Positions 1 to 64,000 of a stretch of 64,000 nt of DNA are shown here, piece after piece. The stretch lies in the NCBI RefSeq assembly GCF_003048255.1, contig NZ_CP028487.1:4836001-4900000 (forward strand), in the 5' to 3' direction. The notes under the pieces are model-generated. The model saw only the letters and a list, made by a program, of their open reading frames with translations, ran no database searches and was not told where the DNA came from. Position 1 is the stretch's first letter. The number at the start of each line of letters is the position of its first letter. Made by a program: the position numbers and the translations under genes. This DNA comes from Yersinia massiliensis (GTDB lineage Bacteria; Pseudomonadota; Gammaproteobacteria; Enterobacterales; Enterobacteriaceae).

Positions 1-899
1 CCGTCTTCCAAGAGTGATAACACTTCAATTGAGGCGGCAACGATAGCGGGGGCTAATGAGTTGGAGAACAAGTAAGGCCGTGAACGCTGGCGCAACCATT
101 CAACCACTTCTTTACGGCCAGCCGTGTAACCACCAGATGCCCCGCCGAGCGCCTTACCCAAGGTGCCAGTGATAATATCAACGCGATCCATCACTTCGCA
201 GTACTCATGCGTCCCACGCCCATTGGCTCCGACAAAACCCACAGCGTGGGAATCATCCACCATGACTAATGCTTGATATTCATCCGCCAAATCACAAACG
301 CCTTTCAGATTGGCGATCACCCCATCCATCGAGAACACGCCGTCAGTGGCAATCATAATATGACGTGCACCCTCGGCCTTGGCTTGTTTTAGCTGCGCTT
401 CTAGCTCGCTCATATCGTTGTTGGCATAACGGTAACGTTTAGCTTTACATAACCGCACGCCATCAATGATGGAGGCATGATTCAGCGCATCCGAGATAAT
501 GGCATCTTCTGGCCCGAGCAAGGTTTCAAACAAACCGCCGTTCGCATCAAAGCAAGAGGAGTAGAGAATGGCATCTTCCATTCCTAGAAAACTGGCGAGC
601 TTCTGCTCTAAGTCTTTGTGAGCATCTTGCGTACCACAGATAAAACGCACCGATGCCATACCAAAGCCATGTGTATCCATACCTTTTTTAGCTGCGGCGA
701 TCAGTCGCGGGTGATTTGCCAGGCCCAAATAGTTATTGGCGCAAAAATTAATGACGCGGTTCCCATCAGCAACAGAAATATCAGCTTGCTGAGCGGAAGT
801 GATAATCCGTTCGTTTTTATATAACCCTTCAGCACGGGTAGTTTTGAGTTGTTGTTCGAGTTGCTGATAAAACGGGTTTCTTTCAGAAGGCAGGGACAT
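1..899 (-). CDS. kbl: 2-amino-3-ketobutyrate CoA ligase, 3' end cut by window
   Basis: This PLP enzyme cleaves 2-amino-3-ketobutyrate with CoA to glycine and acetyl-CoA, the second step of threonine degradation after threonine dehydrogenase. The first 299 residues are in the window; the family is about 398 long, so the C-terminal quarter lies to the left. The start is the ATG at 897-899, giving [18 protein letters not shown]. Visible family landmarks are the VDDSHAVGF segment and the PLP-lysine motif GTLGKALGG. It is transcribed away from hldD, as in E. coli, where tdh follows. The divergent gap 900-1141 must hold promoters for both directions. Confidence 0.96.
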
Positions 900-1141
900 G
901 CAGTTATCTCCAGAATGGCGGTTTCGCCTTACATTTTACTGTCTGACACGTGAACTGACGAGTAACCTTGGCTTATATTGCAAAAAATGCAGCACATATC
1001 ACGGTGAACAATCCTAAAGCAGCACAGAAAGCGAGAGATTAACCCCTTCCGGCTGTGCGCTACCCGATGAAATGTTATGATATTGCCAACTAGCGTGTCG
1101 GGTATTGTGCCCGACCAAGAAGATTGACAAGGGTGAACCTG

Positions 1142-2074
1142 ATGATCATCGTCACTGGCGGCGCCGGCTTCATTGGCAGCAACATTGTTAAGGCACTGAA
1201 TAATATCGGCTATAAGGATATTTTAGTCGTAGATAACCTGAAAGACGGCACTAAATTCGTCAATCTGGTAGATCTGGATATCGCTGATTACATGGATAAA
1301 GAAGATTTTGTTGCCAGTATTGTTGCCGGCGACGACATGGGCGATATTGATGCGATTTTCCACGAAGGTGCTTGCTCTTCCACCACCGAGTGGGATGGCA
1401 AGTACATGATGGATAACAACTATCAGTATTCAAAAGATATCCTACACTTCTGTCTGGATCGCGGTATTCCGTTCTTGTACGCCTCTTCTGCTGCCACTTA
1501 CGGTGGGCGTACAGATAATTTCATCGAAGATCGCCAGTACGAGCAACCGCTTAACGTTTATGGCTATTCCAAATTCTTGTTCGATCAGTATGTACGCGAG
1601 ATCCTACCGCAAGCTGATTCCCAAATTTGTGGATTCCGTTATTTCAACGTTTATGGCCCACGTGAAGGCCACAAAGGCAGCATGGCGAGCGTCGCTTTCC
1701 ATCTGAATAACCAGATCAATGCCGGAGAAAGACCAAAGTTGTTCTCTGGTAGCGAAAACTTCAAACGTGACTTCATCTATGTGGGTGATGTGGCTGACGT
1801 TAATCTGTGGTTCTGGCAAAACGGTGTATCCGGCATTTTCAACTGCGGTACGGGTCGCGCTGAATCATTCCAAGCTGTCGCCGATGCCGTGGTTGATTTC
1901 CACCAAAGTGGGCCAGTGGAATATATTGAATTCCCAGAGAAACTGAAGGGCCGCTATCAGGCATACACGCAAGCCGATCTGACTAATTTGCGTGCTGCCG
2001 GTTATGACAAGCCATTCAAAACTGTCGCTGAAGGCGTCAAAGAATATCTGGCGTGGCTTAACCGCTCAATCTAA
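1142..2074 (+). CDS. hldD: ADP-L-glycero-D-manno-heptose 6-epimerase
   Basis: HldD epimerises ADP-D-glycero-D-manno-heptose to the L-glycero form used by the LPS inner-core heptosyltransferases. It is a cytosolic NADP-dependent short-chain dehydrogenase. The Rossmann motif GGAGFIGSN lies at residues 6-14, and the catalytic Tyr-x3-Lys pair is in VYGYSKF near residue 140. Starting at ATG 1142 gives 310 residues, the usual family length; a longer in-frame start at 1124 would add six residues with no family support. waaF follows 30 bases downstream, so the heptose supply and transfer genes form one operon. Confidence 0.97.
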
Positions 2075-2104
2075 ATTATTTGCTGCAAGGAATTGATAAA
2101 CGGT

Positions 2105-3169
2105 ATGAAAATACTGGTCATCGGCCCTTCTTGGGTTGGCGATATGATGATGTCGCAAAGTCTTTACCGCACCCTGAAGGCCGAATATCCGGCAGCCGTT
2201 ATTGATGTGATGGCACCCGCGTGGTGCCGTCCGCTTTTGGCTCGAATGCCGGAAGTGCGGCACGCAATCCCCATGCCACTAGGACACGGGTCTTTTGCTT
2301 TTGATGAGCGTCGACGCTTGGGCTTGGCCTTACGTGAATCAGGTTATGACCGTGCTTACGTGCTACCAAATTCATTTAAATCAGCCCTGATACCTTATTT
2401 TTCAGGGATTAAGCATCGTATTGGCTGGCGTGGCGAGATGCGCTATTTCTTGCTCAATGATATGCGAATACTGGATAAAGAAGCCTTCCCAATGATGGTT
2501 CAGCGCTATGTTGCGTTGGCCTACGATAAAGAGCGAATTCATTCGGCGGCCGATTTACCGCAGCCGCTACTGTGGCCCCAGTTGCAGGTTCACGATGACG
2601 AAATCTTAGAAATTACAAAGTCATATAAGCTTAGCGATAACCGCCCGATTATTGGTTTTTGCCCCGGCGCTGAATTTGGCCCAGCAAAACGCTGGCCACA
2701 CTATCACTATGCTACGTTGGCGCAGAAACTGATTGATGCGGGTTATCAGGTTATCTTGCTTGGCTCGGCGAAAGATAATGAAGCCGGTGAAGAGATTCGT
2801 CAGGCTCTGGGTGAAGATTCCCGTGAATATTGCCTCAATCTGGCAGGCCAAACGTCACTGGAACAGGCGGTGGTACTGATTGCCGCTTGCTGTGCTGTCG
2901 TCAGTAACGATTCAGGCCTAATGCATGTTGCCGCAGCCTTAAATAAGCCTTTGGTGGCCTTGTATGGCCCAAGCAGCCCAGATTTTACCCCGCCGCTGTC
3001 TGACAAAGCGACCGTCATTCGCCTGATTACTGGCTACCATAAAGTGCGCAAAGGCGATAGCGCTCAGGGCTATCATCAGAGTTTGATTGATATCCAGCCA
3101 GAGCAAGTTATGGATGCCCTTGAAAAACAGCTTGCTGCGCAAAAATGCTCAGCCAAAGAGGAAGATTAA
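2105..3169 (+). CDS. waaF: ADP-heptose:LPS heptosyltransferase II
   Basis: WaaF (RfaF) adds the second L,D-heptose to the LPS inner core at the inner face of the cytoplasmic membrane. It is a GT9-family protein of 354 residues from ATG 2105 (MKILVIGPSWVGDMMMSQ); the upstream in-frame start adds only MING. Family landmarks are the N-terminal SWVGDMMM loop, the FCPGAEFGPAKRWP donor-site segment and the VSNDSGLMHVAAAL motif. The stop overlaps the waaC start by one base (TAATG), which implies translational coupling. Confidence 0.97.
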   Translation: MKILVIGPSWVGDMMMSQSLYRTLKAEYPAAVIDVMAPAWCRPLLARMPEVRHAIPMPLGHGSFAFDERRRLGLALRESGYDRAYVLPNSFKSALIPYFSGIKHRIGWRGEMRYFLLNDMRILDKEAFPMMVQRYVALAYDKERIHSAADLPQPLLWPQLQVHDDEILEITKSYKLSDNRPIIGFCPGAEFGPAKRWPHYHYATLAQKLIDAGYQVILLGSAKDNEAGEEIRQALGEDSREYCLNLAGQTSLEQAVVLIAACCAVVSNDSGLMHVAAALNKPLVALYGPSSPDFTPPLSDKATVIRLITGYHKVRKGDSAQGYHQSLIDIQPEQVMDALEKQLAAQKCSAKEED

Positions 3170-4134
3170 TGCACGTATTAATCGTTAAAACCTCTTCCAT
3201 GGGCGACGTTTTACATACGCTTCCGGCGCTGACAGATGCGATGCATGCAATACCAGATATTCGCTTTGATTGGGTGGTCGAAGAGGGGTTCAGCCAAGTC
3301 CCGGCTTGGCATCCTGCGGTAGATAAAGTCATTCCAGTGGCTATCCGGCGTTGGCGCAAAAATTGGTTTGGTGCCGACACGCGCCAAGAACGCTGTGATT
3401 TTAAGCGTGTCGTGCAACAGCGGAGTTATGACCTGGTGATTGATGCGCAGGGCCTCATTAAAAGTGCCGCACTCATTACCCGCATCGCCAAAGGCGTCAA
3501 GCATGGTCCTGATTGCAAAAGTGCGCGAGAACCATTTGCCAGTTGGTTTTATAACTGCCGACATGAAATCGACACTAAGCAACATGCGGTTGAACGCACA
3601 CGTCAGCTATTCGCCAAAAGTCTGGGTTATGACAAACCCGAAAGCTATGGTGACTATGCTATCGCGCCACGTTTTTTAAGTCAGTTGCCCGCCGATGCTG
3701 GTCAGTATTTGGTTTTCTTGCATGCAACAACCCGTGACAGTAAACACTGGCCTGAGAGCCGTTGGCTGCAATTGATTGAGCAGGTCGCCGCGACGGGGTT
3801 AAAAATCAAATTACCTTGGGGCGCAGAGCATGAGTACCAACGTGCTTTACGGCTAGCGGAGCATTTTCCTCATGTTGAGGTATTGCCTAAGCTCAGCCTC
3901 CAACAAGTGGCAGAGGTTCTAGCCGGTGCAAAAGCCGTAGTATCTGTTGATACGGGCCTAAGCCATCTTACTGCCGCATTGAATCGCCCCAATATCACGT
4001 TGTACGGTCCCACCGACCCAGGTTTAATTGGGGGTTACGGTGAAAACCAGATTGCCGTTATTTCCGAGCAAAAAAGTATGGATACTATTACAGCTGAAAC
4101 CATTATGGCGCGATTAGAAGCATTGATTTCATAA
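3169..4134 (+). CDS. waaC: LPS heptosyltransferase I
   Basis: WaaC (RfaC) transfers the first L,D-heptose onto Kdo of the LPS core. It is a GT9 protein of 321 residues. The start MHVLIVKTSSMGDVLHTLP at 3169 matches the family start and overlaps the waaF stop. The VSVDTGLSHLTAAL segment is the GT9 donor-binding motif. It is the last gene of the hldD-waaF-waaC operon. The outer-core and ligase genes that follow waaC in E. coli are absent; a gene-free 550-base gap separates it from waaA. An imperfect hairpin at 4209-4233 could end the operon. Confidence 0.97.
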   Translation: MHVLIVKTSSMGDVLHTLPALTDAMHAIPDIRFDWVVEEGFSQVPAWHPAVDKVIPVAIRRWRKNWFGADTRQERCDFKRVVQQRSYDLVIDAQGLIKSAALITRIAKGVKHGPDCKSAREPFASWFYNCRHEIDTKQHAVERTRQLFAKSLGYDKPESYGDYAIAPRFLSQLPADAGQYLVFLHATTRDSKHWPESRWLQLIEQVAATGLKIKLPWGAEHEYQRALRLAEHFPHVEVLPKLSLQQVAEVLAGAKAVVSVDTGLSHLTAALNRPNITLYGPTDPGLIGGYGENQIAVISEQKSMDTITAETIMARLEALIS

Positions 4135-4688
4135 ACAATAATGTGTTAATCCCGCAGTGATTGGTCGGTTAAATTTTCGCCGCCAAGCGTTTATTCTTTA
4201 ATAACAATCGGCTCTGGTAATTATCAGAGTCGGCGGTTATTGATTTTACTATTGTTAAGCACTGCTAATTAATTTTATAGATAATTAAGGGGATTATATA
4301 ACTCAGGTTTTGTTAATAATCCATATTGATTTATCTACTTAAGTCATTCATGACGAAATAGCATACCAACAAAACTCAAATTGGAACGATAAATAATAAC
4401 TCGCTGAATAAAGGATTAAAATCAGGTAAAAGCACCATGGATAAATGGAGTGATAGCATCTATAGCCAAATATCTAACAGCCTAAGGATGGAAATGAAAC
4501 CCATTCTCAATTTTGAATAGATGAAATCCATTTTACCGCTTTCGTTTACTCATAATGTTCAGAATATATATTCTTTTTTATGAATAACCTGTCTCTATTC
4601 AGGCAATCTTCGGTGTCCCGCTGAAAAGAGCCTTTCTTGCACAAATATGGTATTATTCTTAGTAATCCATATAAATGAAATTGATAGA
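4135..4688. other. AT-rich spacer between waaC and waaA
   Basis: No convincing gene is visible in this 550-base spacer. It holds an imperfect hairpin at 4209-4233 followed by a T-rich stretch, a possible terminator of the hldD operon, and then low-GC sequence with many stops in all frames. A 27-codon frame at 4438 has no recognisable product. The promoter for waaA should lie near its right end but I could not pick one with proper spacing. In E. coli this position carries the outer-core LPS genes. Confidence 0.5.
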
Positions 4689-5965
4689 ATGTTGCTGCGC
4701 TTATATCAGGTACTGCTCTACCTTATTCAACCTTTGATTTGGTTACGATTGCTGTTACGTAGCCGTAAAGCCCCCGCTTATCGTAAGCGCTGGGGTGAAC
4801 GTTATGGTTTCTGTGCCGGTAAAGTGGTTGCTGGCGGTATCATGCTGCATTCCGTTTCAGTCGGTGAAACCTTAGCCGCTATCCCATTAGTCAGGGCATT
4901 ACGTCACCGCTACCCATCGTTACCTATCACCGTCACGACCATGACCCCCACTGGGTCTGAGCGCGTCCAGTCAGCGTTTGGTAAAGATGTTCATCACGTT
5001 TATCTGCCTTATGATCTCCCCGGTTCTGTCAATCGCTTCTTGGATCAGGTCAACCCAAAGCTGGTGATCATCATGGAAACAGAGCTGTGGCCAAACCTGA
5101 TCAATGCCCTTTATCGCCGCAAGATACCACTGGTGATTGCGAATGCGCGCCTCTCCGCTCGTTCTGCTACTGGCTACAAAAAGATCGGCAGCTTTATGCG
5201 CAATATGCTGCAACGTATCACATTGATCGCCGCACAAAATAAAGAAGATGGGGATCGTTTCATTGAGTTGGGCCTCAAACGCTCACAACTGACGGTAACG
5301 GGTAGCCTAAAGTTTGATATTTCTGTCACCCCTGAACTAGCCGCCAGAGCAGTCACATTACGCAGCCAATGGGCAGCACACCGCCCGGTGTGGATTGCAA
5401 CCAGTACCCATGATGGCGAAGAAACCATTTTGCTAGAGGCTCATCGGCAATTATTGGTGCATTTCCCAACCTTACTGCTGATTCTGGTGCCACGTCATCC
5501 CGAACGTTTTCCAAAAGCGGTCGAACTGACGCAAAAAGCAGGGTTGAGTTACACCTTACGCAGCAAAGGCGAGATTCCTTCAGCCAGTACACAAGTGGTG
5601 ATAGGCGATACCATGGGTGAACTCATGCTCTTGTACGGAATCGCAGATTTAGCCTTTGTTGGCGGTAGCTTAGTTGAGCGTGGTGGTCATAATCCACTGG
5701 AAGCAGCCGCACATGCGATACCCGTGCTAATGGGGCCACATACGTTTAACTTTAAAGACATCTGTGCCAAGCTGGAACAGGCCGAAGGCCTGATTACCGT
5801 CACCGACACTTCATCGCTGGTGAAAGAGATAACCCTGCTGCTGACAGATGAAGATTGCCGCCTCTATTATGGCCGCCATGCGGTTGATGTGCTGCATGAA
5901 AATCAGGGCGCCCTACAACGGCTTTTACATTTGCTGGAGCCTTATCTACCGCAACGGAGCCACTA

Positions 5966-5966
<1 letters not shown>
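4689..5966 (+). CDS. waaA: Kdo transferase (lipid A Kdo transferase)
   Basis: WaaA (KdtA) attaches Kdo from CMP-Kdo to the lipid A precursor, the committed step of core assembly, at the inner membrane. It is a GT30 protein of 425 residues from ATG 4689 ([19 protein letters not shown]), the same length as E. coli WaaA. The N-terminal hydrophobic anchor, the [10 protein letters not shown] segment with its catalytic glutamate, and the C-terminal [14 protein letters not shown] donor motif are visible. The longer in-frame start at 4647 is unsupported. The stop overlaps the waaE start by one base. Confidence 0.97.
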
Positions 5967-7224
<1,258 letters not shown>

Positions 7225-7260
7225 TTTCAGTTAACTTTCATCGCTATTATTGGATGGAAA

Positions 7261-8070
7261 TCAATGCTGGCAGTGGCGACAGAAGAACGTACTGCGCTGC
7301 CCATGTTTCGCTATTTCAATCAGTTGCCCACAATGGCGGCATGGCGCTCCTGCTCGCCCATACACCTGCAATTCTTGCGCAAAATAGCCTGGTTTGCCGT
7401 CCGACTGTAAAAAGTCGCGCAATGTCGTGCCACCCTGCTCGATAGAATGCAATAACACCGCCTTTATCGTAGCGACCAATCGCGCGATTTCAGCCTGTAT
7501 CAATGAACCGGCGGCACGATCAGGTAAAATACCGGCAGCAAATAAAGATTCGCTGGCGTAAATATTGCCGACCCCGACCACAACTTTGTTATCCATCACC
7601 CACTGCTTGATCACCGTGCGTTTATTGCGTGATTTTTCAAACAAATACTCAGCCGTAAAATCATCACTCAGTGGCTCTGGCCCTAAATGCGCGAGCACAT
7701 TGCTGGTTTCAAGGTCTTTTGCCCATAACCAAGCGCCAAAACGGCGTGGATCGGTATAACGCAGTATTTTGCCATTGCTGATCACCAAATCGACGTGATC
7801 ATGTTTTTCTGCTTCAGATTCTTCAGACAAAATACGCAAGCTGCCTGACATCCCCAAATGCACGATAATCCAGCCCGTAGGTAGCTCTAGCAATAAATAC
7901 TTTGCCCGACGCTGCACACTCAACACCGGTTGATCACTGAGTGCCAAAATTTCATCGGACACCGGCCAACGTAAGCGCGCGTTTCTGACCACTGCATACA
8001 AAATCGTCTGGCCGACAAGATAAGGTTCGATCCCGCGTCGGCTGGTTTCAACTTCTGGTAATTCAGGCAT
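7261..8070 (-). CDS. mutM: Formamidopyrimidine-DNA glycosylase
   Basis: MutM (Fpg) removes 8-oxoguanine and ring-opened purines and nicks the abasic site by beta,delta-elimination. It has 269 residues. The mature N-terminus [12 protein letters not shown] carries the catalytic proline and Glu-3; the conserved lysine is in [10 protein letters not shown]. The zinc finger at the C-terminus is intact: CRHCGQLIE followed by FFCRHCQH. A strong hairpin at 8110-8137 separates it from rpmG, so part of its transcription may come from readthrough of the ribosomal-protein operon. Confidence 0.97.
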
Positions 8071-8109
8071 GTCACCTCCCTAAACGTATCTCACTGGACT
8101 TTATATAAT

Positions 8110-8137
8110 AAAAAACCCAGCCGAAGCTGGGTTTTCT
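8110..8137 (-). terminator. Hairpin terminator after rpmG
   Basis: The arms aacccagc and gctgggtt flank a cgaa tetraloop, with T-runs on both strands, so it can stop transcription in either direction. Read on the minus strand it lies 20 bases after the rpmG stop and before the mutM start, separating ribosomal-protein from repair-gene expression. Confidence 0.85.
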
Positions 8138-8156
8138 TAATCCACCAAAATTAAAA

Positions 8157-8327
<171 letters not shown>

Positions 8328-8335
8328 TCAGTTCC

Positions 8336-8593
<258 letters not shown>

Positions 8594-8762
8594 TCAGCTC
8601 GAGCTTCGTATAGGATTTGGCCGCCTCGTCAGGCTTTAGAGCCCATCTCAGCAAATTCACTGAGAAGACTCACTGTCATCAGGTCAGAAACCCCTGTCAC
8701 CAGGTTATAAACCTGCTGAGATAGGCTCTTCACGCCAAACCCAAGATTCTCAAAGGTGGCGT

Positions 8763-8791
8763 AGTATACGCTCTGAAGCGTAAGTGCTCAA
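8763..8791 (-). promoter_or_regulatory. Sigma-70 promoter of rpmB-rpmG
   Basis: On the minus strand TTGAGC (8786-8791) and TATACT (8763-8768) are separated by exactly 17 bases, close to the -35/-10 consensus. The start of transcription would fall near 8756, giving a leader of about 180 bases before the rpmB ATG. Confidence 0.7.
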
Positions 8792-8835
8792 GTCCCGAAC
8801 AGCTAAAGATCCTAAAAGGATCAATTATTATTTCA

Positions 8836-9504
8836 CTAAAGCCATCCGCGTTCAGCAAATGAGACACATTCACCTCGGCCTACCACTAAATGATCGAGCA
8901 CCCGAATGTCTAATAATGAACAGGCTTTAATCACCTGCGTTGTCATTAAACGGTCAGCTTGGCTCGGTTCAGCCATGCCGGAGGGGTGATTATGCGCCAG
9001 AATCAGCGCGGCGGCATTCACCTTCAGCGCTTCACGCACAATTTCCCTCGGATGGACCTCAACGCTGTTGATGGTACCAGTAAACATCTCTTCATGGCGA
9101 ATAACACGATGCTGATTATCCAAAAACATCACTAAAAAAATCTCTCGTTCACGGTGAGAAAGAATATTTTGCAGAAATTTTTGCGTAACCTCGGGATTAA
9201 GCAGGACACTTTCTTGCATTAAGTGTGAGGAAAAGCAGCGACTGGCCAGTTCACCTATCGCCTGAATCTGGCTGTACTTCGATGTCCCTACCCCTTTATG
9301 TGCGCATAACGTCTTATAATCGGCCGATATCAGCCCGTGAAGAGAACCAAAAGCTTCAATCAGACTTTCAGCCATTTTCATGACATGCATACCTGGGATA
9401 CCTGTGCGCAGAAAAAGCGCAAGTAATTCGGCATCTGACAACACGGCAGCGCCGTATTTAAGTAATTTTTCTCTTGGCGCAAGCTGCCCATTCCACTCAT
9501 CCAT
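8836..9504 (-). CDS. radC: RadC family JAMM-domain protein
   Basis: RadC (also called YicR) is a conserved protein with a UPF0758/MPN+ fold; its historical link to DNA repair is not well supported. From ATG 9504 ([15 protein letters not shown]) it has 222 residues, the length I recall for Yersinia orthologues; an in-frame extension to 9585 adds 27 residues of doubtful value. An N-terminal helix-hairpin-helix region (about 40-75) is followed by the JAMM metal site: EVHPREIV, then HNHPSG and a downstream aspartate in SQAD. Confidence 0.93.
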
Positions 9505-9700
9505 TCCTTGGCTCCACTCATCCCTAAATCTTGCAAGCAGCATGACAGAAGGCTTTATGTCACGCGACATCGTCATGAAGAGCATGCGTAACGTCTCGCA
9601 AATTTGATGATTGGTGGCATCAGGAGATGCCCTGATAGCTATTCTGCTCGGCGATTATGCTAAAATATCGGCTCTTAGGGCTTTCATACGGACAATCATG

Positions 9701-10930
9701 ATGACGGGACTTTCCGGCAAACATCTCTCCGGCAAGAAGATTGTGCTCGGGATTAGCGGAGGTATAGCCGCCTATAAATCACCAGAGCTAGTACGTCGCT
9801 TGCGCGATAGAGGTGCAGATGTACGTGTGGTGATGACCGCCGCTGCGAAGGCATTTATTACGCCCCTCACATTGCAGGCTGTCTCGGGTTATCCCGTCTC
9901 TGATGATTTACTCGACCCTGCGGCTGAAGCCGCGATGGGCCATATTGAACTGGGTAAATGGGCTGATTTGGTGATTATGGCTCCTGCCACCGCCGATTTA
10001 TTGGCCAGAGTGGCTGCAGGTATGGCGAATGACCTACTGACGACGCTCTGCTTGGCAACAGCGGCACCGGTTGCAGCGGTCCCCGCCATGAACCAACAAA
10101 TGTACCGCGCAGTAGCGACCCAAGCGAATTTGCAAACGCTCGCCAATCGCGGAGTGCTTTTGTGGGGGCCAGACAGTGGTAGCCAAGCTTGCGGTGATGT
10201 TGGGCCAGGAAGAATGCTAGACCCGTTGGAAATCGTCGAATTAGCGCATGATTATTTTTCTGCGAAACAAGACCTGCAACATTTGAGTGTCATGATTACT
10301 GCCGGTCCAACACGTGAAGCACTTGATCCTGTGCGCTTTATCAGCAATCAAAGTTCAGGCAAGATGGGGTTCGCCATCGCTCAAGCAGCCGCCGCTCGAG
10401 GGGCGAAAGTTACGCTGGTTGCCGGGCCGGTTAATCTCCCAACGCCCGCAGGTGTGGATAGAATTGATGTCGTCAGTGCGCTTGAAATGCAGCAAACCGT
10501 TCAGAATTTGGCCGCTCAGCAGAATATTTTTATTTCTTGTGCCGCTGTAGCGGATTACCGCGCCGTACATGTTTCTGACGAGAAGATAAAAAAGCAGGGC
10601 GACGAAATTACCCTTAAGTTAGTGAAAAACCCTGATATTGTCGCAGGGGTGGCTTCGATGGCGAAAAACCGTCCATTTGTTGTAGGATTTGCGGCTGAAA
10701 CCCAGAATGTGGAAGAATACGCGCGACAAAAACTGGCGCGAAAGAACCTGGATCTTATTTGCGCTAATGATGTATCGCTCGCAGAGCATGGTTTTAACAG
10801 TGACACCAATGCCTTGCACCTTTTTTGGCCGACTGGAGAGAAACGTTTACCGCTCAGCGATAAACACTTGCTCAGTCAGCATTTAATAGACGAGATTGTC
10901 AGCCGTTATGATGAAAAAAATCGACATTAA
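9701..10930 (+). CDS. coaBC: Bifunctional phosphopantothenoylcysteine decarboxylase/synthetase
   Basis: CoaBC (Dfp) makes phosphopantothenoylcysteine (CoaB) and decarboxylates it to phosphopantetheine (CoaC). Starting at ATG 9701 it has 409 residues. The N-terminal FMN-binding CoaC half shows ISGGIAAYK, the catalytic histidine in [10 protein letters not shown], the PAMN motif and the [10 protein letters not shown] substrate-clamp motif. The C-terminal CoaB half begins near [16 protein letters not shown] and has the dimer-interface lysines in KIKK. Its 3' end overlaps the dut start. Longer in-frame starts back to 9611 lie in the radC-coaBC promoter gap. Confidence 0.96.
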
Positions 10931-11366
10931 AATTCTGGACCCACGTGTTGGCAATGAATTTCCTTTACCAACGTATGCAACCGAAGGTTCTGCTGGGCTG
11001 GATTTACGTGCCTGTTTAGACGAGGCCGTTGATCTATTACCAGGTCAAACCACCTTGCTGCCGACAGGTTTAGCGATACATATTGGTGACAATGCACTGG
11101 CCGCAGTTATTTTGCCTCGCTCTGGGTTAGGGCATAAGCATGGTGTCGTACTGGGTAATCTGGTTGGCTTGATTGACTCTGATTACCAAGGGCAGTTAAT
11201 GGTGTCCGTATGGAACCGTGGTCAACAGCCTTTCACTATCGAACCCGGCGAACGTATTGCACAAATGGTGTTTGTACCGGTAGTGCAAGCAGAATTCAAT
11301 CTGGTTGAAGATTTTGACCTGAGTGAACGTGGTACTGGTGGTTTTGGTCATTCTGGACGCCAATAA
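10908..11366 (+). CDS. dut: dUTP diphosphatase
   Basis: Dut hydrolyses dUTP to dUMP and PPi, keeping uracil out of DNA and supplying thymidylate synthesis. It is a trimeric enzyme of 152 residues from ATG 10908 ([18 protein letters not shown]); the next ATG gives 151. The family motifs are all present: [19 protein letters not shown] with the catalytic aspartate, and the C-terminal GTGGFGHSG arm that closes over the active site. The start overlaps the last 23 bases of coaBC. Confidence 0.97.
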
Positions 11367-11487
11367 CCTCCCCCAGACCTTGATACCGTAAAAAAGCTAT
11401 CACATAAGCCACCGGGGTTGGGTATCCCCTGTGGCCGGTATTTGGGTTTTTGTTATTAAGTTATTTTTAGCAAGGGTCTACTCGGAC

Positions 11488-12084
11488 ATGGCAGAAAAAG
11501 AAAATACGAAAAGGAACAGGCGCGAGGAAATTTTGCAGGCTTTAGCGCAAATGCTGGAATCCAGCGATGGCAGCCAACGCATAACGACCGCCAAACTCGC
11601 CGCCACTGTGGGGGTGTCAGAAGCGGCTCTTTATCGTCACTTCCCCAGTAAAACGAGGATGTTTGATAGCCTGATCGAGTTCATCGAAGATAGTTTGATG
11701 TCCCGCATAAATTTGATTCTGCAAGATGAAAAAGAGACGTTCAATCGTCTCCGGTTGATCCTTTTGTTGATATTAGGGTTTGCCGAACGTAATCCAGGAC
11801 TCACTCGGATTATGACTGGGCACGCATTAATGTTTGAGCAAGATCGCTTGCAAGGCCGAATCAACCAGTTGTTTGAGCGTATTGAAGTTCAACTTCGTCA
11901 GGTGCTGCGTGAGAAAAAACTGCGTGATGGGCAAGGCTTTATCCATGATGAGGCTTTACTGGCAACGCAGCTGTTGGCATTTTGTGAAGGGATGCTGTCG
12001 CGTTTTGTTCGCTCTGAATTCCGTTATAGACCGACACAAGAGTTCGATGCACGCTGGCCGCTGATTGTGGCTCAATTGCAGTAA
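11488..12084 (+). CDS. slmA: Nucleoid occlusion factor SlmA
   Basis: SlmA is a TetR-family DNA-binding protein that blocks FtsZ-ring assembly over the nucleoid. From ATG 11488 ([19 protein letters not shown]) it has 198 residues, as in E. coli. The helix-turn-helix is [20 protein letters not shown] near residues 32-51. A GC-rich imperfect hairpin at 11408-11435 between dut and slmA may attenuate readthrough. A 15-base degenerate repeat begins in its last codons. In E. coli the next gene is pyrE; here a pectate lyase gene follows on the other strand. Confidence 0.96.
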
Positions 12085-12130
12085 TTTTGATTACAGTAAC
12101 TTTGATTGCTGTAACTTCGATTGCAGAAAC
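12071..12130 (+). repeat. Degenerate 15-bp tandem repeat at slmA 3' end
   Basis: Four adjacent 15-base units can be aligned: ctcaattgcagtaat, tttgattacagtaac, tttgattgctgtaac and ttcgattgcagaaac. The first contains the final slmA codons and stop; the other three follow directly. The core is gattgcagtaac with two or three differences per copy. Confidence 0.7.
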
Positions 12131-12263
12131 TCAGTTGCAAATCGTATTCAAGATGGGGGCAAAAATGAGCCCCCGAAGGGAAAAGCGCCGAGCAGAGAGA
12201 CCCTGGGAAGCCGTTGCTCGACACTTTTACCAGCAGTGACCCCAGCACGGGCCACTGTTGGGT

Positions 12264-13982
12264 CTATTTACGACCGTTTGGTTTCAGCTTCTCACCGACA
12301 TTGAGCAAGAAGATTTCATTGTCACGGGTCGAAATACGCGCGGAACCATCATCCATTCGATAAGCACCTTCAGTAAAACCAGCCCCATTCAGGAAAGGTG
12401 CGACAGCTTGCGGCTTGTTACGCAGTGAAGCTTCCAGTGCCAGTAATGCATAAGGTTCGATAGCATCGACATCAGCATATTGGCGATCCGGTGAGGCCAT
12501 AAAGAAGCCGTCGATATAACGAGTTTTAATGATGTTATCGCCGATTTTCTCTGCTAATACCCGATAATCAGCAACCTGACTCGCGTTATAGAGATCCAGC
12601 AAGGCAAACAGGGCATACGGGTCGCTATTCGTGGTATCTAGCTTGACCTTCATCTCTTTACCCGGCGCTGTACCGATATCACCTAACCCCTGATCATTTG
12701 CGATACCGCGAGCAACTTTCCAAAGCAACGGATCATTATCAATGGCATAGGCACGGGCATAGGAAATTAGGAATTCGTTACCTGCTTTATACGGCTTGAT
12801 CACCGTGCCTTTTTTGCCATAGTAGCCATCACGCGGCAGGGTATAGTTTGATAAGTCCTGCCCGTTGGCAATCATCGGGCGGAAAGTATTATCCTGTTCG
12901 TTGTAAGCGTATTTGGCGAACGCTTTTAGGCCATCGACAGTCCATTTCAGCAAGTCCTGCCCTTGAGGGCCTAAGTCCTTGCCTAATTGCAGCTGCATCA
13001 ACGCATTTTCAGAATAAATCGTACTGGTGCGCCCTTTGAGCATCATATTGCCTTCAAGCGCTCCTGCACCGAACTCAGGGCCAAACTGGCGCTGTGCACG
13101 GTCACCAAATTTAGAGTGCGTATCAGCATCATCCGTTGGCTCTTCTCGCTTCAGAGCTTGTGTAAACTGATAAACACCAAGGCCTGTTTTCGCATCTCGC
13201 GGCAAGACGTATTGATCAGCTAAACGTTTAGCCCACACTAATGCCCCTTGATCCTGCTGGTATTTGTAGAGTAATGAAGCCGAATAAATCAGGTCATTAC
13301 CCGCATTGAGGAAACTGAGTCCTTTGGTGGCAAAGAAAGGCGGCTGCTGTTCGAATTTGCTCTCCCACAACTCCCCCATCGGCTTGTCATATTCACCGTG
13401 GCGGCTGGTTTCAAGGATACGCCAGTCATAAACATGGGCATTCCAAAAGCCACGAATAAAGCGCGAGGTGGCATCGCGGTCAACACTAAACATCAAGTCA
13501 TAGTAGGGATAAGCATTTTTCAGCTCATGTACCATCTCTTTTTCACTCGGCCCTTCTGGTTGCAGCGTTTTCAGGTCAATAAAACGGTGCCCACCCCAGA
13601 AGAGTAAACCACTTGGATCCTGATAGTTCTGGAAGTGGTAGCGAACGATATCTTCAGCGCGCTTTTGATAGCGATTATCGCCACTTAGCTGGCTCAAGCC
13701 GCTCATGACACGCATCAAATTTTGTTGTGCCGAGAAGTTTGATAATACCGCCCGACGACCATCGGGGAATATCCATTCCATTTGCTGCCCTGTACGGGGG
13801 TCAACACCATCTGCCAGCAGCGGGCTGGGCTTATCACCGTGATAAGTGTCCGAGGCTTTGCTCAGTACATTATCGACATACTGCTTTACTACCGTCAGGC
13901 GATCGGTATCCGCTGCATGTCCGGCTGGTATATACAGCGTTGCCAATGCTGCCATACTCAAAAATAACGCTCTTTTTTTCAT
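12264..13982 (-). CDS. pelP: Periplasmic family-2 pectate lyase (exopolygalacturonate lyase)
   Basis: The product is 572 residues with a clear Sec signal (MKKRALFLSMAALATLYIPAGHA, cleavage after AHA-like GHA), so it acts in the periplasm. The body matches polysaccharide lyase family 2, which splits oligogalacturonides by beta-elimination using a transition metal. I recognise the family by overall sequence (for example WGGHRFIDLKTLQPEGPSEK). Yersinia has a periplasmic and a cytoplasmic PL2 enzyme; the signal peptide makes this the periplasmic type. It lies 91 bases downstream of the KdgM-type porin gene on the same strand, so uptake and first cleavage of pectin oligomers are coupled. Confidence 0.88.
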   Translation of the reverse strand: MKKRALFLSMAALATLYIPAGHAADTDRLTVVKQYVDNVLSKASDTYHGDKPSPLLADGVDPRTGQQMEWIFPDGRRAVLSNFSAQQNLMRVMSGLSQLSGDNRYQKRAEDIVRYHFQNYQDPSGLLFWGGHRFIDLKTLQPEGPSEKEMVHELKNAYPYYDLMFSVDRDATSRFIRGFWNAHVYDWRILETSRHGEYDKPMGELWESKFEQQPPFFATKGLSFLNAGNDLIYSASLLYKYQQDQGALVWAKRLADQYVLPRDAKTGLGVYQFTQALKREEPTDDADTHSKFGDRAQRQFGPEFGAGALEGNMMLKGRTSTIYSENALMQLQLGKDLGPQGQDLLKWTVDGLKAFAKYAYNEQDNTFRPMIANGQDLSNYTLPRDGYYGKKGTVIKPYKAGNEFLISYARAYAIDNDPLLWKVARGIANDQGLGDIGTAPGKEMKVKLDTTNSDPYALFALLDLYNASQVADYRVLAEKIGDNIIKTRYIDGFFMASPDRQYADVDAIEPYALLALEASLRNKPQAVAPFLNGAGFTEGAYRMDDGSARISTRDNEIFLLNVGEKLKPNGRK

Positions 13983-14073
13983 TACCCGTTACCTGCCAAA
14001 AATTGTTATCTGTTAAAACCGTTATGGTGTGGTGTGACCCCAAATATCAGAATCTGATAATTTCACTCATGGA

Positions 14074-14778
14074 TTAGAAACTGTATTTTATCCCGACGCG
14101 GTAACGAGTTTGGCGCTCGTCAGTAGCTTTACTGCCTGAGACATTACCGACAGCCATATAAGGGGACCAATTCTTATCCCACTTGTAAGTTAATTTAAAA
14201 TCGTGCGTCCAATCGTAGCTTTCATTGTTCGATAATATGACGCCGGCTTTATTGGCTTTTTTGTAGTCGATTTCATAATCTAATTGATAATCTTTAGCTA
14301 TTTTATAGCTGATAACACTCGTTAAATTATAACCATTTTCAGATGTGTCTTTGCTGGTATTAATATTGGCGCTGGTGCGTTTGTAATAGGGGCGATAACG
14401 TAAGGAAACAGAGAGATCGTCAATGATATTTGCCTTACCACGCAGGTAAGGACGATAGTTATTTGAGGTAGAGTTTGAGTCTAATGAGAAGCCTGGTTCA
14501 ATAGAGAATGTGTTATCAATTTTATAAACATAACTCGCGACAACTTCAGTCCCATTACTGACAGTCTCATTAAACGCCTTATCTTTATCTTGAGCGCCTT
14601 TCCACTTACCTTCTAGAGACAATCCAAAGCCATTTGCGAAGCGGTGGGACATTAATAAGCGGTCTTTATGAGTGTTGCCACTTTGGTCTTGCATTTCATG
14701 GCGATAGTCAATTGTTACCGCGACGGCACTGGTGCTAAGAAGTGTTGCTACTGCCAGAGATAATAATTTAATTTTCAT
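14074..14778 (-). CDS. kdgM: KdgM-family oligogalacturonate porin
   Basis: This 234-residue outer-membrane beta-barrel has a signal peptide (MKIKLLSLAVATLLSTSAVA) and alternating aromatic strands ending in RVGIKYSF, with a terminal phenylalanine typical of outer-membrane porins. It matches the KdgM/NanC family of 12-strand porins for acidic oligosaccharides. Its partner pectate lyase lies directly downstream and a strong KdgR box lies upstream, which together support oligogalacturonate over sialic acid as the substrate. Which KdgM paralogue it is cannot be decided here. Confidence 0.88.
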   Translation of the reverse strand: MKIKLLSLAVATLLSTSAVAVTIDYRHEMQDQSGNTHKDRLLMSHRFANGFGLSLEGKWKGAQDKDKAFNETVSNGTEVVASYVYKIDNTFSIEPGFSLDSNSTSNNYRPYLRGKANIIDDLSVSLRYRPYYKRTSANINTSKDTSENGYNLTSVISYKIAKDYQLDYEIDYKKANKAGVILSNNESYDWTHDFKLTYKWDKNWSPYMAVGNVSGSKATDERQTRYRVGIKYSF

Positions 14779-14835
14779 TACGGTTACCTTATTTTAATAG
14801 AACATCGATATCCCAAAAAAAATACAAACAATAGT

Positions 14836-14854
14836 TATGAAACAGCATTCTATT
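14836..14854 (-). promoter_or_regulatory. KdgR operator upstream of kdgM
   Basis: The minus-strand 19-mer AATAGAATGCTGTTTCATA matches 17 of 19 positions of the KdgR consensus AATRAAAYRYNRTTTYATT. It lies about 58 bases before the kdgM ATG, a repressor position. KdgR is released by 2-keto-3-deoxygluconate, so the porin and probably pelP would be induced by pectin breakdown. Confidence 0.72.
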
Positions 14855-14921
14855 TATTTTGATATAAAGTTCCGAGATCCATGACTGATAGTTCAAAATT
14901 AATGACACAAATATCCACTTA

Positions 14922-14937
14922 TGTGACAAGGTTCAAA
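14922..14937. promoter_or_regulatory. Candidate CRP site upstream of kdgM
   Basis: TGTGA-caaggt-TCAAA matches 9 of 10 core positions of the TGTGA-N6-TCACA consensus. It lies about 145 bases before the kdgM ATG. Catabolite control by CRP together with KdgR is known for pectin genes in related bacteria; occupancy here is an inference. Confidence 0.45.
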
Positions 14938-15355
14938 GTAAATTAAATTTATCTCATAGCAAAGCTTTGTAATTTTTCTGTTATATCGCAGATGTGACAA
15001 GGGATTGGCACTATTTTCGGAAGGTAAATTCGCATGAAAAATATTGTTGACGCGGCGGGTAATAATATTGTAAGACTGTAAAAAAATGAAATATAGATTT
15101 CAGCCCAATATTTTCTTAACGGTATTATTATCAGGTTTAAGTACTTTTACATATTTTAAATTTTGTTATCAGATTTTATAAGAAATGACTCAATCGATAG
15201 TTATCAGGGCCCATCTAGGAGGAATTCTGGCATAAAGATAAGTATTACTTAATAGATAAAGAGGTAATATTTTGATTTTCCCCAGAAGACGAAAAAACTA
15301 ATTTTCAGCCATAACACAGCAATAAATGTACACAAAAAAGGAATAACCGAAGCCA

Positions 15356-15480
15356 TATCCAAAGACATTGGCGTTACAGCTAGGCAGCCAGCAAGCAAAT
15401 CCCGATGAGCTGACACTGGTCAGTGATTCGGGTGCGCGAACGCAGCTAACAACGCTGTAGCGCCAAGGACGAAGGATATA
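15356..15480. repeat. ERIC repeat, copy 1
   Basis: This 125-base element begins tatccaaagacattgg and ends gaaggatata, with short inverted termini. The core reads aatcccgatgagct and cagtgattcgggtg, the Yersinia form of the ERIC central inverted repeat. It is a non-coding dispersed element, here in direct repeat with a second copy 25 bases further on. Confidence 0.85.
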
Positions 15481-15505
15481 CGCTGTGGCATCAGAAGGAA
15501 GGGGC

Positions 15506-15628
15506 TACCCAAAGACATTGGCGTTACAGCTAGGCAGCCAGCGAGTAAATCCCGATGAGCTGACACTGGTCAGTGATTCGGGTGCGCGAGTGCAGCTAAC
15601 AACGCTGTGGCGTCAAGGACGAAGGGTA
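15506..15628. repeat. ERIC repeat, copy 2, overlapping the hmsP 3' end
   Basis: This copy runs from tacccaaagacattgg to gaagggta and differs from copy 1 at only a few positions. Its right terminus overlaps the hmsP reading frame: the last four codons (Thr-Leu-Arg-Pro) and the stop of hmsP are ERIC sequence. Confidence 0.85.
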
Positions 15629-17214
15629 TAACGAGACTCAAACTCCTCCCGCGCCAACGCCTCCGAAAACAAAAAACCCTGCCCACATTGGATGCCATAT
15701 TGCAGCAACCATTGGCGCTGCTCATCTGTTTCTATCCCTTCGGCCATTACTTTCAACTTCAATACTTCAGAAACCGTGACGATAATACGTGCCATTACAT
15801 CATCTTGTGGCAAGGATTTCACAAAACTCTTATCCAACTTAATCATGTTGATGGGTAAGCTTTTTAGATGGTTTAGGTACTGTAGGCTCGAATACCCTGT
15901 CCCAAAATCATCCAAGGCAATGGACAGCCCAAGCTCACGAATTTCACGTAACAACATCAGTGCTTCATCAAGATTCTGTAAACGCGCTGTCTCGGTAATT
16001 TCCAAGATGAGTCGATGCGGATCAATTGCATACTGACTGATGAGGGCTTTCAAATGTGGGAGGAACTGATCGCTCTGTACCTGTAAGCCTGAAATATTGA
16101 CCGCAAGCGACAAGGTGACTCCTCGCGCCTTCCAGTCGGCCATAATACGGCACGCTTCTTCCAGCACCCAACTACCCAGCGGCACCATTGCACCACTTTC
16201 TTCTGCTGCATGAACAAACTCGGCAGGTAACCGGTAGTGACCATCAGGCTGACGCCAGCGCAGTAATGCTTCAGCCCCGACAACACGTTGTTCTGACATA
16301 TTCCATTGCGGTTGCAAAAACAGTTCGAAATTGCCATTTTCAATTGCCCGCAAAATATCGTTTTTCTGTGACAGTCGCCTTTGTATTTCTTCTGCAAAAT
16401 ACGGATCTGACAGGTCAGCAACCGGATAATGCGTATTGATACGGTTCATGTCCGTATAGGCTTGCGCTAAGAGTTGCTGGTTACGATTATAATTGTGTAC
16501 CAGTACCCCTAACTCATCATCTTGATGGTGAGCAGGTAAAGTCAGTTGGTGATTAAGCACGCCTTGCTGGCCCATTCTTTCCAACTCTTTCGCCATCGCG
16601 CGTAGTGGATGAATAATGAGGCGATTAATACACCAAGCGATAGAAACTGAGAGCACCAATGCCAACAACAGATAGGTCGATAGCATGGCTGACAGCGCGC
16701 TGAGAATAAACTGATAGATTCGGTACGAATCTGCACGCAAGACTAAATGTGCTAAGGGTTGTGGATTCGCAGATACCCGTTCCAGCGCATACAGGGGAAC
16801 AGTTATTTCTACCGGTAGATAAAAAATACGTTTTGCCCAACGAGGTACTGGCCGCTCAGTGGGAAAGTTAGCATGTAATACCTGAATTTGATTGGGCAAA
16901 ATAACTTCAGCGCGACTGAGAATACCTATTGGCAATAGGCTATTGAGGATTTTTTTTGCTTGGGGAATATCAACGCTTAATACAGCCTCAGACAGGGGTT
17001 GGCGCACGGAATAAGCGATGCTCTCCAGTTGCCTGGCGTAATCATCCTTGCGCTGTTGCACAAAGTGGAATAACTGAAGGACGATAAAAATACAAATGGT
17101 GACCAATGCAACAACAGCCACTGCCGCCATTTGTTTAATCGTTAATGAACGCCTTACCCGCAAACTCGCTCTCCGCCAATGCCGACTGAATAAAAAAAAT
17201 GGTGGCCACGTCAT
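15613..17214 (-). CDS. hmsP: HmsP-like c-di-GMP phosphodiesterase (EAL domain)
   Basis: The 533-residue product has two membrane segments (about 32-50 and 172-195) around a periplasmic sensor region, a HAMP-like segment (about 196-250) and an EAL domain (about 285-525). Catalytic motifs are present: EALLRW at 315, EITE, DDFGTGYSS, KLDKSF and EGIE. It should hydrolyse c-di-GMP and curb Hms-dependent biofilm. The family (E. coli PdeK/YhjK, HmsP) normally carries a degenerate GGDEF domain between HAMP and EAL; here only about 35 residues (260-295) join them, so most of that domain seems absent. Location next to dppF matches pdeK in E. coli. The final four codons and stop come from an ERIC repeat. 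Confidence 0.88.
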   Translation of the reverse strand: MTWPPFFLFSRHWRRASLRVRRSLTIKQMAAVAVVALVTICIFIVLQLFHFVQQRKDDYARQLESIAYSVRQPLSEAVLSVDIPQAKKILNSLLPIGILSRAEVILPNQIQVLHANFPTERPVPRWAKRIFYLPVEITVPLYALERVSANPQPLAHLVLRADSYRIYQFILSALSAMLSTYLLLALVLSVSIAWCINRLIIHPLRAMAKELERMGQQGVLNHQLTLPAHHQDDELGVLVHNYNRNQQLLAQAYTDMNRINTHYPVADLSDPYFAEEIQRRLSQKNDILRAIENGNFELFLQPQWNMSEQRVVGAEALLRWRQPDGHYRLPAEFVHAAEESGAMVPLGSWVLEEACRIMADWKARGVTLSLAVNISGLQVQSDQFLPHLKALISQYAIDPHRLILEITETARLQNLDEALMLLREIRELGLSIALDDFGTGYSSLQYLNHLKSLPINMIKLDKSFVKSLPQDDVMARIIVTVSEVLKLKVMAEGIETDEQRQWLLQYGIQCGQGFLFSEALAREEFESRYTLRP

Positions 17215-17327
17215 AGGCTACCCGTCGATTCTGTCTGAGTATACTCGATCGCTTTCAGATTTTATCTGGTGATAAAAGACCGGAATGGAAGAATACCGTG
17301 GGTTTCAGTGTTTTCCTATCATGATCA

Positions 17328-17367
17328 CCACATCAGAGTGCAATTTCTCACTCTGATGTGGTTTTTT
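17328..17367 (+). terminator. Strong hairpin with T-run on the plus strand
   Basis: Perfect 13-base arms (ccacatcagagtg and cactctgatgtgg) surround an 8-base loop and are followed by six T residues on the plus strand. The neighbouring genes, dppF and hmsP, are both on the minus strand, where no T-run follows the stem. It may still fold at the dppF 3' end, or end an unseen plus-strand transcript. Confidence 0.55.
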
Positions 17368-17459
17368 CAGACAAAACAATACAGCAAAGGGCCTAAAACC
17401 AGTACATGGCACTCACAGTGACATCACTTCAGCCTCCATGGTCAGAGAACCATTTGGGC

Positions 17460-18485
17460 TTAGCTGGCTTTTTCCTCTTCATCCTGATCAACGGCAAAAC
17501 AAGCCACCATTTGGTCACCATACTGTTTCAGTTGCGGCTGCAACTGAGTACAGGTACCAAAGGCTCGACGGCAACGCGCATTAAACGCGCAGCCTGGAGG
17601 TGGGCTCATTGGACTTGGTAACTCGCCCGTCAGCTTAATACGCTCACGCCGCATATCGGGATTGAGCCGTGGTGTCGCTGATAGCAATGCTTGCGTATAA
17701 GGATGACGTGGATTGTTAAAAATGGCCTCTTTACTGCCTTTTTCAACACAACGCCCCAAGTACATCACCATCACTTCATCGGCAATATGTTCAACCACGG
17801 ACAGATCATGGGAGATAAAGACGTAAGACAGCCCCAGCTCCTGCTGTAAATCCATCATCAGGTTCAAGACCTGTGCTCGCACTGATACGTCCAGTGCTGA
17901 GACAGGCTCATCCGCAATCACCACATCAGGATTCAACATTAAGCCGCGAGCGATCGCGATACGCTGGCGCTGACCGCCGGAGAACATATGAGGATAACGG
18001 TCATAATGCTCGGTTTTCAGGCCGACCTTCGCCATCATCGCCAATGTTTTTTCACGGCGCTCTTTGCTGCTGAGCTTAGTATTGATTTGCAGCGGCTCTT
18101 CCAGGATTTGCCCCACCTTCTTGCGCGGGTTCAACGAACCATAGGGGTTCTGGAACACAATCTGGATTTTCTGCCGACGCAGTTTTTCCGCACTTTCATC
18201 CGGCTTGAGTAGATCCTGCCCTTGGTAATAAAGCTCACCGCCCGTCGGGATTTCAATCATGGTCAATAAGCGGCCCAGCGTGGATTTACCACAACCAGAC
18301 TCCCCTACCACGGCCAAGGTTTTGCCCCGCTCTAAGGTGAATGAAACACCATCGAGTGCTTTAACTAAGCGTTCTGGCGCAAATAATCCTTTCTTGACCG
18401 GATAGTATTTTTTCAGGTCAATGGCCTGTAACAAGGGCTTAGCGCCTTGGGATTCTGGTTTCATTTCGGTGTTATTCTGGCTCAT
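17460..18485 (-). CDS. dppF: Dipeptide ABC transporter ATPase DppF
   Basis: DppF is one of two ATPases powering dipeptide import. It has 341 residues with Walker [10 protein letters not shown], the ABC signature [12 protein letters not shown], Walker B VVIADEP, and the oligopeptide-transporter C-terminal extension with the cysteine-rich [15 protein letters not shown] region. Its start overlaps the dppD stop by four bases. It is the last gene of dppABCDF. Confidence 0.96.
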
Positions 18486-19462
18486 AGGGTCGGCCTCCCC
18501 GCATCATCGAGCGGTGTATGGCATTTAACCTGACGCCCCGCTGGCCCCAGCAGTTCAGGCTCTTCACGGCGGCAACGATCATTGGCATACGGGCAGCGTG
18601 GGTTAAGTAGGCAGCCTTCAGGGCGGTCATACTTACCCGGCACCACACCCGGTAATGAGGCAAGCCGCGCTTTATCCTGAGCAAACTCCGGTAAGGCACG
18701 CAGTAATGCCTGCGTATACGGGTGTCGCGGCGCGCGGAAAATTTCTGATGATTTACCGGTTTCCACCACCTGGCCGGCATACATCACAATAATGTGATGG
18801 GCCGCTTCGGCGACCAGAGCCAAGTCATGGGTAATCAACAACAGCGCCATATTTTCACGCTGCTGTAATTCCAGCAGTAGCTCAATGATTTGCGCCTGAA
18901 TGGTCACATCCAGCGCCGTTGTGGGTTCATCAGCGATCAGTAATTTTGGTCGACACGCGATCGCCATGGCGATCATGACGCGCTGGCTCATCCCGCCAGA
19001 AAGCTGGTGCGGATATACGTCCAAACGCGAAGCCGGATCAGGAATACCGACCAATGTGAGCAGGTCTACCGCCCGTTGATGACGCGTTTTACGGTTCCCC
19101 CCCTGATGCACCTTCAGCGCTTCCATAATTTGGAAACCGACGGTGTAGCATGGGTTAAGGCTGGTCATCGGGTCTTGGAAGATCATCGCCACTTCCGAGC
19201 CCACCAACTGACGCCGCTCTTTTTCTGAAATCTTGGTCAAGTCGCGGCCATTGAATTCCAGTTTGTCAGCCATGACTTTGCCGGGGAAATCGATTAGCCC
19301 CATGATAGCCAGTGAACTGACCGATTTACCGGAGCCAGACTCACCGACAATCCCGACCACCTGCCCTTGATCAATGCTGTAACTGATACGGTCTACGGCC
19401 TTGAACGGCGCACCTTCGTCACCGAAGTGCACCGACAATTTATCTACATTTAAAAGTGCCAT
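18482..19462 (-). CDS. dppD: Dipeptide ABC transporter ATPase DppD
   Basis: DppD is the partner ATPase of DppF, 326 residues. Walker A is [11 protein letters not shown], the signature is [12 protein letters not shown], Walker B is [12 protein letters not shown]. The C-terminal extension has the cysteine cluster ([14 protein letters not shown]) typical of Dpp/Opp ATPases. It lies 15 bases after dppC. Confidence 0.96.
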
Positions 19463-19477
19463 CTCTCTCTACCTCTG

Positions 19478-20380
19478 TTACTGCTTGAGTTTGGGGTCGA
19501 GAGCATCACGCAGGCCGTCCCCCATCAGGTTAAACGCTAGAACCGTTAGCAAGATCGCCACACCCGGGAAGGTCACGACCCACCAAGCGCTTTGAGCGAA
19601 CTGCAGCACGTCAGAGAGCATGGTACCCCATTCCGGTGTTGGCGGTTGCGCACCCATGCCAAGGAAGCCGAGAGCGGCCATATCGAGAATAGCGTTAGAG
19701 AAGCCGAGAGATGCCTGCACAATTAATGGCGCAAGGCAGTTGGGTAAGATATTGATAAACATTTGGCGCAAGTCACTCGCACCCGCCACTCTTGAGGCCG
19801 TGACATAGTCTCGATTGACCTCAACCAGTACGGCTGCGCGGGTTAACCGCACATAATGTGGCAAAGCGACGAAGGTGAGCGCTAACGAGGCGTTGACAAT
19901 GGAAGGCCCGAATACCGCTACCAAGACAAGTGCCAGTAACAAACTTGGCAATGCCAGCATGATATCGACAATACGCATGATGATGGCATCGACAACGCCG
20001 CCAAAATACCCAGCCAGTAAACCAAAAATGACGCCCATCACTAACGACAGCACCACAACCAGACAACCGACTAACAGCGAGAGTCGTGCGCCATACATTA
20101 GACGGGATAAGACATCACGGCCCACATCATCAGTACCGAGAATAAACTTCCAACTACCGCCTTCTTCCCAGACTGGCGGTTTCAATAACGCATCGCGAAA
20201 TTGTTCTGCTGGCCCATGTGGGGCAAGCCAAGTCGCGCCAGCAGCAATAACCAGCATGATAATGATGTAAAACAGGCCGATAACAGCCCCTTTATTGCGC
20301 TTGAAATAATGCCAAAACTCCTGCAAAGGAGTCATCGGCTTCGGCGCACTTTTTACTGTAGACTCAGTAAGTTGAGACAT
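19478..20380 (-). CDS. dppC: Dipeptide ABC transporter permease DppC
   Basis: DppC is one half of the inner-membrane channel, 300 residues, with an N-terminal OppC-type segment (about residues 10-60) and a BPD_transp_1 domain. The EAA-like coupling loop reads TASRVAGASDLRQMFINILPN. It pairs with DppB, whose stop is 10 bases upstream of this start. Confidence 0.96.
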   Translation of the reverse strand: MSQLTESTVKSAPKPMTPLQEFWHYFKRNKGAVIGLFYIIIMLVIAAGATWLAPHGPAEQFRDALLKPPVWEEGGSWKFILGTDDVGRDVLSRLMYGARLSLLVGCLVVVLSLVMGVIFGLLAGYFGGVVDAIIMRIVDIMLALPSLLLALVLVAVFGPSIVNASLALTFVALPHYVRLTRAAVLVEVNRDYVTASRVAGASDLRQMFINILPNCLAPLIVQASLGFSNAILDMAALGFLGMGAQPPTPEWGTMLSDVLQFAQSAWWVVTFPGVAILLTVLAFNLMGDGLRDALDPKLKQ

Positions 20381-20390
20381 TCTGCGCCCC

Positions 20391-21410
20391 TTATTTCTTG
20401 TGACGAATACGCGGGTTAACTACGCCATAGAGCACATCTACCAGCAAGTTAACTAAAATAATCATGATAGCGACCAGCAACACGCCACCTTGTACCACTG
20501 GGTAATCACGGCGTTGCAATGCATCCATCAACCAGCGGCCTAACCCCGGCCAGGAGAAGATGGTTTCCGTCAGAATCGCTCCAGCCAGCATGGTGCCGAC
20601 TTGCAGACCAATAACCGTGACGACAGGCAGTAAGGCATTACGCAAAGCATGAACGACAATCACGCGCATCCGGCTCAAGCCCTTGGCCCGTGCAGTACGG
20701 ATATAGTCTTCGCCCAGCACTTCTAACATGGAGGAACGAGTCATACGCACGATGACGGCTAAAGGAATGGTGCCCAAGACGATGGCCGGTAGAATCATAT
20801 GCATCACGGCATCTTTAAAATCACCCGGTTCGCCCCAAACAAAGGTGTCTATCAGCATGAAACCGGTGAGCGGTAGGCTATCATCTAGGAATACGGTATC
20901 ACTGACTCGCCCTGAGACAGGGGTCAGGTTCCATTGCACCGACACCAGCATGATCAGCATGATGCCCCACCAGAAGATGGGCATTGAGTAGCCCGTCAGG
21001 GAGACGCCCACAGCAGTATGATCGAATATTGAACCCCGCTTGACAGCAGCTAACACCCCAACCGGAATCCCTACGGCGATGGCAAACAGCATCGCGCAGA
21101 TCCCAAGTTCCAGCGTCGCTTTAAAGCGCGGGACGAACTCTTCCCATACGGAAATACGGCTTTTTAGCGAAATGCCGAGGTCGCCATGTAATACGCCATG
21201 CACATATTGGAAGTATTGTTGATATAGAGGCTTGTCCAGCCCCATTTCCGCCATGATTTGCGCATGACGTTCTGCGGAGATACCGCGTTCCCCAGCCATG
21301 ATGGTCACCGGGTCGCCGGGGATCATATGGACAAAAGCAAAGGTGAGCAACGTAATGCCGATAAACGTTGGGATAACTAGCCCCAAACGTCGGAGTATGA
21401 ACTGCAACAT
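20391..21410 (-). CDS. dppB: Dipeptide ABC transporter permease DppB
   Basis: DppB is the second channel subunit, 339 residues with six predicted membrane spans. The start MLQFILRRLGLVIPTFIGIT is the family start and the coupling loop is RTARAKGLSRMRVIVVHALRN. A 280-base spacer with a hairpin separates it from dppA upstream, consistent with higher expression of the binding protein. Confidence 0.96.
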   Translation of the reverse strand: MLQFILRRLGLVIPTFIGITLLTFAFVHMIPGDPVTIMAGERGISAERHAQIMAEMGLDKPLYQQYFQYVHGVLHGDLGISLKSRISVWEEFVPRFKATLELGICAMLFAIAVGIPVGVLAAVKRGSIFDHTAVGVSLTGYSMPIFWWGIMLIMLVSVQWNLTPVSGRVSDTVFLDDSLPLTGFMLIDTFVWGEPGDFKDAVMHMILPAIVLGTIPLAVIVRMTRSSMLEVLGEDYIRTARAKGLSRMRVIVVHALRNALLPVVTVIGLQVGTMLAGAILTETIFSWPGLGRWLMDALQRRDYPVVQGGVLLVAIMIILVNLLVDVLYGVVNPRIRHKK

Positions 21411-21631
21411 ATCCCGAACTCTCTGTGTAGAATGCCAAGCTGCTCGTGGGCAACCCAGCTTATTAAACCCATCCCATTAGGCTATTTTGTGCATCATTTT
21501 GAGAGAACAGTGCTCATCACCGTCACGTATAAGGTGTTTCGGTGGTTGGGCGCAATCCATGCTCAAAGTTACGGCGACAATGACACTGACTGGGAGAGGT
21601 TATATGGCTCACATCTGTATCTGTTTTAACC

Positions 21632-21675
21632 TAAACAAAGAAACCGGTGAACATGCCGCTTGCACATCCACCGGT
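21632..21675 (-). terminator. Hairpin between dppA and dppB (attenuator)
   Basis: On the minus strand ACCGGTG (21669-21675) pairs with CACCGGT (21643-21649), followed by the T-rich tract ttctttgttta. It begins about 20 bases after the dppA stop. A leaky terminator here would give more DppA than DppBCDF, as expected for a periplasmic binding protein. Confidence 0.6.
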
Positions 21676-21692
21676 CAACTACTCGGTTAAAA

Positions 21693-23300
21693 TTAATCCA
21701 GTGACACGTTCTCGAAATGGTGTTTACCTAACGGATCAACAACATAGCCTTTCACTTCTTTACGCACTGGCTCGTATACCGTTGAGTGAGCAACAATCAG
21801 CGCTGGCGCTTGATCATGCATAACAACCTGAGCTTGTTTGTAAAGCGCGACACGCTTGTCATGATCAGACTCAGCACGGGCTGGCTGGATCACGTCTTCG
21901 AACGGCTTATAACACCACTTGGAATAGTTAGAACCTTGTTTGGCCGCATCACAGCTGAACAGAGTAGCGAAGAAGTTATCTGGGTCCCCATTGTCCCCGG
22001 TCCAACCCATCATCACCGTTTCATGCTCGCCGTCTTTAGCACGTTTGAGGTATTCGCCCCACTCGTAGGTAACAATCTTGGCTTTCACGCCCACTTTCGC
22101 CCAGTCAGACTGGATCATTTCAGCCATACGACGTGCATTCGGGTTGTATGGACGTTGAACTGGCATTGCCCACAGGTCGATGGAGAAACCATCTGGTAAA
22201 CCTGCTTCTTTTAACAGCTCTTTCGCTTTAGCGGGATCATAAGCGTAATCTTTTACATCATCGTTGTAGCCCCACATTGTTGGTGGGATCAGGTTCTTAG
22301 CCGCTTGGCCAGCACCCTGATAAACCGCGTCGATAATGGCTTCTTTGTTGACAGCCATGGTTAACGCTTGGCGAACCTTAACGTTATCCAGTGGTTTTTT
22401 CTCAACGTTGAAAGAGAGGTAACCGACGTTCAGGCCAGGTTGCTCCATCAGGTTGATGGTTTTATCTTCTTTCATGCGAGCGATGTCAGCAGGGTTAGGG
22501 TACGGCATAACCTGACATTCGTTTTTCTGCAATTTAGCGTAACGCACTGATGCATCTGGGGTGATAGAGAAGACCAGACGATCGATTTTTGGTTTAGTCC
22601 CCCAGTAGCCATCAAATGCTTTGTACAGGATACGAGAGTCTTTTTGATACTGCTGTAATTGGAACGGGCCAGTACCGATTGGGTTCAAATCGACTTTTTC
22701 TGGTGTGCCGGCTTTCAGCATATTGTCCGCATATTCGGCAGACAGGATTGACGCAAAGTCCATCGCCAAGTCAGCCAAGAAAGGTGATTCTGGGCGGGCC
22801 AGCTCGAAACGAACCGTGTTATCGTCAACTTTAACGATATTGGTGATCAAATCACCCATCCCCATGCCTTGGAAGTATTCATAGCTGCCGCCAGACACTT
22901 TATGGTACGGATGTTTATCATCTTTCTGACGCATGAAGGAATAAATCACATCGTCAGCATTGAAATCACGGGTCGGTTTGAAATCTTTATTATCTTGCCA
23001 CTTCACGCCTTTGCGCAGGTGGAAGGTATAACTCTTACCATCTTCACTGACTTCCCATTTCTCAGCCAGACCCGGTTCGATTTCGGTTGTCCCGAGCTTG
23101 AATTCAACCAGACGGTTGTAGATAGGAACGGAGCTTGCGTCATAGGTCGTGCCCGAAGTAAAGAGCTGCGGGTTGAAACCTTCTGGTGAACCCTCAGAAC
23201 AATATACTAATGTTTTCGCCTGTACACTGGCCGCCACGGTCAGTGCAATCAGCCCAATACCGAATTTCAGTATCCCTGTTTTTCCCAAGGAAATCGTCAT
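21693..23300 (-). CDS. dppA: Periplasmic dipeptide-binding protein DppA
   Basis: DppA captures dipeptides (and in E. coli also haem and 5-aminolevulinate) in the periplasm and delivers them to DppBCDF. It has 535 residues with a Sec signal ending near SVQAKTLVYCSEG and an SBP_bac_5 fold; YCSEGSPEGFNPQ is the family start of the mature chain. The ATG is at 23298-23300 with a GGAGC ribosome-binding site. A CA-rich leader just upstream fits GcvB small-RNA control. Confidence 0.97.
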   Translation of the reverse strand: MTISLGKTGILKFGIGLIALTVAASVQAKTLVYCSEGSPEGFNPQLFTSGTTYDASSVPIYNRLVEFKLGTTEIEPGLAEKWEVSEDGKSYTFHLRKGVKWQDNKDFKPTRDFNADDVIYSFMRQKDDKHPYHKVSGGSYEYFQGMGMGDLITNIVKVDDNTVRFELARPESPFLADLAMDFASILSAEYADNMLKAGTPEKVDLNPIGTGPFQLQQYQKDSRILYKAFDGYWGTKPKIDRLVFSITPDASVRYAKLQKNECQVMPYPNPADIARMKEDKTINLMEQPGLNVGYLSFNVEKKPLDNVKVRQALTMAVNKEAIIDAVYQGAGQAAKNLIPPTMWGYNDDVKDYAYDPAKAKELLKEAGLPDGFSIDLWAMPVQRPYNPNARRMAEMIQSDWAKVGVKAKIVTYEWGEYLKRAKDGEHETVMMGWTGDNGDPDNFFATLFSCDAAKQGSNYSKWCYKPFEDVIQPARAESDHDKRVALYKQAQVVMHDQAPALIVAHSTVYEPVRKEVKGYVVDPLGKHHFENVSLD

Positions 23301-24073
23301 CGCTTGTGCTCCATTATGGTGATGTGTGTTGTGTGTTCGGCCAGACCCTATAATTTTTTAGCCCGTTGTCTGTACCGTTTTGGCTTATTTGCCGCAGGGA
23401 TGCGGGATTGAGATGCCGGATAAATCTTATCGCGACCACAATTTTGGGTGCGTGGAATCACCCAAATTGCACTCTATTACTCGCCCTGAGGCTACCAATT
23501 TGGCAACAGTTGATGGCAACGTCAATACGGTCTACAAGGATTTATCAAGACAATGAGAAACAGCATGCAAACATAAAAAAAACTTTCCATTAACATTATT
23601 AGCATGAAAAATTGTGCTAGCAGTGCTATACCAGCCAAATTAACTAGGGAATTAAAATTAAGCAGTGGTAACACCCAATGACAAAGCAAAAAACTTTGTT
23701 GCTAAATGATGCTTAACCGTTCAGATTTTTTTGTAATCTCGACAGAAAACAGGAGGAAATGCTGCTGTTGCAGCCGATAAGTGACGTGAGCACTGTCACA
23801 TTCAGCCATAATCGAACACATCTTGCGTGGCGTTAAAAAAGCATTACTGACTTGCTCCATCCCTCATTTCCCAAGCGAGAGTCTTGATGGTGAAGAAGAG
23901 CACGATAATGACGCACCAAAATAGGGCATAGTATTTTTATGGCGTTAATCGAGGCTCATTCCAGCCCGATATTTAGCCAGAAAATGCAGTTAAGGTGTCT
24001 GCATTGTTTCTGTCATCTCAGGCTAAAACGACTCGGGCATCAAACGATATTAATCCGCAATAACATCCATACA
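23301..24073. other. Spacer between the tps pair and dppA
   Basis: The right-hand edge of this 770-base gap for the minus strand is the end of tpsA; the left edge is the dppA leader. I see no sure gene. On the plus strand 23759-23836 encodes a 25-residue frame (MLLLQPISDVSTVTFSHN...) behind a perfect AGGAGG with 2-base spacing; it could be a leader peptide or chance. A small inverted repeat (acaaag...ctttgt) lies at 23682-23700. On the minus strand near 23840-23930 there is a roughly 30-codon hydrophobic frame without an ATG. Confidence 0.4.
23319..23337 (-). promoter_or_regulatory. Predicted GcvB small-RNA target in the dppA leader
   Basis: The dppA messenger reads GAACACACAACACACATCAC a few bases before its ribosome-binding site. 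Such CA-repeats are the known target of the G/U-rich R1 region of GcvB, which represses dppA in E. coli and Salmonella. The gcvB gene itself is not in this window. Confidence 0.7.
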
Positions 24074-25501
24074 TTAGTGCTTAATGGTTCTGTATACGTC
24101 GAGACCACCATGTATCGCTCCTTGATGTTCAGTTAACCGCCGATAAGTTAAATCGACTCTCCCCATCACACTGATTATCTTACCTCGATTGTTATTTAAG
24201 CGACTGGTACTAATATCTATATCGCTGGAGGTTATAATACTCCCTATTGAATTATTCAACCCCCTCGATTTTATCTTTATATTGGCAGGTCCAGAGGTTG
24301 AATTTGACTTAATCATGCCTTTGTTATTATCAACCAGCTCGGTTGCTTTCAATGAGATATTACCGCTATTAGAATAGATATTCCCTCCTCGATTAAAAAT
24401 ATCGCCACCGAACATTCGGATTGATAATTTATCTTTTTTATCAAAGGGGTAAGATTGCCGTTCTGTCTTAATATACCCGCCACTATTATCAATATAATCT
24501 GCCCCTCGTAATGCCACTTTTCGGGACATTATTTTTCCACTATTTTTAATCGATGCACTCGAGAAAATCTTAACGATATCATCAGAATCGATCAGACCTT
24601 TGTTCGATAGACTGCCACCATTAGTGTTAATGAATATTCTATCGGCATACATCTTTCCCACACTACTCACTTCGACATTCACACTTTTTTGATAATCGCT
24701 CGTAAAACCGCCTATTGGTCTGATATCAATATTTTTCCCTATTGGAGCGAAACTGACAGCGTGCTTACCAATGATCGCTAAGATATCATTACCGATTAAT
24801 TCGCCATCTATTTTTAATGAATGTGCGAAGAGGTCTAAGAAGGTATCAGAATAGGAACTTTGCCTCAGACCACCACTTTTAATCTGAATGGCACCATGAT
24901 TCACATCATAGCCAATGAGTCTACCTGCATGAGTCACGGGGATACCCGTCGTTAACGTAACATGGCCTGTATTGTTGAAACGGCAGCTGTCACAGCTGAT
25001 GCCTGAGGGGTTGGCAATAATGACATGCGCCTTATCACCTTCCACAAAAAGTGAACCATATAACTCACTAGGCTGTTTGCCTGTGACCTCATTCAAGATG
25101 ACTTTTGCTGTTTTATCGATTAAGTGAGGATTACCCGTAGATTCTTTGTTATCCGAGAGAATGTTATTAAATATAATTTTATTATAGCCATGTCCTTTTT
25201 CATTACTAAAATCCCGATATTTATTATGTGATAGTCCATGCTTATCAGGGGTAACTATATCGATATAAAAATAGGTCCCCCCCTGACAGCGCGCGTTCTG
25301 TTCTTTACACATGTTTTTTAATTCAATATGCGTCGTGATTGTTGCTTGTTGATTTAATAGTGCACTGCTATCGACAATAATATCAGCATATGTGTGAGAT
25401 ATGCTTATTAAATAAATACCACTAATCAAACCGCAATATTTTATTAGTGCATAATATTTATTAATATGCTCAATAATTAAGCCTACATTTATCATTTTCA
25501 T
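24074..25501 (-). CDS. Short TpsA-type two-partner secretion exoprotein
   Basis: The 475-residue product has an N-terminal hydrophobic signal region and a TPS (haemagglutination activity) domain with the hallmark ANPSGISCDSC (family: NPNGI and a cysteine pair) and LTTG that follows. After about residue 250 the sequence is beta-helix-like with repeated Asn/Ser/Gly turns. Known TpsA adhesins and CDI toxins are usually well over 1000 residues, so this is either a minimal exoprotein or a truncated one; no toxin, RGD or C-terminal anchor is visible. ATG codons at residues 1 and 3 both fit; the AGAGAGG spacing favours the third codon (25495). The tpsB partner lies 72 bases upstream. Confidence 0.8.
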   Translation of the reverse strand: MKMINVGLIIEHINKYYALIKYCGLISGIYLISISHTYADIIVDSSALLNQQATITTHIELKNMCKEQNARCQGGTYFYIDIVTPDKHGLSHNKYRDFSNEKGHGYNKIIFNNILSDNKESTGNPHLIDKTAKVILNEVTGKQPSELYGSLFVEGDKAHVIIANPSGISCDSCRFNNTGHVTLTTGIPVTHAGRLIGYDVNHGAIQIKSGGLRQSSYSDTFLDLFAHSLKIDGELIGNDILAIIGKHAVSFAPIGKNIDIRPIGGFTSDYQKSVNVEVSSVGKMYADRIFINTNGGSLSNKGLIDSDDIVKIFSSASIKNSGKIMSRKVALRGADYIDNSGGYIKTERQSYPFDKKDKLSIRMFGGDIFNRGGNIYSNSGNISLKATELVDNNKGMIKSNSTSGPANIKIKSRGLNNSIGSIITSSDIDISTSRLNNNRGKIISVMGRVDLTYRRLTEHQGAIHGGLDVYRTIKH

Positions 25502-25573
25502 CCTCTCTTATATTAAAATAGAGCTTAACTTATTTATATGCAGGGAAAACCATATAACTTTAAATAGAGTAAT

Positions 25574-27196
25574 CTAATATTGCCAAGTCATCGAAAATCC
25601 AAAGATCCAAGGATCAGCATGAGTTTTATCGGGTTTGATGATAGGAATACCCACATTAAAATCATAACCCACTGAATGATAACGGCCCCTAACCCCTACA
25701 ACAGCTCCTACCAAACGATTACCCCGAAAAACTGAATGGCCACCTTCACTCACCTCCCCGTAATCCATACCAAAATAAGTTTGTTGACCAGCGATCGGGT
25801 CATGCCATAAAACATCGTTTCTCACATACCACCCTTGCGGCCCAACTACCGCACTATTGCCATTGAATCCGCGTACTGACTGGCGACCACCAACCGAAAA
25901 TCTATCCTGCACGTTGATCGCTGAATACGTATATTGATGGCTGAAAGCGGGCTGGTAATTGAAAACTTGCGCCCCCAATTTGAACGGAATATCCAGTGAA
26001 CCGGTGATCGCCATCAACCGTGCAGGTGGCATATTTATTTTTCCTTGAGTAGACCTAGCTCCCCACCATGTCGCTCCCTGTTGATAGCGAATACTGCTCA
26101 TGAGGGTTGCCCATGGCATTGAGCGATAATATTCAATCCCCAACTGCCAGTCTGTTGTTTTAATTCGCTGGATACGAAGCTCTTTATTGGCAAAAAAACT
26201 AGCAGACTGCCGTATTAATAATCCGCCATATCCCGACGTTTTATCATGGTCACCACGTGAAAGTAGCCGCTGAATTCGTACGTCAAACATATTCCAGCGA
26301 GTACTGTACTGAAATGTATTATCTGCCAGTATAAGCGACTGATAACGACGTCCTTGACTCCCTGTCATACTCAATAACCAATTGCCATAAGGGACTGAGT
26401 AATGAAGTGCATAATTGCTGTAACCTTTGTCATGGTGTTTATCAGCATCACGATTAAGCGAAAGATAGAGCAACTCACCGAGCGAGAAAGGATTATCAAT
26501 AGAGAGGATGAGACCGAAACGATGTTGCCCCAAGGCATGAGACCCACCATCATCAAAGTACGCCTTGGCTCGCCACAAACGTGCTTGCTGTTGATTAACT
26601 TTTATCTGGCTACTTAAGTCATCCTTATTTATTTCAATATCCATGGTGGCATTCACCGAGGGTAAGCGCTGTAAATTATCTAATCCCTGCTCAATATCGC
26701 GTAAATTGACTAATTCTCCGGGCTGGCTTGGAAAAAGCATACCGAGGTTAGCCTTGCCAGTACTGTTTATATCGTGCTTGATATTTTCAATTCTGCCGGC
26801 CATTAGCTTCAGGTATAACGTACCATCACTATAATGCTTATCTGCGAACACCACTCGTGACGTAATGAAACCATCAGATGCTAGTTGCGCCTGTAATTTC
26901 GTCATCAATGACAACAATCCCTTCTCGCCTAGACATTGCCCGAGAATATCTGATGCCAGCTTTTTCAAATTCGCTGCATTTGGGAATGCATAGAGATGGC
27001 TAATTTCAATGTTGTTAACCAACACGCAGGCTCGTTGGTCCTCATGGGAAATAGAGTTTGATGATACTATCTCAGCAGCAACCTGAGTCGAGAATAACCC
27101 GATATTCATGTGAAGAAATAATAGAAGTGTCACATTACTCCAACAATATTCGCATCCATGTATTTTCCGCACATTTGTTTTATTTTTTAATTTCAC
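25574..27196 (-). CDS. TpsB outer-membrane transporter (FhaC/ShlB family)
   Basis: This 540-residue protein is the outer-membrane partner that exports the adjacent TpsA. An extended signal region leads to POTRA domains (about residues 50-200, with a GRIENI strand) and a 16-strand barrel with the VRGF motif (SVRGFNG) of the L6 hairpin and a C-terminal FGFSMTWQY. I chose GTG 27196, eight bases after GAGG; an in-frame GTG at 27211 is possible. The gene is AT-rich relative to its neighbours, and it lies between dppA and tRNA-Pro, suggesting acquisition. Confidence 0.87.
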   Translation of the reverse strand: MKLKNKTNVRKIHGCEYCWSNVTLLLFLHMNIGLFSTQVAAEIVSSNSISHEDQRACVLVNNIEISHLYAFPNAANLKKLASDILGQCLGEKGLLSLMTKLQAQLASDGFITSRVVFADKHYSDGTLYLKLMAGRIENIKHDINSTGKANLGMLFPSQPGELVNLRDIEQGLDNLQRLPSVNATMDIEINKDDLSSQIKVNQQQARLWRAKAYFDDGGSHALGQHRFGLILSIDNPFSLGELLYLSLNRDADKHHDKGYSNYALHYSVPYGNWLLSMTGSQGRRYQSLILADNTFQYSTRWNMFDVRIQRLLSRGDHDKTSGYGGLLIRQSASFFANKELRIQRIKTTDWQLGIEYYRSMPWATLMSSIRYQQGATWWGARSTQGKINMPPARLMAITGSLDIPFKLGAQVFNYQPAFSHQYTYSAINVQDRFSVGGRQSVRGFNGNSAVVGPQGWYVRNDVLWHDPIAGQQTYFGMDYGEVSEGGHSVFRGNRLVGAVVGVRGRYHSVGYDFNVGIPIIKPDKTHADPWIFGFSMTWQY

Positions 27197-27489
27197 ATTA
27201 ATCAACCTCACTCAAATAAAAACAAGCAATAGCCGAACACAATAGAGTGACAAACCATTAATAAAATAAAAATTCATCATCGAATTAATAACTATCTCTA
27301 TTGATTAGCGGCAACGCATGGTGATATTAAATGTGAAAATAATATAATGTTGGACTTTTCTACAATCAATAATATAAAACAAATGTACCCTTAATATAAA
27401 AGTATTAAGTTTATATTATGGTAATGAATAATGACGTACCTCCCTCAGTATTGAGAGGATAAAAAAGGAATGAATGCAGAGAAAAACAT
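27197..27489. other. AT-rich upstream region of tpsB
   Basis: This stretch of nearly 300 bases is strongly AT-rich and carries no open frame of note. It must include the tpsB promoter and would be a likely H-NS target. Confidence 0.4.
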
Positions 27490-27521
27490 GAAAAAAAACC
27501 CCGACATTTCTGTCAGGGTTC
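27490..27521 (-). terminator. Terminator after tRNA-Pro
   Basis: On the minus strand AACCCTGACA-GAAA-TGTCGGGGTT is followed by eight T residues, starting about eight bases after the tRNA 3' end. It is a canonical intrinsic terminator. Confidence 0.88.
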
Positions 27522-27528
27522 TTAAATT

Positions 27529-27605
27529 TGGTCGGCGAGAGAGGATTCGAACCTCCGACCCACTGGTCCCAAACCAGTTGCGCTACCAAGCTGCGCTACT
27601 CGCCG
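27529..27605 (-). tRNA. tRNA-Pro (anticodon UGG)
   Basis: The 77-base minus-strand sequence folds as a cloverleaf: acceptor CGGCGAG pairs with CTCGCCG before a genomically encoded ACCA end, the anticodon loop is TTTGGGA (anticodon TGG), and the T loop is GGTTCGAATCC. It matches E. coli proM-type tRNA rather than the CGG tRNA (proK) that lies between dpp and eptB in E. coli. Confidence 0.95.
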
Positions 27606-27734
27606 AATCGGGGCGCATCTTACTGCTACGGCTCTAGGGCGTCAATCACTTTTTAACAACCCGCTGGCGACTGTTGGTAATATCGCCACCAGCGGTCAAA
27701 ACAACATCATTTAACGCTTTTCTTCTTGTCTCTA

Positions 27735-29066
27735 TCAGGCTTCAGCGGGTTTCAACTGTGGCGATTGTGCCCGTAGGAAGGGCAGCAAGAAGAATGCAGA
27801 TAAGCAGGCAGCAATAGAGATAACCACAAAGAAGCCATTCCAGTGCCAAATCTCCATCACGCGAGCAATAGGGTAGCCAGATAAAGCCGCCCCTAAGTAG
27901 GCAAACAAACCGACAAAGCCTGTGGCAGCTCCCGCAGCATCTTTATGTGAACATTCTGCAGCAGCCATACCAATGAGCATTTGCGGGCCAAAAATAAAGA
28001 AACCAATCGCAAAGAAGCAGCCAGCCTGTAGCACGTAACTGATCCCTGGCATAATCCACAACGAGGCAACAGAGAGGAAGATCCCAATAGCAAAAATCAG
28101 GTTCATTGGCCCACGATTACCACGGAACCACTTATCAGACCCCCAACCAGCCACTAGCGAACCAATGAACCCACCCACTTCAAATAACGAAATAGCGGAG
28201 TTGGCTGTCATCAATGAGTAACCTTTCTCTTGGGTTAAATAGAGATTGCCCCAGTCATTAATTGCTGTACGAACGATATAAACCAGTACATAAGACACCG
28301 CCAGCAACCAGATGTACTTATTGGTTAACACATAGCGTTTGACGATCTCTTTATTTGAGAGCCCTTGACCTTCTGATTCCTGCACCAATTCCATGGCATC
28401 GTTACGCCACTTACCGACCGTTGGCAGCCCCATGGTGCTTGGCTTATCACGCAAGCGCCAACACATCAGCAGACCGATCACCACACCGATGATACCAGGG
28501 ATAATCATGCCGTAGCGCCAGCTAAAGTGGAGAGAAATGACACCAACTAATAAGGGGATTAATGCCCCACCAAAGTTATGAGAGGTATTCCAAATTGCCC
28601 ACCAGCCACCACGCTCTGAACGTGAGTACCAACTGGTTAAGATTTTGGAGCAAGGTGGCCACCCCCATCCTTGGAAGAACGCATTCAAAATCCACAGCGC
28701 ACCAAAGACCATGAGTGATGAACTCATGCCAAACAGGATATTGATAATCCCCGTCATCACCAGCCCGATCCCCATAAAGTAGCGCGGATTTGAACGATCG
28801 CTGATCATGCCAGAGATGAATTTAGAGCAGCCATAGGTGATATAAAATAGGGTGCCTAAAATCCCAACATCAGACATCGTGAGGCCGAGGTCACTGAGCA
28901 TGGCCGGCATGATGAAGGTGAAACTTTTACGGGTAAAATAGAACGCCGCGTAGCCGATATACATCGTCCACATGAGTTGGATACGCCAATATTTATAGGA
29001 CGAATCAATTTGCGCTTGATCCGTGACTGTAGCGACGTTATCGCGGCTTTTGAGGAAGGACCACAT
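27735..29066 (-). CDS. uhpC: Glucose-6-phosphate sensor UhpC
   Basis: UhpC is a membrane receptor of the major facilitator, organophosphate:phosphate antiporter family that senses external glucose 6-phosphate and activates UhpB. It has 443 residues and 12 predicted spans. It aligns with E. coli UhpC rather than UhpT: YFTRKSFTFIMPAML, NAFFQGWGWPPCSKILTSWYSR, and FGPQMLIGMAAAECSHKDAAGAATGF. The start ATG has a GAGG site. It lies 95 bases after uhpB. No uhpT follows; the next gene downstream is tRNA-Pro. Confidence 0.93.
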   Translation of the reverse strand: MWSFLKSRDNVATVTDQAQIDSSYKYWRIQLMWTMYIGYAAFYFTRKSFTFIMPAMLSDLGLTMSDVGILGTLFYITYGCSKFISGMISDRSNPRYFMGIGLVMTGIINILFGMSSSLMVFGALWILNAFFQGWGWPPCSKILTSWYSRSERGGWWAIWNTSHNFGGALIPLLVGVISLHFSWRYGMIIPGIIGVVIGLLMCWRLRDKPSTMGLPTVGKWRNDAMELVQESEGQGLSNKEIVKRYVLTNKYIWLLAVSYVLVYIVRTAINDWGNLYLTQEKGYSLMTANSAISLFEVGGFIGSLVAGWGSDKWFRGNRGPMNLIFAIGIFLSVASLWIMPGISYVLQAGCFFAIGFFIFGPQMLIGMAAAECSHKDAAGAATGFVGLFAYLGAALSGYPIARVMEIWHWNGFFVVISIAACLSAFFLLPFLRAQSPQLKPAEA

Positions 29067-29161
29067 GTTGAACCTCAGGATATTATTACAAGTGCCATCA
29101 TCATCATGCGTGCGCGCGTGAAATCCTTGAGAGAAATTCCCACCAGATCCGAGAATATTTC

Positions 29162-30691
29162 CTAGTTTTCATTAGCGACCGAAGGAACTGTGGGAAGGAT
29201 CACACTTAAGCAAGTCCCCTGATTGACACTCAGGTTGAAGCTACCCCCAAGTGCGCTCACGCGAGATTGCATACCACGTAGCCCATAACCGGGAGTCAAT
29301 GTGGCTAAATCGATGCCCTTTCCGTTATCGCTAATCGTTAGATATATCTTCTGCTTATCTTGCCGCGCATTGATCTCAATTCGGCTGGCCGCACCATGGC
29401 GATAAGCATTAGTCACACCTTCCTGACAAATTCGATATAGCGTGATTTTCAGTGTTTCATCTATCGGGTGGTCATCTAGTTGCCAATTCAATACACCCAC
29501 AACAGTTTGATCTTGTGGGATCAGTTCCCGCATCAACGCTGCAATTGCCGCCGAAAGCGGCAAGTTATTCAATGCCGCTGGCCATAATTTGGCGAGAACA
29601 TCATGAACGCCATCGTAGACCCTCAAAGCGAGCATCTCTATCATTTCCGCACTTTTCAGTACCGGTGCTTCTGCTGTCAACCGTTTGATAATACTGGCTT
29701 GAGTTCGAATAACAGTGACTGTTTGCCCCACTTCATCGTGTAGTTCTCGCGCCACATCACGGCGAGCATGCTCTTCAGCCACCACTAATGCTTTAGCGAG
29801 TTCACGGTTCTCATTGAGCCGTATTTGTAGCTGTTGGTTTAACTCCCGCTGCCGCTGGATACCGGCCCCCAACAGTAAGCCCGTTAAACTTTGCGCCAAC
29901 AATGAAAGCAACAGGTCGCGGTGAGAATCCAATTGCAGTGGTGTATTGATCAATAGCACGATGCTATTAAGCAATGTTGCTACTGCTCCTCCTTGCCAAC
30001 CATAACGGTAAGACATAAAAACAATCGGAATGACGAGACAGAATGGCGCAAATAAATGTAAATCCGTTTCGGTGACTTCGTATTGCAACCAAATACTCAG
30101 CGCAAACAGCAACAGATACCACATGATATGGTGCAGACGCAGGTTTATCGGTTTATGAATGAGCCCCGGTTCTAGCGGCAACCAGATTTGGCGAGCCAGA
30201 TAGTGCCACAGCAATAGGCAGGTTGGTGCAATCGTGAAGCCTCCCGCCAACCCGAGCAAAAGTGCCATCGCTCCCTGATGACTGGCAATCTGCCAGCCTA
30301 ATGCTTGTATTAATGCGGCAGCTAATATCACTGCACCTTGCATCAACGGCCATTGCCACTCACTGGTATTTTTCTGATGGCGTAATAACCAAGGAGAAGC
30401 AAAGACTGCCAACAACGTGGTCGCCAATAACAGCGGAAGCGCGTACCACAGCAGGTCAACGTAACCAAACTGATCCGTGAGCAGCCACCACAATAGGGCA
30501 TCACCCAGCAGAATACCCGGCCAATACTGACGTGGGCTTTGCAATAAAATGCCCATCCGCAGGCCGAAGGGAAAAAGCAGTAAGGCCTGTAAAGGCCTGT
30601 CGACCAGTTGCGTGCCAATTGACCATAAACAGAAAGCTGCGGTGGTATAAATAAACATCAACGCGACCAACATGATCAAACGCTGCATCAT
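29162..30691 (-). CDS. uhpB: Sensor histidine kinase UhpB
   Basis: UhpB (509 residues) is the kinase of the hexose-phosphate uptake system. The N-terminal 290 residues form about eight membrane spans (MASE1 type). The cytoplasmic part has a HisKA_3 dimerisation helix with the phosphoacceptor histidine in [12 protein letters not shown] and a HATPase domain with SDNGKGID and [11 protein letters not shown]. Its start overlaps the uhpA stop by four bases, so the kinase and regulator are co-translated. Confidence 0.94.
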
Positions 30692-31278
30692 GAGTTCAGA
30701 ACCTGCTTCGCCAATTCAACATTATTACTGACGCCCAACTTGGCAAATAGGTTTGCGCGATGGACATGGACCGTTTTGGGAGACAGCCCGAGCGATTCTG
30801 CAATCTCGCGCACTTCCATTCCTTGTGCGAGCAACACCGCCACCTCACGCTCACGGCGAGTCAAGGGATCGACAGCAATACGGGCCAGTTGCTGGGCAAT
30901 TTCAGGCATCAAATAGACACCACCGCTGCCTACAGTACGGACAGCTGAAACCAAATCCTCTGGTTTGCATCGTTTAGAAAGAAAACCGCGGGCACCACGC
31001 TCTAAAGCCATCTCAACCAGAGCAGGACTATCGTGCATCGACAACATAATAACGGCCAGACCTGAGGGTAAATCCTTCAATAAATCTAAGCCACTTTCAT
31101 CTGGCATAGAAATATCACAAATACAGACGTTCGCCTGTAGACTCGGCAAACCGGCGCGGGCCTGTTTGGCAGAATTGAACTCCCCGACCACCTGAATATC
31201 TTCTTCTAACGACAATAATTGAGCAAATCCTGAACGCACGATGTCATGATCATCAATAAAGACAACACGGTAAGTCAT
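30688..31278 (-). CDS. uhpA: Response regulator UhpA
   Basis: UhpA is a NarL/FixJ-type response regulator of 196 residues. The receiver has DD at residues 9-10 and the phosphoacceptor Asp in [10 protein letters not shown] near residue 55; the LuxR helix-turn-helix spans [16 protein letters not shown] to [15 protein letters not shown] 31278 ([12 protein letters not shown]) gives the family length; an upstream in-frame start at 31323 adds 15 unsupported residues. Its classical target, the uhpT promoter, is not in this window. Confidence 0.95.
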
Positions 31279-31390
31279 GGAAGGCTCCAGCCAGTGATAG
31301 ATCAAGGCTGGAGTATACCGCAAGCTGAATATTTGAATGGCGATTAGCGTCGAGAATTGCGCCAGAATAAATTATATCTATGCTAATTAA

Positions 31391-33082
31391 TTATATGACA
31401 GGCTGTGGATGTCGGCTTGGTGCCTGACACCAATTGTTTTGTTCATTTATCCCACCATCCGGCGAGGTGTAGCCCAAACAACCTAAAATAGAATCAAACA
31501 GTTCAACATGACGGTGCGTTTTACCCACACGCTGTTCTGCTTGTAGTTGCTCAAAGGCAGCGAGGTGCTCGGGTTGAGCCAAAAATTTATCTGAAGCCCA
31601 CACCATTAATGGCACTCGGAATTGCTCTGGAGGGGCCATTTCACGCGGCGTACCGTGGAAGTGAGTATTATCATCGATAGACTCACCGTGATCGGCGGCA
31701 TAAAACACTAATGCCTTTTTTTGCCTCATTTCGTCGATAACATTGGCGATAAATGAGTCGGTGTATAACACACTGTTATCAAATGCATTGAGCAGTTGCT
31801 GCTTGCTACAAAAATCATCCACCCCCATACATTCTGGCTGATAGCGAGCATAACTGCGGGGATAACGCTGGGAATAGAGATAGTGGGAGCCTTTGGTATG
31901 CAGAATAACCAAATGCTTTCCTTGCGGATAACGCCCCAGTGACTCTTTCAACTCATCAACCAGTAGCATGTCATCTACAGGTTTATCATCGTTACGCTTC
32001 TCTGAAGCGATAAGCTCGCGGAATGAATAATTATCGGTGTTGGTATTATTGTAGAACCACATCTCACTCTGCATGGCGAACAGCTCAGAAGTGAACCCCA
32101 ATGATTTCATCACTGAGAATATATTTTGTTCTTTCAATGTGCGCTGCGGGTTATCTTCCGCACCACCTTCACGTACAAACATGCAGCGCAGTGATAATTT
32201 CGTGGAGGTATCGCACGATGTACCACGAAAAGCGACCAAATTCTTCTCTTTGCTTAATCGCGGAGTGGTGTCACGTGAATACCCCAACAGGCCCATATGA
32301 TCCCAGCGGGTTGTTTCACCAATGATAAACACCACATAGGTGTCATCAATGCCTGCGGGGGCCACATAAGTATGGTGCTCAGCTGGATCATACAGCGTTG
32401 CCGCATCATATCTTTCGTTGTATTGCGTATATGCGTATAACCCCAGCGCGGCCAACCAGTTAGAGGGTAGGTATGAGTGAGCCACTACGCCACCATAGCT
32501 GGGTAAATCTACCGTTTGCAGTTGCTCATTGGCCGCTTGCACTTTATCTAGATAACGAAGGGGCAACCAAACTAGCGCCACTGCCACTATCATCAACAAA
32601 ATCGGCCTCATACGCTGACCGGGTGTCTTGCATTGCTCAAGTAGGGTTAAGCGCAGAGTATTTTTCCAGATCAGCAGCAGCGGCATAGCGCTGACCAGCA
32701 CCATCCAGATAACAAAATGCAACCCAATCACTTCTTTGGAAAGATCGGTATCAGTAGTTAAAACGGAAATCACTATGCCGTAGCCAATGACGACATTGAA
32801 AAAAGTCATGTAATAGCTGGCAGCAACAGAAATAAGCACCAAGAGAGTCGCGACAACACGATAAAACCACCGCCCACCGAGTGAAATCACCCGCATCACA
32901 AAAAAGGTAAACAGGATAATGGCCATCACTTCAATGATAGCGGTCACGACTTTTATCCCTTGGATACCTTGGCTAAAGGAGTCAAAACGACGATAAAAGA
33001 CAGAGATATTCAAGAAAATGCCAATATAAACAGCCAACAACAAAGAAATACTTTGCTGTGATAAAGATTTTACTCTGTCCAT
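31391..33082 (-). CDS. eptB: Kdo2-lipid A phosphoethanolamine transferase
   Basis: EptB adds phosphoethanolamine to the outer Kdo of LPS, reducing surface negative charge. From ATG 33082 (MDRVKSLSQQSISLLLAVYIG) it has 563 residues, the E. coli length; five N-terminal membrane spans (about 10-190) are followed by a periplasmic sulfatase-fold domain with the metal/nucleophile motif FIIGETTRWDH and the ADHGES motif, ending in CLGYTSPDGGINEQNNWC. An in-frame GTG at 33106 is unlikely. It links this region to the LPS-core genes at the window start. Confidence 0.95.
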   Translation of the reverse strand: MDRVKSLSQQSISLLLAVYIGIFLNISVFYRRFDSFSQGIQGIKVVTAIIEVMAIILFTFFVMRVISLGGRWFYRVVATLLVLISVAASYYMTFFNVVIGYGIVISVLTTDTDLSKEVIGLHFVIWMVLVSAMPLLLIWKNTLRLTLLEQCKTPGQRMRPILLMIVAVALVWLPLRYLDKVQAANEQLQTVDLPSYGGVVAHSYLPSNWLAALGLYAYTQYNERYDAATLYDPAEHHTYVAPAGIDDTYVVFIIGETTRWDHMGLLGYSRDTTPRLSKEKNLVAFRGTSCDTSTKLSLRCMFVREGGAEDNPQRTLKEQNIFSVMKSLGFTSELFAMQSEMWFYNNTNTDNYSFRELIASEKRNDDKPVDDMLLVDELKESLGRYPQGKHLVILHTKGSHYLYSQRYPRSYARYQPECMGVDDFCSKQQLLNAFDNSVLYTDSFIANVIDEMRQKKALVFYAADHGESIDDNTHFHGTPREMAPPEQFRVPLMVWASDKFLAQPEHLAAFEQLQAEQRVGKTHRHVELFDSILGCLGYTSPDGGINEQNNWCQAPSRHPQPVI

Positions 33083-33356
33083 AAAACGCCCGGTCTCCAG
33101 AGACACTATTTGAGGCTTGAATCAATCAGACAATGAACCCTCTATCAGGTTCAGTGTGATATCAATAAGCAGGCTATAGATTTTTCGCGAGAAATATCTT
33201 AACAACTCTCAACGGTCCTGTCCGCGAGCTAACGCAAACTCTCCATAGCAGATATGGGCTTAACCTTCCTAAATCAGTGTAGAACGAGGCAGCATGTACG
33301 AGGGCGAAGAACAGCCCACAAGAAAAGTCTTATGGGCTTGCGAGGCAGGAACTGGC

Positions 33357-33782
33357 TTATTTAATATTGAGTGTGACGTCGATATTGCCACGAGTAGCAT
33401 TGGAATAAGGGCATACAATATGCGCTTTCTTCACTAAATCATCAGCCACGCTTCGTTCAATTCCCGGCAAGCTGATATCGAGTTGAACCTCAATACCAAA
33501 GCCCGTTGGAATGGCACCAATACCGACAGTCCCTTCAATGTTGGCATCATCAGGAATTTTAATTTTTTCTTTTGATGCAACAAACTTCAGTGCGCCAAGA
33601 AAGCAGGCAGAGTAACCCGCAGCAAACAGTTGTTCAGGATTCGTCACCGCACCACCTGCGCCCCCCATTTCTTTTGGTACGCCCAACTTCACATCCAATA
33701 CGCCATCAGAGGAGGTTGCTCGGCCGTCACGGCCGCCAGTGGCTTTAGCTTTGGCGCGATATACGACTTTTTCGATAGACAT
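33357..33782 (-). CDS. ohr: Organic hydroperoxide reductase (Ohr)
   Basis: This 141-residue OsmC/Ohr-family protein reduces organic hydroperoxides using a cysteine pair: peroxidatic C60 in YSACFLGAL and resolving C124 in [11 protein letters not shown]. Arg-18 and Glu-50 of the Ohr active site are also present ([18 protein letters not shown]), which fits Ohr better than OsmC. No ohrR regulator lies next to it. The 250-base gap to eptB shows no gene. Confidence 0.93.
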
Positions 33783-33848
33783 AGTGCTTTCCTTTCAGGG
33801 TCAATGAAGATGAAGAACAGGTACAACGTGAAAGTATGGCACTCATAT

Positions 33849-33875
33849 GAAAAAGCCCCCAATTTTGGGGGCTTC
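33849..33875 (-). terminator. Terminator of the lipase-like gene
   Basis: On the minus strand GCCCCCAAAATTGGGGGC is followed by five T residues, 30 bases after the stop of the hydrolase gene and before ohr. Confidence 0.85.
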
Positions 33876-33904
33876 AAAAGTCATCTTACCGCGCGGGTTA
33901 TCAA

Positions 33905-35368
33905 TTACTGCGCTGGGGCATCAATTTTATCGTCGATTCGCTGCAACATATAGGGATAGAACGGGTTGGACGAAATTCGCATCAAGGAATCCAGCCCCAC
34001 CACCAGCACAGCACGTTCACCGCGCGCAGCAAACGTACCCAAACTGATACCGTACTGGTCCCGCGGCTCAGGATAGCGACCATACAATGAATCACTCATC
34101 GGGAATGGTAACGCAACATGAGACAACGAGAATATATCAGGCGGATATATCAAACCTGTTGGCACAGTAGTCTCATTGGTTTGACCCGCCAGTGTTGTTA
34201 TTGCAACGGTCTCATTACTTTGCGGAGAAACGTTGGTAATCACCGTTGTACTGTAATTACGTGGTGGCGGTGGCAATAAGCGAGCCAGTGCGGTGTAAGA
34301 AGAGTTTCTCAGTAATGGGCCGAAGCTGGCAGCACGGTTCAAATCAAACAGTACTACTTCGCTGCCATTTTTTGGTAAGTGATTATAGAGCGCTGTCACC
34401 ACGGCACGGGTACTGACGGTTGAATCCATTAATGACTGGAACGTCAGAATTGGAGGAAGCTCTTCCATCTTATTGTTTCTGGAATCACGTGCAATTTGCT
34501 GCTGCAATACGGACGTCAGTAAATAAGATTGGCGAGCAGCATTCACTGGGAATGAGTTGTACTTGAACGGGTTAAACTCAGGCACGATCCCTAACCAAGC
34601 TGCTTTAGCAAAGGCTGGGAAGATAGCCGGCCAGCCTGCAATACCAGCAAAACGCGCAAAACTCGTCACACCGATCATCGGGGATATCAATATTACCCGC
34701 TCAGGTTTCGCCAGTGCGGGGTCATCTAATGAGTCCAGTGTGTATTTCATCGCCAGTGCGCCGCCATTGGAGAAACCAACAACATGCAAAGGTAAATCTG
34801 GGCCACTCAGTGTTTTAGCTTCTCGAACAGCCAAACGTGTGGCGGCTAACCAATCCTGCCATTCAACATCGGTCAAAGCACCCGGTACAGAACCATGAGC
34901 GGGTAAACGGATACCGATAGCAACATAGCCACGCTGACGATAATTTTCAGCGATATGGCGCAAGCTATAGGGGGTATCCGTTAAACCATGCAGTAATACC
35001 ACGGCACCTTTAGGTTTCCCATCGGGCTGCAGAATATAAGAACGATTCCAGTCGTTTTTAAAACTTGGTGGATAAATCGAGCTGCCAGAATAGTAACGGT
35101 TTAGTGGAATCTCCGTTCTTGGTTCCAGTTTTTCAGTTACATTTTTCCGAACTTCATCAAAAATATTATTTTCAGCTTTCATGTAATCCGCCCAACTGGC
35201 TTTATCAATCTCAGCCGCGCGCATTTCATGTGGAACAAAAGTGTGCCAAAGCTCTAGCTTCGGACCACGCTGTGTATCGTAAATTCGGATTGCCAGTATG
35301 GTAACGGAAATTACCACCAAGACTAGAATAATCCGTTTAATCCACCGCTTAATGGCTATGGAAAGCAT
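33905..35368 (-). CDS. Membrane-anchored alpha/beta hydrolase (lipase-like)
   Basis: The 487-residue protein has an N-terminal membrane anchor (residues 12-27) and an alpha/beta-hydrolase domain starting near GAVVLLHGLTDTPYSLR. The nucleophile elbow is GFSNGG near residue 195, with the HGLTD oxyanion segment before it. It resembles monoacylglycerol-lipase-like serine hydrolases, but the substrate is unknown. A proline-rich segment (LPPPPRNYS) interrupts the C-terminal half. It stands alone, with its own terminator. Confidence 0.72.
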   Translation of the reverse strand: MLSIAIKRWIKRIILVLVVISVTILAIRIYDTQRGPKLELWHTFVPHEMRAAEIDKASWADYMKAENNIFDEVRKNVTEKLEPRTEIPLNRYYSGSSIYPPSFKNDWNRSYILQPDGKPKGAVVLLHGLTDTPYSLRHIAENYRQRGYVAIGIRLPAHGSVPGALTDVEWQDWLAATRLAVREAKTLSGPDLPLHVVGFSNGGALAMKYTLDSLDDPALAKPERVILISPMIGVTSFARFAGIAGWPAIFPAFAKAAWLGIVPEFNPFKYNSFPVNAARQSYLLTSVLQQQIARDSRNNKMEELPPILTFQSLMDSTVSTRAVVTALYNHLPKNGSEVVLFDLNRAASFGPLLRNSSYTALARLLPPPPRNYSTTVITNVSPQSNETVAITTLAGQTNETTVPTGLIYPPDIFSLSHVALPFPMSDSLYGRYPEPRDQYGISLGTFAARGERAVLVVGLDSLMRISSNPFYPYMLQRIDDKIDAPAQ

Positions 35369-35793
35369 GATCCGTTACTCCGTAGGTCTATATTTTTTTT
35401 ACAATTGAGGCCAGTTTATCACCATCTGGCGATGCTGCTACTTTAAACGCAAAATATTCTCTTGGTATAGAGTGCGATATAAATAAATCAGTATGTGGTT
35501 ATTGTTGTCAATTGAATACCGACGATCCGCTTCATTATGCGATATATCTTGCGTATAACGACGGTATTAAATATGCCTGTGGAATTAAAAATATCTGATT
35601 TAATCTTGTGTTGTGGCAATGTTGAGATAATCATGCTGACCAATCAATTAATGACTTTGGTTATCATTCTTGGTTTTCATTTTAATACTACACCTAATAT
35701 AAGACTTAATTTGTGAAGAGTAATCCGTTACTCAGAATGAATAATCTTAACCGCTGAATGCACTATCAGCGGCTAAGCTGTGCATTCTCCCCG
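35369..35793. other. Spacer between hydrolase and permease genes
   Basis: No gene is seen in these 425 bases. The left part is upstream sequence of the hydrolase gene. A perfect 8-base inverted repeat (gaatgcac...gtgcattc, 35756-35787) just after the permease stop can fold but has no T-run. Confidence 0.45.
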
Positions 35794-37191
35794 TTAGGCT
35801 TCGCTGCTTTCAACTTGCGGTTGGGGAACAGACGTGGGCGATTTACGCAACCAAATCCACCATGCCAGCGTCATTAAGGCAACCCATGCCAAACCGACAT
35901 ACATGGCAATGCGAGTCGCGGGGAAATACCCCAGAACGATAATGATGAAAGCCATAAAGAGAATGGTCAGTATAGGGGCGACTGGCCAAAACGGGACAGG
36001 GAAAGCAAGCTTGGCGACACTCTCCTTACTCATCTTGCGGCGCATGGCCACTTGCGACACTAAAATCATTAGCCATACCCAAACGGTAGCGAAAGTCGCA
36101 ATTGAGGCAATAATTAGGAACACATTTTTTGGAATAAGGTAGTTCAGCACCACACCGCATAGCAGCGCAATCGCCATCACTAAGATGGTCATCCAAGGCA
36201 CGCCATTACGTGTCAGGCGGCTAAAACACTTGGGTGCTAGCCCTTCTTGCGCCATGCCATACATCATACGACCCGCGCCGTAGATATCGCTATTGATCGC
36301 TGAGATGGCCGCACTGATCACCACCAGATTTAGAATATTCGCTGCGGAGCTGATCCCTAAACTGCTGAAAATCGCCACAAAAGGACTGCCATTTTGCCCA
36401 ATGCTATTCCATGGATAGATCGCCATCAGAACAAAGAGCGTTAAAACATAGAATAAAAGAATACGTACTGGCACGGTGTTAATGGCGCGTGGTAATACTT
36501 TTTCCGGGTTTTTTGCTTCGCTGGCCGTCACGCCGATAATTTCAATACCACCAAAAGCAAACATAACAACCGCAAACGAGGCAATCACCCCCGTCAGTCC
36601 ATTGGGCATAAACCCTTGATGCGACCATAGATTACTAACACCAGTGCTCTCATGACCGGCACCAAAACCAAACATCATAATGCCAAACCCAGCAGCGATC
36701 ATGGCAATAATCGCCGTCACTTTGAGCAGCGATAACCAGAACTCCATCTCACCAAAGACTTTAACTGAGCAGAGATTCAGCGCACCGATAAAGAAGATGA
36801 TACTCAGCACCCAAACCCACTGTGGGGCATCTGGGAACCACAATCCCATATAGATACCAAATGCAGTGACATCGGCCAGCGCCACGATAATCATCTCAAA
36901 GGTATAGGTCCAGCCGGTCAGAAAACCCGCCAGTGGCCCAAGATAACGACTGGCATAATGACCAAATGAACCCGCAACCGGATCATGCACCGCCATTTCA
37001 CCGAGTGCACGCATCACCATAAATACTGCTGCACCGCCAATCAAATAGGCGAGTAGGACTGCTGGTCCCGCCAAACGAATAGCTTCGGCAGAACCATAAA
37101 ATAAACCCGTACCAATGGCGGAACCTAATGCCATGAACCGGATATGTCGCGCACTAAGGCCGCGTTTGAGCGTGGATGAATCATTCTTCAT
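35794..37191 (-). CDS. Amino-acid permease (ProY/HutT-like)
   Basis: This 465-residue amino acid-polyamine-organocation permease has 12 predicted spans and begins [20 protein letters not shown]. It carries the family motif [15 protein letters not shown] and closely resembles E. coli ProY. It follows hutU-hutH on the same strand 104 bases after hutH, so a role as histidine (or urocanate) permease HutT is plausible; the sequence alone does not fix the substrate. A longer in-frame start at 37272 is unsupported. Confidence 0.85.
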
Positions 37192-37295
37192 GGTACATTC
37201 TCGCAAGATTTGTGCCCTTTCAGGCAGAGGTTCAGAGAGGGCGATCCCGCGAACGGGATCACCTATAGGCAAAAAATATTGCTGCTTTTTATTTA

Positions 37296-38828
37296 TTAGA
37301 GGCTAGGTAAGACATGCGGAGGCATCAGTTCGTTCATATGACGTTGTGCAATCAACTGGCTTGCTGCTTCAATATCTGGAGCAAAGAAGCGGTCTTTTTC
37401 GTAATAGGCTACATGCTGGCGCAATAACTGACGCGCCGGCTCCAGTGCATCCGACGTCTTCAAGCCTTTGCGCAAATCTAATCCCTGACACGCAGCCAGC
37501 CATTCAACGGCTAAAATGCCGCGTACATTTTCAGCCATTTCCCATAAGCGTTTACCGGCACGAGGAGCCATAGAAACATGGTCTTCCTGATTGGCTGAAG
37601 TCGGAATACTGTCAACACTGGAAGGGAAGGCTAACCCTTTATTCTCGCTGGTGAGTGCAGCTGCGGTGACTTGCGCAATCATAAAGCCAGAGTTGACTCC
37701 GCCGTTCTCCACCAAAAATGGCGGTAACTGCGACATATGTTTATCCATCAATAACGAAATACGGCGCTCTGATAATGAACCCATTTCGGCCAACGCCAAT
37801 GCTAAATTATCCGCTGCCATGGCCACAGGTTCAGCATGGAAGTTACCACCAGAAAGCACATCACCTTGCTCAGCAAATACCAGAGGGTTATCGGATACCG
37901 CGTTAGATTCAATAGCCAGCACCTCTGCAGCCTGACGCATTTGGGTTAGGCAAGCACCCATCACCTGAGGCTGACAACGTAGAGAGTATGGATCCTGTAC
38001 TTTGTCACAATTACGATGAGACTCTGACACTTCACTGCGATCACCTAACAGATGGCGGTAAGTGCTTGCAGCATCAATCTGCCCTCGCTGGCCGCGCACC
38101 GCATGAATACGGGCATCAAATGGATTACGGGAGCCTAAGGCGGCTTCAACCGTCAAGCTGCCAAAAACAGACGCGGCAGCATAGAGATCTTCCGCCTCAA
38201 ATAAGCCACGCAGTGCGTAAGCGGTAGAAACCTGCGTGCCATTAAGCAGCGCTAACCCTTCTTTCGCCGCCAATGTGAGTGGCTGTAGGCCCGCTTTTGC
38301 CAGCGCGCTACGGGCATCTAACCATTCGCCTTGATAGCGAGCCTTGCCCTCACCTAATAGCAACAGGCTCATATGGGCCAATGGGGCCAAATCCCCTGAC
38401 GCTCCCACCGAACCTTTTAATGGAATATGTGGATAAACCTCGGCATTAACCAACGCGATAAGCGCCTGAATGACCTCAAGGCGAATACCCGAAAAGCCGC
38501 GAGCCAAGCTATTGATTTTAAGCACCAAAATCAGGCGCACAATGGCATCATCATTGGCCTCTCCGACGCCAGCGGCATGAGAAAGCACGATCGAGCGTTG
38601 CAGGTTTTCCAAATCTTCCGTGGCAATACGCGTTGATGCCAACAAACCGAAGCCAGTGTTGATGCCATAGGCGGTGCGTTTCTCGGCTAATATGGCTTGT
38701 ACACAATCAACACTCTGTTGAATCGGTGCATGCGCACTTTCATCAAGAGAGATCTTCACTGGATGCAGGAAGATATGCCGTAAATCCGCCAGAGTCATTT
38801 GGCCTGGGCGCAGTGTCATCGTTTCCAT
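37296..38828 (-). CDS. hutH: Histidine ammonia-lyase
   Basis: HutH removes ammonia from histidine to give urocanate, the first step of histidine use. The autocatalytic MIO cofactor tripeptide Ala-Ser-Gly lies in [14 protein letters not shown] at about residues 143-145, and YGINTGFG with its catalytic Tyr is present. ATG 38828 (METMTLRPG) gives 510 residues, the usual length; an earlier ATG at 38852 overlaps the hutU stop as ATGA behind a GGGGAAA site and would add eight residues. Either way it is coupled to hutU. Confidence 0.95.
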
Positions 38829-38848
38829 GGTTGGATTGATTCCTGTTT

Positions 38849-40540
38849 TCATGAACGTTTCCCCTGAGTTGCGGCAACCATTGGCAGATTTAATCCTTGC
38901 TCTTGGGCACATTGAATAGCGATATCATAGCCTGCATCGGCATGACGCATGACGCCCGTTGCCGGATCATTATGTAACACCCGAGCGATACGTTCAGCGG
39001 CTTCATCGCTACCATCACACACCACCACCATGCCAGAATGTTGAGAGAAGCCCATCCCGACGCCACCACCATGATGCAATGACACCCAAGTCGCACCACT
39101 CGCCGTATTGAGCAGTGCATTCAGTAATGGCCAATCAGATACAGCATCAGAGCCATCTTTCATGGCTTCCGTTTCACGGTTAGGACTGGAGACTGATCCA
39201 GAGTCCAGATGGTCACGGCCAATCACAATGGGAGCCGACAATTCACCACTGCGCACCATTTCGTTGAAAGCCAAACCTAATTTTGCTCGCTGGCCCAATC
39301 CAACCCAACAAATCCGTGCTGGTAGACCTTGGAAACTGATACGTTCGCGGGCCATATCGAGCCAATGATGCAAGTGTTCATCATCAGGGATCAGCTCTTT
39401 AACCTTAGCATCCGTCTTATAAATATCTTCTGCGTCACCAGAGAGTGCCGCCCAGCGGAATGGGCCGATACCGCGACAGAATAATGGCCGAATATAGGCA
39501 GGGACAAAACCAGGGAAATCAAATGCATGAGTAACACCCATATCCTGTGCCATTTGACGAATATTATTGCCGTAATCGAACGTCGGGATACCCATGTTGT
39601 GGAAGGCCAACATCGCTTCGACATGCTCTGCCATCGATGCTTTAGCCGCGTTCACCACCAAGATAGGTTCACTTTGAGCACGCTGACGATACTGTTCCCA
39701 ACTCCAACCTTTTGGTAAATAACCATTCAATGGGTCATGAGCACTGGTCTGGTCGGTCACCATGTCAGGTCGTACACCACGGCGAACTAATTCCGGTAAA
39801 ATTTCAGCCGCATTACCGCATAAAGCGATAGAAACGGCTTCACCCGCAGCGGTATATTTTTTGATGCGTGCTAGTGCATCATCCAGATCGGCAGCTTGTT
39901 CATCGACATAACGGGTTTTTAAGCGAAAATCGATGCGGCTCTGTTGGCACTCAATATTTAAGGAACAGGCTCCCGCTAACGTTGCTGCCAGCGGCTGTGC
40001 CCCCCCCATACCGCCTAACCCTGCAGTAAGCACCCAACGCCCTTTCAGGTCACCACCAAAATGCTGCCGACCCGCTTCGACGAATGTTTCATAGGTACCC
40101 TGCACAATGCCTTGGCTACCGATATAGATCCAACTACCCGCGGTCATTTGGCCGTACATCGCCAACCCTTTAGCGTCCAGTTCGTTAAAGTGTTCCCAAT
40201 TAGCCCAATGAGGGACTAAATTTGAGTTGGCAATCAATACTCTAGGCGCATTACTGTGGGTTTTAAAGACACCGACAGGTTTACCAGACTGGATCAATAA
40301 GGTCTCATCGTCATTTAAGTGTGTCAGACTTTCTACAATCTGGTCATAGCACTCCCAATTGCGGGCTGCGCGGCCAATACCGCCGTAAACCACTAATTCT
40401 TTAGGATTCTCAGCCACTTCAGGATCAAGGTTATTCATCAACATACGCAACGGGGCTTCTGTAAACCAACTTTTTGCAGTCAGTTTTGTTCCACGAGCGG
40501 CTCTAATCTCATTATCACGAAATCTGTTTTGGGCAGTCAC
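38849..40540 (-). CDS. hutU: Urocanate hydratase
   Basis: HutU converts urocanate to imidazolonepropionate with NAD+ as an electrophilic cofactor. The chosen GTG 40540 ([11 protein letters not shown]), seven bases after AAGGA, gives 563 residues, the Yersinia length. Family landmarks are [12 protein letters not shown], the Rossmann loop [12 protein letters not shown] and [16 protein letters not shown]. It is first in a hutU-hutH-permease operon. The remaining pathway genes (hutI, hutG) and the repressor hutC are not in the window. Confidence 0.95.
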
Positions 40541-40599
40541 GGCAATTTCCTTCAACCAGTTTTTCAGGTGTCGACGACATTACTTCTCTTGAGCTTTTA

Positions 40600-40623
40600 T
40601 TAACATATACTCGTATAGACAAG
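40600..40623 (-). promoter_or_regulatory. Putative HutC-type operator and promoter of hutU
   Basis: The 14-mer ctcgtatagacaag at 40610-40623 resembles the HutC operator CTTGTATGTACAAG (about 11 of 14). On the minus strand the same bases contain TTGTCT, a possible -35 element, with an AT-rich stretch about 17 bases on. It lies some 70 bases before the hutU start. The assignment is by resemblance only. Confidence 0.4.
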
Positions 40624-41120
40624 TACAATCAAGCTCAAGGAAAACGCCAATAAAACGGCAGAAACATCAAAATGAAATCAGGGAATAACCTTAATTATTA
40701 ATTGGTTATAATTGATATCATTTTGAATTAATGTATAGCAGAAGGATTTTTGACGTGTTTTTCTCTATGAAATCAGCATAAAATTGGTGTGTTTTTGCGC
40801 ACGAAGTCACATATAATTCACATGGATTTTACATTGCGACACCTTTATTGAGTAATACATCGCAGCTAAAACACCGTTCAATATCGCCTAAATCAATATC
40901 AAAAACTAATATGTTGATATATCTCACACAAATTAAAGCCGCGATAGAAATTCGTCAAAATACGTATTTTAGCTTGGATAAGAAGATAAGAAGGTCAGTA
41001 ACTATAGAGGTGAGGTTAATTTCGGTGTCGAAAAAGAGTTGATGATATCTCTCCATTTAAGTCAGACTAAAAACAACCTTAATATATAATGAGTTACATA
41101 ATAACTGGCACTAAAATGAT

Positions 41121-41152
41121 AAAAGCCCTGACTGTGTTAGCCAGGGCTTTTA
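41121..41152. terminator. Orphan bidirectional terminator
   Basis: Arms aaagccctg and cagggcttt around actgtgttagc, with A/T runs on both sides, make a symmetric intrinsic terminator. No annotated gene ends here in either direction. Confidence 0.75.
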
Positions 41153-42501
41153 AGGTACTACAAATTTAAAATTAAACATTAATCAACTTAATAACGTATT
41201 ACTTATCTACGTACTGTTTATATCGATGTACATGTTTCTACAGGAATTTTTTGTTTAGTGTTAACTCTCCCTCCAATATTTTAACTGAATGGTAACAATT
41301 CCTGCTTAATTCATTTCAGTCATGCCTATGATAAGACAGACTAAATTAGTACATCCCCTCGCGATATATACTCTTGTTACATGGCTTTAACTCTCGTCGC
41401 GATATTCTCGATCTCATACTCACGTACACAAATCGCGAACATTACTATTAACAACAAAGCCTTAACTCATCGCGTTATCGTCCACAGAATGCGATTGTAA
41501 AGATTTACTGCGTGGCCTTAAAGCATCATCACAATGGTCATTTATAAAAAAACCGCCGTGAATCTCACATAAAAAAGTATTTCGTGACCTTTATCGCATT
41601 ATTTAAATCGTGCTACATGGACACCGGCTAAATAAAAATTTCGTTACTCATTGCACCGGTGTTAAATTCCAATCTACTTGTTCTACATGAGATGTCAATA
41701 CTGTTTTTAAGTACATGGTTTTATTATCAGCATGAGAAAATGATAATGTTTTACACCAACTTTAATTGAGTTTTAATTCATTATCTTAGCGTCATAGTTC
41801 TCAATCATCCGTGATAGCGTGACTGTAATGCTGGGCTTAACTTAATCTTGTTCAAAGGAAAGTGGCAAACAACTTAGATATGATGTTTTTCTACCTTTAG
41901 GCTTATTTGAGTTAATGAGATCTTTGCTAATATCTTTCAGTCATTAAGACTGCCAATATTGTGCGAAGCACCACGACATGATTAACATAATAAGAAAGCA
42001 AGTGATTGAGAAGCGTGACAACAAACACAGGCTATCTTAATCAACTCAGTCACGATGACTTATATCGGGTTTTAACGTTTTTTTGAAGTGAGAAGCCCTA
42101 ATTACAGATTCCCCATACTTTAGTGCCACTAATCCATAAAAACGGTATATCTACCCTCTCGCACACTGAAACAAGCCGCCAGTATCTCTTTTGAGAATTT
42201 CCTCAAAAGAGCATAACAACATAAAAAACATCGTGTTTTATTATATTTTTCATGCTTAACTTTCGTTCTATGCCACACTGTTAGAGTAGAAATAACAATT
42301 AATATGATTATGACTACTATCTAATGTCAGGTATGCAAAAATTACACATATACTTTATCAGTATCAGTCGGGTGGTCTCGATAGCATCACACGACAGAGG
42401 CTAGAATTATCACAAAAAACCAAGTGGGCCAGGGATGAGCTATTTTTAATGACTGGCTAAGGTAACTAAAAGACACATAGATATTTTTTGGGGGATCGCG
42501 C

Positions 42502-44496
42502 ATGTTCGAAGACCAAGACACATCGATCCTCAATACCTATTTTGGTACCCACAGTCCTTTTTGGCGACTTGCTTTCGATAGCCAAGCTTTAGAGTTATCA
42601 GCAATTAAAGGGACGACTATTATTGCGATTCCTCTCAATTCAGTTCAAACAATGAAAATCCGGAGTTTAACCGGTATTACCGCCAGTTTAGATGTCGAAA
42701 TTAAGATTTACGGACACCCGCTTCACTTACACCTCGTTGGCCGCAAAATTAATGACAAAGAATGGGGAGGGACGGCATCTGCTTATGCTGATACCGAGTC
42801 TGTCGCACGCGATTTAGTGGTAGGGCTTTCTTTTGCTGAACAGGTCGTTTCTGAAGCAAATTCAGTGATCGTTATTCTTGATAAAGAAGGCTGCGTCCAA
42901 CGTTTCAATCATCTAAGCGAAGAATATACCGGGAAAAAAGAACAAGATGTAATTGGCAAAAATGTCTATGACTTGTTTATGACCGCTAAAGAAGGGGCAT
43001 CATCCCGTAAGAATATTGAAGGCTTCTTCCAGCGCGGTGCGTCTTATGAAGTTGAACGTTGGGTCAATACCGTTAAAGGGAAGCGCCTATTCCTATTTCG
43101 TAATAAATTTGTTCACAGCGGTAGTGGTAAGAATGAACGTTACCTTATCTGTTCGGGTACAGACATAACAAAAGAGAGACGTGCTCAAGAACGCCTCCGG
43201 ATTTTAGCGAATACCGATATGATTACGGGTCTTCCTAACCGCCATGCTATTCATGAGCGCATTAATAGCGCGATCCAAACTCGTGGTGAAACTTCGGTCG
43301 GTATTATTTATCTCGATCTCGATAACTTTAAAAAAGTAAATGACCATTATGGCCATATGTTTGGTGACAGATTACTTAAAGACGTCTCGCTGGCTATTTT
43401 AGGTTGCTTGGGTGAGAACGAAATGCTTGCCCGACTTGGCGGTGATGAGTTTATTGTTCTAGTCGAAAATGCCCGCATGAGTGAGTTAGAAACGACAACA
43501 CAGCGTATTCTTAATCGCATGAAAGCGCCTTTTAGAGTCGGCTTGATCGAGGTTTATACGGGATGCTCCATTGGCATTGCATTATGTCCAGAGCATGGCG
43601 ATACGCTGGAAAATATTATTCGCAGTGCAGACACTGCCATGTATACCGCAAAAGAACATGGTAAGCGTACCTACTCAATCTTTTCACAAGAAATGAATAA
43701 AAAAGTATCTGAGTATGTTTGGCTAGATACCAATTTGCGTAAAGGCTTAGAACAGCATCAATTACAAGTCTTTTATCAACCCAAAATATCGACTCAAACC
43801 GGTAAAGTGCACAGTGTGGAAGCCTTAGTGAGATGGCTCTCACCTGAACGTGGTTTAATCGCCCCTCTGATGTTTATTTCCTATGCGGAAGAATCTGGGT
43901 TAATAGGGCCACTGGGTAAATGGGTTCTACAAACCTCAATGCAACAAGCTGTAGATTGGAAAAAGCGGGGAATTAATCTGCGAGTTGCCGTTAATGTCTC
44001 TGCTCGGCAATTAATTGATGAGGCAATCGTCACCAGTTTTAGGGAATCACTAGAAGCAAGCAATCTAGAATATAGCTTGGTGGATGTAGAATTAACCGAA
44101 AGTTGCTTGATCGATGATGAAGATGCGGCTATCAACATCATGAAACAATTACGTCACTTAGGTGCACAGGTTCATTTGGATGACTTCGGCACCGGTTATT
44201 CTTCGCTTTCCCAATTGGCACGTATTCCCATTGATGCCATTAAGTTGGATCAAAGCTTTGTTCGCGACATCGATAATAATCCTATTTCACAATCACTGGT
44301 TCGAGCCATTATTGTGGTTGCGGAAGCGCTTAAAATGCGGGTCATTGCCGAAGGGGTGGAGACAAAAGGTGAAGAGATGTTCTTGGATTCGATTGGTATT
44401 GATGAAAAACAAGGATTTCTTTACGCCAAACCAATGCTCGCAGATGAACTGGAGCATTGGCTGGTCACGCAACACCCTCACCTTTTACAAGATTAG
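42502..44496 (+). CDS. rpfR: RpfR-type DSF sensor with PAS-GGDEF-EAL domains
   Basis: The 664-residue protein starts after a GGGGGA site and has an N-terminal RpfF-interaction-like region (about 1-100, with TYFGTHSPFWRLAFDSQALEL), a PAS domain (about 110-225), a GGDEF domain with an intact motif at residues 313-317, and an EAL domain with the motif at 440-442, plus DDFGTGYSS and AEGVET. This is the architecture of RpfR, a relative of E. coli PdeR/Gmr: the PAS binds cis-2 fatty-acid signals (DSF/BDSF) and switches c-di-GMP turnover. The rpfF homologue directly downstream on the opposite strand makes RpfR more likely than plain PdeR. Confidence 0.9.
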   Translation: MFEDQDTSILNTYFGTHSPFWRLAFDSQALELSAIKGTTIIAIPLNSVQTMKIRSLTGITASLDVEIKIYGHPLHLHLVGRKINDKEWGGTASAYADTESVARDLVVGLSFAEQVVSEANSVIVILDKEGCVQRFNHLSEEYTGKKEQDVIGKNVYDLFMTAKEGASSRKNIEGFFQRGASYEVERWVNTVKGKRLFLFRNKFVHSGSGKNERYLICSGTDITKERRAQERLRILANTDMITGLPNRHAIHERINSAIQTRGETSVGIIYLDLDNFKKVNDHYGHMFGDRLLKDVSLAILGCLGENEMLARLGGDEFIVLVENARMSELETTTQRILNRMKAPFRVGLIEVYTGCSIGIALCPEHGDTLENIIRSADTAMYTAKEHGKRTYSIFSQEMNKKVSEYVWLDTNLRKGLEQHQLQVFYQPKISTQTGKVHSVEALVRWLSPERGLIAPLMFISYAEESGLIGPLGKWVLQTSMQQAVDWKKRGINLRVAVNVSARQLIDEAIVTSFRESLEASNLEYSLVDVELTESCLIDDEDAAINIMKQLRHLGAQVHLDDFGTGYSSLSQLARIPIDAIKLDQSFVRDIDNNPISQSLVRAIIVVAEALKMRVIAEGVETKGEEMFLDSIGIDEKQGFLYAKPMLADELEHWLVTQHPHLLQD

Positions 44497-44524
44497 GTGC
44501 CAAAAACTCCTTATATAACAAAAG

Positions 44525-45391
44525 CTATATTGCTTTCGGCATTGTCGAAGTATGCCTATCTTGTAGCATCACCAATCGCTCAATATAAGCGATATCCTTT
44601 GGCTCAATTGAGAATACAGAATCGACCCAATCTTCAGTAATATCCATTAATTCAGAACGTGTTAGCTGTAAAACGCGCTGCCGGACTCGAATCATGGCTC
44701 TCATACCATTTAACTTAGGTCTGATTGTGTCTATAAAGGTGCGAGTCGCCAGATACGCATCGCCCGGTTGAAATAACTTATCCACTAACCCTCGGCTTTC
44801 ATACCATTCAGCAGCATGTGATTCTCCTGTCCAAATCAGTTGTTCAGCCACCCGCATACCCGCTTTTCTCGCGACCAGTGAATATCCTCCCATCCCAGGG
44901 AATAGGTTAAAGGCAATTTCAGGAAAGCCCATTCTGGCAGTCGTTTGTGCCAAGACAAAATGATGGGCGAGTGCCGCTTCAAATCCTCCCCCTAGCGCGC
45001 TACCTTCAATCATCGCAATCGATACGGCACCAGTATCGAACCCGCGAGAAGCTGCATGGACGCAATCGACACAAGCACGAGCGTAGGCCATGAGTGATTC
45101 ACGTTTACGGCTTCGAATCATTTGTGCAAAAAAGCTTAAATCGCCTCCCACATTAAACATATTAGGTACGACTGACCCCGTGACCCAAAAGTCGAAGGGC
45201 AATTTCGACTCTTTAGCCGCCTGTACTAGCGTCATAATATTTTCAATTAACTCGAGATTAAAACAAGGGCGTGGATGAGCTCGTAGTAGCATCCACATAA
45301 TATTGCGCTCTTCTTCATAATAAGCCGATATTTGGGATAAATGGCCGGCTTCAGTAAAAGGGCGGCAGCTAGGCAGATTGATCATATTCAT
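44525..45391 (-). CDS. rpfF: RpfF-type DSF synthase
   Basis: The 288-residue crotonase-fold protein matches RpfF, which makes cis-2 unsaturated fatty-acid signals from acyl-ACP by dehydration and thioesterase action. Both catalytic glutamates are present 20 residues apart, as in Xanthomonas RpfF: E138 in GGGFEAAL and E158 in MGFPEIAFNLFPG. The MFNVGGDLSFFAQMIR segment is also RpfF-like. It converges with rpfR across 28 bases. ATG codons at residues 1 and 3 are both possible starts; the second (45385) has better spacing to GGATGG. Confidence 0.9.
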   Translation of the reverse strand: MNMINLPSCRPFTEAGHLSQISAYYEEERNIMWMLLRAHPRPCFNLELIENIMTLVQAAKESKLPFDFWVTGSVVPNMFNVGGDLSFFAQMIRSRKRESLMAYARACVDCVHAASRGFDTGAVSIAMIEGSALGGGFEAALAHHFVLAQTTARMGFPEIAFNLFPGMGGYSLVARKAGMRVAEQLIWTGESHAAEWYESRGLVDKLFQPGDAYLATRTFIDTIRPKLNGMRAMIRVRQRVLQLTRSELMDITEDWVDSVFSIEPKDIAYIERLVMLQDRHTSTMPKAI

Positions 45392-45680
45392 ATTCCATCC
45401 AATGAGTTAGTTGAACACGGAAAGGACTTCTCAAGCCATATCCTCCTTGAGGAACGCTCAAAAGACCGTAGTCACGGCAATCTAAGCTGGCAGTTAAATA
45501 GTGAGTCACTCAATGGATAAATGAGGGGAAAGCAGTAAAAAATTAAATAACCGGAATGTTTAGCGCGCAGCTATGCAATACGTAGAATATACCTTTTCGG
45601 GAGCGTTGAATTTTAGATGAAAAAAATCTGATATTGCAGATAAAATGCTGACTGAAAATTTATTCCTGACGGATTTTTTT

Positions 45681-46871
45681 ATGTTGCACATTCTGCACTT
45701 TCTTCTGGCATTGATAACCATTGCCATACTGGCATTACTGGCGAGCCGCGACCGTAAGAGTATTAGGCTACGCTTTATTTTCCAATTACTGATTATAGAA
45801 ATTGCACTCGCTTATTTTTTCCTACACTCAGAAAGTGGATTAGGCGCAATCACTTATTTCGCAGGATTATTCGAAGTATTGATGAAATTTGCAGCGGTCG
45901 GCACCAGTTTTGTTTTTGGGAATATGAATGAGCAAGGTTTAGCCTTTATATTCTTGAATGTCCTTTGCCCTATTATTTTCATTTCCGCACTGATTGGTAT
46001 TTTACAACATTTCCATATCTTGCCACTCATCATACGGGTTGTGGGTACACTGCTGTCAAAAGTAAACGGAATGGGCAAACTAGAGTCCTTCAATGCTGTA
46101 AGCACCTTGATTCTAGGGCAATCCGAGAATTTCATTGCCTATAAAGGAGTTATTGTTGATATCTCACCACGCAGAATGTACACCATGGCCGCAACAGCGA
46201 TGTCAACGGTATCTATGTCAATCGTGAGTGCGTATATGACCATGCTCGAGCCAAAATTTGTGGTAACAGCACTTATTTTGAATATGTTTAGTACTTTTAT
46301 TGTTCTTTCTATCATTAACCCTTATCACCCCAGTGAAGAACCGGAATTAAAACTAAGCAAGCTTCACGAAGATCAAAGTTTTTTTGAAATGTTGGGTGAA
46401 TATATTCTAGCCGGTTTTAAAATTGCCATGATAATAGCCGCAATGTTAATCGGGTTTATTGCCATCATTTCTGCTATTAATGCTTTATTTAGTAGCCTAT
46501 TCAACATCAGTTTCCAAGGTGTTCTAGGGTATCTATTTTATCCACTGGCGTTTCTAATTGGCATTCCTGCTCAAGATGCCTTGCAAGCAGGGAGTATTAT
46601 GGCAACCAAATTGGTCGCCAATGAATTTGTTGCCATGATTGAGTTGAAAAAAGTGGCTGCTGAAATGTCTCCGCGTGGCTTAGGAATTCTTTCGGTGTTT
46701 TTAGTCTCTTTTGCCAACTTTGCTTCTATTGGCATTGTGGCGGGAGCCATTAAAGGATTGAATGAACGGCAGGGTAATGTGGTATCACGATTCGGCTTAA
46801 AACTCGTTTACGGTTCAACGTTAGTCAGCTTGCTTTCTGCCGCCGTTACAGGGCTTATCCTGTCGTTGTAG
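45681..46871 (+). CDS. NupC/CNT-family nucleoside transporter
   Basis: This 396-residue membrane protein belongs to the concentrative nucleoside transporter family. Landmarks are [16 protein letters not shown] (nucleoside-site loop) and [25 protein letters not shown], with the C-terminal ANFASIGI segment. It is nearer to NupC/NupX in plan than to NupG. I chose ATG 45681 after ACGGA; ATG 45645 would add 12 residues. Its ion coupling and substrate range are not visible. It is the last gene of the inserted 35-kb block. Confidence 0.85.
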
Positions 46872-46904
46872 CCGTATATTCATACACAGCACCTCGGATA
46901 ATCA

Positions 46905-46965
46905 GCCTTTTATCTCTCATTGAATCGCTGTACAACATTGATTCATCAATGATGAGATAAAAGGC
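46905..46965. repeat. Long imperfect palindrome after the nucleoside transporter gene
   Basis: Outer arms gccttttatctctcat and atgagataaaaggc pair with a two-base bulge, and inner arms tgaatc and gattca pair around a short loop, making a 61-base hairpin. It follows the transporter stop by 34 bases. There is no good T-run on either side, so it is not a standard terminator. Confidence 0.65.
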
Positions 46966-46989
46966 CACGCAGTCATACGAAGCTTGTCT

Positions 46990-47484
46990 TTAAAAATCTA
47001 CGCATACGCTGTTATCAACGCGCATCACAGACTCTTGCTCAAACTGCTGCTTATAGCGAGAACGCACAGTATCAATATCAGCACTTCTATCATTTTTGTG
47101 GATAAGCACCAACGCCTTGCTGCTTTCTTTGGCGACACGCCCGTCATTTCCCAACCACTGCCCCTTGGCATCAATAACGGTCAGCCCCTCTTGGAAACGA
47201 CTCGTCACATCATTATCAACAAATGACTGCCATTCAGCTGAAGTAATCACAGGACCGTGAGGTCGATTCAGGCCGAAATAGAGTGTCGTTTGTACCATAG
47301 GCTCACCGCTGCTACAGACCGATGGCGAAACCCTCGACAGGGTTGTTTTATCATTGGCCGCATTTCCATGGCCCTTATTTTCGAAATCAGTGCGATGAAC
47401 ACAGCCACTTAACAATACGACGATAGCAACCATACCGGTAAACAAACTCACCCGATAGTGATGCCGATGAATATGCATATTCAT
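46990..47484 (-). CDS. Putative DUF3574-type lipoprotein
   Basis: The 164-residue product begins with basic residues and a hydrophobic segment ending in a lipobox LLSGC (Cys-28), so it should be a lipoprotein. The remainder (about 60-160) contains TTLYFGLNRPHGPVITSAEW and FQEGLTVIDAKGQWL, which I recognise as the DUF3574 pattern; no function is known. An alternative start is the ATG at codon 3. It is divergent from yicG. Confidence 0.72.
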   Translation of the reverse strand: MNMHIHRHHYRVSLFTGMVAIVVLLSGCVHRTDFENKGHGNAANDKTTLSRVSPSVCSSGEPMVQTTLYFGLNRPHGPVITSAEWQSFVDNDVTSRFQEGLTVIDAKGQWLGNDGRVAKESSKALVLIHKNDRSADIDTVRSRYKQQFEQESVMRVDNSVCVDF

Positions 47485-47791
47485 GTAAAAATCCCACTGA
47501 AATAAAAGATAAAAACTACCATCGGATCAGAAACACTGCAATTGGACTCGGTCATCATAATCATGCAGCAGAAGTATTGCGACAAACCCCAAATCGATGC
47601 TTTTTTTCACAAGAATAAATAATGATAAATATTAAATTTGAATGTTTTTTATTAATATATATTAAATAGATAATTATTTTATTGATTAGATTATATAATT
47701 CGAAAATCATGACTTAGAAAATCTCAGTCGCGATAATCAACCTGAGTGATTATTCTGCAGCCTTTTGCAGCCCTAAAGAAACGTGATCATT
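47485..47791. other. AT-rich divergent spacer between lipoprotein gene and yicG
   Basis: About 300 bases with a very AT-rich core (47620-47700). It must carry promoters for both flanking genes. No frame or RNA is evident. Confidence 0.4.
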
Positions 47792-48409
47792 ATGCTACTC
47801 AGCGTTCTCTACATTATTGGTATTACCGCCGAAGCCATGACAGGGGCATTGGCCGCAGGTCGCCGCCAAATGGATATGTTTGGCGTCATTATTATCGCAT
47901 CCGCTACGGCAATCGGCGGCGGTTCAGTTAGAGATATGCTGCTAGGACATTACCCGTTGGGCTGGGTAAAAAACCCTGAATACATTGTCATCGTGGCTAT
48001 CGCTGCCATTGTGACAACGTGGATGGCGCCATTAATGAAGCACTTGCGTCATTTATTTCTCGTACTAGATGCCATTGGGCTCATTGTTTTTTCTATTATT
48101 GGTGCACAAATTGCTCTCGATATGGGTCATAGCACCATTATTGCGGCCATCGCTGCGGTCATTACGGGTGTTTTTGGTGGTGTCCTACGTGACATGTTTT
48201 GCAACTGCATTCCACTGGTTTTCCAGAAGGAAATCTATGCCGGCATCTCATTTGCTGCCGCGTGGATCTACATCGCCTTGCAATACACGCCGCTATCTCA
48301 TAACTGGGTTATTATCATCACCCTCATTACTGGGTTAAGCGCACGATTGTTAGCATTAAGATTCCGTCTAGGTCTGCCCGTGTTCAAATATGAGCACTCA
48401 GATCACTAA
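47792..48409 (+). CDS. yicG: TRIC-family membrane protein YicG
   Basis: YicG is an inner-membrane protein with two repeats of the UPF0126/TRIC cation-channel fold. From ATG 47792 ([23 protein letters not shown]) it has 205 residues, as in E. coli; the in-frame GTG at 47783 is too close to the AAAGAAA site. Paired glycine motifs [15 protein letters not shown] and GGVLRDMF mark the two halves. It sits next to ligB, as in E. coli, where dinD and yicC precede it. Confidence 0.93.
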
Positions 48410-48421
48410 AGCAAACCCTGT

Positions 48422-50212
<1,791 letters not shown>

Positions 50213-50313
50213 TTAAAATTTGCTGCAACAGGTCGAAATTACGCAATCCTCCCCGCAAAATCAGAAAATCGGGCTATTTATCGACAAAACATTCAGGTGA
50301 AATGTGTTGTAAC

Positions 50314-50343
50314 GCTGCATGACGTGCAGCAGCCGTGTATACT
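50314..50343 (+). promoter_or_regulatory. Candidate gmk promoter with inverted repeat
   Basis: TATACT at 50338-50343 is a good -10 element about 60 bases before gmk. The -35 region is covered by a perfect inverted repeat gctgca-tgacg-tgcagc (50314-50330), which could be an operator or could replace a normal -35. Confidence 0.4.
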
Positions 50344-50392
50344 GTGCGGAGATTCACACTTCTGCTTTCTATATATCAACCTAATCAACTGA

Positions 50393-51025
<633 letters not shown>

Positions 51026-51079
51026 ACAGAGTTTCAGTATCATGCCCAGTCATTTCGTCACCTGTGGAGTAGCAGAATT

Positions 51080-51355
51080 ATGGCACGCGTAACTGTTCAA
51101 GACGCTGTAGAGAAAATTGGTAACCGTTTTGACCTGGTGTTGGTCGCTGCTCGTCGGGCACGTCAAATCCAGTCCGGTGGTAAAGACGCACTGGTTCCAG
51201 AAGAAAACGATAAAGTAACTGTGATTGCACTGCGTGAAATCGAAGAAGGCCTGATTACTAATCAGATTCTCGATGTTCGTGAACGCCAAGAACAGCAAGA
51301 GCAGGAAGCCGCAGAGATCCAAGCGGTAACCGCGATTGCTGAAGGTCGTCGTTAA
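51080..51355 (+). CDS. rpoZ: RNA polymerase omega subunit
   Basis: RpoZ is 91 residues, starting [20 protein letters not shown] and containing [16 protein letters not shown]; it helps fold and hold beta' and is part of ppGpp site 1. It lies 54 bases after gmk and 18 before spoT. Confidence 0.98.
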
Positions 51356-51373
51356 TTAGACTGCGAGTCTGCC

Positions 51374-53476
51374 TTGTACCTGTTTGAAAGCCTGAATCTG
51401 CTGATTCAACGTTACCTGCCAGAGGAGCAGATTAAGCGCCTCAAACAGGCATATCTTGTTGCACGTGATGCCCACGAGGGACAGACACGCTCCAGCGGTG
51501 AGCCATACATTACTCACCCCGTTGCTGTGGCCTGTATTCTCGCGGAGATGCGCCTCGATTACGAAACCTTAATGGCGGCGCTGTTACATGACGTCATTGA
51601 AGATACCCCTGCCACATATCAAGATATGGAGCAGTTATTTGGGAAAAGCGTAGCCGAGTTAGTCGAGGGTGTTTCTAAACTCGATAAGCTGAATTTCCGT
51701 GATAAGAAAGAAGCCCAAGCGGAAAACTTCCGCAAGATGATCATGGCGATGGTGCAAGATATCCGCGTCATTTTGATCAAATTGGCTGACCGCACTCACA
51801 ACATGCGAACGTTGGGTTCTTTACGCCCCGATAAACGTCGTCGTATCGCCCGTGAAACCCTCGAGATATACAGCCCGCTGGCACATAGGCTGGGTATCCA
51901 TCATTTAAAAACCGAGCTGGAAGAGCTGGGTTTTGAAGCGCTCTACCCTAACCGCTATCGTGTGATTAAAGAAGTGGTGAAAGCCGCGCGCGGTAACCGC
52001 AAAGAGATGATTCAGAAAATCTTAGCGGAAATTGAAGGGCGTCTGACTGAAGCAGGTATTCCTTGTCGGGTCAGTGGTCGTGAAAAGCATCTCTATTCCA
52101 TCTATTGCAAGATGAACCTGAAAGAGCAGCGCTTTCACTCCATCATGGATATCTATGCTTTCCGAGTTATCGTAAAAGAAGTTGATACTTGCTACCGCGT
52201 GCTAGGTCAGGCTCACAGCCTGTATAAACCACGCCCTGGTCGAGTTAAAGACTATATCGCCATCCCTAAAGCTAACGGCTATCAATCGTTGCATACCTCA
52301 TTAATTGGCCCTCATGGGGTGCCCGTTGAGGTGCAAATCCGTACCGAAGATATGGATCAGATGGCCGAAATGGGGGTTGCTGCACACTGGGCTTATAAAG
52401 AGCAGGGTGAGTCTGGCACAACCGCACAAATCCGCGCTCAGCGCTGGATGCAAAGCTTGCTGGAATTACAGCAAAGTGCGGGCAGTTCATTTGAATTTAT
52501 TGAAAGCGTGAAGTCTGATCTCTTCCCTGATGAGATTTACGTTTTCACCCCCGAAGGACGCATTGTTGAGTTACCTGCGGGTGCGACACCTGTCGATTTT
52601 GCCTATGCCGTGCATACCGATATCGGCCATGCCTGTGTAGGTGCACGTGTTGACCGCCAACCTTATCCGCTTTCCCAGTCACTGAGTAGTGGTCAGACCG
52701 TAGAGATCATTACCGCGCCGGGTGCAAGGCCGAACGCCGCTTGGCTGAATTTTGTTGTCAGTTCAAAAGCCCGCGCCAAAATTCGCCAGTTACTGAAAAA
52801 CCTTAAGCGTGATGAATCGGTCAGCCTTGGTCGCCGGTTATTGAATCATGCGTTAGGCAATGGCCGTAAAATCGCTGATATTCCTGAAGAAAATATCAAG
52901 CATGAATTGGACCGCATGAAGCTGGCGACGATGGATGATTTGCTGGCGGAAATCGGCTTGGGCAATGCCATGAGTGTCGTGGTGGCTAAAAACCTCTTGG
53001 GTGACCCTTCTACATTGGCAGCTTCTGGCACACGTAAATTGCCAATCAAAGGTGCTGACGGTGTATTAATCACTTTCGCTAAGTGCTGCCGCCCAATTCC
53101 TGGTGACCCAATTATTGCCCATATCAGTCCAGGCAAAGGCTTGGTTATCCATCATGAGTCTTGTCGTAATATTCGTGGCTACCAGAAAGAACCTGAGAAG
53201 TTTATGGCGGTTGAATGGGATCAGGAGACTGAGCAAGAGTTTATCGCTGAAATTAAGGTTGATATGTTCAACCAACAAGGCGCTCTGGCGAATCTCACCG
53301 CAGCAATTAATGCAGCTGAATCTAATATTCAAAGCCTGAATACCGAAGAAAAAGATGGTCGGGTATACAGCGCCTTTATTCGCCTGACTACCCGCGACCG
53401 GGTCCATCTGGCTAACATTATGCGTAAAATTCGTATCATGCCGGACGTGGTTAAAGTCAGCCGTAATCGTAACTAA
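51374..53476 (+). CDS. spoT: Bifunctional (p)ppGpp synthase/hydrolase SpoT
   Basis: SpoT makes and mainly degrades (p)ppGpp. The 700-residue protein starts with TTG (MYLFESLNLLIQRYLPEEQIK), as in E. coli. The HD hydrolase domain (about 20-200) has LLHDVIEDT; the synthetase domain (about 230-340) has GREKHLYSIYCKM and KDYIAIPKANGYQSLHT; TGS (about 385-450) and C-terminal ACT domains follow. Its rare start codon and position after rpoZ suggest low, coupled expression. Confidence 0.97.
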   Translation: MYLFESLNLLIQRYLPEEQIKRLKQAYLVARDAHEGQTRSSGEPYITHPVAVACILAEMRLDYETLMAALLHDVIEDTPATYQDMEQLFGKSVAELVEGVSKLDKLNFRDKKEAQAENFRKMIMAMVQDIRVILIKLADRTHNMRTLGSLRPDKRRRIARETLEIYSPLAHRLGIHHLKTELEELGFEALYPNRYRVIKEVVKAARGNRKEMIQKILAEIEGRLTEAGIPCRVSGREKHLYSIYCKMNLKEQRFHSIMDIYAFRVIVKEVDTCYRVLGQAHSLYKPRPGRVKDYIAIPKANGYQSLHTSLIGPHGVPVEVQIRTEDMDQMAEMGVAAHWAYKEQGESGTTAQIRAQRWMQSLLELQQSAGSSFEFIESVKSDLFPDEIYVFTPEGRIVELPAGATPVDFAYAVHTDIGHACVGARVDRQPYPLSQSLSSGQTVEIITAPGARPNAAWLNFVVSSKARAKIRQLLKNLKRDESVSLGRRLLNHALGNGRKIADIPEENIKHELDRMKLATMDDLLAEIGLGNAMSVVVAKNLLGDPSTLAASGTRKLPIKGADGVLITFAKCCRPIPGDPIIAHISPGKGLVIHHESCRNIRGYQKEPEKFMAVEWDQETEQEFIAEIKVDMFNQQGALANLTAAINAAESNIQSLNTEEKDGRVYSAFIRLTTRDRVHLANIMRKIRIMPDVVKVSRNRN

Positions 53477-53481
53477 CGCCT

Positions 53482-54174
53482 ATGAATCCTCAACGCTATG
53501 CGCGGATTTGTGAAATGCTTGCTACCAGACAGCCGGATCTGACGGTCTGTCTGGAGCAAGTTCATAAACCTCATAATGTCTCCGCGATTATTCGCACCGC
53601 TGATGCCGTCGGAATCCATCAGGTACATGCCATCTGGCCGACGACCGAAATGTACACGCGGCTCTCTTCTGCCGCGGGAAGTAACAGCTGGGTTCAGGTC
53701 AAAACACACCCCCATATTAGTGATGCTATCAGCCATCTGAAAGCGCAAGGCATGCAGGTATTAGCGACGCATTTATCTGATAAAGCCGTTGATTTTCGAG
53801 AGATCGACTATACCCGCCCAACCTGTATTTTGATGGGGCAAGAGAAAACGGGGATCTCCCAAGAAGCACTGGCGTTAGCCGATAAAGACATCATTATTCC
53901 GATGATCGGGATGGTGCAATCGCTTAATGTTTCTGTCGCTTCCGCACTTATTTTATATGAAGCTCAACGTCAGCGGCAAAACGCAGGCATGTATCAGCGT
54001 GGGCAAAGTGTTCTGCCACTCGAAGTACAGCAGCGGCTTTTATTTGAAGGGGGTTATCCCGTGTTGGCGCAAGTGGCTAAGCGGAAGGGACTGCCTCAGC
54101 CTCATATTGATGAACAAGGCCAGATTATTGCCGATCCGCAGTGGTGGTCAGCCATGCAAGCCACGGAGTCTTAA
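53482..54174 (+). CDS. trmH: tRNA (guanosine-18-2'-O)-methyltransferase
   Basis: TrmH (SpoU) methylates the ribose of G18 in the tRNA D loop. It has 230 residues with the SPOUT motifs NVSAIIRTADAVG, ILMGQEKTGIS and QSLNVSVASALILYEA, the last forming the AdoMet-binding knot. It begins six bases after spoT and its stop directly abuts the recG start. Confidence 0.96.
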   Translation: MNPQRYARICEMLATRQPDLTVCLEQVHKPHNVSAIIRTADAVGIHQVHAIWPTTEMYTRLSSAAGSNSWVQVKTHPHISDAISHLKAQGMQVLATHLSDKAVDFREIDYTRPTCILMGQEKTGISQEALALADKDIIIPMIGMVQSLNVSVASALILYEAQRQRQNAGMYQRGQSVLPLEVQQRLLFEGGYPVLAQVAKRKGLPQPHIDEQGQIIADPQWWSAMQATES

Positions 54175-56256
54175 ATGAAAGGCCGCCTGTTGGACGCCGT
54201 CCCCCTGAGTACACTTTCTGGTGTGGGTGCCAGTCAGGCTGGGAAACTGGCCAAAATGGGCCTCGAAACCATTCAAGATTTATTGCTTCACCTTCCACTG
54301 CGTTATGAAGACCGTACTCGTCTATACCGTATTGGTGATCTTTTACCCGGTCTTTCTGTCACCGTAGAAGGTGAAGTTCTGCGCTCTGACATCAGTTTTG
54401 GTCGACGCCGTATGATGACCTGCCAAATCAGCGATGGTAGCGGCGTTTTGACCCTGCGCTTTTTTAACTTCAATGCCGCCATGAAAAATAGCCTGTCACC
54501 GGGCAAGCATGTTATTGCCTATGGCGAAGCCAAGCGGGGCAATACGGGGCCAGAAATCATTCATCCTGAATATCGGGTGCATGGCGAAAATATTGGCGTT
54601 GAATTGCAAGAATCCCTGACACCTGTTTATCCCACCACAGAAGGGATTCGTCAGGCAACACTGCGCAAGCTAATTGATCAAGCTCTGGCCATGTTGGATA
54701 CCTGCGTCATTGCTGAGTTATTACCGATAGAATTAAGTCGCTCGCTGATTAGCCTGCCTGAAGCTATTCATACATTGCATCGCCCACCCGCTGATATCCA
54801 ACTGATTGACTTAGAGCAAGGGAAACATCCTGCACAGCGGCGGCTGATTATGGAAGAGTTACTGGCCCATAATCTCAGCATGTTAGCCGTTAGAGCGGGT
54901 GCTCAGAGCTATCGGGCACTGCCTTTGTTGGCAGAAGATGAGCTGAAGCAACGTTTTCTAGCTGCACTACCGTTCACCCCCACGCACGCCCAACAGCGAG
55001 TGGTGGCAGAAATTGAACAGGACATGACGCATAATTTTCCGATGATGCGACTGATTCAAGGGGATGTGGGATCTGGTAAAACATTGGTTGCCGCACTGGC
55101 GGCACTACGTGCTATTGCTCATGGCAAACAAGTGGCGTTGATGGCCCCGACCGAATTGCTCGCAGAACAGCATGCCAATACCTTCCGCCAATGGTTAGAA
55201 CCATTAGGTTTGGAGGTGGGCTGGCTCGCTGGGAAGCAAAAAGGCAAAGCGCGACTGGCGCAGCAAGATGCCATAGCCAGTGGTCAGGTTGCAATGGTCG
55301 TTGGCACCCACGCGATGTTTCAGGAACAAGTCCGTTTTTCCGGACTGGCACTGGTCATTATTGATGAGCAACATCGCTTCGGTGTTCATCAACGGCTCGC
55401 GTTATGGGAAAAAGGCGAGGAGCAAGGGTTCCACCCGCATCAGCTCATTATGACGGCCACTCCAATTCCCCGAACGCTCGCCATGACCGCCTACGCGGAT
55501 CTCGATACCTCCGTGATTGATGAACTGCCGCCGGGAAGAACCCCCGTGACAACCGTCGCCATCCCCGATACCCGCCGCAGCGATGTGATTCAACGGGTTA
55601 AAAATGCTTGTCTGGAAGAGGGCCGCCAAGCGTACTGGGTTTGTACCTTGATTGAAGAATCTGAAGTGCTCGAAGCCCAAGCCGCCGAAGTGACGTGTGA
55701 AGAGCTAAAAAATGCCTTGCCGGAGATTAAAGTCGGCTTAGTGCATGGGCGGATGAAAGGCGCCGAAAAACAGGCCGTTATGCTGGCATTTAAGCAGGGT
55801 GAATTGCAGTTATTGGTCGCGACAACCGTGATTGAGGTCGGCGTAGACGTACCGAACGCAAGCTTGATGATCATCGATAACCCTGAACGCTTGGGATTAG
55901 CACAACTGCACCAATTGCGTGGTCGCGTAGGCCGAGGCGCTGTCGCCTCACACTGCGTACTGCTCTACAAAACGCCACTGAGCAAGACTGCCCAAATGCG
56001 TTTGCAAGTATTGCGCGACAGTAACGATGGTTTTGTTATTGCACAACGCGACTTAGAAATCCGTGGCCCTGGCGAATTATTAGGCACTCGGCAGACGGGG
56101 AATGCAGAGTTCAAAGTGGCCGATTTACTGCGTGACCAAGCCATGATCCCCGAAGTGCAGCGCGTCGCTCGTCATCTGCATCAGCAATACCCCGAACATG
56201 CTCGCGCATTAATTGAGCGTTGGTTACCCGAGCGAACGCGCTATACGAACGCATAA
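54175..56256 (+). CDS. recG: ATP-dependent DNA helicase RecG
   Basis: RecG remodels stalled replication forks and Holliday junctions. The 693-residue protein has the N-terminal wedge/OB domain (about 1-230) and two helicase domains: Walker A GDVGSGKT, DEQH box VIIDEQHRFGVHQR, motif III TATPIPRTLAM, and C-terminal QLRGRVGRG. It converges with gltS across an 80-base gap. Confidence 0.97.
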   Translation: MKGRLLDAVPLSTLSGVGASQAGKLAKMGLETIQDLLLHLPLRYEDRTRLYRIGDLLPGLSVTVEGEVLRSDISFGRRRMMTCQISDGSGVLTLRFFNFNAAMKNSLSPGKHVIAYGEAKRGNTGPEIIHPEYRVHGENIGVELQESLTPVYPTTEGIRQATLRKLIDQALAMLDTCVIAELLPIELSRSLISLPEAIHTLHRPPADIQLIDLEQGKHPAQRRLIMEELLAHNLSMLAVRAGAQSYRALPLLAEDELKQRFLAALPFTPTHAQQRVVAEIEQDMTHNFPMMRLIQGDVGSGKTLVAALAALRAIAHGKQVALMAPTELLAEQHANTFRQWLEPLGLEVGWLAGKQKGKARLAQQDAIASGQVAMVVGTHAMFQEQVRFSGLALVIIDEQHRFGVHQRLALWEKGEEQGFHPHQLIMTATPIPRTLAMTAYADLDTSVIDELPPGRTPVTTVAIPDTRRSDVIQRVKNACLEEGRQAYWVCTLIEESEVLEAQAAEVTCEELKNALPEIKVGLVHGRMKGAEKQAVMLAFKQGELQLLVATTVIEVGVDVPNASLMIIDNPERLGLAQLHQLRGRVGRGAVASHCVLLYKTPLSKTAQMRLQVLRDSNDGFVIAQRDLEIRGPGELLGTRQTGNAEFKVADLLRDQAMIPEVQRVARHLHQQYPEHARALIERWLPERTRYTNA

Positions 56257-56336
56257 TATTGACCAGTTTGAAATTTATTGCTGATTGAATGAATCAGAGG
56301 CAGCCTAACCTAACAAATAGGCCGCCCCAAACCCGA

Positions 56337-57551
56337 TTACCCAATGACTGTAGGGAAGATGGGTAATAGTAGATAAAGTTTAATCACGAGCACATTGACG
56401 ATATCAATGAAGAACGCCCCCACCATCGGTACCACCAAAAAGGCCAAATGAGAGGGACCAAAACGGTCAGTGATCGCCTGCATATTAGCGATGGCCGTCG
56501 GTGTTGCACCTAGACCAAAGCCACAGTGCCCTGCCGCCAGTACCGCCGCATCATAGTTTTTCCCCATCACCCGATAAGTGACAAAAATAGCGTATAGCGC
56601 CATCACCAACGCCTGTGCCGACAGGATAACCAGCATCGGCAAGGCCAAAGATGCCAACTCCCACAGTTTTAGGCTCATTAATGCCATCGCTAAAAACAGT
56701 GACAAACTGACGTTCCCCAGCACCGAGACCGCGCGATCAAACACTTTATAAAAACCAATTGTCGACAGCGTATTACTGAGGATCACCCCAACAAATAGTA
56801 CGCAGACGAAGGTGGGCAGCTCAAACATCGTGCCCTGTAGCCAGCCGGAAATCACATGGCCCGCCATCAAACAAATGGCAATCATGGCGATAGTTTCGAC
56901 CAACACTAGCGATGTAATCATGCGGCCAGCAGAGGGTTTTTCAAACGCAGAAGGCACTTCGCTGTCTTCTGGTGAGCCGTCAGGGGTGGAAGAGTGCTTG
57001 ACCAAATAACGGGCCACTGGGCCGCCAATCAACCCACCGAGGACTAAACCAAAGGTCGCACAGGCCATCGCGACTTCAGTCGCATTTTCAAAGCCATAGC
57101 GCTCAACAAACACTTTACTCCACGCCGCACCAGTGCCATGACCACCCGATAAGGTAATGGAGCCGGCCAATAATCCCATCAATGGGTCTAGTCCCATCAA
57201 CTTCGCGAGGGCAACCCCAATCGCATTCTGCACGAGCAGTAAACCGACGACGACAAAGACAAAAATACTCAGCGCCTTGCCACCCGCACGTAAACTGGCC
57301 AAATTAGCATTCAGCCCGATGGTCGCAAAGAATGCCAACATCAAGGGATCTTTCAGTGACATGTCAAAACTGATTTCCCAGCCGAGTGTCTTTTGCATCA
57401 GCAGCATCATAAATGCCACGAGCAAACCACCAGCGACCGGTTCGGGAATGGTGTATTTTTTTAGAAAAGGGACAGTTTTTACGAGTTTACGGCCTAGCAG
57501 TAAAACCAAACAGGCCGCGACGAGCGTGCCATAGGTATCGAGATGAAACAT
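56337..57551 (-). CDS. gltS: Sodium/glutamate symporter GltS
   Basis: GltS imports glutamate with sodium. From ATG 57551 (MFHLDTYGTLVAACLVLLLG) it has 404 residues; a longer in-frame start at 57620 runs into the promoter gap. The repeated glycine-rich loops SGGHGTGAAW and GHCGFGLGATPTA are the substrate hairpins of the family. It is divergent from xanP, as in E. coli. Confidence 0.96.
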   Translation of the reverse strand: MFHLDTYGTLVAACLVLLLGRKLVKTVPFLKKYTIPEPVAGGLLVAFMMLLMQKTLGWEISFDMSLKDPLMLAFFATIGLNANLASLRAGGKALSIFVFVVVGLLLVQNAIGVALAKLMGLDPLMGLLAGSITLSGGHGTGAAWSKVFVERYGFENATEVAMACATFGLVLGGLIGGPVARYLVKHSSTPDGSPEDSEVPSAFEKPSAGRMITSLVLVETIAMIAICLMAGHVISGWLQGTMFELPTFVCVLFVGVILSNTLSTIGFYKVFDRAVSVLGNVSLSLFLAMALMSLKLWELASLALPMLVILSAQALVMALYAIFVTYRVMGKNYDAAVLAAGHCGFGLGATPTAIANMQAITDRFGPSHLAFLVVPMVGAFFIDIVNVLVIKLYLLLPIFPTVIG

Positions 57552-57789
57552 CTTGGTACTCCATGCGATTAAAATATCGAATAAAAATATGACGTTAGAC
57601 AGTTCCTTAATAAACGCCAAAGCTGTAGAGGGGGGATTAGAAAAAAAATCTCGCCTAATTACAAGTTTAGCCGTTAAAAAAATTGGCTGATTGATGGAGA
57701 GAAATATTTATAAAAATGCAGCGCAACCGATTGCTTTTGTGAGGCGGATCATTAAAATGCCCTCTTTGCCGATCAGGGTATTCCATTCC

Positions 57790-59175
57790 ATGTCTACGCA
57801 ATCTGCCGAACTTGATGCGCCACAGCAGCCAACCACTCGTCCGAGTGAATTAATATATCGTTTAGAAGACCGCCCACCTCTTGCCCAAACACTGTTTGCC
57901 GCCTGCCAGCATTTATTGGCGATGTTTGTCGCAGTCATTACTCCTGGCCTACTCATTTGTCAGGCACTTGGATTACCGGCAGAAGATACTCAGCGTATTA
58001 TCAGCATGTCCTTGTTTGCCTCGGGTTTGGCATCGCTACTGCAGATTAAAACGTGGGGACCGGTAGGCTCTGGCCTGTTATCGATTCAGGGCACCAGTTT
58101 TAACTTTGTTTCGCCGCTGATTATGGGTGGGCTGGCGCTGAAAAATGGGGGGGCTGATATCCCAACGATGATGGCAGCACTGTTCGGTACCCTGATGGTC
58201 GCTTCCTGTACCGAAATTATTCTCTCGCGCTTCTTACATTTGGCGCGCCGAATTATCACCCCATTAGTGTCTGGGATTGTGGTGATGATTATCGGTCTAT
58301 CATTGATTCAAGTTGGCCTGACATCCATTGGCGGCGGCTATGCTGCGATGAGTGACAATACCTTCGGCGCCCCGAAAAACCTGTTATTAGCCGGTGCCGT
58401 TTTGGCGGTGATTATTTTGCTAAACCGCCAACGTAACCCTTACTTGCGCGTGGCCTCGTTAGTTATCGCCATGGCGGTCGGTTATTTATTGGCTTGGTCA
58501 TTGGGGATGCTGCCTGAGAGCCGTCCAGTCGTGGATACCGCTCTGATTACCATTCCTACACCCTTGTTCTATGGGTTGTCTTTTGACTGGAATCTACTCA
58601 TACCACTGATGCTCATCTTTATGGTGACGTCTCTCGAAACCATCGGTGATATCACGGCGACCTCAGATGTGTCAGAGCAACCGGTTCATGGCCCGCTATA
58701 TATGAAGCGCCTGAAAGGGGGAGTGCTGGCTAATGGCTTGAACTCTATGCTGTCTGCGGTGTTCAACACCTTCCCTAACTCCTGCTTTGGCCAGAATAAT
58801 GGGGTGATTCAACTGACGGGTGTTGCCAGCCGTTATGTCGGTTTTGTTGTCGCGTTGATGTTGATTGTTCTGGGCCTGTTCCCTGCGGTTGCCGGATTTG
58901 TGCAGCATATCCCTGAGCCGGTTCTGGGAGGCGCAACTCTCGTCATGTTCGGCACTATTGCTGCTTCTGGCGTGCGTATTGTGTCGCGTGAAACCCTGAA
59001 TCGCCGCGCAATTATGATTATGGCGTTATCATTAGCGGTCGGTATGGGTGTCGCACAACAACCGATGATCCTGCAATTTGCACCTGACTGGATCAAAACA
59101 CTGCTCTCTTCTGGGATTGCCGCCGGTGGTATCACTGCCATCGTGCTTAACTTACTCTTCCCACAAGAAAAATAA
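57790..59175 (+). CDS. xanP: Xanthine:H+ symporter XanP
   Basis: XanP is a nucleobase:cation symporter-2 protein that takes up xanthine with protons. From ATG 57790 ([21 protein letters not shown]) it has 461 residues; starts further upstream lack family support. The signature [33 protein letters not shown] segment is intact ([16 protein letters not shown]). A strong terminator follows at 59199-59233. Confidence 0.95.
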
Positions 59176-59198
59176 TCTCTACACTCATTCATCACTGA

Positions 59199-59233
59199 AA
59201 TGGCCGGTCGTAAACGATACCGGCCATTTTTTT
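59199..59233 (+). terminator. Terminator of xanP
   Basis: Perfect 10-base arms AATGGCCGGT and ACCGGCCATT around a 10-base loop are followed by five T residues. It starts 24 bases after the xanP stop. Confidence 0.92.
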
Positions 59234-59321
59234 ATGTACTGATGATAGATTGTCGCTTGAGCTAATGGACAATTTGCGGCATAAACAGAGTTCCTTGTAT
59301 CGAAAGGCGTGGATTTACCAG

Positions 59322-61031
59322 ATGAAATTTCTCGGGAAAGTGCTGCTAACGTTATTATTACTCTTGGTGCTATCCGTAGTGCTCTGCTACGTATTACTCC
59401 AGACCCGCTGGGCCGCCGAATGGCTGAGCCGCTGGGTTAGTGATAACAGCGAATATCAACTTTCTCTGGGGAAGATAGATCACTCCTGGTCCACACCTGG
59501 GCAAATCAGTTTGACTGATGTGACGTTCGGGCGCGACAATCAGCCCCCTCTACTTGTAGCCCAACAGACGCTCCTTGGTCTGAGCTGGCGGCAACTCACC
59601 GAACCTCGTCATCTTCTTAGCCTGAATTTGCAAAATGGCAGTTTAACCCTTAGCAACAGTCCCTCCCCACTGCCTTTACAGGCTGATACCCTGCAATTAA
59701 CCAATATGGTGCTGAATACGACGATTGAGCCAACAAATTCAGCAGGCCAATGGAAAATGACTGGCCAGCAAGTCACGGGGGGGTTAGTGCCGTGGCAGCC
59801 GATGGCAGGTAATAGTCTGGGGGAAAATGCTAAATTTCAGTTTAGTGCCGGTACATTGACCATTAATGGCATCGTCGCACAGCGACTCTATGTGCAAGGT
59901 TCGATAGACAAAAATGCACTGACACTGACGACATTCGGTGCTGATATCGCTCAAGGGGAACTAACAGGTAATGCCAGCCAATCCGCTGATGGCAGTTGGA
60001 TAGTGGATCGCCTGCGCCTCAGTAATATTCGCCTGCAAACCTCCGCGACCGTAGACGATGTTTGGGATACTTTTTTAAAACTGCCGCCAATAACATTGAA
60101 ACGTTTGGATTTGATTGATGCACGAGTCGAAGGGAATAATTGGGCCTTCAATGATCTCGACCTGATGCTAAAAAACATCACCTTTAAGCAGGGTGATTGG
60201 CAAAGTGATGAGGGAGAAATGTCCTTCAATGCAGGCGATATTATTAAAGGTAATATTCATCTGATTGACCCGATCGCCACCTTTGCTTTATCGCCCGCTG
60301 GCGTGGCGATTAATCAGTTCTCAACACGTTGGCAGGATGGCCTGCTAAGAACTCAAGGGCTTTGGGCTCGTGATACCCATCGCCTGCAACTGAATGAACT
60401 GACCCTAGTCGCTCTGGTTTATACCTTACCCAGCGATTGGAAACAGCAATGGCAACAAACTTTGCCCAAGTGGCTGTCTGACGTCTATGTGGGGAAATTA
60501 AATGGTAGCCGTAACTTGTTGATTGATATCAGCCCAGACTTCCCTTTCCAGATAACGTCATTGGATATGGCTGGCACCAACTTACTGTTAGCCAAAAATC
60601 ATCAGTGGGGTGTTTGGTCGGGGTCACTGATGTTGAACGCAGGTAATGCGACCTTCAATAAAAATGATGTTCGCCGCCCGTCTCTGTCGTTAAGTGCCAA
60701 TGAACAACAAATTGCCTTGAGCGAGTTAAGTGCGTTTACCCGCGCGGGCTTACTGGAAGCGACCGCCAGCATTGAGCAAAACCCTGCTCGAGCATTCTCA
60801 TTGTCGTTGACCGGCCGTTCTGTTGATTTGGATATTTTGCAAAACTGGGGCTGGCCAGCGTTACCACTGCAAGGTCTGGGTAATTTGAAATTGCAGATAA
60901 AAGGCAGTCTGGCAGCAGATACCCCATTGAAACCCACCGTTAATGGCGCCTTACAAGCCACTGACAGCCATGGGCAGCAAGTTAATCAAGTGATGCAGCA
61001 TGGTGAAGTGCATAGCAACGTAAGCCAATAA
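59322..61031 (+). CDS. yicH: AsmA-family protein YicH
   Basis: YicH is an AsmA-like protein with one N-terminal membrane span (MKFLGKVLLTLLLLLVLSVV) and a long periplasmic beta-rich domain; the wider family is implicated in lipid transfer to, or upkeep of, the outer membrane. From ATG 59322 it has 569 residues, the E. coli length, and ends with the AsmA-like segment PLQGLGNLKLQIKGSL. Upstream in-frame starts at 59250 and 59265 add unsupported residues. It follows xanP as in E. coli. Confidence 0.92.
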   Translation: MKFLGKVLLTLLLLLVLSVVLCYVLLQTRWAAEWLSRWVSDNSEYQLSLGKIDHSWSTPGQISLTDVTFGRDNQPPLLVAQQTLLGLSWRQLTEPRHLLSLNLQNGSLTLSNSPSPLPLQADTLQLTNMVLNTTIEPTNSAGQWKMTGQQVTGGLVPWQPMAGNSLGENAKFQFSAGTLTINGIVAQRLYVQGSIDKNALTLTTFGADIAQGELTGNASQSADGSWIVDRLRLSNIRLQTSATVDDVWDTFLKLPPITLKRLDLIDARVEGNNWAFNDLDLMLKNITFKQGDWQSDEGEMSFNAGDIIKGNIHLIDPIATFALSPAGVAINQFSTRWQDGLLRTQGLWARDTHRLQLNELTLVALVYTLPSDWKQQWQQTLPKWLSDVYVGKLNGSRNLLIDISPDFPFQITSLDMAGTNLLLAKNHQWGVWSGSLMLNAGNATFNKNDVRRPSLSLSANEQQIALSELSAFTRAGLLEATASIEQNPARAFSLSLTGRSVDLDILQNWGWPALPLQGLGNLKLQIKGSLAADTPLKPTVNGALQATDSHGQQVNQVMQHGEVHSNVSQ

Positions 61032-61112
61032 GCGCGCTAAAAACGTAGTAGCCATTTCGGCACCGAATACGAAGTAGCGAACTATCGATGAAAGGCATTG
61101 CAGCGTTAGGCT

Positions 61113-61150
61113 AACCGATAAACAACCCAGATAGACTTTGTTTATCGGTT
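61113..61150 (+). terminator. Hairpin after yicH
   Basis: Perfect 11-base arms aaccgataaac and gtttatcggtt are followed by gactgttttac on the plus strand. It probably ends yicH; it also lies 40 bases beyond the stop of the converging gene at 61191. Confidence 0.6.
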
Positions 61151-61190
61151 GACTGTTTTACAAGGTAGACTGCTTTATAACGTAGATTCA

Positions 61191-61847
61191 CTAGCTAATA
61201 GTTAACCATAAACCAGCAAACTCATAGCCACTCTCTTGCTTAAATTTATCTACGGTTGGATCACCCCAATCGTTATCACGAATGCCGGTGCCGGGATCGT
61301 AATACAACCCATCGGAATCACGTGCCAGTATATGAAGCGCGTGTGGGCCAGAAGTCACACAAATCAATTGCACTTCCCCAGCGTTAGGCGCGGCGTAATT
61401 GGCATTCGTGTGAACATGTTCTGGGCCAACAACATCCACACACGCAGCCTGTTCATCAGGATACGCCTCCCCTAAAACAATTAACCCTTCAGTGGTGATA
61501 TTCACCGATACTGCACGATGGAAATCCATCGCAACTGCGGCCATTGCTGCCGGTGAATTGTATCCTCCACCTGCCACGTTTGGCCCTCCAGCGGGGTTAA
61601 GTATGCCTGTTAGACCATAGATTTTGCTCTTAGCCGTAACAAAATCATCACCTTGGGTAATCACATTCGTATTGTCCTTATAGATAATGATGGTACTTTC
61701 CGGCCAAGGCGCAAAGGCAGCCAATGTGGCAGTGAGTGCATAAGCACCGCATTCATTACTGGCCGGTGGTTGCGTCAATTGGTTAACAGGGTTTGGGTGT
61801 TGGCCTAACAGTAGATTCAGTGGAATGCTGGTTGTCAGATTCGGCAT
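61191..61847 (-). CDS. Unfamiliar protein with papain-like cysteine-peptidase signature
   Basis: I do not recognise this 218-residue protein as a named family. It has no signal peptide or membrane span. A Cys in SNECGAYAL (C33), histidines in PHALHILARD (H169, H172) and an Asp in GLYYDPGTG (D184) are arranged like the Cys-His-Asp triad of papain-like peptidases, including the 15-residue His-Asp spacing seen in C58/YopT-type enzymes. The middle is glycine- and alanine-rich. It starts five bases after GGAGG, 89 bases downstream of the next gene on the same strand, and probably shares its sigma-54 promoter. The function is unknown; peptidase activity is inference. Confidence 0.68.
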   Translation of the reverse strand: MPNLTTSIPLNLLLGQHPNPVNQLTQPPASNECGAYALTATLAAFAPWPESTIIIYKDNTNVITQGDDFVTAKSKIYGLTGILNPAGGPNVAGGGYNSPAAMAAVAMDFHRAVSVNITTEGLIVLGEAYPDEQAACVDVVGPEHVHTNANYAAPNAGEVQLICVTSGPHALHILARDSDGLYYDPGTGIRDNDWGDPTVDKFKQESGYEFAGLWLTIS

Positions 61848-61936
61848 ATAGCCTCCTAATAGAAATCGTAAAATTCAACATAAGTGGTCATACAGGAACG
61901 GCGCAGTTGATCAGGCTGGCCGTCTTCAGAGAAGCA

Positions 61937-62617
61937 TTAAGACGCTGCAGTGACCGTCCATGTACCTTGAGGGTTATAGGTCACGTTAAAGGCGGTGATG
62001 CCTTGCGTGGTATCGCAAATTGCAGAACCGACGGATGAAGTGGAGAAATTAATCACCGTCCCCGGCTGGTAAGTCCCTGTTTGGACGTAGAAACTCAGCA
62101 CCGGTTGGCAATCGATATTTTTGCTCGGCTCAGCATTGATAAAGCTAGATAGGACCGTGCCACCACTGGCGCTTTGCACTGCTAACCCTGCATTCAACAC
62201 TTCAGTGATCGGGTTGAACGCAGGCGTGATAATGCGATAAGCACCGGGTTGTACGCCTTCGGTATAGCTGGCAGGTGACAAACCAAGCGAAGGGTCCACT
62301 GAAAGTAGTGTGGTGTTTGCGGTTTGTACCCCCGCCGTCGCAGAGGTTAAATCGATAGGTTGGCTAGAGGTGATGTAGCCAGAGTCTTGCCCGACCGACA
62401 GATTCGGTAACTGAGTTTGAGCACCAGCATAGAATTGCATTAAGCATTCAAAGGTCAGCACAGAACCTGAGCTAGCGAACGGCTGCAACACTTCTTGGTA
62501 GATACTGTTGGAGTAGACTTTAGCGCCACCGGTATAAATTGCCGGTTTTTGGAAGAAGAAGAAATCCTGCGCTGTTGGGCTGTTATTGATTACGTTGATT
62601 GTATATAGAGTACTCAT
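61937..62617 (-). CDS. Unknown beta-rich protein in sigma-54 operon
   Basis: This 226-residue protein is not one I can name. It opens with MSTLYTINVINNSPTAQDFF, has no signal peptide, and is rich in Ser, Thr, Gln and short hydrophobic strands, suggesting a beta-sandwich. A run of four phenylalanines (DFFFFQKP) near residue 18 and YTGGAKVYSN stand out. There are two late cysteines (IDCQP, AICDT). AAGGA lies seven bases before the ATG. A near-perfect sigma-54 promoter lies about 75 bases upstream. It could be a secreted or structural partner of the peptidase-like protein encoded downstream. Confidence 0.7.
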   Translation of the reverse strand: MSTLYTINVINNSPTAQDFFFFQKPAIYTGGAKVYSNSIYQEVLQPFASSGSVLTFECLMQFYAGAQTQLPNLSVGQDSGYITSSQPIDLTSATAGVQTANTTLLSVDPSLGLSPASYTEGVQPGAYRIITPAFNPITEVLNAGLAVQSASGGTVLSSFINAEPSKNIDCQPVLSFYVQTGTYQPGTVINFSTSSVGSAICDTTQGITAFNVTYNPQGTWTVTAAS

Positions 62618-62689
62618 ATTGTATTCCTTATGTATTTAGAGGGAGACATCATGAGGTAGCTCGTTTATTTCGCTACCCACAGTACAAAT

Positions 62690-62706
62690 TGCAACCGGCG
62701 TGCCAA
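62690..62706 (-). promoter_or_regulatory. Sigma-54 (RpoN) promoter
   Basis: The minus strand reads TTGGCACGCCGGTTGCA, matching 16 of 17 positions of YTGGCACGRNNNTTGCW. The GG and GC dinucleotides are exactly ten bases apart. Transcription would start near 62679, giving a leader of about 60 bases before the ATG at 62617. Confidence 0.82.
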
Positions 62707-62711
62707 CCAAT

Positions 62712-62724
62712 TAACACATTGATT
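62712..62724 (-). promoter_or_regulatory. IHF-type site next to the sigma-54 promoter
   Basis: AATCAATGTGTTA on the minus strand matches every position of WATCAANNNNTTR. It lies directly upstream of the -24 element, within an AT-rich tract, where bending would bring an upstream activator to the polymerase. Confidence 0.55.
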
Positions 62725-62768
62725 TTCAATCATTAATTAATTAATCAAGTGTAGAAAAACCCATAAAG

Positions 62769-62784
62769 TGGACGATTCTGTCCA
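62769..62784. promoter_or_regulatory. Inverted repeat, candidate upstream activator site
   Basis: tggac-gattct-gtcca has perfect 5-base arms and lies about 90-105 bases before the predicted start of transcription, the usual place for an enhancer-binding protein. The cognate activator is not known. Confidence 0.45.
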
Positions 62785-62832
62785 AGGAAAAAAGAAGATT
62801 GGCCGAAAACGACCACGAAGGCTGATGCCTAT

Positions 62833-64000
62833 TTAATTCGGTTGATCTAACTCGGCTAATAATTGAGTGGCTCGGCTGACAATGGGTGGGCCCCCTTGAG
62901 AATCAATGCTTTTCAGGATGCTGGACAGCAAGGTAATGGCTTCCGGCTTTCGCTGTGTTTGCGCTAATAAGCTGGCCAACTCATGAGTTGCGGCGATTTG
63001 AGCGGGCACAATACCCAATGCCTGCGCGGTCGCGATGGCGCAACGGAACCCTTGTTCAGCGCCGGTGGCATCACTTAATGCCCATCTGGCGCGAGCTTGG
63101 ATAATCATCAGCTCACTGAGATAAGCACGCTCTTGGTGTTTGAACGCCAAATCTAACGCCTGAGATATCAAGATGTCGCACTGTTGTGGCTGACCGGAGA
63201 GGAGTAATAGTTCGCCACGTTTCCATGCGTGGAAGGAGTGAAAGAGCTTCCCGCCCTCGCTGAATAGATGGGTATCAAAACCGTCGATCATATATTGTTC
63301 TGCTTGCACATAATCATGCTGCATCAGCAGATAACACCCTTTTAATACCTTCCCCAGTCCCTGATAAAAAGCAAAGCCATATTGCTGTGTCTGTATTTCT
63401 AATGCGTGGGTTAAGGGTCCTAAACGACCCCTGTCTTCGAATAAACAGGCCAGCCATGCTGCCCCTCGTAGAGAGATAACACGATGAAAAACAATTAACG
63501 TCTCATCATGACCTCGTAATTCCAGTTTTTTGGCTATCTCTTTGGCTCGCTTAAACTTACCCCGTTGAAATGATGCCAACCCTTCTAACGTTAGTGCCAT
63601 GCCGAATAAATCCAAGCCTTGTTGGTCGGTATATTCAGCGGAAGAATTGAGTAATTTGCTACGAGCCAAGCAGGTCAAGACCTCCTGATTATCGCCAAGC
63701 CAAAACAGGGTACTGGCTAATGCGATATGCGCTTCACCCCATATCAATGCTGTTTTTTCTGTTTGCCCGTGTTGCAACAACTCCTGGGCCAGAGTACGCA
63801 CATGAGGTAATTCCAGCGCCATTAGCTGCGCTGACCAACGCCAAAAAAACAGCCCCGCCAGCTCGGATTCATCACCCGTTTTTTTTCCCAATGAAATGGC
63901 ATCGTTATGATATTTCAGCGCATCATGACTTAACCAACCATGCAATATTTGATAGCTGAGGCTCAGTTGACGATAGAGGTTGTAATGTAGCTGCCGAACT
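62833..64000 (-). CDS. C-terminal part of a large TPR-containing protein
   Basis: The frame is open to the window end, so only the last 389 residues are seen. They are helical with repeated TPR-like units (for example AEGLASFQRGKFKRAKEIAKKL-type alternation and WALSDATGAEQGFRCAIATAQALG-type pairs, each split here into short matches). The pattern resembles the C-terminal TPR half of large ATPase or adenylate-cyclase-like regulators, but no N-terminal domain is visible to decide. It is encoded upstream of and on the same strand as the sigma-54 operon, separated by 215 bases that carry that promoter. Confidence 0.7.
   Translation of the reverse strand, partial: VRQLHYNLYRQLSLSYQILHGWLSHDALKYHNDAISLGKKTGDESELAGLFFWRWSAQLMALELPHVRTLAQELLQHGQTEKTALIWGEAHIALASTLFWLGDNQEVLTCLARSKLLNSSAEYTDQQGLDLFGMALTLEGLASFQRGKFKRAKEIAKKLELRGHDETLIVFHRVISLRGAAWLACLFEDRGRLGPLTHALEIQTQQYGFAFYQGLGKVLKGCYLLMQHDYVQAEQYMIDGFDTHLFSEGGKLFHSFHAWKRGELLLLSGQPQQCDILISQALDLAFKHQERAYLSELMIIQARARWALSDATGAEQGFRCAIATAQALGIVPAQIAATHELASLLAQTQRKPEAITLLSSILKSIDSQGGPPIVSRATQLLAELDQPN

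Follow-up and report, generated by a model that had tools for sequence, protein, structure and literature searches.

The window, by which we mean the whole 64,000-nucleotide stretch of Yersinia massiliensis DNA that was analysed, carries near its end a three-gene unit that is present in some Yersinia and that reads, on the minus strand, in the order sigma-54 activator gene, gene B, gene A. The two open reading frames A and B are as described in a first-pass annotation of this DNA, and the adjoining activator gene and the distal of two dyads (dyad 1) both go beyond what that annotation had. The features of the locus, listed in the direction of reading, are:

62833 to 64000, minus strand: activator gene, C-terminal TPR-like part; the whole 767-aa gene (L002:4834-7137, minus strand) continues past the window
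62800 to 62815, minus strand: dyad 1, putative upstream activator site, centre about -128, 31 bp from dyad 2
62769 to 62784, minus strand: dyad 2, putative upstream activator site TGGACAGAATCGTCCA, centre about -97
62712 to 62724, minus strand: IHF-consensus site AATCAATGTGTTA, pattern WATCAANNNNTTR
62690 to 62705, minus strand: -24/-12 sigma-54 promoter element TGGCACGCCGGTTGCA, exact match to the consensus pattern
near 62679, minus strand: predicted transcription start, counted by convention from the -12 C
61937 to 62617, minus strand: gene B, 226-aa predicted all-beta protein, by profile a distant member of the RhiA superfamily
61191 to 61847, minus strand: gene A, 218-aa predicted papain-like cysteine peptidase (Q26, C33, H172, D184)
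61113 to 61150, no strand assigned: 13-bp perfect inverted repeat, downstream of A and of a convergent gene that we take to be AsmA-like

In the list of open reading frames B is read first and is separated from A by 89 bases; a structured B-A linker was considered and rejected (z -0.32). B is identical to a gene of Yersinia massiliensis CCUG 53443. Between the activator gene, B and A there are no catabolic or transport genes, and no immunity or secretion genes were recognised by eye among the neighbours, part of which were scanned. The inverted repeat beyond A folds with z -2.11 (7 of 200 shuffles fold equally well) and is absent from the terminator scan output; it is possibly a two-way terminator or barrier. 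In Yersinia aleksiciae (L004:12161-14993) four tandem genes lie between A and the AsmA-like gene, and the one of these that was scanned contains PAS plus a LuxR-type HTH. The locus is variable within Yersinia. Elsewhere in the window, a match to the Yersinia sRNA Ysr141 of Rfam lies at 54995-55249 on the minus strand, antisense inside a long ORF (54175-56256) that is presumably recG.

All of the control elements between the activator gene and B are present in the seven Yersinia genomes that contain the operon, while the surrounding sequence varies. The promoter element, the IHF site (the IHF consensus being WATCAANNNNTTR) and the upstream inverted repeat, dyad 2, had all been proposed in the first-pass annotation, and each was kept in 7/7. 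Spacings, obtained by subtraction of the listed offsets, are 78 bp from dyad 2 to the promoter element (start to start, all seven genomes), 31 bp (five genomes) or 32 bp (two) between the dyads, and 18 bp (six) or 14 bp (one) from the IHF site to the promoter element, again start to start. In 64 kb, a lone -24/-12 match or a lone dyad would carry little weight: with one mismatch allowed, as many matches are reached in 21 of 100 shuffles of 64 kb for the -24/-12 pattern and in 13 of 100 for the dyad pattern. The IHF pattern turns up in 0.45% of letter-shuffled stretches of equal size. It is the retention of the elements and of the 78-bp spacing in all seven genomes, despite varying surroundings, which argues that the promoter architecture is more than chance. 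In line with a sigma-54 operon, an element with GG at -24 and GC at -12 stands at conserved spacing (7/7), two dyads lie upstream of it (7/7), and a PF00158 protein of the AAA+ type is encoded by the adjoining gene. Across the genome the loose dyad pattern was found at 75 sites on both strands, versus 77 for the backward control. Dyads 1 and 2 are nevertheless the only close pair among the 56 sites on contig C1 (the next gap is 4816 bp), which suggests a regulon of a single promoter, a putative private switch. Dyad 1 was also called terminator-like in a scan, yet 2.0 such sites are expected by chance, and its conserved dyad form, together with its register relative to dyad 2, led us to reject a terminator function.

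In the activator, residues 27-193 form a sigma-54 interaction domain (PF00158, E 1.2e-62), which is accompanied by an AAA+ lid; a helix-turn-helix of the Fis type spans 294-331, and the long C-terminal part gives TPR matches, all of them below Pfam's cut-off. The domain scan showed no N-terminal receiver, sensor or other regulatory domain. As the protein is encoded by the next gene, the B-A pair comes with its own probable activator. It resembles NtrC-type activators, of which typical members differ from it in that the Yersinia protein lacks an N-terminal domain and has the C-terminal TPR-like region. Its nearest relatives in this analysis are proteins named 'sigma-54 dependent transcriptional regulator' in Caballeronia sp. 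NK8 and Paraburkholderia; relatives of the C-terminal half, 42-44% identical over almost the whole of that half, occur in six Burkholderiales plasmid records. Four of these six loci were scanned (L156:6894-9313, L157, L158 and L159), and only that of Caballeronia has a full dyad beside a sigma-54-like site. This dyad, letter-identical to the Y. aleksiciae dyad, starts 3 bp past the activator gene and lies ~100 bp before the sigma-54-like site. Two Paraburkholderia loci have a sigma-54-like site with the same score as that of Caballeronia after the activator gene, preceded in one by a degenerate 16-bp dyad at 100 bp and accompanied in the other by partial dyads only, seen by eye. In P. phymatum the dyad is ~2 kb away, and the 0.9 kb that was scanned showed no promoter site of comparable score. 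In none of the four loci was A or B recognised next to the activator. The comparison supports the assignment of the dyad as the putative operator of the activator, most clearly in Caballeronia. Weak relatives of the C-terminal part (about 26% identity), mostly annotated as AAA-family ATPases, occur in Vibrio; the one that was viewed adjoins DUF917 and Asp/Glu racemase genes.

Gene A had been proposed to encode a papain-like peptidase with a Cys-His-Asp set. In the A family the order Gln-Cys-His-Asp, characteristic of clan CA, is conserved (Q26 in 66/66 homologues, C33 in 65/66, H172 in 64/66 and D184 in 64/66); the exceptions at His and Asp are short proteins of 148 and 114 aa, and one homologue has Ser in place of C33. 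H169, which had been put forward as the alternative histidine, is conserved in only 3/66 and was rejected as catalytic. The predicted fold of A, assessed by fold comparison, is that of papain, and no PDB match below E 0.001 was obtained with Foldseek. These results support the prediction of A as a papain-like cysteine peptidase in which the Gln-Cys-His-Asp site is complete; the enzyme would be cytoplasmic, and by eye it shows no signal peptide. The description 'of unknown family' was only half right, since most relatives of A, which form a family of their own, carry the precomputed label PF25855 and since B falls in the RhiA-like superfamily discussed below. Although some relatives of A are named 'Peptidase C39-like domain-containing protein' in UniRef, membership in peptidase family C39 was rejected: searches of Pfam with A and with three homologues so named (P0004, P0007 and P0159) returned no family at thresholds of E <= 1 or 10, and no ABC exporter was recognised by eye beside A, so that neither the profile match nor the link to a peptide exporter was found. 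A differs from C39 domains (PCAT1, ComA) and from staphopains in being a stand-alone protein of 218 aa with no ABC transporter and no Pfam C39 match. The codon adaptation of A (0.586) ranks 11th among the 45 ORFs in the window that reach 150 aa (median 0.540).

Outside Yersinia, matches to A were found in five Azospirillum plasmid records, four of which were viewed. In two of these the A-family gene adjoins a RebB R-body cluster (L107:7692-13478 and L154:7719-14752), and in the other two it lies in a prophage-like tail or lysis region (L106:914-9648 and L153:4316-10069), with a Mu gp48-like protein and a tail-fibre-like protein, and a lysozyme, among the neighbours. R bodies are described, in the passages of PMC3583457 that deal with them, as cytoplasmic structures that kill grazing Paramecium and for which the toxin is still not identified. 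The A-family gene is possibly a partner of R bodies. A simple phage origin was rejected: phage records, queried with B alone, gave no match, no viral contig was confirmed for A, and PHROGs was empty for both proteins. The A homologues in the two Azospirillum prophage-like regions stand apart from this question.

RhiA is a protein of root bacteria that has been known for decades. By profile, B aligns with RhiA over its full length, at about 19% identity; a first attempt with three RhiA sequences had given a weaker result (probability 70.7, E 3.8e-5), and tblastn with B as query found no significant RhiA match in ten RhiA-bearing loci (best E 0.29). On this profile comparison, B is a distant member of a broad RhiA-like superfamily. 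Foldseek returned no PDB match below E 0.001 for B. The FFFF run pointed out earlier is real, the family alignment reading mostly F-[FY]-F-F-Q at this position. B is similar in size to RhiA of Rhizobium leguminosarum, a product of the rhizosphere-expressed rhiABC operon (226 vs 231 aa), and in neither protein is a signal peptide visible by eye, in agreement with the earlier remark that A and B have none. Pseudomonas sp. MF4836 has a B gene adjacent to one for a RhiA homologue. The two settings differ: RhiA has LuxR/LuxI-type genes as neighbours and RhiB (annotated as tail fiber protein) and RhiC as partners, whereas B has a sigma-54 activator as neighbour and peptidase A as partner. No RhiB or RhiC partner and no LuxR/LuxI-type gene was recognised by eye in the Yersinia unit, which does not qualify as a rhiABC orthologue. 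In the relevant passages of PMC2275737, RhiA is a small, highly expressed, cytoplasmic protein whose function was not known in 2008 and which was not detected in culture supernatant. The account in PMC5793154, a review, places it among the most abundant rhizosphere proteins, with the operon under RhiR control and perhaps tied to the use of plant metabolites, and a 2026 paper, in its section on these proteins, gives no Pfam domain for RhiA or RhiC and a tail-collar domain for RhiB (PMC13133039).

The codon adaptation of B (0.618) is the 5th highest of the same 45 window ORFs (median 0.540) and is below that of 24 of 27 S10-region ORFs; as the bias is raised but lower than in most of the latter, high expression of B is possible and no more. 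B genes occur in distant groups and on plasmids; the plasmid collection contains 100 records with such a gene, of which 78 are conjugative. Control by sigma-54 was rejected as a general rule for B genes: a site with a score of 18 or more occurs in 7/93 B upstream regions, compared with 5/1239 others, and these seven are from Yersinia (five, three being the same own-genome copy) and from two related Bradyrhizobium loci (L022 and L025), where the sigma-54-like site is about 160 bases upstream of B. On pRL10 of Rhizobium johnstonii 3841 (L080:6079-11337) tandem B genes lie between fixA/fixB-like and nifA genes and ccoNOQP, a possible link of the RhiA-like family to symbiosis. On a Serratia proteamaculans conjugative plasmid (L081:10001-10945), the one record viewed of 29 from Serratia, a B homologue is located near phospholipase D-like and transfer genes.

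A was found in 7/25 Yersinia genomes searched (including the window's own), and the same seven contain B at 84-100% identity and the C-terminal part of the activator, all three being adjacent in every case, with B before A and less than 100 bp between them. Two further Yersinia genomes, which lack the operon, encode just a distant B-like protein of 329 aa at 27-29% identity (L120:5673-6662 and L121:5922-6911). The copy of A in genome G405 is 80% identical to the window's, and those of the remaining five genomes are 71-78% identical to it. Since G405 is very closely related to the window's genome (100% identity in B, 98% in the activator part), the independent cases are nearer six than seven; the low identity of A in this pair points to either allele exchange or rapid change confined to A. 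Beyond Yersinia the families were not linked in the samples searched. Among 398 genomes of the phylum, A was present in four (one match being partial) and B in five (one being a fragment of 31 residues that contains a stop codon); the genome of the window alone had both. Within the stretch examined, an A-like ORF is near B at 2/73 B loci of species genomes, both from Yersinia, and a search run without a positive control gave no B in four A-bearing genomes and two Azospirillum plasmid records with A. In the samples searched, the A-B link is, by sequence, a Yersinia arrangement of two otherwise independent families.

Taken together, the conservation, the adjacent activator gene and the fold comparison support the original proposal of a sigma-54 operon with a papain-like peptidase, and on balance we regard as probable a self-contained regulatory unit in which the activator would switch on B-A from the sigma-54 promoter through the two dyads. 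With no N-terminal domain in the activator, the signal would probably be received by its C-terminal TPR-like region. Activator hexamers would bind the dyads at about -97 and -128, IHF would bend the DNA, and ATP hydrolysis would open the sigma-54 polymerase complex at the -24/-12 element, after which B and then A would be transcribed as a single message. B would be a soluble cytoplasmic all-beta protein that, by analogy with RhiA, is probably made in quantity in a single social or host-associated setting. A, as a papain-like cysteine peptidase of the same compartment, may act on B or on the same target as B. Most likely, the unit supplies a RhiA-like protein to the cytoplasm, together with its partner peptidase, when one specific condition arises. 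The sequence itself shows the gene set, the motifs and promoter architecture with their conservation, the co-inheritance, the domains of the activator, the predicted fold class and the relationship to RhiA, while binding of the activator to these dyads, a common transcript, sensing by the TPR-like region, protein abundance, peptidase activity and the roles of A and B are inferred.

That A and B are mere neighbours, with the sigma-54 elements belonging to another arrangement and A being a decayed gene, is highly improbable. Single -24/-12 matches are indeed not rare by chance, but the elements, the spacing and both reading frames are kept in 7/7 genomes, in which the other six copies are 71-80% (A) and 84-100% (B) identical to those of the window. 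A functional pair could be one in which A is a dedicated processing peptidase for B, and B an assembled or matured structural protein. The invariant order and the gap of under 100 bp in all seven Yersinia fit this relationship; the A-like ORF at only two B loci indicates that B in general needs no A alongside, and the A-bearing genomes tested show no B in the search without a positive control. We consider such processing rather unlikely, and give similarly low weight to a metabolic or nutrient-response operon with a metabolite-sensing activator, a binding or storage protein (B) and a turnover peptidase or amidase-type hydrolase (A). The DUF917 and racemase genes beside the Vibrio activator relative, and the possible involvement of the rhi operon in plant-metabolite use mentioned in PMC5793154, would suit a metabolic role, against which stand the absence of catabolic or transport genes between activator, B and A and an active-site order and predicted fold in A that are those of papain-like peptidases.

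The first-pass annotation went on to suggest an effector, toxin or stress module, which none of the results established and which is one of several possible uses. A rival reading, a two-component cytoplasmic weapon kept in the cell and released on lysis or on digestion by a grazer (amoeba, ciliate, nematode or insect), with B binding or opening the target membrane and A as the toxic peptidase, seems unlikely to us. It is consistent with the lack of visible signal peptides, with the spread of B genes over distant groups and largely conjugative plasmids, and with the far greater divergence of A than of B or the activator part between the window's genome and G405. It gains a little from the A homologues beside R-body clusters, structures that according to the same passages of PMC3583457 kill grazing Paramecium, and a little from those in prophage-like tail or lysis regions. 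Nevertheless, searches of Pfam, NCBIfam, PADLOC and PHROGs gave no toxin family for A or B, the neighbours, read by eye and scanned in part, included no recognised immunity or secretion gene, and RhiA itself is, in the passages of PMC2275737 cited above, cytoplasmic and not detected in culture supernatant. A broader proposal, speculative and more doubtful still, is that B belongs to a widespread superfamily of RhiA-like proteins that would be abundant and cytoplasmic, with a fold that has no close solved structure, and that would represent a stockpile released when a eukaryotic grazer or host digests the cell. It would be held behind a local high-density or host-sensing switch, namely quorum sensing in rhizobia and a TPR-type sigma-54 activator in Yersinia, where a peptidase arm would have been added; the A-family genes adjacent to R bodies would then be candidates for the missing R-body partner.

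Returning to the preferred self-contained unit, its main value lies in the RhiA link and the compact, apparently private switch. RhiA is assigned to a broad superfamily for which there is a confident fold model, and one member of that superfamily is tied to a predicted peptidase under what appears to be a one-promoter switch, which would make it a small unit for testing the role of RhiA-like proteins. The unit may equally serve as a compact model for the control of a sigma-54 activator that has a C-terminal TPR-like region and no N-terminal domain.
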